34,510 bases of DNA. Source: Deltaproteobacteria bacterium. Its GTDB lineage: Bacteria > Desulfobacterota > DSM-4660 > Desulfatiglandales > HGW-15. Both the position numbers and the translations under genes were made by a program. Every line of letters starts with the position of its first letter. The stretch's first letter is position 1. Below the pieces are notes generated by a model. It ran no database searches. It was given only the letters and a program-made list of their open reading frames with translations, and was not told the DNA's origin. Shown piece after piece: positions 1 to 34,510 of the stretch. The stretch covers positions 1 through 34,510 of the forward strand of contig JAFGDF010000099.1 of NCBI GenBank assembly GCA_016932235.1, in the 5' to 3' direction.

Positions 1-384
1 GTGGCATTAAGATTGGTCAAAGGAAGCAATGGATATCATGATTATGTTGAGCAAAACCTTAAAGATCCCGCAATACTGGAACTGATAAAAAAAATAAGAT
101 ATATGGCTGACGAAAAGCATGAGAAGCTTAAGGTAGATGGAGCGGCTATCGTTACTATTAAACTTAAGGATGGCAGTTGTTATCGAGAACAGGTAGACTA
201 TGCCAGAGGAATGAGACAGAACCCGTTGCTCTGGCCGGAATTGGAAGAGAAGTTTCGCAGCCTGGTTAACGGAGTTATACCCATACAAAATATGGAGGCT
301 ATTATTCAGATTATCAAAGAGCTGGAAGACTTAAAAAACATCCAAAAACTAGCTGCACTCCTGATTGCTGATAGAAAAGAATAA
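1..384 (+). CDS. MmgE/PrpD family protein, C-terminal part only (5' end outside window)
   Basis: The reading frame is open from the first base, so the GTG there is not taken as a start; about the last 127 residues are seen. They match the C-terminal domain of the MmgE/PrpD family (2-methylcitrate dehydratase, cis-aconitate decarboxylase and relatives): a strand with VTIKLKDGSCYREQVDYARG, then the NPL..PELEEKFRSLV segment around residues 74-90, then a terminal helix. The family dehydrates or decarboxylates hydroxy-tricarboxylic acids, but many members have unknown substrates, so only the family is assigned. A hairpin follows at 396-418. It belongs to the inferred island ending at 3124. Confidence 0.8.
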   Translation: MALRLVKGSNGYHDYVEQNLKDPAILELIKKIRYMADEKHEKLKVDGAAIVTIKLKDGSCYREQVDYARGMRQNPLLWPELEEKFRSLVNGVIPIQNMEAIIQIIKELEDLKNIQKLAALLIADRKE

Positions 385-395
385 AGTATCTATCC

Positions 396-418
396 AAAGG
401 GAAAGAAGTATTCCCTTT
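396..418 (+). terminator. Hairpin after the MmgE/PrpD gene
   Basis: AAAGGGAA and TTCCCTTT form a perfect 8-bp stem around a 7-nt loop, 12 bases after the stop codon. The following T-run is short, so this is a plausible but weak intrinsic terminator. Confidence 0.45.
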
Positions 419-534
419 ATTGAATAATATTAGCCCTGGTGTTTGTCGCAATCATGATTATCGATAGCTATCCGGTTATTGTTAGATTATATGCTTTAAT
501 AATGCGAATATGATAATAACAAGAATCACTATCC

Positions 535-1305
535 ATGAATAATAACGTTTTTCATTTCCGATTGGGTAAATTCGAATGCTTTTCCATCAGGGATGGTTTC
601 CTTCCGTTACCAGATGGAAAGATAATGGATTTGATTTGTTTATGCGTCAAAACAGATAAGCATACTGTTCTCTTTGATACCGGATTTGGCGGTGTTATAC
701 CGACCACAGGCCAGTTAATTCAGAACCTCCAGGATTCAAAAATATCAAGGTCAGAGATCGATACGGTTATCCTTTCGCACGGGCATCCGGACCATATTTG
801 TGGAATATCTGGTTCCAATAATCAACCCAATTTTCCCAATGCTCAATATTATATGTTTAAGAGGGAGTGGGAATACTGGATGTCAAAACCGGATTTTTCA
901 GAAGTAGATGAATTTATACGACAGCTTACCTTTACTTCCATACAGAAGAATCTTGTGCCTTTAAAGGGACGAATTCAACTGCTTGAAAAGGAAAGTGAAA
1001 TTGTACCGGGTATCAAGTTTCTTACGACGCCAGGACATACGCCAGGACATATTAGTTTTGTCATTTCATCTGATAAGGAAAGTTTAATAATTCTATGCGA
1101 TTTGTTTCATCGTACAATAGAGATTGAAGATCCCAGTCTCTTTTTATTACCCCCAATGACCTCTGAAGCCAATATCAGTCGAGCTAAATTATTATCCCAG
1201 GTTAGAATAGAGGACCTGTTGTTCTCAGGTCACTTTTCATTTCCCGGTGTTGGAAAACTTTATAAGTCAGGCGATGTGCAGAAATGGCAACCAATCGCAA
1301 TATAA
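535..1305 (+). CDS. Metallo-beta-lactamase-fold hydrolase (lactonase-like)
   Basis: 256 residues with a complete set of metal ligands for a two-metal MBL-fold hydrolase: H82, H84, D86 and H87 in SHGHPDH, H168 in TTPGHTPGH, D189 in ILCDLFH and H233 in SGHFSFPG. A preceding strand ends in VLFDTGFGG (about 45-53), typical of the family. Length and motif spacing resemble N-acyl-homoserine-lactonase-type and related small-molecule hydrolases, but the family also includes thioesterases and arylsulfatases, so the substrate is not assigned. No signal peptide is seen, so it is probably cytoplasmic. The ATG start has no good ribosome binding site. It is a single gene, 150 bp after the MmgE/PrpD gene on the same strand. 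Confidence 0.8.
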   Translation: MNNNVFHFRLGKFECFSIRDGFLPLPDGKIMDLICLCVKTDKHTVLFDTGFGGVIPTTGQLIQNLQDSKISRSEIDTVILSHGHPDHICGISGSNNQPNFPNAQYYMFKREWEYWMSKPDFSEVDEFIRQLTFTSIQKNLVPLKGRIQLLEKESEIVPGIKFLTTPGHTPGHISFVISSDKESLIILCDLFHRTIEIEDPSLFLLPPMTSEANISRAKLLSQVRIEDLLFSGHFSFPGVGKLYKSGDVQKWQPIAI

Positions 1306-1400
1306 TACGAATTTTTAGATAAAAATTTCGATGGTGAATAAATTTCTAAGCTTCTTTTATGGCATCAATTCCGAAACAAGCTTTACCCTAACTAAATCCA

Positions 1401-2315
1401 TTAGAATAAGATAACACACTTGCCGGTTTCTCCTCTTTTTAAGGCAGCCAGCGCTTCATTTACCTCTTCAAGTTGAAATGTATGGCCAACAAGCTTATCC
1501 AGAGGAAGTTTTCCATTCAGATAGAGCTCGACGTATTTAGTGATATCATCGACATTTCCACCATTCCCACTGCAACCGGTAATAGTCTTCTGCCCGGTCA
1601 GAAAACCCAGCGGATTAAGGCTTAATTTTGGACTGGGAGGAGCACCACCTACAACCACAGCAATACCATTCGGGGCCAGGCATTCATAAGCCTGTTCCAT
1701 AACTTGTGTATTGCCGATACACTCAAAAGCATAGTCGACCCCACCTGTAGCCGATATGATGGCCTCCAATGGGCTTTCCTTTAAGCTATTAATAAACCCG
1801 GTGGCTCCCAGATTTCCAGCCAGATTCAATTTTTCCTCCAGGATATCAATAGCATATATGATTTTGGCGCCACTAAGGACACACCCCATAAGAGCTCCTA
1901 ATCCGACACCACCCAAACCAAATATAGCTGCTGTACTGCCAGGTCTTACTTTAGCCCGGTTAAAAGCCGCTCCAAGACCTGTGCTTACACCACAAGCCAG
2001 AACACATAGAACATCCAATGGAGCTGCACCAGGCATTTTAATAGCTGCTGATTCGTCGATCACGGCATATTGAGCCCAAGAAGATTGGGCGAAAAAAGAG
2101 TTTATTATTTCACCCTTAATGGTTTTCAACCGTGTAGAATAGTCCATAATGGTTCCGCCGAAGCAGGTTCTTGCCGATACCTCGCATACCCGATCAGCTA
2201 TAGCCTGCGGCTTACGCTGCCATGTGATTGTGGGCGTTATGAACAAAAGTAAAATGATTGGATACAAAACCGGCTTTCTTGTTTGGAGTGAAGAAATAGA
2301 GGTTGAACTCCTCAA
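1401..2315 (-). pseudogene. Zinc-type alcohol dehydrogenase lacking its N-terminal catalytic half
   Basis: Residues from about 44 to 304 match the medium-chain zinc alcohol dehydrogenase family: LACGVSTGLGAAF (C108 equals the third catalytic zinc ligand), the Rossmann motif GLGGVG at 133-138, and a C-terminal segment ending GETGKCVILF. Full-length members have about 360-380 residues. Here the part carrying the first two catalytic zinc ligands and the four structural-zinc cysteines is absent. The first ~35 residues (hydrophobic, near LLLFITPTITW) may be a degraded remnant of the strand before the structural-zinc loop. No ribosome binding site supports a start. A functional dehydrogenase is not expected; the NAD-binding half is well preserved, so the damage looks recent. 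Confidence 0.75.
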
Positions 2316-2417
2316 GGGATCATTTTTCCATGTACAGTTCGGAAAACAAATGAAGGATAAGCATGAGAGAGAATTAATAATATATTCAAGGAGCAGTGAA
2401 AACGCTAGGAAAGCAGC

Positions 2418-2843
2418 TCAGATTTCCAATGATAAAAAGTCCTTCAGGTCAAGTGCAATTATCTCTGGGGCCTTTGGTTCGGGTTCGCGACTGTTCAACC
2501 CGCTCTTTTTGAGTATTTCATAATAATCAAAGCAATAGTCTACCGGGCATTCTTTCTCGCAGAACTCATCCCTATACATATAGACAGCTTCAAATGCAAT
2601 ATTATATAACCATCCAAAAAGATCGTCGTCTTTCATTTTCCCATACTTTTCTCTCTTGGCTATTTGAGGATCATTAAATTCAGTAAGCCAAAGGATATTA
2701 TTAATCAGCTGCTTTACATAAATATCATCTGCCGTTCTATCTCCTAAAGGGCTAGCTAAAATTTCTTCAAAAATTATTTTAAGATTTTTGGGGTCTTCTC
2801 TTAAGGAGTAGTTTTCGTAGGTAAGAAACAGATTTTCTAACAT
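2418..2843 (-). CDS. Hypothetical protein, 141 residues
   Basis: An acidic, helical-looking soluble protein with no signal peptide, membrane segment or motif I recognise. The start is supported by a purine-rich Shine-Dalgarno (AGGGAGCGGG) just before the ATG. There is a small Cys cluster in EFCEKECPVDYCFDYYE (about residues 93-110). It sits between the truncated alcohol dehydrogenase downstream and the tRNA-Thr scar, so it is the last gene of the inferred island. It could be a small accessory or immunity-type protein, but nothing in the sequence proves that. Confidence 0.55.
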   Translation of the reverse strand: MLENLFLTYENYSLREDPKNLKIIFEEILASPLGDRTADDIYVKQLINNILWLTEFNDPQIAKREKYGKMKDDDLFGWLYNIAFEAVYMYRDEFCEKECPVDYCFDYYEILKKSGLNSREPEPKAPEIIALDLKDFLSLEI

Positions 2844-2989
2844 ATCCCGCTCCCTAGATGGTCCTAATTATGCCCGGGGAAGGTGGGCAGGGTCCCCACT
2901 TTTTGCCTGGCCTTGGCTATCCCCGGAAACTGATTAGTAGATTGCTACCATTTTGCTACCATAACATTAAAAAACATGATATAAAAAAA

Positions 2990-3015
2990 GAGGTCAGGAA
3001 ACAATTCCTGACCTC
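2990..3015 (-). terminator. Strong intrinsic terminator reading leftward
   Basis: GAGGTCAGGAA and TTCCTGACCTC form a perfect 11-bp stem with a 4-nt loop. On the minus strand the hairpin is followed by a run of seven T, the classic Rho-independent form. It could end the polysaccharide transcript coming from 3190-5482, or be a leftover from a lost integrase gene at the island edge. Confidence 0.75.
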
Positions 3016-3079
3016 TATATCTTTGGTAGCATTATATCTTGTTGTATCTAACTATCTGGTATTATTCCCTTAATACAGA

Positions 3080-3124
3080 CTCGTAATGAGGATGTCCGCG
3101 GTTCGATTCCGCGCGGTGGCTCCA
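3080..3124 (+). other. 3' half of a tRNA-Thr (CGU anticodon) gene; probable attachment-site scar
   Basis: Read on the plus strand: anticodon loop CTCGTAA, 3' anticodon stem TGAGG, variable loop ATGTC, a perfect T-arm (CGCGG-TTCGATT-CCGCG), acceptor 3' strand CGGTGGC, discriminator T and encoded CCA. The bases to the left do not supply the partner stem CCTCA or a D-arm or acceptor 5' strand, so this is only a half gene. Anticodon CGU is threonine. Such 3' halves are the standard product of phage or island integration into a tRNA gene. A complete tRNA-Thr(CGU) is expected at the other end of the insert, left of the window. Confidence 0.8.
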
Positions 3125-3189
3125 TCAATATCAGGGTCTTGCGCGATATCGGATTTTTCCTTTCTTGAAAAGTCTCCAAAATATCTCAG

Positions 3190-4329
3190 TTATTCTCCAT
3201 CCTTTGGTGTTTTTTCCCTTCCCTTAAGCATGAGTGAGACGATTAGGCCAAAGATTAGAACAGCCTGAAAAAGCCCAAGGAGCGCATCAATTAGTTTCTG
3301 GTTCATGATAATGAGCGCGCTGACCCCGAGACAGGTGGAAATAATAGATATAATAAACACTGCCTCCTTGCGCGCGAATCCCATGAACAGCAGCCTGTGG
3401 TGAAGATGATCCTTGTTCACGCAGGCCAACAGCTCCCTGAAATTTTTTGCCTGACGATTTTTAATCCTTGAAAGGTTGACGTAAATCATATCAAATATTA
3501 GCACCCCGAAGATTAATATTGGAGAACTCACTGAAACATAGCGACTTGTATTGGACCATTGGCCCAGAACCGCTAAGCCCGCGAGGGTGAATCCAAGGAA
3601 GGTGCTTCCCGCATCCCCGAGAAAAAGCTCGGCTGATTTACCGAATCTGAAGTTGTAAGGCATGAAGCCTATACAGGAACCTATGAGCGCTATCGCGAAC
3701 CATCCCAGTGCCGGCTGATCTGTATTAAAGGCCATAGACCCCAGAAACGCCGCTATAATTATTGAAAGGCTTATGGCGAGACCGTCGATACCGTCAAAAA
3801 AATTCATTGAATTGGTAATACCGACCAGCCATATTACCGTCAACGGAATATTCACGAAAGGTGAAAAAGCGGAAGAGTAAAAGAAAGTGATCTGAATATT
3901 TCCCGGAATGACTACCAGGAAAGCAACAAGGACCTGGATGACAAGTTTAAGCAGGGCGGGCAACGGCTTAATGTCGTCCCAGAGACCCAAGAAAAATATA
4001 AGGCTGGCCCCTAAAAGAATAGCCTTCATCCCGGGCAGGAAGATTCCGTTAAGTGAAAGTGATGCCATAAAGGCTAAATAGACGGATATGCCTCCAAAAA
4101 GGGGAGTGGGCGTGTCATGGATTTTACGCCAGTCAGGTTCATCCAGGACAGAAGTTCGAACAGCAGCCATGCGGCAAAAGGGTGTCAAAAAACTGGCAAG
4201 CAGAACCGAGAAGACAAGTATTATTAACCATCTGAGACCCATATTAAAATAGAAATACTTAATAGGGGGGTAAGCGATCAAGATAAGGAAAAAGAGTTTA
4301 AACAATTGTATTATAGTGCCGGCGTTCAA
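3190..4329 (-). CDS. Polyprenyl-phosphate N-acetylhexosamine-1-phosphate transferase (WecA/MraY family)
   Basis: An integral inner-membrane protein of 379 residues with about ten hydrophobic segments. Family motifs appear in order: LWDDIKPLP after the fourth or fifth segment, the cytoplasmic NSMNFFDGIDGLA, FLGDAGSTFLGF, and the HLHHRL loop near residue 310. These are the nucleotide-sugar and magnesium binding signatures of the family, which transfers a sugar-1-phosphate from a UDP-sugar to undecaprenyl phosphate and so starts O-antigen, enterobacterial common antigen or capsule synthesis. WecA-like is favoured over MraY because no peptidoglycan genes are nearby and the loop is HLHH. The start overlaps the upstream glycosyltransferase by 32 bp; the next in-frame Met (MGLRW) is a less likely alternative. 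Strong terminator downstream at 2990-3015. Confidence 0.9.
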   Translation of the reverse strand: MNAGTIIQLFKLFFLILIAYPPIKYFYFNMGLRWLIILVFSVLLASFLTPFCRMAAVRTSVLDEPDWRKIHDTPTPLFGGISVYLAFMASLSLNGIFLPGMKAILLGASLIFFLGLWDDIKPLPALLKLVIQVLVAFLVVIPGNIQITFFYSSAFSPFVNIPLTVIWLVGITNSMNFFDGIDGLAISLSIIIAAFLGSMAFNTDQPALGWFAIALIGSCIGFMPYNFRFGKSAELFLGDAGSTFLGFTLAGLAVLGQWSNTSRYVSVSSPILIFGVLIFDMIYVNLSRIKNRQAKNFRELLACVNKDHLHHRLLFMGFARKEAVFIISIISTCLGVSALIIMNQKLIDALLGLFQAVLIFGLIVSLMLKGREKTPKDGE

Positions 4330-5482
4330 TTTGAATACCCTTCTTTTTGAGACATTCCTGATAAATTTTGTTAATTGATTTTACCATGACTTCCGAGCTG
4401 AATTCAGAGCGAATCCTTTTTCTTCCTTCCAGGCCCATTTTTAGAGCAAGGTTTTTATCCTGCAGGATTTTTTTCAATGCACCGGATAATTCCAGGACAT
4501 TACCAGGTGTAGTGAGAATACCGTTTTTTCCGGGTTCGACGAGATCAGGTATCCCCCCGACGCGACTTGCCACAACAGGTTTTTCCATTGCCATTGCCTC
4601 AAGGATTACTCTGCCCATGCCTTCGAAAAAAGATGGAAGAACAGCTACATCAAAGGTGGCGATTAATTCGGACACGTTCATCTGAAAACCCGTAAAAACC
4701 ACGGAATCTTTAAGTCCGAGCCTTTCCGCTTCCTTTTCAAGTGAATTTAGAATATCACCTTCTCCCACTATTACCAGTTTTACATCAGGGATATCCTGCT
4801 TAAGTTCCTTTACCGCATTGAGGAGCACGGAATGCCCTTTTCCTTCCCAGAGTTTGGATACTATGCCAATCACAGGGTCATGCTCTCCAATTCCCCATTT
4901 TTTCCTTGTCATCCTTTTTTCATCATCAGTGGGGGGTTTGAAATCATCCAGATTTATTCCGCTGTAGATTTTTACTATCTTCTCTTCCTTTATAATCTTC
5001 TCTTCCAGCGCCCATTCGATCAATGGCTGTGAGATAAAGATGGCTTTATCACACCAGCGCGACGCGGTTCGTTCGAGATTTTTAAAAAGGAAGCGCCTCA
5101 GGGCCGACTCCTGTCTGTGAAATGCGAATCCATGTACGGTATGAATTATAACAGGCACACCGGCCAGTTTGGCTGCCATGCGTCCAATGAATCCCGCCTT
5201 GGAATTGTGAGTATGCACAATATGATAACGATTCCTGATGAGAAAAAGGGTGACGGCGAAGAGTGTGAAGAAATCGTTTACGGGGCTGAGAGGTTGCACA
5301 AGGCGCCTGAATGTCCGAACCTCCATTCCGTTTTCTTTCACGAGATCAATCAGCCGGCCTCCAGGCGCGCAGGCCAGTTCAACGTGATAAATGTCCCTGT
5401 CCATTCCTTTCATGGAAAGGAAAGTGTTTATACCTGATCCGCTTATTATCGGAAGGGTATGGATATGCAGAATTTTTATCAT
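4298..5482 (-). CDS. GT-B glycosyltransferase (family 4 type)
   Basis: 394 residues with the two-domain GT-B pattern. The N-terminal domain contains MIKILHIHTLP..SGSG at the start and HTHNSKAGFIGRMAA followed by IIHTVHGFAFH at about 95-125. The C-terminal domain has VIGIVSKLWEGKGH, LVIVGEGD and the donor-binding EX7E motif in EGMGRVILEAM followed by KPVVASRVGG. This is a retaining glycosyltransferase acting at the cytoplasmic face on lipid-linked sugars. It is the first gene of a two-gene unit whose second member makes the lipid-linked first sugar. The sugar transferred cannot be told from sequence. The next 210 bases upstream are noncoding, shared with the divergent glnA. Confidence 0.9.
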   Translation of the reverse strand: MIKILHIHTLPIISGSGINTFLSMKGMDRDIYHVELACAPGGRLIDLVKENGMEVRTFRRLVQPLSPVNDFFTLFAVTLFLIRNRYHIVHTHNSKAGFIGRMAAKLAGVPVIIHTVHGFAFHRQESALRRFLFKNLERTASRWCDKAIFISQPLIEWALEEKIIKEEKIVKIYSGINLDDFKPPTDDEKRMTRKKWGIGEHDPVIGIVSKLWEGKGHSVLLNAVKELKQDIPDVKLVIVGEGDILNSLEKEAERLGLKDSVVFTGFQMNVSELIATFDVAVLPSFFEGMGRVILEAMAMEKPVVASRVGGIPDLVEPGKNGILTTPGNVLELSGALKKILQDKNLALKMGLEGRKRIRSEFSSEVMVKSINKIYQECLKKKGIQIERRHYNTIV

Positions 5483-5694
5483 ATGCTACTATTAAATGTT
5501 TTTCCGGATTTCAAGACTATTATTTTATAAATATCTTAGTCAAGGTTCTTATTTATCTTCAAGATCAAGAAAATACAAATTTGTTATAATGGGCTGCATG
5601 TATCTACAAAAATGCAATATTCCTGCTGTATGCGGCAAGGGCCAATACATCATAACTATTTGTAATTAAAACGCAATTGCTGTTCACCAAGTTT

Positions 5695-5710
5695 TGGCAT
5701 GCCTATTGCT
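5695..5710 (+). promoter_or_regulatory. Sigma-54 (-24/-12) promoter of glnA
   Basis: TGGCATGCCTATTGCT matches the RpoN consensus TGGCACG-N4-TTGC with one mismatch (C to T) and exact GG/GC spacing, 216-231 bases before the glnA start. Glutamine synthetase is a classic RpoN target. A 5-bp palindrome (TGCAT at 5595-5599, ATGCA at 5612-5616) about 80-100 bp upstream could be part of an enhancer for an NtrC-type activator, but it does not match the NtrC consensus well. The rest of the 443-bp stretch 5483-5925 shows no gene. Confidence 0.72.
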
Positions 5711-5925
5711 TTTTCTCTAAGAAAGGCTTTTATCAGGAAGGTTGGTGCACGGCCTTCTATGTGAGGATATTGATAAAACAGTCAAAGACTGATACAAAGA
5801 TTGACAAAATCCGAATAAGAGCCGTCAGGTGAAAATGCGAAGCAGGCGCATACTTTGAGCTAACTACCGGGTATGTGGGCGTAATGGAAGAGAACGAAAA
5901 AACGAATTTTAGCGGAGGTAAAGAT

Positions 5926-7254
5926 ATGAAATGTCAAACGGCTGAAGATGTAAAAAAGATCGTTAAGGAAAGGGATATCAGTTTTATTCAATTTTGGTTT
6001 ACTGATGTACTGGGGGTCTTAAAGTCCTTTGCGATAACACCATCTGAACTGGATGAGGGTCTGAGCGAGGGTATGGGTTTCGACGGGTCATCCATTGAGG
6101 GGTTTGCCAGGATTCAGGAGAGTGATATGATAGCAAAACCCGATCCCAACACCTTTGAATTAGTTCCCTGGAGGAGCCAGGACCGGCCCGTTGCCAGAAT
6201 GTTCTGTGATATTCTTAACCCGGATGGAAGTCCGTATGAGGGGGATCCCAGGTATATCTTCAAGAGGCTTTTAAAAAAGGTGCGTGAACAGGGCTACACG
6301 TTTTACATCGGCCCGGAGCTGGAATATTTCTATTTCAGGGATAATAAGAGTACGGAGATTCTTGATATGGGAGGTTATTTTGACTCCCGGCCGCTGGATA
6401 TGGGCAGTACTCTGAGAAGGGAAACGATTTTTGCGCTTCAGGCGATTGGGATAGATGTGGAATACAGCCATCATGAGGTCGCACCAAGCCAGCATGAGAT
6501 TGATTTACGATATGATGAAGGGCTTAAGATGGCGGATAAGACTATGACATACCGGCTTGTGGTTAAGGAGATTGCCCGGAATAACGGGGTATATGCCACT
6601 TTTATGCCGAAACCCATAGGAGGTGAGAACGGAAGCGGAATGCATGTGCATCAGTCCTTATTCAAGGATGGCAGAAACGCTTTCTATGATTCCAAGGATA
6701 AATATAATCTTTCAAAAATAGCGAAATATTATATCGCAGGGCTCATGAGGCACGCACCGGAGATCACGGCCGTGACAAATCAATGGGTCAACTCATACAA
6801 GAGGCTTGTTCCCGGATATGAGGCCCCTGTATATGTTTCCTGGGCAAGGCGAAACAGGTCGGCAATGATCAGGGTACCCATGTATAAGCCAGGAAAAGAA
6901 AACGCCACGCGCATAGAATTCCGTTCGCCCGATCCGTCCTGCAATCCGTATCTTGCGTTTGCCATGATGCTTGGAGCGGGCATGGAAGGCATTGAACATG
7001 AATATGAGATTCCGGATCCTATAGAAGAGGACATCTTTGAAATGAATCCGACCCAGAGAAAGGCCCATGGGATAACTGATCTGCCAGGCAATCTGTATAT
7101 TGCCACCCTTCTGACCGAGAAAAGTGAATTGGCGAAAAGGATTCTGGGAGAACATGTTTTTAATAAATTTATTGAAAATAAAAAGATAGAATGGGATCTA
7201 TACAGGACGCACGTCAGTCAGTTCGAACTGGAGAGATATCTTCCGAAGCTTTAG
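5926..7254 (+). CDS. glnA: Glutamine synthetase, type I (alpha-like)
   Basis: Makes glutamine from glutamate, ammonia and ATP in the cytoplasm as a dodecamer. 442 residues from the ATG at 5926, chosen because AGCGGAGGT precedes it at good spacing; an in-frame GTG at 5875 would add 17 unlikely residues. Motifs: FDGSSIEGF at 52-60, GPELEYF at 129-135, NGSGMHVHQSLF at 235-246, the ATP-binding stretch NSYKRLVPGYEAP at 289-301, RRNRSAMIRVP at 308-318, and EFRSPDPSCNPY at 331-342. Arg62 in GFARIQESDM corresponds to the arginine used for glutamine feedback in the GSI-alpha group. The length and C-terminus (EWDLYRTHVSQFE) also fit that group, and the tyrosine adenylylation loop of the beta group is not evident. 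Control is probably at the sigma-54 promoter upstream. Confidence 0.97.
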   Translation: MKCQTAEDVKKIVKERDISFIQFWFTDVLGVLKSFAITPSELDEGLSEGMGFDGSSIEGFARIQESDMIAKPDPNTFELVPWRSQDRPVARMFCDILNPDGSPYEGDPRYIFKRLLKKVREQGYTFYIGPELEYFYFRDNKSTEILDMGGYFDSRPLDMGSTLRRETIFALQAIGIDVEYSHHEVAPSQHEIDLRYDEGLKMADKTMTYRLVVKEIARNNGVYATFMPKPIGGENGSGMHVHQSLFKDGRNAFYDSKDKYNLSKIAKYYIAGLMRHAPEITAVTNQWVNSYKRLVPGYEAPVYVSWARRNRSAMIRVPMYKPGKENATRIEFRSPDPSCNPYLAFAMMLGAGMEGIEHEYEIPDPIEEDIFEMNPTQRKAHGITDLPGNLYIATLLTEKSELAKRILGEHVFNKFIENKKIEWDLYRTHVSQFELERYLPKL

Positions 7255-7294
7255 AATAGACCGGGATCCGCGGCTTCATAATGCATACCCTTTA

Positions 7295-7325
7295 GCAGTA
7301 TACCGGACAAAGTCCGGTATACTGC
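7295..7325. repeat. Palindrome with GGAC-AAA-GTCC core, copy 1 (after glnA)
   Basis: A perfect 14-bp inverted repeat, GCAGTATACCGGAC and its complement around AAA, 40 bases after the glnA stop. It may stop or stabilise the glnA transcript, but no T-run follows, so it is not a standard intrinsic terminator. Three other copies are at 9725, 22941 and 26128. Confidence 0.85.
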
Positions 7326-7727
7326 CGCTGAAATATGCTTCCATTTTTTCCCTGTTAAGCTCACCCATGATTTTAGTATATTGCCAATAAGAATAATAGA
7401 TGATAAATTTGCTCTATTCTCTATTACCCGTAAAAATCAATTGCGGATTTTACATATTGGATTGAACCTGAAAACCGTCCGATTTTATTGAAATAAATAT
7501 TTGGTGAACGGGAGAGGCATAGGGCTGCTGGATAATTTAGATACAGTCTTGCAGCATGGCGACCACTTTTTGATATTACCCCCGGTGGGGGGCGGTCAGG
7601 GTCTCTTGGAAAATTCGCCGGCACCCGATTGTTAAGAAACCGGGCTCCGCATTAAGACAACTGTATAATATTATCTTTTCCGGGGTATTTTCAGATGAAC
7701 AACACATAAAACAAAAGGAGGTCCGAT
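7326..7727. other. Intergenic stretch before the AOR gene
   Basis: About 400 bases with no convincing gene in any frame. A TATAAT hexamer lies at 7664-7669, about 60 bases before the AOR start, but without a good -35 partner. A short C/G palindrome (CCCCCGGTGGGGG) is near 7579. Nothing else recognised. Confidence 0.5.
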
Positions 7728-9602
7728 ATGTATAAGGGGGGGTATACTGGAAAAGTCCTGAGGATCAATCTGACTGGTCAGAGTTCAGTTGAAGAAGAAC
7801 TTTCTCCCGATGTGGCCAGGGATTTTATAGGGGGAGCAGGATTCGGAATTAAATACCTGTTTGACGAGGTAAAGAGGGGAACCGATCCGCTTGGTCCTGA
7901 CAATAAACTGATTTTTGCCTCCGGCCCTCTGACAGGAACCAATGTGCCATGCGCCAGCAGGATGGCTGTAACGGCCAGGTCGCCATTGACCGGCGCGGTA
8001 GGGATGTCGCTTTCGGGCGGATATTTTCCCACTGAACTTAAATTCGCCGGTTATGACGTATTGATAGTTGAGGGAAAAGCGGCGGAGCCGGTCTATATCT
8101 GGATCAAGAATGGGGAGGTCAAGTTCCGCCCCGCCAAGAAGCTGTGGGGAATGAAAACCACAGATACCCAGCAGCTTATCAAAAACGAGCTGAATGATCA
8201 GAACATCAGGATGGTATGTATAGGTCCTGCCGGGGAAAATCAGATCAGGATCGCTTCCATAATAAATGAATGGAGAGCCGTCGGGCGAAAAGGCCTGGGA
8301 GCCGTCATGGGTTCTAAAAACCTTAAGGCGATAGCCCTCAGAGGAACAGAAAAGGTAAAGATCGCTGACAAGGATAAACTCAAGGTGGCAAGAGTGGCAT
8401 TCACAAAAGCCATGAAGGAGAGCGAGGTCCTTTATCCCGCGTTTTCCAAATTAGGGACCCCCATGGTAGTTGATGCCACGTGCGCGAGCGGTATTTTTCC
8501 AACCAAGAACTATTCCGCCACAGGAGAGTATAATCCTGTCGATAAGATTGGTGTGGAAGCCCAGATGACGCGTAATGTGGGCAAAGAGCACTGTTACGGT
8601 TGTCCTGTAGGTTGCAGTCAGCTTAAACTTGCAAAGGAAGGCGCTTATGCAGGGGTGCTTACCGAGGGACCGGAATTCGAGACGATGTATTCCTATGGAG
8701 GAACGACAGGCGTAGAGAATATGGATGCGATTATTGCGGCTGACAGACTGGCCGATGAACTTGGTCTTGATACGATTTCATCAGGTGTTGCCATAGCATT
8801 TGCGATGGAGCTGTATGAGAAAGGCATTCTCACGAAGGAGGACACTGATGGATGTGAGCTTAATTTTGGAAACCACGAGGCGATGGTTTCCATTATCAGA
8901 AAAATGGCCTACAGGGAGGGAATCGGTGATCTTTTAGCCGACGGCGTCAAGGTGGCAGCTGAAAAGATAGGCAAGGGATCGGGAAAATATGCCATGCATG
9001 TTAAGGGACTTGAACTTCCGGCCTATGATGTGCGAGGGGCAAAGGCTCACGGGCTGAACTATGCCACTTCATTTACCGGAGCTGATCATTGCAGAGGATA
9101 TGCTTTCCAGGAAATATTCGGCATACCGATTCCTGAAGAAGTGGACAGGTTTGCCGTGCAAGGCAAGGGAAAGCTGACAAAATGGAACCAGGATGTGCGG
9201 ACAGCCTGCACGGATGCTCCCACAATGTGTGCTTTTCTTCTGGATATGGCGGTTCCTCATATTGCGACACAGAATACGGCCGCCTTGCTTGAAGCGGTGA
9301 CCGGGATTTCATATACGCCCGATGAAGTTATGAAGGCGGGAGAGAGGATAAATAATCTCGCGGTGGCATTTAATTCGCGCGAAGGATTCTCACGTACGGA
9401 TGATACATTGCCGTCGAGGTTGATGACTGAGCCGATCCCCGGCGGACCGTCCAAAGGCCATTTTATCAGCAAAGAGGATCTGGATCAGATGCTGGATGAA
9501 TATTATGAAGCGAGGGGCTGGGAAATCAAGACGGGCTCGCCTAGGAGGGAAAAACTCGCCGAACTGAATCTCGAATACGTGGCTGATGAATTGGGGATTT
9601 AG
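7728..9602 (+). CDS. Aldehyde:ferredoxin oxidoreductase (tungsten bis-pterin enzyme)
   Basis: Oxidises aldehydes to acids with ferredoxin as electron acceptor, or runs in reverse; cytoplasmic. 624 residues, the usual length. The order fits the family: N-terminal pterin-binding domain with GGAGFGIKYLF (35-45) and SGPLTGTNVPCASRMA (65-80), AVGRKGLGAVMGSKNLKAIA (184-203), then the [4Fe-4S] cysteines C289, C292 and C296 in CYGCPVGC, with the fourth ligand at C494 or C501 (CTDAPTMC). The AYDVRGAKAHGLNYA segment (432-446) is the second pterin-binding region. The start follows a strong AAAGGAGGT. No ferredoxin or tungstate/pterin genes are adjacent. Substrate unknown; clear relatives act on short-chain and aromatic aldehydes. 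Confidence 0.95.
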   Translation: MYKGGYTGKVLRINLTGQSSVEEELSPDVARDFIGGAGFGIKYLFDEVKRGTDPLGPDNKLIFASGPLTGTNVPCASRMAVTARSPLTGAVGMSLSGGYFPTELKFAGYDVLIVEGKAAEPVYIWIKNGEVKFRPAKKLWGMKTTDTQQLIKNELNDQNIRMVCIGPAGENQIRIASIINEWRAVGRKGLGAVMGSKNLKAIALRGTEKVKIADKDKLKVARVAFTKAMKESEVLYPAFSKLGTPMVVDATCASGIFPTKNYSATGEYNPVDKIGVEAQMTRNVGKEHCYGCPVGCSQLKLAKEGAYAGVLTEGPEFETMYSYGGTTGVENMDAIIAADRLADELGLDTISSGVAIAFAMELYEKGILTKEDTDGCELNFGNHEAMVSIIRKMAYREGIGDLLADGVKVAAEKIGKGSGKYAMHVKGLELPAYDVRGAKAHGLNYATSFTGADHCRGYAFQEIFGIPIPEEVDRFAVQGKGKLTKWNQDVRTACTDAPTMCAFLLDMAVPHIATQNTAALLEAVTGISYTPDEVMKAGERINNLAVAFNSREGFSRTDDTLPSRLMTEPIPGGPSKGHFISKEDLDQMLDEYYEARGWEIKTGSPRREKLAELNLEYVADELGI

Positions 9603-9724
9603 TTCTTACGAGGAGGTTTTTGGCATTTATTCAACAGGCTACTTAGAGGTTATTTAACCGGGATTTTGTCCTGATTAATCTATAAACAGCCATATTATGC
9701 ATTAAGGGTATAAAAAAATATTAT

Positions 9725-9759
9725 TAATAGGATGTCGGACAAAGTCCGACATCCTATTA
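9725..9759. repeat. Palindrome with GGAC-AAA-GTCC core, copy 2 (against the proA ribosome binding site)
   Basis: A perfect 16-bp stem (outer arm TAATAGGATGTCGGAC) around AAA, ending directly against the AGGGAGAT Shine-Dalgarno of proA. It lacks a following T-run. The rest of 9603-9769 shows nothing else. Confidence 0.85.
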
Positions 9760-9769
9760 GGGAGATAAA

Positions 9770-11056
9770 ATGATCAGTGATATCGCGAAGAGCTGTCGGG
9801 AAGCGTCAATCATTACTGCGACGCTGAGCAGTGAGATGAAAAATCTCGCATTGAGAACGATCGCCAAGGCATTAGGGACCAAGGGTGAGGCCATCTTAAG
9901 AGCTAACATGGAGGATCTGAAGAAGGCGCGGGAGGAAGGTCTCAGGGATGTGTTGTATAAAAGGCTGAAATTCGATGAGGAAAAACTCGCCTCTTCCATC
10001 GAAGGTGTCACATCTCTGATCCAGCTTCCAGATCCCGTGGGGATATTGCAGATGGAGACAGAACTTGATGACGGACTCATTCTGAGGCGGTTTAGCTGTC
10101 CCATAGGGGTGCTGGGTATCGTTTTCGAATCGCGGCCGGACGCGCTTGTCCAGATATCGTGCCTGGCCCTTAAAAGCGGTAATACGGTTTTGCTTAAAGG
10201 TGGTGCCGAGGCGTTGAATACCAATCGCGTTCTGTTTGAGATCATTAACGATGCCGCCATTTCCGAGGGTCTGCCCAAAGGATGGATGAGTTTGCTTGAA
10301 ACGCGTGATGAGGTCACGGAGATGCTGTCTCTGCATCATGTCATTGACCTCATAATTCCCAGAGGGTCTAATGAGTTCGTGCAGTATATCATGCGAAACA
10401 CAAAGATCCCTGTTCTGGGACATGCTGATGGAATTTGCCATGTTTATGTGGATTCGAAAGCGGATATGGATATGGCCGCGCAGATCGTATATGATTCGAA
10501 ATGCCAGTATCCCGCCGTATGTAATGCCGTGGAAACACTGCTTTTACACACTGACATAGCAGAGAAATTTCTCCTTTTGATAAAGAGCAGGTTTGATGAT
10601 GCCCATGTTGAGATACGCGGAGATGAGACGGTACAAAGCTATATCAATTGCAAATCGGCCCAACAGTCAGACTGGCAGACAGAATATAATGATCTGATAA
10701 TTTCCATTAAGATCGTCAGGAGTGTGGATGAGGCGATCGCACATATCAATCTCTACGGATCGCATCACACCGATGCAATCGTGACGGAAGATCAGAATAC
10801 CGCCGATAGATTTACAGGTCTTGTTGATTCAGCAAATGTCTTTTTAAACTGTTCAACACGATTTTCAGATGGTTTTCGATACGGGCTTGGTGCAGAAGTC
10901 GGAATAAGCACCAATAAGATTCACGCAAGAGGTCCGGTGGGTCTGGAAGGATTGACCATCTATAAATGGAGATTGGATGGGAAAGGACACGTCGTGGCGG
11001 ATTATGCCGGCCCTGGTTCCCGGAAATTCAAGCACAGGAAGGTAATAAATGCGTGA
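9770..11056 (+). CDS. proA: Gamma-glutamyl phosphate reductase
   Basis: Second step of proline synthesis: reduces gamma-glutamyl phosphate to glutamate semialdehyde with NADPH. 428 residues, typical length. An aldehyde-dehydrogenase-fold protein with GVLGIVFESRPDALVQI (113-129), LKGGAEALNTN (142-152), DLIIPRGSNEFVQYI (193-207), and the catalytic C251 in YPAVCNAVETLL. The C-terminal end has FSDGFRYGLGAEVGIST and HARGPVGLEGLT. AGGGAGAT precedes the ATG. It overlaps proB by 8 bp, so the two are translationally coupled. Gene order here is proA then proB, the reverse of the E. coli operon. Confidence 0.97.
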   Translation: MISDIAKSCREASIITATLSSEMKNLALRTIAKALGTKGEAILRANMEDLKKAREEGLRDVLYKRLKFDEEKLASSIEGVTSLIQLPDPVGILQMETELDDGLILRRFSCPIGVLGIVFESRPDALVQISCLALKSGNTVLLKGGAEALNTNRVLFEIINDAAISEGLPKGWMSLLETRDEVTEMLSLHHVIDLIIPRGSNEFVQYIMRNTKIPVLGHADGICHVYVDSKADMDMAAQIVYDSKCQYPAVCNAVETLLLHTDIAEKFLLLIKSRFDDAHVEIRGDETVQSYINCKSAQQSDWQTEYNDLIISIKIVRSVDEAIAHINLYGSHHTDAIVTEDQNTADRFTGLVDSANVFLNCSTRFSDGFRYGLGAEVGISTNKIHARGPVGLEGLTIYKWRLDGKGHVVADYAGPGSRKFKHRKVINA

Positions 11057-12176
11057 TTTTACTAATACGAAGCGAATTGTCATTAAGGTAGGCACCAATA
11101 TTCTGTCGGACGGCAATCTGATTGACGTAAACTTTATCGGCCAGATAGCAGAACAGATTTCAAGCCTTGTCAGGAAAGGGAAGCATGTTATTCTCGTAAC
11201 ATCAGGGGCCATCGGCATGGGGGCCAGAAAACTCAGGCTCCAGCCCAAAACCAGCAGCATTAAAAAGCGTCAGGCGTGCGCGGCAGTCGGCCAGGGTTTC
11301 TTGATGCATGAATATCAGGAGGCATTTGACAGATATGACCAAAAAGTAGGTCAGGTGCTGATTACGAACGCCATACTTAATAACCGTAAATACTATGTTA
11401 ACCTTAAGAATTGCGTTGAAACAATGCTTGCAATGGGAGTGTTGCCCATTGTCAATGAAAATGACTGTGTATCCATAGAAGAGATTGACCTGGCTTTCGG
11501 CGACAACGATAAGCTTTCAGCGCTTGTGGCGTCAAAGATTGACGCGGAACTCCTGGTCATACTGACCGATGTGGAGGGCCTTTACGATAAAAATCCACGC
11601 AAGAGCAGAAGCGCGAAAATGATCGAAACAGTGTTTGAGATCACAGAAGAGATTGAGGAAATGGCGGGAAGGGCAGGTTCTTATGTGGGGACCGGCGGTA
11701 TGAAGGCAAAGATAAACGCTATTAAGATCGCTTCCCAGGCAGGATGTAAGGTTATCCTGGCGCATGGACGCGTAAAGAATGTTATAAATGAGATAATCTC
11801 AGGGGAAAAAATAGGGACTTTATTTCTTCCAAAGCGGAGCCTGAGCAACAGGAAACGATGGATTTTAAATACAAAGTCCAATGGGTCTGTTTTCCTTGAT
11901 GACGGTGCGGTTCAGGCGGTTTGTCAGAACAGAAGCCTGCTTCCGGTTGGTATTACAGGAAAGCGTGGAAATTTTAAAAAAGGAGATATTTTGGAGATTT
12001 GCGATCAAACGGGGAGTGTTGTCGGAAAAGGGATTACCGCATTTTCCTCAGGGCAGATAGGTAAAATGTTGTCAAAGCAAAAGGAATCGGTTTTGGAAAG
12101 AAGCGAAGTCGATAAAAAGATACCCATAAAACGGAAGGCAGTGGTACACGCAAATGACCTGGTCCTCATTTCATGA
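11049..12176 (+). CDS. proB: Glutamate 5-kinase with C-terminal PUA domain
   Basis: First step of proline synthesis: phosphorylates glutamate with ATP; normally feedback-inhibited by proline. 375 residues. An amino-acid-kinase fold with VIKVGTNIL (11-19), VTSGAIGMGARKL near 50-62, the substrate loop NENDCVSIEEIDLAFGDNDK near 137-156, and LTDVEGLYDKNP followed by GTGGMKAKI. Residues from about 280 form the PUA domain (VGITGKRGNFKKGDILEI), which is present in full-length bacterial enzymes. Its start lies inside the end of proA (8-bp overlap), preceded by GGAAGGT. No terminator-like hairpin directly follows. Confidence 0.97.
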   Translation: MRDFTNTKRIVIKVGTNILSDGNLIDVNFIGQIAEQISSLVRKGKHVILVTSGAIGMGARKLRLQPKTSSIKKRQACAAVGQGFLMHEYQEAFDRYDQKVGQVLITNAILNNRKYYVNLKNCVETMLAMGVLPIVNENDCVSIEEIDLAFGDNDKLSALVASKIDAELLVILTDVEGLYDKNPRKSRSAKMIETVFEITEEIEEMAGRAGSYVGTGGMKAKINAIKIASQAGCKVILAHGRVKNVINEIISGEKIGTLFLPKRSLSNRKRWILNTKSNGSVFLDDGAVQAVCQNRSLLPVGITGKRGNFKKGDILEICDQTGSVVGKGITAFSSGQIGKMLSKQKESVLERSEVDKKIPIKRKAVVHANDLVLIS

Positions 12177-12380
12177 CAATATCCATTTCTATTACCATTA
12201 AAGCGCTTCCCTTTTTTGTGCTCTTTTCTATTGCGTTATCAGACTTCATAAAAAGAGCACGTTCAGTTAGTTATACTTCTTTGTCAATTTATAAATTATT
12301 GGGGTATGTCTCTTCTTTACCATATAATACGAAAATGGGTTTTAATATACGCCGGTATGAGATTCAGCGTTATGTCTAAA

Positions 12381-12598
12381 GATCGCGGTATGGGGTGCCC
12401 TTTTTACGGTCGAACTCGTTCCTGGCTTGTTTATCGCACAAAGCCTTACGAGGCGGGCGGAAGGTCATCTAAGTTGTTACAAAGAAGGATCAAGGCGGAA
12501 TGACCGGAGAAGGCGCCCGCCCGCCTGGCATGCAACTTACGCTATTATTTTGCTACCCGGGGTCTTCGCCGTTAAAAAGGGCTCTCCATACCGCAATC
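12381..12598. mobile_element. 218-bp MITE-like element with imperfect terminal inverted repeats
   Basis: The left arm, 12381-12414 (gatcgcggtatgg...cgaa), and the right arm, 12565-12598 read in reverse complement (gattgcggtatgg...), share CGGTATGG, GCCCTTTTT and ACGG-CGAA with two mismatches and two one-base gaps over the core ~30 bases. A second nested pair inside, AGGCGGGCGG near 12451 and its complement near 12523, and a third (GGTCAT/ATGACC) mean the element could fold into one branched structure. No transposase or convincing ORF lies inside. No clear target-site duplication was found. It fills most of the 444-bp gap 12177-12620 between proB and the LysR gene. Confidence 0.6.
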
Positions 12599-12620
12599 CT
12601 GCGACCACAGGGTGTTATTT

Positions 12621-13538
12621 TCATGAATTGTGGAGGCCCAAAGGGCCATGAGTGTTTAACATCAAATCAATAAATGCCTGTTTATGGGGCTGCAATACCT
12701 TGTTTTTATGCATTATAATAGAGATATATTCCTCCGTTTCCACGAGGTGATTGATTGGAATAATCGATAGATTACGCTTCCTCAGGGAGTCTAGGCAAAA
12801 TCCTGCTGATGCGAAGGCGATGCCAAGACCCATTTCCACGTATTTTGATCCAAGCACTATGGTAGATGTCTCCATGAATACCCGTGGCTTAAGGCCTTGT
12901 TTTTCAAGTTGATGAGCAAAAACCGTGTGCAGTTTATGCCCTGATTGTTTTGGTGGAAAGATCATAGGATAGTTAACAATTTTTTCAAGTGTGATTTCTT
13001 TCTCCATTGTTAATGGATGATTAATTGGGGTGACTAAAACTAAATCAGCTTTTTTCCAAGGTATTTTGATTAGATCACTTGGTATCATTTCCTCAATAAA
13101 GATACCAAAATCAACATCTCCTGATTGTATTTGAGGAATAATCTCCTGCAAAGAACATTCAAATAATCCTAGATTAATAAATGGATATTTATTTGTATAG
13201 GTCCTAATAGTTTCAGGCAGTAGGAAGTAGAATGAGGCAAACTGGCCGGCAATCCTTAACCGCTCAAACCTGTCCCTTGCGATTTCATAAAGATCCTCAG
13301 TTAACTCCTGATGTTGTTTTAGCAGGTTATCAACGAATGAGAACAAACGTTCACCGGCTAAGGTTAATCTTAATTGCTTTTTTCCTATTCTTTCAAAAAA
13401 CAAACAGTTAAACTCATTTTCCAGAGATTTAATTTGCTGACTGAGAGCAGATTGTGTACGAAAAGTTCGTTTCGCGGCTTTTGTGAAACTCCCACTTATC
13501 GCGGTCTCATAAAATCCTAATAATTGTTGCCATTCCAT
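12621..13538 (-). CDS. LysR-family transcriptional regulator
   Basis: 305 residues. The N-terminal winged helix-turn-helix spans about 1-60 (FYETAISGSFTKAAKR, then TQSALSQQIKSLENEF, FFERIGKKQLRLTLAGERLF), a textbook LysR DNA-binding domain. A linker helix and a two-lobed periplasmic-binding-like effector domain follow to the end. It is divergent from the solute-binding/FAD/permease/UroD cluster with a 308-bp AT-rich gap, the standard arrangement for a LysR regulator controlling its neighbour. The effector is probably the cluster's substrate or a product (inference). Good start: the ATG opens the usual MxxxxLxxFxxT pattern. Confidence 0.93.
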   Translation of the reverse strand: MEWQQLLGFYETAISGSFTKAAKRTFRTQSALSQQIKSLENEFNCLFFERIGKKQLRLTLAGERLFSFVDNLLKQHQELTEDLYEIARDRFERLRIAGQFASFYFLLPETIRTYTNKYPFINLGLFECSLQEIIPQIQSGDVDFGIFIEEMIPSDLIKIPWKKADLVLVTPINHPLTMEKEITLEKIVNYPMIFPPKQSGHKLHTVFAHQLEKQGLKPRVFMETSTIVLGSKYVEMGLGIAFASAGFCLDSLRKRNLSIIPINHLVETEEYISIIMHKNKVLQPHKQAFIDLMLNTHGPLGLHNS

Positions 13539-13846
13539 AATGGGTTTTTATTAATTATTTTAATGATTATTATAAAAACAATTAAATTGATTTTTATCAA
13601 AAATTACAACTATCATCAAAATATTTTTCACAACATCATAATTTTTCTTCGCTTTTACTGTTAAAAAATCTCGGAGGATTGATTTTCGGATAATAAGGGC
13701 TACGTGTTTAGGAATTTATCCTTTCTAAATATACAAAATACAAAAGGTTCAATTGGAGGAGGTGATGCGAAGTAATTAGAGGATTTTACACCGTGTTAGT
13801 TTTCGTTCATACCTGAATACAATATTAATTTAAAGGAGGAATAGCG
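13539..13846. promoter_or_regulatory. Divergent control region between the LysR gene and the transport cluster
   Basis: An AT-rich 308-bp gap. A dyad TTGAT-TTTT-ATCAA lies at 13587-13600, about 50 bases from the LysR start, and has the T-N11-A shape of a LysR site. A very strong ribosome binding sequence (GGAGGAGGTG) near 13756 precedes a four-codon ORF (MRSN), possibly a leader or chance. The solute-binding gene itself has AAAGGAGGAATAGCG before its ATG. Confidence 0.4.
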
Positions 13847-15424
13847 ATGAGACAGGAAAGGTTGGGAAAAAGACATATCATTCTGCTACCGATACTACTG
13901 GCCCTAATGCTGGTGTCAACGGTACTATTAGAAACCTTTAGCGAGACCTCCGCCACTGCCACCGAAAGCGGCGGTATTCTGAGACTTATCGACAAACCAC
14001 AGGTACAGAATCTCGGGTATCCGGGTAAACCGCAGGGTCCTAGTGATATGACCTATATCAGACCCTGTTGTGAATTCCTCCTGAACTATGATCCGAAAGG
14101 CACGGGGGAGACCGTCCCGGAGTTAGCGGAAAGTTGGGAATGGAGCAGTGATTATCTGCATACAACTATGAAACTGAAAAAGGGGATAAAGTTTCATGAT
14201 GGGACAGATTTTAATGCCGAAGCGGTAAAATTCAACCTTGATCTGCAAGGGGGAGGAGCCAGGGGCGAGCTAAGGTTACTTGAATCAGTAGATGTAATCG
14301 ATAACTACACCATAAGGCTAAATTGGAAAGCTTTTGAAAATAACTTGCTGGGCGGTCTGATGGCACCGTGCGGCTGGATGGTATCGCCAGCCGCAATCAA
14401 AAAGATGGGTAAAGATGCCATATTGCATCCGGTGGGAACCGGCCCTTTCAAGTTCGTCAATTATCAGACAGACACTCTACTAAAATACACCAAGTGGGAA
14501 GGCTACTGGCAGGAGGGTAAACCTTATCTGGATGGCCTCGAATTCGTTTTTATCAAAGACCCGGTAACGCAACTCGCGTCTTTTAAGGCAGGAGAAGCTC
14601 AGGTTATCGACGTGGTTTCCGCAAAGGACGCAGGTGAGTTGATATCAATGGATAAATACGATTATGAAGCGTATCCGGGGCAGCTGTTTGGACTGGCTGG
14701 TGATAGCGCTAATCCTGATTCTCATTACTCGAATATAAAGGTGCGGCAGGCAATTGCCTATGCTCTTGATACTGTGGCGATAGCTAAAGCAGTGGGATTT
14801 GGCCTGTATGATTCCACGAACCAGTTTTCATTACCCGGGAGCCCTTGGTATAACCCGGATGTTAAAGGTTATCCTTATAATCCCGATAAAGCCAAAGAAT
14901 TGCTAAAAGAGGCAGGATATGCCAGCGGGTTCAACACGACGATTCTCTATAACTCCGCTGATCCGGTGCAAGTCTCAATGATGGCCGCAGTACAAGGATA
15001 TCTGGCTGATGTCGATATCAAGGCTAAATTGGATGCTGCGGATCCGGCACGCTTCAATACGATCACGAGCGGAGGCTGGAACGATGCGCTAGTATATTTC
15101 TGGACACCCGTTAAACGAGGGGTCGGGGCGACATATTTCAAATCCTTTATGTCAGCAGAGTCCTTCATCTATACCCCTAAAAGCATCTGGATTCCCGATG
15201 CTTTTACCGAGCTTTTTAATAAAATTAAAATTGAGCCTGACGACGCTAAAGCAGCAGCTGAAGCCAAAGAACTAAATAAATTGGTAATAGATGATTACTG
15301 CATGGCTATTCCTATAATGGCGCCAATTACTTTCAGGTTCAACACCAGAAATGTGAAAGATTTAGACCTTTTTAAATACGATATCGGCGGCTGGCGCCCG
15401 GAGAACGCATGGTTGAGCAAATAG
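13847..15424 (+). CDS. ABC transporter substrate-binding protein, family 5 (peptide/nickel/solute type)
   Basis: 525 residues. A signal peptide covers about 1-37: positive start RQERLGKRH, hydrophobic core, small residues at ETSATA. No lipobox cysteine is present, so a free periplasmic protein is expected, as in Gram-negative cells. The mature part has the family-5 hallmarks: LAESWEWSSD, KLKKGIKFHDGTDFNAEAVKF near 110-130, and VRQAIAYALD near 300. Family members bind peptides, nickel, heme, opines, sugars or other solutes, so the ligand cannot be read from sequence. First gene of the plus-strand cluster, before the FAD protein and two permeases. The start has a strong AAAGGAGG. Confidence 0.92.
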   Translation: MRQERLGKRHIILLPILLALMLVSTVLLETFSETSATATESGGILRLIDKPQVQNLGYPGKPQGPSDMTYIRPCCEFLLNYDPKGTGETVPELAESWEWSSDYLHTTMKLKKGIKFHDGTDFNAEAVKFNLDLQGGGARGELRLLESVDVIDNYTIRLNWKAFENNLLGGLMAPCGWMVSPAAIKKMGKDAILHPVGTGPFKFVNYQTDTLLKYTKWEGYWQEGKPYLDGLEFVFIKDPVTQLASFKAGEAQVIDVVSAKDAGELISMDKYDYEAYPGQLFGLAGDSANPDSHYSNIKVRQAIAYALDTVAIAKAVGFGLYDSTNQFSLPGSPWYNPDVKGYPYNPDKAKELLKEAGYASGFNTTILYNSADPVQVSMMAAVQGYLADVDIKAKLDAADPARFNTITSGGWNDALVYFWTPVKRGVGATYFKSFMSAESFIYTPKSIWIPDAFTELFNKIKIEPDDAKAAAEAKELNKLVIDDYCMAIPIMAPITFRFNTRNVKDLDLFKYDIGGWRPENAWLSK

Positions 15425-15527
15425 CGTAATAATGCATTAAGCGGTAAACCAGAATGAGCGTATGGTCCGGGGGCTATACGCCCATTTTGTAGTGTTGACA
15501 ATATCATTAAGATCAGGAAGGTAGAAG

Positions 15528-17255
15528 ATGATTCCGAATACGAGAGAAGTGCTCATAAATACTGATATTTTGGTTATTGGCGGCGGACTAGCCGGTTTCT
15601 TTGCGGCTATTAAAGCGAGAGAGAAGGGTCTCGAAGTAATTATAACAGACAAGGCCTATGTAGGCAGGTCCGGTGGCTCACATTTTGGAGAAGGTGAACT
15701 TTTTCATTTCGGATCAAATAGTGAGCGCCAGTTTAAAAATTTTTTAAATGATTTCAGCATAAGAAGTGAATATCTCAATAACCGTGAATGGGACGAAATC
15801 TGCATTAGAGAATCTCATGATAGGCTTGATGACCTTGTTTCATGGGGTGCCAAGTTTGTTGAATGGACACCATATAAGGCTGCAAATTATGAAATTAAGG
15901 CTTTAGCCTACCGGCAATTTTTACCTAAGTTTAGGGAAAAGGCATTGGAGATGGGAATAACAGTTCTTGACAGAATTATGTTGTGCGATCTGCTTAAACA
16001 GGATGAAAGAATTGTCGGAGCGATAGGATTTCATACTACTACCGGTGACTTGCACATTTTTCAATCCAAAGCTACAGTGATATGTACCGGCGGCAGTTCC
16101 TTGAAAAGAGGGAATCAGCCCAGTTATTACTGGTCAGCCGACGGACCGGCTATGGCGTACCGAGCTGGTGCTGAAATTGCGGGGCAGGAATTCATCGCTG
16201 CAATGGAAGGAACCGATCGAGCCAAATATCAGGAGCGGGTGTCAAAAAATCAAGGGAAAGCGTTTGATGGTAAAATAGTGGATATCTTATCTCGTTTCCC
16301 TTACGCGCGTGGCGGTTCGGGCTGGTCGAGACCCACTCTTAACGCCGAGGGTGGGCCTATACTTGATCCGGTCTGGGAAGTCCATTTGGGCCGGGCTCCT
16401 CTCTATGCCGATTTTGATACTTTTACTCCGCAACAAATGGCGGGGATTCACAATTATTTAGAAAGATTGGGGGATTTTAGAGATCAAAAAGTTGGTTTTG
16501 ATGTATCTCAAGGTGGCAAGATACAGTTTCCCGGAACAATGATAGTATTGACTTCTGTTCCTGGCGGGGGATCGGGCATCTGGCCAATTGATAAAAATTG
16601 TGCCTCGGTTTTACCCGGGCTTTATATGGCCGGTGACTGTTGCGCCACTATGGCATCCGGTTCAGCATATATAGGAAAGGGGTGGGGGCATAACCACGCC
16701 GCAGTCACAGGAACCAGAGCTGGCCTGGCGGCTGCTGAGTACTCGGTTAAATATGAAACTACTGTAATGGATAAAAAAGAGCTGGCCGGGATAAAGGAGA
16801 GCATAAGTACCCCTATAAGTCGTAAGGGCGGTTTCAGTCCGGGCTGGGTAACGCAGGTTCTTCACGGTTTTACCGTACCTTATTTTATCTTTGGGATAAA
16901 GAAGGATGAGCGGTTATCAGCAGCATTGACCTTTGTTGAGTTTATCAACCGGCACCTGATACCCAAGCTTATGGCCAAGGATGCTCACGAATGGCGTATG
17001 GCACAGGAAACAAAGAATATGGCCCTCACAGCTGAAATGATGCTCCGGTCCTCACTTTTCAGAACCGAAAGCCGCGGCTCTCATTATAGAGAAGATTATC
17101 CTAGGCGGGATGATCCGACATGGCTGGCATGGGTAAAAATAAAGAGGGAACAGGATGAAATGAACATTTATAAACAGCCTGTTCCTAAAGAATGGTGGCC
17201 TGATCTCACCAAGTCATACGAAGACAGATATCCTAATTTGCTTCCTGGCGAATAA
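15528..17255 (+). CDS. FAD-dependent oxidoreductase of the fumarate reductase / AprA superfamily
   Basis: 575 residues, cytoplasmic, no signal peptide. An N-terminal FAD-binding Rossmann motif, ILVIGGGLAGFFAAIKA (14-30), is followed by a DKAYVGRSGG turn. A late FAD-contact region reads LYMAGDCCA...GHNHAAVTGTRAG. The C-terminal helical tail has WRMAQETKNMALTAEMMLRSSLFRTESRGSHYR, as in succinate dehydrogenase/fumarate reductase and AprA flavoproteins. It is followed 55 bp later by a small 2[4Fe-4S] ferredoxin, which together mimics the AprA-AprB pair. It is probably not adenylylsulfate reductase itself, because it sits in a transporter/UroD cluster without sat or qmo genes. Likely reduces or oxidises the imported compound. 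AAGGTAGAAG precedes the ATG. Confidence 0.88.
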   Translation: MIPNTREVLINTDILVIGGGLAGFFAAIKAREKGLEVIITDKAYVGRSGGSHFGEGELFHFGSNSERQFKNFLNDFSIRSEYLNNREWDEICIRESHDRLDDLVSWGAKFVEWTPYKAANYEIKALAYRQFLPKFREKALEMGITVLDRIMLCDLLKQDERIVGAIGFHTTTGDLHIFQSKATVICTGGSSLKRGNQPSYYWSADGPAMAYRAGAEIAGQEFIAAMEGTDRAKYQERVSKNQGKAFDGKIVDILSRFPYARGGSGWSRPTLNAEGGPILDPVWEVHLGRAPLYADFDTFTPQQMAGIHNYLERLGDFRDQKVGFDVSQGGKIQFPGTMIVLTSVPGGGSGIWPIDKNCASVLPGLYMAGDCCATMASGSAYIGKGWGHNHAAVTGTRAGLAAAEYSVKYETTVMDKKELAGIKESISTPISRKGGFSPGWVTQVLHGFTVPYFIFGIKKDERLSAALTFVEFINRHLIPKLMAKDAHEWRMAQETKNMALTAEMMLRSSLFRTESRGSHYREDYPRRDDPTWLAWVKIKREQDEMNIYKQPVPKEWWPDLTKSYEDRYPNLLPGE

Positions 17256-17310
17256 AAAACCCAGAATATCATTCTTTCATTGAGAAATTGGTCATTTAGG
17301 AGAAGATAAA

Positions 17311-17532
17311 ATGAGTATTGAGCGGATTGATGAGCAGGCTTGCACAGGGTGTGGAATATGTATTGATGGTTGTCCCATGGACGTTATAAGGATGGATGAA
17401 CAAACCAAGAAAGCGGTTATCAAATATCCTGAAGACTGTATGTTATGCTGTTTTTGCGAACGTGACTGCCCTGAACATGCCATATACGTTTCACCTGAAA
17501 AGAAGGTGATGCCGCTGATGTTTTGGGGCTAG
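17311..17532 (+). CDS. 2[4Fe-4S] ferredoxin-type protein (AprB-like partner of the FAD protein)
   Basis: 73 residues with two clusters of four cysteines: C11, C14, C17, C21 (CTGCGICIDGCP) and C43, C46, C49, C53 (CMLCCFCERDCP). Both follow the CxxCxxCxxxCP pattern. It ends in a short hydrophobic tail, MPLMFWG, which may dock on the flavoprotein. AGGAGA precedes the ATG. As a close downstream neighbour of the flavoprotein it most likely passes electrons to or from its FAD, like AprB in adenylylsulfate reductase (inference from arrangement). Confidence 0.92.
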   Translation: MSIERIDEQACTGCGICIDGCPMDVIRMDEQTKKAVIKYPEDCMLCCFCERDCPEHAIYVSPEKKVMPLMFWG

Positions 17533-17667
17533 CCATTTTATCACCAAACACCCTGGATCGAGTATAAAGAGACTAATTTCTGGGAAGTTCCATAGTGTTT
17601 AATTAAATGGAAACAAGCTATAATATCAAAAGGATATTATACTTTAGAATAATAATGGGAGAGCTAT

Positions 17668-18624
17668 TTGTTTGCGTATATTAGCCGCAGGCTGATACAA
17701 TCATTTATTATTCTTATCCTCGTCAGCATCATCGTGTTTTTATTGATGAGATTGCTCCCTGGAGATCCGCTCCTTCTTTACATAGTTAAAAATGAACTTA
17801 ATGACCTCTCTCCAGCGCAAATAGAGCAGCTTCGGACTGAGTTTGGGTTGAATAAATCGCTACCGTTGCAGTATTTGGATTGGGTGGGTGGAATCATTCG
17901 TGGTAATTTCGGAAACGCCCTTTTTCGGCCCGAAACAGTCGGGAAACTTCTGCTTGAGCGGTTACCGATATCCCTATATTTAGGAGCATTATCCCTTTTG
18001 CTGAGCAGCATTGTCGGCATACTGGCTGGACTGATCTCAGCCCTGAGGCGGGGCAGCTGGTTGGATACTCAGGTGACCTCTATTGCCAATTTTGGGATAA
18101 GCATTCCCGTTTTCTGGCTGGGATTTTTAATGATCTATATTTTCAGCCTTACCTTGGGATGGTTACCTGTCCATGGGTACACTTCCCCCTTTACCGACTT
18201 CTGGTTGAGCACGAAACAGCTGATTATGCCGGTTATTTGCGAAGCCTCCGTGGCGCTGGCAGCCAATACACGTCAGATGCGTTCCAGTATACTCGAGGTT
18301 GTCCAGCAGGATTACGTCCGAACCGCCTGGTCTAAAGGATTAAGTGAGCGGACCATTGTCTTCAGGCATGTTCTGAAAAACGGGCTCATTCCGGTGATAA
18401 CTTTGATAGGTATTCAGGTAAGTCACATCATCGGGGGTTCCGTGCTTGTTGAGACGGTATTCAATATTCCCGGCATGGGCAGGTTGATGGTAGAAGCTGT
18501 CTTCAACCAGGATTTCCCCATTGTTCAGGGCGGTGTTCTGGTAATAGCTACGATGGTAACGTTGGTCAACCTTATCGTTGACATTTCCTACGGATGGCTG
18601 GACCCCAGGATACGTTATGGTTAG
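17668..18624 (+). CDS. ABC transporter permease, DppB/OppB type
   Basis: 318 residues, inner membrane, about six transmembrane helices. The start MFAYISRRLIQSFIILILVS and the RLLPGDPLLLYI segment are typical of DppB/OppB. The coupling-helix (EAA) loop is AWSKGLSERTIVFRHVLKNG near residues 218-237, followed by the FNIPGMGRLMVEAVFNQDFP signature. The start codon is TTG at 17668, supported by GGGAGAG just upstream and family alignment of the first residues. It overlaps the second permease gene by 8 bp. No ATPase genes follow. Confidence 0.93.
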   Translation: MFAYISRRLIQSFIILILVSIIVFLLMRLLPGDPLLLYIVKNELNDLSPAQIEQLRTEFGLNKSLPLQYLDWVGGIIRGNFGNALFRPETVGKLLLERLPISLYLGALSLLLSSIVGILAGLISALRRGSWLDTQVTSIANFGISIPVFWLGFLMIYIFSLTLGWLPVHGYTSPFTDFWLSTKQLIMPVICEASVALAANTRQMRSSILEVVQQDYVRTAWSKGLSERTIVFRHVLKNGLIPVITLIGIQVSHIIGGSVLVETVFNIPGMGRLMVEAVFNQDFPIVQGGVLVIATMVTLVNLIVDISYGWLDPRIRYG

Positions 18625-19534
18625 AGAGATAAAGAGTATGACAGGAAAGAATTCCCCGCATACCGGGTACGATGAAACTCCACCCCACATCGGTGAATTC
18701 AGCCACTTTTGGAGGGTTTTTTTGGGGCGCAAGGTGGTCGTGTTCGGCCTTGTAGTTATCCTGGCGTTTATACTTACGTCCATTTTTGCCCCTTGGCTGG
18801 CTCCCTACAACCCTTATAAGATAGACCTGAGTAACCAGTTGCTGCAACCGGGATGGAAGCACCTTTTAGGGACAGATGATCTTGGCAGAGATACGCTGAG
18901 CCGGTTAATCTACGGATCGAGGACTTCACTGATGGTCGGCATCATCGCCGTCGGTATTGCTGCCACGATCGGCGTAACACTGGGATTGATTGCCGGTTAC
19001 TTCGGCAGTATCATTTACACGGTTATCATGCGGCTCATGGATGCGATGATGTCGATACCGATGATATTGCTGGCCCTTGTCATCGCTTCAATGCTGGGCG
19101 GCGGGCTGGTCAATGTTATGATAGCCCTGGGCATCGGCATAGCGCCTGGTTATGCCAGGTTGATGTGCGGACAAACACTGGCGGTTAGAGAAAATGATTA
19201 CATTATGGCCGCCCGTTCTATTGGGTCGAGTAACTCTCGTATCATGTTAAAACACATACTGCCGAATTGTCTTCCCCCGCTGATAGTCATGATGACTATG
19301 ATGCTGGGATTAGCGATCCTTTCCGAAGCCGGGCTAAGTTTTCTCGGTATTGGCATTGAGCAGCCCGTGGCCGCCTGGGGATACATGGTCAATAGCGGTT
19401 ATAATTTTCTCACCAGCAATCCGGTGCTATCTTTCGCCCCGGGGATTGCCATCATACTGGTTGTGTTTGCTTTCAATATGGTCGGGGACGGTTTGCGGGA
19501 TGCCCTAGACCCCCGGCTCAGGGGCATATTATAA
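18617..19534 (+). CDS. ABC transporter permease, DppC/OppC type
   Basis: 305 residues from the ATG at 18617, which overlaps the end of the DppB-type gene; another ATG at 18638 is nearly as good. The cytoplasmic N-terminus is followed by a first helix with VVVFGLVVILAFILTSIFAPWLAPYNPY. GTDDLGRDTLSRLIYGSRTSL is a strong family signature, then the EAA loop AARSIGSSNSRIMLKHILPN, and the C-terminal DGLRDALDPRLRG. With the DppB-type subunit it forms the membrane channel for the solute captured by the upstream binding protein. No DppD/DppF ATPases are in the cluster. Confidence 0.93.
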   Translation: MVREIKSMTGKNSPHTGYDETPPHIGEFSHFWRVFLGRKVVVFGLVVILAFILTSIFAPWLAPYNPYKIDLSNQLLQPGWKHLLGTDDLGRDTLSRLIYGSRTSLMVGIIAVGIAATIGVTLGLIAGYFGSIIYTVIMRLMDAMMSIPMILLALVIASMLGGGLVNVMIALGIGIAPGYARLMCGQTLAVRENDYIMAARSIGSSNSRIMLKHILPNCLPPLIVMMTMMLGLAILSEAGLSFLGIGIEQPVAAWGYMVNSGYNFLTSNPVLSFAPGIAIILVVFAFNMVGDGLRDALDPRLRGIL

Positions 19535-19666
19535 TCGGTAAAAAACGATTTAGGAAAGAAGGGGAAGGTTCTGTTATCTAAGCTTGGCGAACGGGATTGG
19601 TAACGGCATTATCTTGAAATCTTTCCGAATAAAATACCTTTTTGTTTCTGTTTTTTGGAGAGTAGT

Positions 19667-20917
19667 ATGACCGAGAAATCACCTGCAGAATTATACCAGG
19701 AAAGAGAGGCCAGGTTTACCGATGCCATTCATTTAAAAATACCAGACAGAGTTCCCGTGATGATTGAATTCAGCTATTTCCCGGCTAAATATGCTGGGAT
19801 TACGTGTGAGGCAGCTTTTTATGACTACAGCCTTTGGTTAGAAGCATCTTTAAAAACAAGCAGAGATTTTGCTCCAGATGTTATACAAATACTTCCATTC
19901 TTTCCGGGTTCTTTTTTTGATATTCTAGCCCCCAGACAACTTAAGTTACCCGGCCGCGGGGTCGATCCTTACCATACTCACCAGTTTATTGAAGGCGAAC
20001 ATCTCAATGCCGATGATTATGACGCCCTTATGGACGACCGCACCGATTTCACGCTAAGGAAATTTTTACCCGGAATATTCGGGGCGTTAGAGCCTCTCAA
20101 GATGCTACCGCCTTTCGATAGCACTACCTTTTGTTACTTCGAGTTGCCGGCTTTGGCTGAATCGCTGGCATCACCGGAGATGTCCGCAGCCGTGGAAAAA
20201 TTGATAGAAGCCGGCAATGAAATAAGGACATGGCATTCCCGGATGAAAACGTTTCACGAAGAGATTGAAAAATTAGGGTTTCCTTTATATGGAAGTGCCG
20301 GGGCTACAATACCCTTCGACCATTTATCTTACCACATGCGGGGTTTCCGAGGTATCTGCCTTGATATGTACCGGCAACCTGACAAATTGATTGAGGTTCT
20401 AGATTGGATGCTGCAAATACAAATTAAAAAATCAGTGGCAAATGCAAAAAGAAGCGGCGGTAAGAGGATAAATTTTGCATTGCACCGGGGTGCCGATAAT
20501 TTCATGTCGGCGGCACATTTCGAAAGGTTCTACTGGCCCTATGTCAAAAAACTTGTAAAAGCTCTGGTTGACGAAGGATTAACCCCCTGTCTCTTTATGG
20601 AAGGAGATTATACTTCACGGTTGGAATATTTTCTGGAATTGCCAAAAGGAAAGGTGTTGGGCCGGTTTGATGCTTCAGATTTATTTCGAGCCAAGGAAAT
20701 CCTTAAGGGGCATATGTGTATTATGGGGAATGTACCGACCTCTTTGCTACAGATAGGGACAATACGAGATATCGAGGATTATTGTAAGAGGTTAATTGAT
20801 ATTGTCGGTAAAGGTGGCGGTTTTATCATTGCACCGCGAAGCACTCCGGATGAGGCTAAACCGGAAAATCTCAAGGCTATGGTTGATTTTACCAAGAAGT
20901 ACGGCCTTTATGAATAG
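19667..20917 (+). CDS. Uroporphyrinogen decarboxylase (UroD/MtaA) superfamily protein, first paralog
   Basis: 416 residues from the ATG at 19667, with GGAG at good spacing. The fold family is recognised by PDRVPVMIE (26-34), the D.YRQPDKLIEVLDWM helix (233-248), and the end GGGFIIAP...PENLKAMVDFTKKYG. True UroD enzymes carry RQAGR near the N-terminus; this is absent. Corrinoid-dependent MtaA/CmuA methyltransferases carry a zinc motif HxCG plus a later Cys; here that position reads FMEG (310-313) and the later Cys is missing (PRST, 390-393). A shared motif HRGADNFMS is at 273-281. So it is neither a standard decarboxylase nor a standard zinc methyltransferase. The role is unknown; it is probably metabolic and acts on the imported compound. 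Confidence 0.88.
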   Translation: MTEKSPAELYQEREARFTDAIHLKIPDRVPVMIEFSYFPAKYAGITCEAAFYDYSLWLEASLKTSRDFAPDVIQILPFFPGSFFDILAPRQLKLPGRGVDPYHTHQFIEGEHLNADDYDALMDDRTDFTLRKFLPGIFGALEPLKMLPPFDSTTFCYFELPALAESLASPEMSAAVEKLIEAGNEIRTWHSRMKTFHEEIEKLGFPLYGSAGATIPFDHLSYHMRGFRGICLDMYRQPDKLIEVLDWMLQIQIKKSVANAKRSGGKRINFALHRGADNFMSAAHFERFYWPYVKKLVKALVDEGLTPCLFMEGDYTSRLEYFLELPKGKVLGRFDASDLFRAKEILKGHMCIMGNVPTSLLQIGTIRDIEDYCKRLIDIVGKGGGFIIAPRSTPDEAKPENLKAMVDFTKKYGLYE

Positions 20918-21044
20918 ACTTTCCTTATGTCTGGTAATTGACGGTTTGAATTTGATATATGCCTATTCTTCGGATATCATGGATATTAGCTATTTAAATT
21001 ACAAATACTAAGCTTTCTGAAATCTGCGTTTTCTCGAGGGATTG

Positions 21045-22391
21045 ATGGAAGGGATACAGAACTGGGATAAGATGACTTGGCAGGAGAAGCGAGAAGAACG
21101 ATTCAGATACTGGCTGTCTCCACCGGACGTGAAATTTGAAGACAAACAGGCCGAGCAACGCTACCAAAAGAGGGTCGCACGTTTTATCAAGACCATAAAG
21201 ATGGAGGAACCTGACCGGGTGCCGGTATTAATGCCGATTGGCAATTTCCCGGCCTACTGGGCGGGATCTAATTATCATACGTTAATGTATGACTACACTG
21301 CAATGCGGCGTATCTGGATTCAATACATGGAAGAGTTCGGCGACATGGATACCTTCATCGGTCCAGATTTTGTTCCTTCGGGAATGATTGCCGAAGTGCT
21401 TGACATGAAAAACATGAAATTCCCCGGCTTGGGGCTACCAGAAAATTCTTCAATGCACCAGTTTGTTGAAGGCGAATATATGAAGGCTGATGAGTATGAC
21501 CTTTTCATATCGGATCCGTCCGATTATGTCGTCAGGGTCAATACGCCTCGTATCTCGGGTCTCTTCGCGTCTTTTTCCAAACTGCCGCCACTGCGTAGAC
21601 TTCAGCCGGCAGCCTGGGTAGGTTTACTGGCTGACCCGGATATTCGTAAGACCTTCCAGGCATTGATGGACCTCACTGATGAATTTAGAAAGCACGAACG
21701 AGCGAACCTGGAACTTACTAACTATATCAAGTCAAAGGGATATCCATCTGCAGGGTTTGGCAGCCTGGGGCCAATGGTAATGGCGCCGTTTGACTATTTT
21801 GCGGATACTTTGCGCGGCACGCACGGCATCGTTATGGACATGTACCGCCAACCGGAAAAGCTACTGGAGGCCATGGACCGCTGGCTGGATCTGAATATTA
21901 ATGCTAACCTGAAAAAATATCCGATGACGGCGTGTCCGGTATATATGATACCATTGCATAAAGGCGATGATACCTTTATGTCGGATAAGCAGTTTGAAAC
22001 CTTTTACTGGCCAACGTTGCGCCGGTTGTTAATGGCTATGATCGATGAAGGTCTGGTGCCGATGCCATTTGCTGAGGGCACTTATAACAACCGGCTTAAG
22101 CAAATCTCGGATACTCCGAAAAGCGGTGTTATATGGTATTTTGACCAGACGGACATGGCAGAGGCGAAGAGGATACTGAGTAATACCTCGTGTATCGTCG
22201 GCAATGTCCCCAGCTATCTGATAAGCATCGGAACGCCACCGGAAGTAAAAGAATACTGCCGGAAGGTCATCGAAACATGTGCTCCGGGTGGAGGATACAT
22301 CCTTTCTTGTGGTGCTACCATTGACGTCGGTAAAGTCGAAAACCTTCGGGCGATGATGGAAGCAGCCAAGGAGTACGGAGTCTATAAGTAA
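21045..22391 (+). CDS. Uroporphyrinogen decarboxylase (UroD/MtaA) superfamily protein, second paralog
   Basis: 448 residues. GAGGG sits just before a TTG (21042) and an ATG (21045); the ATG is chosen. It is clearly homologous to the preceding gene: PDRVPVLMP (56-64), HQFVEGEYMKADEYDL (138-153), D.YRQPEKLLEAMDRW, HKGDDTFMS (305-313), FAEG (342-345) and GGGYILSCGAT (415-425). The N-terminus is about 30 residues longer and rich in charged residues. Like its neighbour it lacks the RQAGR of UroD and has FxEG where zinc methyltransferases have HxCG. It has one Cys (C422) near the position of the third zinc ligand. The pair may form a heterodimer or handle two steps of one pathway (inference). Confidence 0.88.
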   Translation: MEGIQNWDKMTWQEKREERFRYWLSPPDVKFEDKQAEQRYQKRVARFIKTIKMEEPDRVPVLMPIGNFPAYWAGSNYHTLMYDYTAMRRIWIQYMEEFGDMDTFIGPDFVPSGMIAEVLDMKNMKFPGLGLPENSSMHQFVEGEYMKADEYDLFISDPSDYVVRVNTPRISGLFASFSKLPPLRRLQPAAWVGLLADPDIRKTFQALMDLTDEFRKHERANLELTNYIKSKGYPSAGFGSLGPMVMAPFDYFADTLRGTHGIVMDMYRQPEKLLEAMDRWLDLNINANLKKYPMTACPVYMIPLHKGDDTFMSDKQFETFYWPTLRRLLMAMIDEGLVPMPFAEGTYNNRLKQISDTPKSGVIWYFDQTDMAEAKRILSNTSCIVGNVPSYLISIGTPPEVKEYCRKVIETCAPGGGYILSCGATIDVGKVENLRAMMEAAKEYGVYK

Positions 22392-22712
22392 CATAAATTC
22401 AGAGCACACCAAGGTCATGCATATTACTAAGTGCATTTTATCGGTGCTCAATGCGGAAAATCAGTTACCCCGCTATCGGTGATGTAATCGATATGAAAAG
22501 AGGGACAATAATTAAATATCGATACGTTAAAAAAATTATTTTACAGTTTAAGGACATACCTAAATTACCCAAAGGACCGCCCGTCCCTTGCCGCCTGTGA
22601 ACCGCGGCATTCTGTTCTACCATTAAAAAAGATGTTGCAATTTTGTGAGGTCAATTGCTTCCTCATTGTAGATACTTTTGATATCGCATGACCCATTAAG
22701 TGGAGGCAAAAC

Positions 22713-22856
22713 ATGCAAACCAAAATTGAAAAATGGGGCAACAGCCCGAAAAGCCTTGACTGGAAGATTAGAAATACCGAATTCTGCGACAGAATACCTG
22801 AATCTGTCATTTTAGAAATCTTTAAGAAACTTTTGGCACTCCTTCGCTTTGATTAG
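22713..22856 (+). pseudogene. Fragment of an AbrB/MazE-type antitoxin gene
   Basis: A 47-codon ORF with a very good ribosome binding site (GTGGAGG six bases before ATG). The first eleven residues, MQTKIEKWGNS, are the near-invariant start of AbrB/MazE swapped-hairpin antitoxins. After PKSLDWK the sequence no longer fits the family (the expected RIPKS-type stretch is missing or shifted) and the ORF stops early; normal length is 75-85. No toxin gene is next to it. Best read as a decayed antitoxin left at the cluster edge. Confidence 0.5.
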
Positions 22857-22940
22857 CAGCCAGTTTGGTCTTGTCATAATTTGGGGACGGTAAATATTCA
22901 AATAGCTCCAGAATTGTGATATTTTTCATAGATCACTACC

Positions 22941-22975
22941 TAGGAGCCTGTCGGATTTTGTCCAACATGCTCCTA
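22941..22975. repeat. Palindrome of the GGAC-loop-GTCC family, copy 3 (degenerate)
   Basis: TAGGAGC and GCTCCTA arms enclose TGTCGGATTTTGTCCAACA; the stem has two mismatches and the core is altered (GGA-TTTTG-TCC). The outer arm matches that of the copy at 26128. Confidence 0.7.
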
Positions 22976-23152
22976 AAGAGTTATTAACTGATATTTCATT
23001 CTGATTAAATTATATGTTATCTTTCATTAAACACTTTGAATGCAAGGATATTCGTGCATGGCTGGAGTTGTGATTCCCGTTACAAGCGAGCACAGGTGCC
23101 CCATTTCCCCAGGATTCATCCTATGGTCACACTCGATCTCGCAGACCATGGT

Positions 23153-25747
23153 CTATATTATAGTTCCCAACTCCTCCTTGATATTTTCAATGATCGGGTT
23201 CTCATATATCTTCTGCCCATTAATGTCCCGGACATAAAAAACCCCTGACATCTTCTCTTTATCACTGTCAACTTTAGCAAAACGTATATCCAAATGAAGC
23301 TCATAAAGTTTCTTTGCCAGATGATAGAGCAAACCAAGACGTTCCCTACCATTTACCTCGATTATCGTAAAAAAATCAGATCCTGAGTTGTCGACCCTTA
23401 CCGATGTCCGATGTTCATGGAATGCGTCTATCTCATCCAATACCTTCCGATATTTTTTGAGGATCATTTCATCAAGTGACATCCTGTCATCAAGCGACAT
23501 GATCAAATCTTCTTTTATCTTCTTCCACTGTTCCTCTTCATGAAATGGATCAACAGGATTTGTAACATTATAGACATCAAACGATCGGCCGTTCTTCAAG
23601 GTAGAGATCCTTGCTGATAGCACATTAATGTTGTTCATCGTAAAAACGCCGACCATTTTGCTGAAGAGGCCCGGCTGGTCAATTATACAGAGTATCACCT
23701 CCGTTACGGGTGCCTCTTGCATTTTATTCAGTTTCCAGGAGAGCACGTCTTTTTCAGGATCTAATGCCAGTTGAAAATGCTGATACATCGTTTCATGAGG
23801 AGTGCTTATCATATATCTGGCAGAGACCTGTTCCATCAATTCTTTTATCTTATTTTCATCATATCTTTCAGCCAGCCTTTTGAAGAGTTTGCTTTTATTT
23901 TTTTCAACCTTTTTAGTATTATCTGGTGAAACAAGGGTCCCTTTCTGAAGAAGCTTCTTAACTTTTAGAAAAATCTCGATCAGAAGGGTGATATTCCAGT
24001 CACTGCTTGCCATAGGACCGGTCGCCATGCTGTCCGCGGCTGTCAGCAAGAATAAATGATTCAGAGTTTCTATATCCCCTATGCGCTGTGCCGTTCTAAT
24101 TGAAGTTTTTTCCTCGCTCAGATCCCTTCTTTTATAGACATCCGCAAGCAGCAGATGGTTTTTGACGAGAAAACGTAATAATCTGACCGCATCGCCATCT
24201 ACGCCCAACCTGCTCAGTATCCTGGTTATGAGCGCCGAACCCTTTTCGCAGTGATCACCCCTATACCCTTTTCCGATATCATGTAAAAGGGCTGCAAGGT
24301 AAATATTTTCCGGATTTACGAGCTCCTTGAATACTTCGTGAAAAATCGGCCAGCGAAGATTCGATGATCCTTTTGAAAAATCATTAAGCACCTCCATCGT
24401 TTTCAATGAATGAATATCGACAGTGGATGTATGGTAAACACTGAAAAGCGCCTTGTTCCTTATTTTTCTAAATTCGGGTATAAACAGATCGATAAGCCCT
24501 ATCTCGAGGGCCAATCTAAGGATCTTTTGATTGGATGGGTTAAAAATAATATTTAAAAAAAGTTTACCAGCGCCTGGTAATGAGCTCAACTTCTTCCCTT
24601 CTGAGTTTATTATCCTTCTTGCCTCCCAGATGAAACCAGAGCCTAGAAACAGCCCTCTTTTGTTCGCTTTATTAAAGGCCCTTAATATCTTCAATGGATC
24701 ATTCTTCATAGAATGGCCTTTTTTCAGGACAAGATTGTTTTTTACAATCTGAAATTCATCTGATAATTTTTCTATGTGGAAATCAACTGGTATCGGATCA
24801 ATTACGTCAAGGATCTTCGCTAAAAATTCCTCATTACTCCATTGTATTCTGTTCATGTGTTTGTAATAGGTTCTCATGAACCTTTCCGAACCGGTAATAT
24901 TACCTGTATCTTCAAATCCTAATTCTTTTGACAGTCTCATTTGAAAAGGTATGAGCAGTCTGTCCTCCTTACGCCCCGTCAAAAGATGGAGATAATTTCT
25001 GACTTTCAGAAGAAAATTTTTGGATCTATTGAGTTTATCCGTTTCAAAATGATAAAACTCTTCAAACCTCCTTATGTCATTCAACTCTTTTATGCTCAGA
25101 TAGATTCTTGACAGCCACTCGATAAAAAGAATATCTCTCAGCCCTCCCAGACCTTCCTTTATATCAGGCTCCACAAAATAGCTTTGTCCCTGATATTTAT
25201 CATTCCTTCTTTGCAGGTAAACAAGCAATTGTTTCAGGAAAAAATCTTTTTCATGATGTATCTTTAGCCAGAAAGCTTCATTGAAAAGCTGAGAAAAGGG
25301 TCTTGATCCCAGCAAGAACCGGGCGTCAATCGTGGACGTGAAAAACCTGAAATCCTGTAATGCGAGGTGATTGCATTCCTGGACAGTCAGAACAGACTGT
25401 CCGACATCCAATTTAGCATCCCAGAGAGGATAAAGCATTGTCGATATGACCTGTCTCGTCTTCTGTGATAACGCTCCTCTAAATACTATCAGCAGGTCAA
25501 CATCAGAACCCAAACAGAGCTCTCGACGTCCGTAACTTCCTAATGCGAATAAAGCGAATCGATCCTCTTCAATCTCTTTTATATCTTTTTTTGAACAGAT
25601 GCCCCTGAAAATATCACAGATATAATCATCCATCAAACGGGTATATCTTTTCGTAAAAGTCCTGCCGTCTCCGACCTTTAACCTGTTTTTTATTAGAGAA
25701 TTCCTTGCCTCCAGGAATCTCCCGGTCGTATCCTTTCTGATATCCAA
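23153..25747 (-). CDS. glnD: [Protein-PII] uridylyltransferase / uridylyl-removing enzyme
   Basis: Senses glutamine and adds or removes UMP on Tyr51 of PII. 864 residues, typical. The N-terminal nucleotidyltransferase domain has GSYGRRELCLGSDVD at 70-84. A helical region GLGGLRDI.FIEWL follows (199-211), then the HD hydrolase domain with AALLHDIGKGYRGDHCEKG (485-503), and two C-terminal ACT domains (about 681-755, starting VTEVILCIIDQPGLF, and 790-864, with EVNGRERLGLLYHLA). All four parts are complete. The start lies 4 bases after the glnB stop, so the two genes form one operon with glnB first. Confidence 0.97.
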   Translation of the reverse strand: MDIRKDTTGRFLEARNSLIKNRLKVGDGRTFTKRYTRLMDDYICDIFRGICSKKDIKEIEEDRFALFALGSYGRRELCLGSDVDLLIVFRGALSQKTRQVISTMLYPLWDAKLDVGQSVLTVQECNHLALQDFRFFTSTIDARFLLGSRPFSQLFNEAFWLKIHHEKDFFLKQLLVYLQRRNDKYQGQSYFVEPDIKEGLGGLRDILFIEWLSRIYLSIKELNDIRRFEEFYHFETDKLNRSKNFLLKVRNYLHLLTGRKEDRLLIPFQMRLSKELGFEDTGNITGSERFMRTYYKHMNRIQWSNEEFLAKILDVIDPIPVDFHIEKLSDEFQIVKNNLVLKKGHSMKNDPLKILRAFNKANKRGLFLGSGFIWEARRIINSEGKKLSSLPGAGKLFLNIIFNPSNQKILRLALEIGLIDLFIPEFRKIRNKALFSVYHTSTVDIHSLKTMEVLNDFSKGSSNLRWPIFHEVFKELVNPENIYLAALLHDIGKGYRGDHCEKGSALITRILSRLGVDGDAVRLLRFLVKNHLLLADVYKRRDLSEEKTSIRTAQRIGDIETLNHLFLLTAADSMATGPMASSDWNITLLIEIFLKVKKLLQKGTLVSPDNTKKVEKNKSKLFKRLAERYDENKIKELMEQVSARYMISTPHETMYQHFQLALDPEKDVLSWKLNKMQEAPVTEVILCIIDQPGLFSKMVGVFTMNNINVLSARISTLKNGRSFDVYNVTNPVDPFHEEEQWKKIKEDLIMSLDDRMSLDEMILKKYRKVLDEIDAFHEHRTSVRVDNSGSDFFTIIEVNGRERLGLLYHLAKKLYELHLDIRFAKVDSDKEKMSGVFYVRDINGQKIYENPIIENIKEELGTII

Positions 25748-25751
25748 AATA

Positions 25752-26105
<354 letters not shown>

Positions 26106-26127
26106 TTATTTTTTATTCCGGGAAACC

Positions 26128-26152
26128 GTCGGACAAAGTCCGACAGGCTCCT
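26128..26152. repeat. Palindrome with GGAC-AAA-GTCC core, copy 4 (between glnB and murI)
   Basis: GTCGGAC-AAA-GTCCGAC is perfect (26128-26144). The right side continues AGGCTCCT, matching the outer arm of the 22941 copy, but the left outer arm is eroded. Confidence 0.8.
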
Positions 26153-26296
26153 GGATACTTGGAAATCGGATTCTATTATCCGGGATAATTATTGTCAAAT
26201 TTTTTAAAAAACTGTAGATTCACATGACCGAAGAATCATTATGGAATTATTAAAAGGTCACAGGAAAATGTTTAACAGACCGACAAAGAAGGTATT

Positions 26297-27100
26297 ATGC
26301 CGTTTAAGAAACCAATAGGTGTTTTTGACTCAGGTGTGGGAGGTCTTTCTGTGTTAAAAAGTATCAGGGAAGAACTGCCTTTTGAAGACCTGATCTATAT
26401 TGCGGACTCAGGATACGCCCCTTATGGTGATATCGCACCGAGTATTGTTGAAAAAAGATCCATGGATATAACCGGATTTTTTGTAACAAAAGGCGTGAAG
26501 GCTGTTGTGGTCGCCTGTAATACCGCGACTGCAGCCGCTGCGCCTAAACTCAGATCAAAATATTCCATACCTATCATCGCTATCGAACCGGCCGTCAAGC
26601 CTGCCGTTAATATAACGAAATCGGGGATCGTAGGTGTACTCGCTACCGCAAATACGCTCAAAAGCGAATCGTTTTTGAATTTACTTCACAGATTCGAAAA
26701 TGTTGCTGAAATTATTAACCAGCCGTGTCCCGGCCTTGTTGAGAAGGTTGAAAAAGCCGAATTCGACACAAAAGAGACACGGGCACTTCTGGAGAGATTT
26801 ATTCTTCCCATCATCGGAAGAGGTGCCGATACCCTTGTCCTCGGGTGTACACACTACTTTTTTCTTGGTCCGCTCATCAAGGAGATCGCGGGGGAGGGAA
26901 TCACCATTATCGACACCTGTGCCGCCGTTTCTCGCCAGTTAAAACGGAGACTGGGTGAAGAAGGGCTCTTGAGCGAATGGCCAGTCGCCGGTAAGGAGCA
27001 GTTTTTAACGAGTGGGAAACCTGATGATATGATTAAAGTAATATCTCTCCTGTGGCATGACAATGTCGAACTTGAATCACTTCCGGATTACCTTTTATAA
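26297..27100 (+). CDS. murI: Glutamate racemase
   Basis: Interconverts L- and D-glutamate to supply D-Glu for peptidoglycan. 267 residues. Asp/Glu racemase fold with the N-terminal PIGVFDSGVGGLSVL (D11, S12), the YIADSGYAPYG loop near 34-44, and the two catalytic cysteines: C74 in VVACNTATAAA and C184 in LVLGCTHYFFL, with H186 beside it. The ATG follows AAGAAGGT. It is divergent from glnB and convergent with the lipoprotein gene, whose stop lies 6 bases away. Confidence 0.97.
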   Translation: MPFKKPIGVFDSGVGGLSVLKSIREELPFEDLIYIADSGYAPYGDIAPSIVEKRSMDITGFFVTKGVKAVVVACNTATAAAAPKLRSKYSIPIIAIEPAVKPAVNITKSGIVGVLATANTLKSESFLNLLHRFENVAEIINQPCPGLVEKVEKAEFDTKETRALLERFILPIIGRGADTLVLGCTHYFFLGPLIKEIAGEGITIIDTCAAVSRQLKRRLGEEGLLSEWPVAGKEQFLTSGKPDDMIKVISLLWHDNVELESLPDYLL

Positions 27101-27106
27101 ATCGTG

Positions 27107-27613
27107 CTAACGCTTCTTAAGAAGATCTGTAGGTAATCCTTCTGTTTTTCCCTGAGATCCTGGAAGCTTTGTCTTAAGATCATTGATTATTTTATTCAGC
27201 TGCTCCATCTTTTCTTTGAGCACACTGTTTTCCGAGATAGCACTTTTCAATTTTGCTGTAAGATCGCTTGCCTTATCCTGAGCCGCGCGGAGTTTGTCCT
27301 CCATTCCGGAACTGTCTTTTCCAGCTTTAGAAAGTTCATCAACCTTTTCTTTTTCCTTTTTTAATTCATCCTTGGTTTTATTAAGCTCTGCAACAATTTT
27401 ATCATATTCTTTTTTACTGATACTCCCAGCGCTGGCTTTTGCAGCCTTCGAAAGCTCGGCGATCTTTGTTTTAGCTTCTTCGAATTCAGCCTTGACTTTA
27501 TTAAGCTCTGCAACAATTTTATTATGTTCTTCCTTACTGACCCCACAACCTGATAAAGCGAGACTGAACAATATTACCACCAAAAATGTCATAACCTTTT
27601 GCAGACTTTTCAT
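27107..27613 (-). CDS. Coiled-coil lipoprotein with an internal 40-residue repeat
   Basis: 168 residues. A type II signal peptide ends in the lipobox LSGC (C23), so the protein is lipidated and faces the periplasm. The mature part is a long Lys/Glu-rich coiled coil. It contains a duplication with period 40: NKIVAELNK at 31 and DKIVAELNK at 71, both followed by a heptad run and ELSKA. A third region with DKLRAAQDKASDLTAKL is more divergent. A strong AAGGAGGTG precedes the ATG. It resembles Lpp-like or Pcp-type spacer lipoproteins in layout only; no specific family is recognised. Confidence 0.8.
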   Translation of the reverse strand: MKSLQKVMTFLVVILFSLALSGCGVSKEEHNKIVAELNKVKAEFEEAKTKIAELSKAAKASAGSISKKEYDKIVAELNKTKDELKKEKEKVDELSKAGKDSSGMEDKLRAAQDKASDLTAKLKSAISENSVLKEKMEQLNKIINDLKTKLPGSQGKTEGLPTDLLKKR

Positions 27614-27650
27614 ATAGCACCTCCTTTTTCATTGATGAGCATCCATAGTA

Positions 27651-27899
27651 CTATTTTATGTGATGTCTGTACACCACCACGATTCGCGCTTCCCCTTTGA
27701 GCTTGTAGTAGTTGGCATAAGGAAATCGTTTGGACAACACGGGATGATATCTTACCTGCAATGCTTCAAGGTCACGGTAAACCGTCCTCGGATGGCAGTC
27801 CAGATCCTCCTCCAGTTCGGCTGCAGATTTACCCATTTTGGAGGAAATCAAGGTCTGAATGATTTTCCATTGTCTGCTAAGCTGATCACCGCGGGCCAT
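27651..27899 (-). pseudogene. Chimera of a WYL-type regulator N-terminus and a RelE/ParE toxin C-terminus
   Basis: Residues 1-48 (MARGDQLSRQWKIIQTLI, then AAELEEDLDCHPRTVYRDLEAL) match the helix-turn-helix start of WYL-domain regulators, which are normally about 300 residues. From about residue 50 the sequence changes to SKRFPYANYYKLKGEARIVVVY, which closely resembles the C-terminal strands of RelE/ParE toxins (KRFPYA.YY). The regulator start keeps a good AGAGGAGAATA site. The reading frame is open across the joint, so a small DNA-binding protein could still be made, but each half is incomplete. Best explained by a deletion that joined two genes. Confidence 0.55.
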
Positions 27900-28028
27900 T
27901 ATTCTCCTCTGCCGTCTGTGCTTGAACCATAACTAATTTGCATTAAATGCAAAAAATATTGCAATTATTGCAAAGTTGTGTTATGTAATCTTCAACCTAT
28001 TACAAGACTATAATCCATTATATTAAAA

Positions 28029-28309
28029 ATGGCAAAACCTTTGAAGGCAAAAGAAATTCTGGAACACTTGAAGATGCTTGCGGATTGGATCCGAGTTAAG
28101 CATCCCGGTGAATCTTTTGAACTGGTTGTGGTTGGGGGCGCGGCCATGGCACTTGAAGGGTTTAAAGACCAGACAGTATGGAAATCACTGAAGCTGTTCG
28201 ATTTGTAATAAGCCTCGATAGCACGGAAATGAGAAAGGATGATTTGCGTGTTGTACTGAAAGATTTGGGGTTTGATTTTGATGAAATCGATAAAAAGATT
28301 AAAGAATGA
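28029..28309 (+). pseudogene. Remnant of a nucleotidyltransferase-like gene (middle deleted)
   Basis: The frame from 28029 encodes 59 residues including FELVVVGGAAMALEGFKDQT, the N-terminal GG-x-A/S strand of minimal nucleotidyltransferases of the DUF6036/AbiEii kind. Exactly where the metal-binding D-x-D should follow, the frame breaks to VWKSL and stops. A second frame from 28178 encodes 43 residues ending DLRVVLKDLGFDFDEIDKKI, which fits a tail. The two pieces look like the two ends of one gene with the catalytic centre lost. The tail overlaps the start of the next gene, as in an operon of a nucleotidyltransferase and a partner. Confidence 0.5.
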
Positions 28310-29075
28310 GGCAAACAGGCTCATTAAAGGCGCATGGGCAACCCTTGGTGTCCCATTCGATTTTCCAATGGTTGAGGAAAGGACCAATGGCTTAATTGAT
28401 GTGGAAGCGTTGATCATAATAACATTGCTTGTGATTGGAGAAGACCGACTGATTACCGATTTGCCTGCATGGCTCAATCGTTTTGAACATCTCATCAATT
28501 TCCAGAAATTGAAGACTATTTTCAGGGGACTCTCGAAAGAGCACTCAGATCTCATCATTGCAAATTTGAACAATGCACCTTTTTACAGCACGCCAAGGCC
28601 ATTCATGAATATTTTTGAATTGAGGGCGCAAGAGGCCAGGCCTGCTGATAAAAGTATCGAATGGCGGATAGAAAAAATCAATACAATTGAGAATGTGGCG
28701 GAAAAATCCCTTTTCATTAAAAACAGGCTACTTTACGGTACCAGCTTCCGTGCAGACCTGATAACCATAACGCACATTGAGAACATCGGCATGAAAGGAA
28801 CGGATCTGGCAACATTGCTGTGTGCCAATAATTCAACCATATCGCGAATAGTAAATGATTTAAAAGCATGCGGTTTTCTTGATAAAGACAAGGAGCGGGT
28901 CAAACCTTTCGAAACCTATCCTGGTTTGTTCATATCCAATCAGAGTGTATGGAATCTCTGCGAATTGATGAATGCGATACAATTTTTGTTTAAAGAGTTA
29001 AAAAATGGTGTACTCGAAAATATAAACTTCAAGAACGATTCATTTGGGAAAATGATCTCAAGTACGGTTCATTGA
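28281..29075 (+). CDS. Hypothetical winged-helix protein, partner of the nucleotidyltransferase remnant
   Basis: 264 residues from the ATG at 28281. Residues near 175-205 (TDLATLLCANNSTISRIVNDLKACGFL) form a clear MarR/IclR-like helix-turn-helix. The N-terminal 150 residues are helical with no recognised domain. It overlaps the tail of the nucleotidyltransferase remnant by 29 bp. Antitoxins of nucleotidyltransferase toxin systems often carry a winged helix, so a toxin/antitoxin-like pair whose toxin has decayed is possible (inference). No Shine-Dalgarno is obvious, consistent with coupling. The frame is intact to a normal stop. Confidence 0.6.
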   Translation: MKSIKRLKNEANRLIKGAWATLGVPFDFPMVEERTNGLIDVEALIIITLLVIGEDRLITDLPAWLNRFEHLINFQKLKTIFRGLSKEHSDLIIANLNNAPFYSTPRPFMNIFELRAQEARPADKSIEWRIEKINTIENVAEKSLFIKNRLLYGTSFRADLITITHIENIGMKGTDLATLLCANNSTISRIVNDLKACGFLDKDKERVKPFETYPGLFISNQSVWNLCELMNAIQFLFKELKNGVLENINFKNDSFGKMISSTVH

Positions 29076-29207
29076 ATCATTAAATATCCCTTCCAATCAT
29101 ACCATTTATTTCAAACTGATTAAAATAATGTGCCGCTTTGACCTTATCTGTCACACCCGCCTGTTACAATGCCTTGAAATCTAAAATGAAAGGGGGGGTG
29201 ATTTTCT

Positions 29208-29530
29208 ATGGAAGAAGCAATAGGGATTTACCTGGAACAGGCAAAGATCGGCCTGAAGCAGTCCTATAAGAACCTGGCCCTGTTTCCTCTCCTCTCCACC
29301 TATTCTCTGGAACTGGATTATCTCCTGCTGCCGGTTTTGAATCGCATGAATCTGTTGGGTTGGGAACGGACTGCCGTATGGAATCTAAAAGGATTACCGG
29401 TTTTGCCTTGGTGCTGGATGATAAAATTATACATTTGTCTGTTTTTTCACGCTCAGATGACAAAAAACAGAATAGTAGCAGATCCAGGATGGGAAGGTAT
29501 ACACAGCGAAGAAGAAATAGGGTATATTGA
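29208..29530 (+). pseudogene. ARPP-1-like gene with an out-of-frame internal deletion
   Basis: After a strong ribosome binding site (AAAGGGGGGGTG), the frame from 29208 encodes YLEQAKIGLKQSYKNLALF then PLLSTYSLELDYLLL, which resembles the N-terminus of ARG-and-rhodanese-phosphatase-associated protein domain 1 (ARPP-1). At about 29332 the homology moves to another frame: GFESHESVGLGTD, then ITGFALVLDDKIIHLSVFS and SSRSRMGRYTQRRRNRVY to a stop at 29530, fitting the family's C-terminus. About 150-200 central residues are gone. ARPP-1 genes often neighbour ADP-ribosylglycohydrolase genes, and a fragment of one lies at 30159. Confidence 0.5.
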
Positions 29531-29602
29531 TGTGAGTCAGAGAAACGGAGAAGCGGTGAATGGGAGAGGGGAGGAAGAAACGGAAAATAGGAGAATCGGT
29601 GA

Positions 29603-29983
29603 ATGGGAGAAAGGATAAACAGCTACAAGGAATTAAGAGTATTTGAAAACGCGATTAATGCGGCAATGAAGATTTTTGAACTGACCAGGACTTTTCCGCA
29701 GGAAGAGAAATACTCAATGGTAGATCAGATGCGTCGTTCATCCCGTTCAGTATGTTCCAACATTGGAGAAGCATGGAGAAAGAGGAGATATAAGGCAGCC
29801 TTTATTGCCAAGCTGAGTGATGCGGAAAGCGAGTCATGTGAAACCCAGGTATGGATTGAATTTGCAAGAAGATGTGAATATTTGGAAGACCAAATTTGTG
29901 ATGAAATGGATAAAGAGTATGATCAGATTATAGGCCAAATTGTAAGAATGATAAATGAGGCGGATAAATGGCTGATAAAGTGA
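29603..29983 (+). CDS. Four-helix-bundle protein of the S23 / 23S rRNA intervening-sequence family
   Basis: 126 residues. INSYKELRVFENAINAAMKI opens the first helix, followed by TRTFPQEEKYSMVDQMRRSS, SVCSNIGEAWRKRRY, and LSDAESESCETQVWIEFAR, all hallmark helices of the family (TIGR02436 type). Members occur in 23S rRNA intervening sequences and as free genes; the related Avd protein works with reverse transcriptase in diversity-generating retroelements. The function of free copies is unknown. No reverse transcriptase or variable repeat is nearby. It is flanked on both sides by G/A-rich repeats and has a shortened sister copy at 30500. GGAGAA lies before the ATG, inside the repeat. Confidence 0.9.
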   Translation: MGERINSYKELRVFENAINAAMKIFELTRTFPQEEKYSMVDQMRRSSRSVCSNIGEAWRKRRYKAAFIAKLSDAESESCETQVWIEFARRCEYLEDQICDEMDKEYDQIIGQIVRMINEADKWLIK

Positions 29984-29985
29984 CC

Positions 29986-30099
29986 GAAACGGGGAACCGG
30001 CGAAGCGGAGACGGGGAGTGACAGAAACGGAGAAATGGCGAAGCGGAGATGGGGAGTGACAGAAACGGAGAAATGGCGAAGCGGAGATGGGGTGAATAA
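29986..30099 (+). repeat. Three tandem copies of a 38-bp unit
   Basis: Units at 29986-30023, 30024-30061 and 30062-30099 start gaaacggagaaatggcgaag (first copy gaaacggggaaccggcgaag) and end with tgaca in copies 1-2. Copies 2 and 3 differ only at the last few bases. The array begins 3 bases after the four-helix-bundle stop codon. Confidence 0.9.
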
Positions 30100-30158
30100 A
30101 AGCTGTGACTCCATTGGTTTCACCGATTCCCCGGTGCCCATACTCCCCCATTCCCGCA

Positions 30159-30479
30159 GTACTTGGTGAGGGGTGGATAGGAGAAGAATCGGTCGCTTTA
30201 TCCCTTTATTGTTTTCTTAAATATCCAGACAGCTATGAAAAAGTGGTTATCAGAGGGGCTAACACCAATGGAGACTCTGATTCCATTGCCTGTATTGGTG
30301 GATCGATCAGCGGCGCTTATCTTGGCATAGATGCAATCCCTTATAAGTGGTTAAAAGAGATTGAAAAATCAGAGTACCTTGGTGATCTCGCAGTGCGATT
30401 AGCGGAGAAGAGGGAATCGATGAAAGGGGAGACAAGGAGCCGGAGCGTCGGGGAAACGGAGAAACGGAGAGAAAGATAG
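30159..30479 (+). pseudogene. C-terminal fragment of an ADP-ribosylglycohydrolase
   Basis: From 30159 the frame reads VLGEGWIGEESVALSLYCFL, then NGDSDSIACIGGSISGAYLG and IPYKWLKEIE, a clear match to the C-terminal third of ADP-ribosylglycohydrolases, including the metal-binding D-x-D-[ST] in GDSDS. Full-length proteins have 250-350 residues; the N-terminal two thirds, including the other metal-binding aspartates, are missing and replaced by repeat sequence. The 3' end also runs into G/A-rich repeat. An open frame extends left to a GTG at 30105 through repeat DNA, which is not a real start. The fragment and the ARPP-1 remnant are probably parts of one broken ADP-ribose operon. Confidence 0.72.
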
Positions 30480-30499
30480 AAAAGATGGAGAACGGCTGA

Positions 30500-30610
30500 A
30501 TGGTGGAAAGAATAAACAGTTACAAAGAATTAAGAATATTTGAATATGATTAAATAATAGCGCAGATAGTTACAATGATCAATGAGGCAGACAAATGGCT
30601 GATAAAGTGA
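30500..30610 (+). pseudogene. Miniature four-helix-bundle gene copy with internal deletion
   Basis: The first 15 codons (MVERINSYKELRIFE) match the start of the intact gene at 29603 (MGERINSYKELRVFE). The last 16 codons (AQIVTMINEADKWLIK and stop) match its end, and the bases after the stop continue to match (tgaccgaagcggagaaccgg). About 270 bp between are missing. In the intact copy GATTA occurs at both deletion borders (29653-29657 and 29926-29930), so loss by recombination at this 5-bp match is likely. The frame stops after 17 codons. Confidence 0.8.
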
Positions 30611-30616
30611 CCGAAG

Positions 30617-30681
30617 CGGAGAACCGGTGCCCATACTCCCCGGTTCTCCGTTTCACCGATTCCCCGGTGCCCATACTCCCC
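30617..30681. repeat. C/T-rich repeat block with an 11-bp hairpin
   Basis: CGGAGAACCGG (30617-30627) pairs perfectly with CCGGTTCTCCG (30640-30650). CCGGTGCCCATACTCCCC recurs at 30624 and 30664 (40-bp period); a third copy is at 30131. Confidence 0.8.
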
Positions 30682-30719
30682 GATTCCCCGATTCTCCCAC
30701 TCTCCGTTTCTGCATTTAT

Positions 30720-30878
30720 ATGCGGATGAAGGATGAAGCGCGACATAGATACGCTTCCGGGCAAAAAGTCCGTGATCTTATTAAGGAATTGCGTAAAAAT
30801 ACCGAAGATTACGACAAGCCTTCGCCGGATACATCAGAGCAAGCTGACATGATAACCTCCTGGGTGGAGGAAGAATAA
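30720..30878 (+). CDS. Short ORF, possibly the tail of a lost gene
   Basis: 52 codons (MRMKDEARHRYASGQKVRDL..., ending ITSWVEEE), charged and helical, no recognised family. It begins directly where the C/T-rich repeat ends and has no ribosome binding site. Codon use looks coding, so it may be the C-terminal end of the gene interrupted by the repeat unit. Confidence 0.3.
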   Translation: MRMKDEARHRYASGQKVRDLIKELRKNTEDYDKPSPDTSEQADMITSWVEEE

Positions 30879-31208
30879 AGCTATATAAAATCATGAAACG
30901 ATTTTATTTTGACTTTTAAGTATAGTTTTATTAATTATAGTTTAATTAAAACAATTAATTATAATCCATCTAAGTGTTCTATGAAAATATTCTGATATTC
31001 ATTTATCAACCTACTATTAGGGGGTGAATATGGACAAGCACAAAGAGACCCTGTTTCTCAGATAGAGAGCGGGGTTTTTAATTGGCTCGTATGTGGTTTT
31101 AAATAAACCAAATAGATTGAAAATATATGAATTAGAACCATAACACTCATTCAAGGTTTCAAAATTGTTAATATTGATAATAAGAACAGTGAAAATAGCT
31201 TGGAAAAA
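30879..31208. other. AT-rich gap before the radC operon
   Basis: Very AT-rich from 30900 to 31015. It has a TTGACT at 30909-30914 and the decamer ATTAATTATA twice (30930-30939 and 30954-30963, 24 bp apart), which could be a promoter with direct-repeat operators. A leader-like ORF and hairpin follow at 31030-31080. No gene seen. Confidence 0.4.
31048..31080 (+). terminator. Hairpin with T-run in the radC leader
   Basis: ACCCTGTTTCTC and GAGAGCGGGGT can pair (with two G-U pairs and one bulge) and are followed by TTTTT, giving a terminator-like form about 130 bases before radC. It overlaps the end of an 11-residue ORF (31030-31065, MDKHKETLFLR) preceded by GGGGGTG. Confidence 0.45.
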
Positions 31209-31961
31209 ATGATATCAAAAAAAAATAAGTACAGTGGAATAGCAACATGGTCAAAATATGATAGACCAAGAGAAAAACTGTTTCGTTTAGGTGCCAAGCA
31301 CCTTTCAGATTCCGAACTGCTGGCTGTGATTCTCAGGATAGGTGTCAAAGGAAAAAGCGCTATTGATTTGGCACAAGAGATCACGACGCGTTTTAAAACA
31401 TGGCGGAATATGGTTGATGTGGACATCGCCGAATGGAAGCAAATCAAAGGATTAGGCATCACCAAGATATCGCAAATATTGGCCGCCATCGAAATCGGGC
31501 AAAGGATTCAATCCGAGAAGTCAAAACAATATGTATTGATCAAAGATGCCAAACAATTGGCAGAAATCTTTTCCCCTCGACTGCGGGATGAAAAGAAAGA
31601 ATCTTTTTGGGTCGTACTACTCGACGGGAAAAATAAGATCAAGGATGAAATGGAATTGGCAAAGGGAACCGTCAATGAAGTCAGCACCTATGTTCGCGAA
31701 GTTTTTATGACAGCCTTGCGAGGCGCAGCAGCAAGTTTCGCCATCATCCATAACCATCCCTCTGGGAATCCTGAGCCAAGCCAAAATGATATACAATTGA
31801 CCCGCGAACTGGTATGCGCGGGAAAAACCCTGAAAATAAAAGTCCAGGACCATTTGATTATTGGTGATGACAGATACTACAGCTTTGCAGAACACGGCCA
31901 AATCAAGGATCTTGAAAAGCAATGGGAGAATTATATCCACATGAAGTCTGATGGAGGCTGA
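31209..31961 (+). CDS. radC: RadC-like JAB-domain protein
   Basis: 250 residues from the ATG at 31209 (a TTG at 31200 is also possible). The N-terminal part has RPREKLFRLGAKHLSDSELL, then a helix-hairpin-helix region (WKQIKGLGITKISQILAA, about 76-93), then the JAB/MPN metalloprotease-like domain with HNHPSGNPEPSQND carrying the zinc ligands H181, H183 and D194. RadC was named for a repair phenotype that was later disproved; its role is unknown, and it is frequent in genomic islands and near defence genes. Here it is the first gene of an operon: the next ATG lies 1 base after its stop, so translation is coupled. Confidence 0.92.
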   Translation: MISKKNKYSGIATWSKYDRPREKLFRLGAKHLSDSELLAVILRIGVKGKSAIDLAQEITTRFKTWRNMVDVDIAEWKQIKGLGITKISQILAAIEIGQRIQSEKSKQYVLIKDAKQLAEIFSPRLRDEKKESFWVVLLDGKNKIKDEMELAKGTVNEVSTYVREVFMTALRGAAASFAIIHNHPSGNPEPSQNDIQLTRELVCAGKTLKIKVQDHLIIGDDRYYSFAEHGQIKDLEKQWENYIHMKSDGG

Positions 31962-31962
31962 T

Positions 31963-33765
31963 ATGGCGGGCAATCACAATCCCTTTGTAGCAAAATTTTT
32001 AACGATCTACAGCCAAAGCGACTTCAGTACCGCCGGCACACGGGGCTACGATCCGCAAACCTATGTCGATACAAAGCTCGACCTGAAACTGACACCGCGC
32101 ATTTACTCGCCAGAAACACGCTTGGTCGTGCTGACGGGCAATGCGGGTGATGGAAAAACAGCCTATATTCAGCGACTGGAGTCCTTAGCCAGAGAGCACA
32201 GGGGAACATTTTCCGCGCAAACAGATAATGGCTGCACCTACAAGATGGATGGGATCGCCTATCAGACGCTATATGACGGCAGTCAGGATTTCGAAGGCGC
32301 CAAGAACGACCAAATACTAAAAGAATTCTTCTCTGACCTGGAGGGAGCTATGGAACCCAAAGGGGCATTTACAAAAATCATCGCCATAAATGAAGGGAAA
32401 CTGAGGGATTTCATTCTTAATAAGAGAGAATATTCCTGGCTGGGAAGGCAGGTGCATCACTATTTTGAATCGGACAGTTTTACACCTCATAAATCCTTGA
32501 TCTTCATTAATCTCAATCTCCGATCCGTGGTGAGTGACAATGAAAACGAGCCGTCCATATTTGATCTCATCCTGGATAGATTTTTAGATAAAGAAGGTTC
32601 CATGGGATTTTGGAACGCCTGTGCTCCTGAGAACTGCTCTTGCGCAAATCGGTGCTATATTCGCTACAATATTGAGACGCTTCGCCATCCCGAGTTAGGG
32701 CCAATCGTTAGACATCGTTTAAAACAGCTTTTTTATGCAGTCCTTTTCAGGAAAATAAAGCATATCACCGTTCGCGATATTCGATCCTTTCTCTCATACA
32801 TTCTCATAAATAAATATTCATGCCACCAGATCCAGGCAGACCTTGATAGCGGCTCCTCAGTTATAGATCGGTTTTATTACAACGCCGTATTTCCTGACGA
32901 CGAAAAAGACCGCCTTGCCCATACGATGTGCGACCTGGATGTCTCCCTCACATCCAACCCGAAGCTGGACAACTTCATTCATTTTCACGGGCCTGATGAT
33001 GATTTATGCTTACAGCTTTTAATAGCCGGGCACGAGGAAAGACAGGATCAGCCATATCTTAGGAAGCTTTTTGAAAGCATGCCCCAGGGGACGGATGACA
33101 ATGATCCTATCCACCGTGACAACGCCCACCGCTATCATAGGTCACTAAGGAAAAAACTTTTCTTTGAGAGTGCAGAAGAGAAGATGAAGGCGGCGGGATT
33201 CCCTATATGGAAAGATTTTCTCCCCTATAAAAAATTTGACCGTTTTTCCCAAGTCGTTCATGCTCGGGAAGATCAACATTTCGAGCTACGAAATAACCTA
33301 ACGCTGGCGATTAGCAAATCGGAACGCATTTACAATGAAATTATCGGCAGTGAAAATCTATGCCTCCGCTCTACATCAACAACCAAGGCAAACACGAAAG
33401 GGTTTTATAGCTTCCCTGCATCGGACTTCAAGGTAATTGTCAAAGACATCGGATTTCAGGAAGAGTTTTTGGAATACACGCCAAATGCTCTTTATTACCG
33501 GTATGTCGGCACTAGCGCTAATATAAAGAACCCTGTTGAACTCGAAATTCCCATTGATCTATTTGAAGTTCTCTGTCGCATCAGAGAAGGGTATATCCCG
33601 GCAGCCAACGAGGTGAGGACGTTTTTTCTGAATCTCGAAATGTTCAAACGAAGGATCGCGGCAAAACGGCCCGACAAAATATTTCTCACCGATGACGATT
33701 CGAGCTTATTTGAAATCAAGAAAGATCCTGCAAATAATCTGATCATGACCAAGGTAGGTGGATGA
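31963..33765 (+). CDS. P-loop ATPase of unassigned family, coupled to radC
   Basis: 600 residues from the ATG at 31963, chosen for the GGAGG five bases upstream; an ATG at 31951 lies inside radC. Walker A: GNAGDGKT at 59-66. A hydrophobic strand followed by NEG (KIIAINEGKLRDF, about 140-152) may be the Walker B region. A Cys cluster, CAPENCSCANRC (about 222-233), could bind zinc. The GxxGDGK[ST] plus IN.G.L pattern recalls DptF of phosphorothioation-dependent restriction, but overall similarity cannot be claimed from reading. The rest is helical with no recognised nuclease or helicase motif. It overlaps the next gene by 4 bp (ATGA). Defence-type function is an inference. Confidence 0.75.
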   Translation: MAGNHNPFVAKFLTIYSQSDFSTAGTRGYDPQTYVDTKLDLKLTPRIYSPETRLVVLTGNAGDGKTAYIQRLESLAREHRGTFSAQTDNGCTYKMDGIAYQTLYDGSQDFEGAKNDQILKEFFSDLEGAMEPKGAFTKIIAINEGKLRDFILNKREYSWLGRQVHHYFESDSFTPHKSLIFINLNLRSVVSDNENEPSIFDLILDRFLDKEGSMGFWNACAPENCSCANRCYIRYNIETLRHPELGPIVRHRLKQLFYAVLFRKIKHITVRDIRSFLSYILINKYSCHQIQADLDSGSSVIDRFYYNAVFPDDEKDRLAHTMCDLDVSLTSNPKLDNFIHFHGPDDDLCLQLLIAGHEERQDQPYLRKLFESMPQGTDDNDPIHRDNAHRYHRSLRKKLFFESAEEKMKAAGFPIWKDFLPYKKFDRFSQVVHAREDQHFELRNNLTLAISKSERIYNEIIGSENLCLRSTSTTKANTKGFYSFPASDFKVIVKDIGFQEEFLEYTPNALYYRYVGTSANIKNPVELEIPIDLFEVLCRIREGYIPAANEVRTFFLNLEMFKRRIAAKRPDKIFLTDDDSSLFEIKKDPANNLIMTKVGG

Positions 33766-34510
33766 TGGGAATTAACAAACAACATAAGGCGTTTCGTTTT
33801 GACAAAATCATGCCTATTGATGCGAATAACATCATTTTGGAACAGGCGTTTGCCCGCTTTCTGGTGTTGATTCGTACCAAGGGCGTCCCTATTACCTCCA
33901 CAAACAAAGATACGATTTATCCTCGCAGCCTTGTAGATTTGATCGCTGACGATCCGACACACTTCCAAGGCATGACAACGGATACCCACAGAAAACAACT
34001 GCTTGAGGATTGGCTGGCCAATGAATTTGCCACGACCATCAAGGTCGGGCGCAGCGGCGACGGCGATGCGCGTATTGCCAATATGAAGCCGATTCACATG
34101 TCAACCATTAAACTGCTCGATCCTCGCATCCGCAGCCAGGATAGGGATCTAAGCAAATTTCTTTATAATGTTTTTAAGGACAGCAGCTTGATTATTGGGG
34201 AAGGAAGCCTCCTTCTGCCCTATTTGACAACCGGCACTTCGGATTTTGGCGATCATGACAGTAAGATCGATGAGAACAAAGCAGGTGAACTGGATATCGA
34301 GACGTTGTTCTTGTTGCGCCTCCTCAATCACTTCAATATTGATAGGGTTGATAGACGGAGGAGAATTTCTGATCATGATTTTATCTGTCCAGCGCAACGG
34401 CAATTGATCATAAACGACACGGCCCGTCTCCTCGTTTATAATCATTCTATGCCGCGGCGGGAACTTATTGACTACCTGATCATGCTTTTTGCCTTCCATG
34501 CCGCCCTCTA
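33762..34510 (+). CDS. Unknown protein, third gene of the radC operon (3' end outside window)
   Basis: Starts at ATGATG overlapping the ATPase stop by 4 bp (ATG at 33765 is equally possible) and stays open to the last base, giving about 249 residues. Beginning MGINKQHKAFRFDKIMPIDA, it contains a mix of helix and strand with no signal peptide or membrane segment. No motif is recognised; a basic stretch VDRRRRISDHD is near residue 195. It may be the DNA- or partner-binding subunit of the system (inference from position). Confidence 0.7.
   Translation, partial: MMGINKQHKAFRFDKIMPIDANNIILEQAFARFLVLIRTKGVPITSTNKDTIYPRSLVDLIADDPTHFQGMTTDTHRKQLLEDWLANEFATTIKVGRSGDGDARIANMKPIHMSTIKLLDPRIRSQDRDLSKFLYNVFKDSSLIIGEGSLLLPYLTTGTSDFGDHDSKIDENKAGELDIETLFLLRLLNHFNIDRVDRRRRISDHDFICPAQRQLIINDTARLLVYNHSMPRRELIDYLIMLFAFHAAL

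Follow-up and report, generated by a model that had tools for sequence, protein, structure and literature searches.

Can a short stretch of DNA whose only protein is a four-helix bundle behave as a mobile element, and what would move it? The question is raised by a locus in a window of 34,510 nucleotides (the whole stretch of DNA analysed here, from a Deltaproteobacteria bacterium, contig JAFGDF010000099.1), in which an intact S23/IVP-family gene lies close to a shortened derivative, each flanked by G/A-rich repeat arrays. An earlier note, made from the letters of this DNA, had read the pair as the full and miniature forms of a mobile unit and had suggested a helper reverse transcriptase elsewhere in the genome. 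The mobile full/miniature relation gains support from the multiple copies found in relatives, copy-specific arms, motifs that follow the protein lineage, gene-free copies and differing occupancy of sites; the helper reverse transcriptase does not.

Anatomy of the full copy and the miniature

The two copies and the gene fragment between them comprise the following features.

29536..29615, + strand: 5' G/A-rich array of degenerate units of ~8 bp, the final unit overlapping the start codon (ATGGGAGA)
29603..29983, + strand: intact IVP/S23 four-helix-bundle gene, 126 aa (PF05635, TIGR02436, AlphaFold model)
29979..30092, + strand: 38-bp tandem array, G/A-rich and oriented as the 5' array (TRF: 3.0 copies, 93% matches)
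~30110..30172, + strand: C/T-rich inverted array ending the full copy (repeat comparison)
30156..30341, + strand: C-terminal fragment of an ADP-ribosylglycohydrolase between both copies (PF03747, E 2.7e-18, profile 224-285/287)
30424..30500, + strand: 5' G/A-rich array of the miniature (repeat comparison)
30500..30610, + strand: 111-bp internally deleted remnant of a related IVP gene (repeat families D3 and D4; alignment)
30628..30716, + strand: C/T-rich inverted array ending the miniature (repeat comparison, TRF)

That an intact gene and a 111-bp derivative share ends and arrays, as the earlier note had described, is confirmed for 29536-30172 and 30424-30716. One common segment spans 29590-29647 in the full copy and 30487-30544 in the miniature (84% identity), and a second spans 29915-30000 and 30542-30627 (83% identity). 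In translation the remnant corresponds to ~15 codons from the start and ~17 codons from the end of an IVP gene. Since both gene ends are kept at 83-84%, the miniature is an internal deletion of a related copy and not a recent deletion of this very full copy. An internally deleted copy sharing both ends with a full one was seen in the window only.

The repeats themselves are related on both sides of the gene. The 38-bp tandem array, also recognised in the earlier note and recovered by TRF, matches the 5' array of the full copy directly with a score of 30.0. The far-side repeats that the note had seen as inverted correspond to the two C/T arrays, which match each other directly at 36.5. Within the miniature, the two arms pair with a score of 17.0 (best shuffle 14.5), and a score of 20.5 is reached between the 5' arm of the full copy and the C/T array that ends the miniature (14.5 for the best of 200 shuffles). 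Pairing is weak between the nearest arms of the full copy, at 11.5 against 13.5 for the best of 200 shuffles, and in the cross-genome arm measure described below this copy scores 10.5, the 95th percentile of control genes being 11.8. Because its nearest arms pair weakly, the full copy alone is no proof of inverted arms; the inverted-arm plan rests on the miniature and the relatives, not on the window's full copy. Across the whole window, arms scoring at least 15 turned up at just two further places (9681 and 12361-12381), and at none in three shuffled windows. When folded as RNA, the miniature (30420-30716) has an MFE of -91.1; its z against 60 shuffles is -4.1, and -2.0 on the opposite strand. 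For the full unit, z against 25 shuffles is -2.2, and -2.3 on the opposite strand.

The neighbours of the two copies are protein genes, and a search of 29000-31200 up to E 0.1 returned no rRNA family and, among other RNA families, only a miRNA match below its gathering score. The rest of the ADP-ribosylglycohydrolase gene was not seen near 30156-30341. Upstream of the full unit lies a decayed, frame-shifted gene piece (29208-29530) that has no match in Pfam, for which reason an initial identification as an ARPP-1 gene was dropped. Elsewhere in the window, the intergenic stretch 12350-12620, after a gene at 11049-12176 that is presumably proB-like, is taken up by an inverted repeat that is long, imperfect and non-periodic and has a GC-rich inner part; this repeat is perhaps another mobile remnant. 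A large protein encoded at 31951-33765, with weak AAA/STAND-type NTPase similarity below cut-offs, follows a gene at 31200-31961 that we take to be RadC-like.

The IVP protein

The window IVP matches PF05635 with an E of 3.7e-29 (101.5 bits, curated cut-off 33.8) and TIGR02436 with a score of 100.6 (cut-off 24), and its AlphaFold model has a pLDDT of 95.9. In a Foldseek search, the structures closest to this model were 2GSC and 2RLD, followed by Avd (4DWL). The match to 2gsc_E (E 5.9e-06, TMt 0.93) identifies a four-helix-bundle fold, and the match to Avd is more distant (E 0.065, TMq 0.77, identity 8%), with the bAvd profile PF22296 scoring below its cut-off. Structures of the S23/IVP protein have been solved, and we know of no established function for it; XCC0516 we take to be the crystallised Xanthomonas IVP. 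The 2RLD entry is itself titled a protein with unknown function, and the family has been crystallised with five chains in 2GSC and 2RLD (title cited in PMC10053308).

No catalytic motif, known nuclease or polymerase was recognised in the protein, and the IVP gene is the only gene recognised in the unit by the ORF list and the Pfam and TIGRFAM profiles, with no transposase beside it, in agreement with the earlier note's view that a four-helix bundle is all that the unit encodes. Residues I24, Q42, R44, S49, N53, E56, R61, F67, L71 and E80 are invariant in an alignment of 16 sequences. For the four of six IVP pairs with a computable dS (the other two gave none), dN/dS is about 0.02-0.11, three of the four dS values being near saturation; dN lies well below dS, which argues that the protein is kept by selection. 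Among the matches listed (120 of 7999), 103 of 120 homologues begin with MGE, and because the array unit at the start codon encodes MGE, these homologues seem to have an array at the gene start as well. By eye, some homologues also carry N- or C-terminal extensions resembling translated array. A viral origin of the element was considered and dropped, as a scan of viral contigs gave three stretches that fitted a pattern and no confirmed IVP relative.

Copy number and inverted arms in relatives

A scan of genome contigs recovered 11 relative loci, in most of which, where both sides are available, an array and its reverse complement can be seen by eye around the gene. Going by record names, these loci presumably span Bacteroidota, Acidobacteriota, Calditrichota, Nitrospirota, WOR-3 and one planctomycete. 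All 11 genomes are multi-copy, with 4-17 IVP family matches each and at least one over the cut-off in every genome. The 104 matches correspond to 91 places (13 weak or partial matches left out), 90 of them with a locus and 85 with at least 120 bp on both sides. For these 85 copies, an arm score was defined as the local alignment of the 250 bp upstream with the reverse complement of the 250 bp downstream, and 150 ORFs of the same loci, cleared of IVP genes, served as controls.

Of the 85 copies, 67 score above the 95th percentile of the controls, 55 above their 99th percentile and 38 above the highest control. The 18 copies at or below the 95th percentile speak against the mobile reading. A Bacteroidota group with control-level scores of 9.0-9.5 (G001:C183, G003:C111 and G009:C8) may represent a settled cellular version. 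The arms are specific to their copy: when all 85 downstream arms are compared, the one belonging to the copy itself ranks first in 46 cases and within the top 5% in 70, and motifs differ among IVP copies within one genome. A periodic tract occurs in a flank of 75 of 85 copies, compared with 17 of 138 random stretches of the same loci, and its period is 7 in 45 and 8 in 17 of the periodic copies. Further IVP genes behave similarly, with 8 of 9 scoreable genes (10 genes from 8 genomes, 200-bp flanks) above 11.8, and five of eight cyanobacterial plasmid copies, drawn from 8 of 27 matching plasmid records, score at least 16.

Several individual loci depart from or add to this plan. On an Oscillatoria nigro-viridis plasmid (L107), long G/A-rich arrays flank the IVP gene, both of them oriented alike and not inverted. 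In Pseudanabaena galeata plasmid pPg_04 (L109, 2059-2875), an IVP gene with an arm score of 8.5 stands directly after cas1-cas2; a figure legend in PMC10910872 names IVP among new associations of CRISPR adaptation modules. Acidobacterial copies (L037, L044, L048, L049 and L053) have in common, by eye, an 'atcaccctcaa...gaggaggg'-like box before the start codon, possibly a hairpin that hides the ribosome-binding site.

The motif follows the protein lineage

Motif and protein were compared in 81 copies (80 plus the window), using pairs from different genomes at different sites. Motif similarity rises with protein identity (Mantel r 0.196, a value reached by 0 of 1000 within-genome permutations). 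A motif is common (cosine >0.3) to five of the six pairs with at least 70% identity, which share genomes and are not independent, to 18% of the 22 pairs at 60-70%, and to ~1% of pairs below 50%; one pair joins a Nitrospirota and a WOR-3 genome. The window's cosines with its relatives are low (0.01-0.18 among the pairs listed) because its arrays are 8-bp and more degenerate, and the window therefore adds little to this comparison.

The same link can be followed within the family of the acidobacterial genome G005. Here the exact 16-mer AGTACTGAGTACTGAG occurs in 12 of 60 genomes (its reversed control pattern in two of these 12), and six of the 60 hold an IVP at least 60% identical to the cognate protein. 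The 16-mer is present in five of the six genomes with the cognate IVP, two of which hold just 1 and 3 motif matches, compared with seven of the 54 others (Fisher p 7.8e-4). Two genomes count against the mobile reading, G022 and G054, with 53 and 66 matches of the 16-mer and no cognate IVP at E 1e-20; both do have other IVP genes. Among the places listed, 18 of 18 two-strand clusters of one motif (within 110 bp) are motif-first, in a tally made by eye to which one genome, G054, contributed 14 clusters.

Hairpins without the gene

Arms of this kind also occur without an IVP gene. Slices of G005 totalling 1.2 Mb were scanned for inverted arms scoring at least 17, which yielded 695 scanning windows after removal of N runs; a shuffled 300 kb gave 1. 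These hits form 252 clusters, nine of which hold an IVP gene. The analysis covered the 30 clusters with periodic arms (34 less four N runs), five with an IVP gene and 25 without; among the 222 non-periodic clusters outside it there will be ordinary terminators and palindromes. A G005 IVP arm is matched at a score of at least 16 by 18 of the 25 gene-free hairpins, and the arm polarity agrees in 16 of these 18. The same 25 hairpins give 10 matches to IVP arms of the sister genome G004, and 0-4 to those of nine other genomes. Seven match no G005 IVP arm, which weighs against the mobile reading. The earlier note had held that repeats equally common away from four-helix-bundle genes would argue against its proposal; gene-free arrays are indeed common in this one family, but most of them carry the motifs of the genome's own IVP genes.

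In the sampled parts of three other genomes, gene-free periodic hairpins are rare: G003 (265 kb) and G008 (400 kb) have one each and G010 (81 kb) has none, and no IVP arm matches either of the two found. Gene-free spread is thus strong in the acidobacterial family of G005 and present in the window, but it is not a general feature of the genomes sampled. The 25 gene-free G005 hairpins and the 600 bp to either side of them yielded no IVP remnant, and the derivation of a miniature from a full copy is therefore not visible in G005, unlike in the window.

These counts bear on a reversed order of events, in which gene-free hairpins came first and the IVP gene entered some of their loops as cargo. 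The excess of gene-free over IVP-bearing periodic hairpins in G005 (25 to 5), and the fact that 0 of 25 shows a gene remnant, would suit such an order. However, gene-free copies are scarce in three other genomes whose IVP genes do have arms, and the window miniature derives from a full copy, as it retains both ends of the IVP gene. We consider cargo origin very unlikely.

Occupancy of sites in relatives

For one gene pair in the G005 family, the first gene was matched in 50 of 60 genomes and 30 loci were returned, G005 included. An IVP gene follows the first gene in four of the 30 loci (G005, G004, G058 and G013), a further 20 show the two neighbour genes without an IVP, and in six the second gene was not found, several of these lying at contig ends. 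Several IVP-free gaps of this gene pair hold, by eye, short-period inverted hairpins. Four other G005 IVP sites likewise have relatives without an IVP gene at the same place, as follows, and the other relatives at these sites aligned on one side only.

Site 1: G058, gap of 47 bp; G039, gap of ~190 bp with a hairpin of another motif; G004, gap of ~190 bp with other repeats, the compared gene having an IVP on its opposite side in this genome
Site 2: G058, 118 bp with a hairpin of another motif; G039, ~160 bp with repeats that pair less clearly
Site 3: G004, 83 bp with a hairpin of another motif
Site 4: G004, 944 bp with a hairpin of another motif and further sequence

The differing content of the compared sites argues that slots turn over. 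Movement itself was not observed, and at the compared G005 sites no fixed insertion junction was readable; nor could a target duplication be defined, because these sites mostly hold other hairpins and not clean empty sites.

That the same slot holds different hairpins in relatives could also be explained by local origin, in which the arrays are slippage-prone repeats or intergenic hairpins (terminators, RNA stability elements) arising in place, and IVP genes tolerate or prefer them. This explanation draws further on the change in arm length between orthologous copies and on the position of 9 of 25 gene-free hairpins between long ORFs that converge (4 of 25 fall inside a long open frame in this same crude test). 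It accounts poorly for a motif that tracks the IVP lineage across genomes and sites, and for same-motif hairpins that recur at many sites with fixed polarity; moreover, a gene inserting into an array would leave direct arms, not inverted ones. We judge local origin to be unlikely.

A proposed mechanism and its possible helpers

We regard it as probable that the unit is a mobile giant-hairpin element, with the four-helix bundle as its only protein and with non-autonomous derivatives that are moved in trans. Its plan would place the IVP gene between an array of degenerate 7-8 bp units and the reverse complement of that array. The IVP protein would cause movement by binding the arms, most likely recognising, in hairpin DNA or RNA, the motif that belongs to its lineage, and this recognition would let the unit be copied or inserted elsewhere through a DNA or RNA intermediate. 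The chemistry of cutting, copying and insertion could come from the host or from an activity that escapes recognition. Copies that have arms and lack the gene, such as the window miniature, could then be moved in trans and spread as small hairpins.

The helper proposed in the earlier note, a reverse transcriptase elsewhere, would move the unit via an RNA copy, with IVP acting like Avd; such a helper is quite unlikely on present evidence. The Avd-type fold (4DWL), the PF22296 match, though below its cut-off, and the presence of RVT_1 in 8 of 11 genomes are consistent with such a helper. Yet RVT_1 was not found in the other three genomes, incomplete MAGs with 10, 12 and 4 IVP matches, and G005, with 17 IVP matches, has a single partial reverse transcriptase match. 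Reverse transcriptases lie close only to three weak, Avd-like IVP matches in G002, on the same contigs (C250, C23 and C646), and these are probably Avd genes of diversity-generating retroelements. By eye, no reverse transcriptase was noticed in the ORF list of the window.

Alternatively, a Y1/REP-type single-strand transposase could move the hairpins in trans, as in RAYT/REPIN systems, leaving IVP as a passenger or repressor. PF01797 is widespread, occurring in 12 of 13 genomes, with 15 matches in G005 and 13 in G004. Against a Y1 helper, the motif tracks the IVP lineage, and the arms are degenerate arrays, not one palindrome of 20-40 bp (the REP size given in PMC3733652). Neither Y1_Tnp nor RVT_1 was found in G009, which has 10 IVP matches; for both helpers, absence is weak evidence because the genomes are incomplete MAGs. 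We hold a Y1 helper to be improbable, and favour the element moved through its own four-helix bundle.

A broader view can be put forward tentatively, at somewhat less than an even chance: IVP elements could be mobile DNA that spans phyla, with a pentameric bundle that reads a 7-8 bp lineage code in the hairpin arms and mobilises gene-free hairpins in trans, and with 23S rRNA intervening sequences and some heptamer repeats as its products. In this view, since both 3' ends of the unit bear one and the same repeat, much as telomeres do, the arms may even grow by repeated copying of a short template. If the mobile reading is true, the element could account for a protein family and for some repeats that have both been hard to explain, and a mobile element without recognisable transposase or polymerase would widen the known ways in which DNA moves. 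The lineage-specific link between protein and repeat makes the function of IVP and the origins of intervening sequences and heptamer repeats testable.

Comparison with known systems

A structural counterpart outside the family is Avd of diversity-generating retroelements, which has a similar fold (4DWL) and distant sequence similarity. The unit differs in that no reverse transcriptase is seen beside its gene and its protein scores below the Avd cut-offs. Insertion sequences and MITEs likewise exist as full and internally deleted forms with common ends; here, by contrast, there is no recognised transposase or fixed-sequence terminal repeat.

Heptamer arrays between genes are also known from other bacteria, with GGGAATC in Xanthomonas and GGGGA(T/C)T in Nostoc (PMC4692102), and TAACTGA in Beggiatoaceae, where the sets are nearly all direct and not inverted (PMC4679880). 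The words S23 and four helix are absent from the text of both papers as consulted, and among open-licence PubMed Central papers, as far as their searchable text goes, none was found that links IVP genes to such arrays. In an Arthrospira strain, four-helix-bundle genes are listed among the strain-unique genes, two entries having best hits in Chloroflexi (PMC8700078), as would fit acquisition from another source.

The 23S rRNA intervening sequences of Coxiella and Leptospira likewise hold an IVP gene in the loop between complementary ends. The Coxiella sequence, as described in PMC4990558, has a 28-bp stem, and the S23 gene in its loop is preceded by two or three tandem GACAGAT heptamers; it is presented there as a selfish element, and earlier ideas of an origin by transposition are cited. 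In the view of the authors of that paper, the protein is probably not produced in vivo and the RNA is the more important of the two, which stands against the mobile reading. The origin of these intervening sequences and of intergenic heptamer repeats is treated as an open question in the relevant passages of PMC4990558 and PMC4692102. In contrast to the intervening sequences, the window unit lies outside rRNA, its relatives are multi-copy, the arms are arrays with one motif per lineage, and gene-free copies exist.

REP/REPIN-RAYT systems differ from the unit in having a Y1 protein, where IVP is a four-helix bundle, and the unit's arms are arrays of 7-8 bp. The two are alike in their organisation, in which a lineage-specific inverted repeat is scattered without a gene and accompanied by a related copy that bears one.
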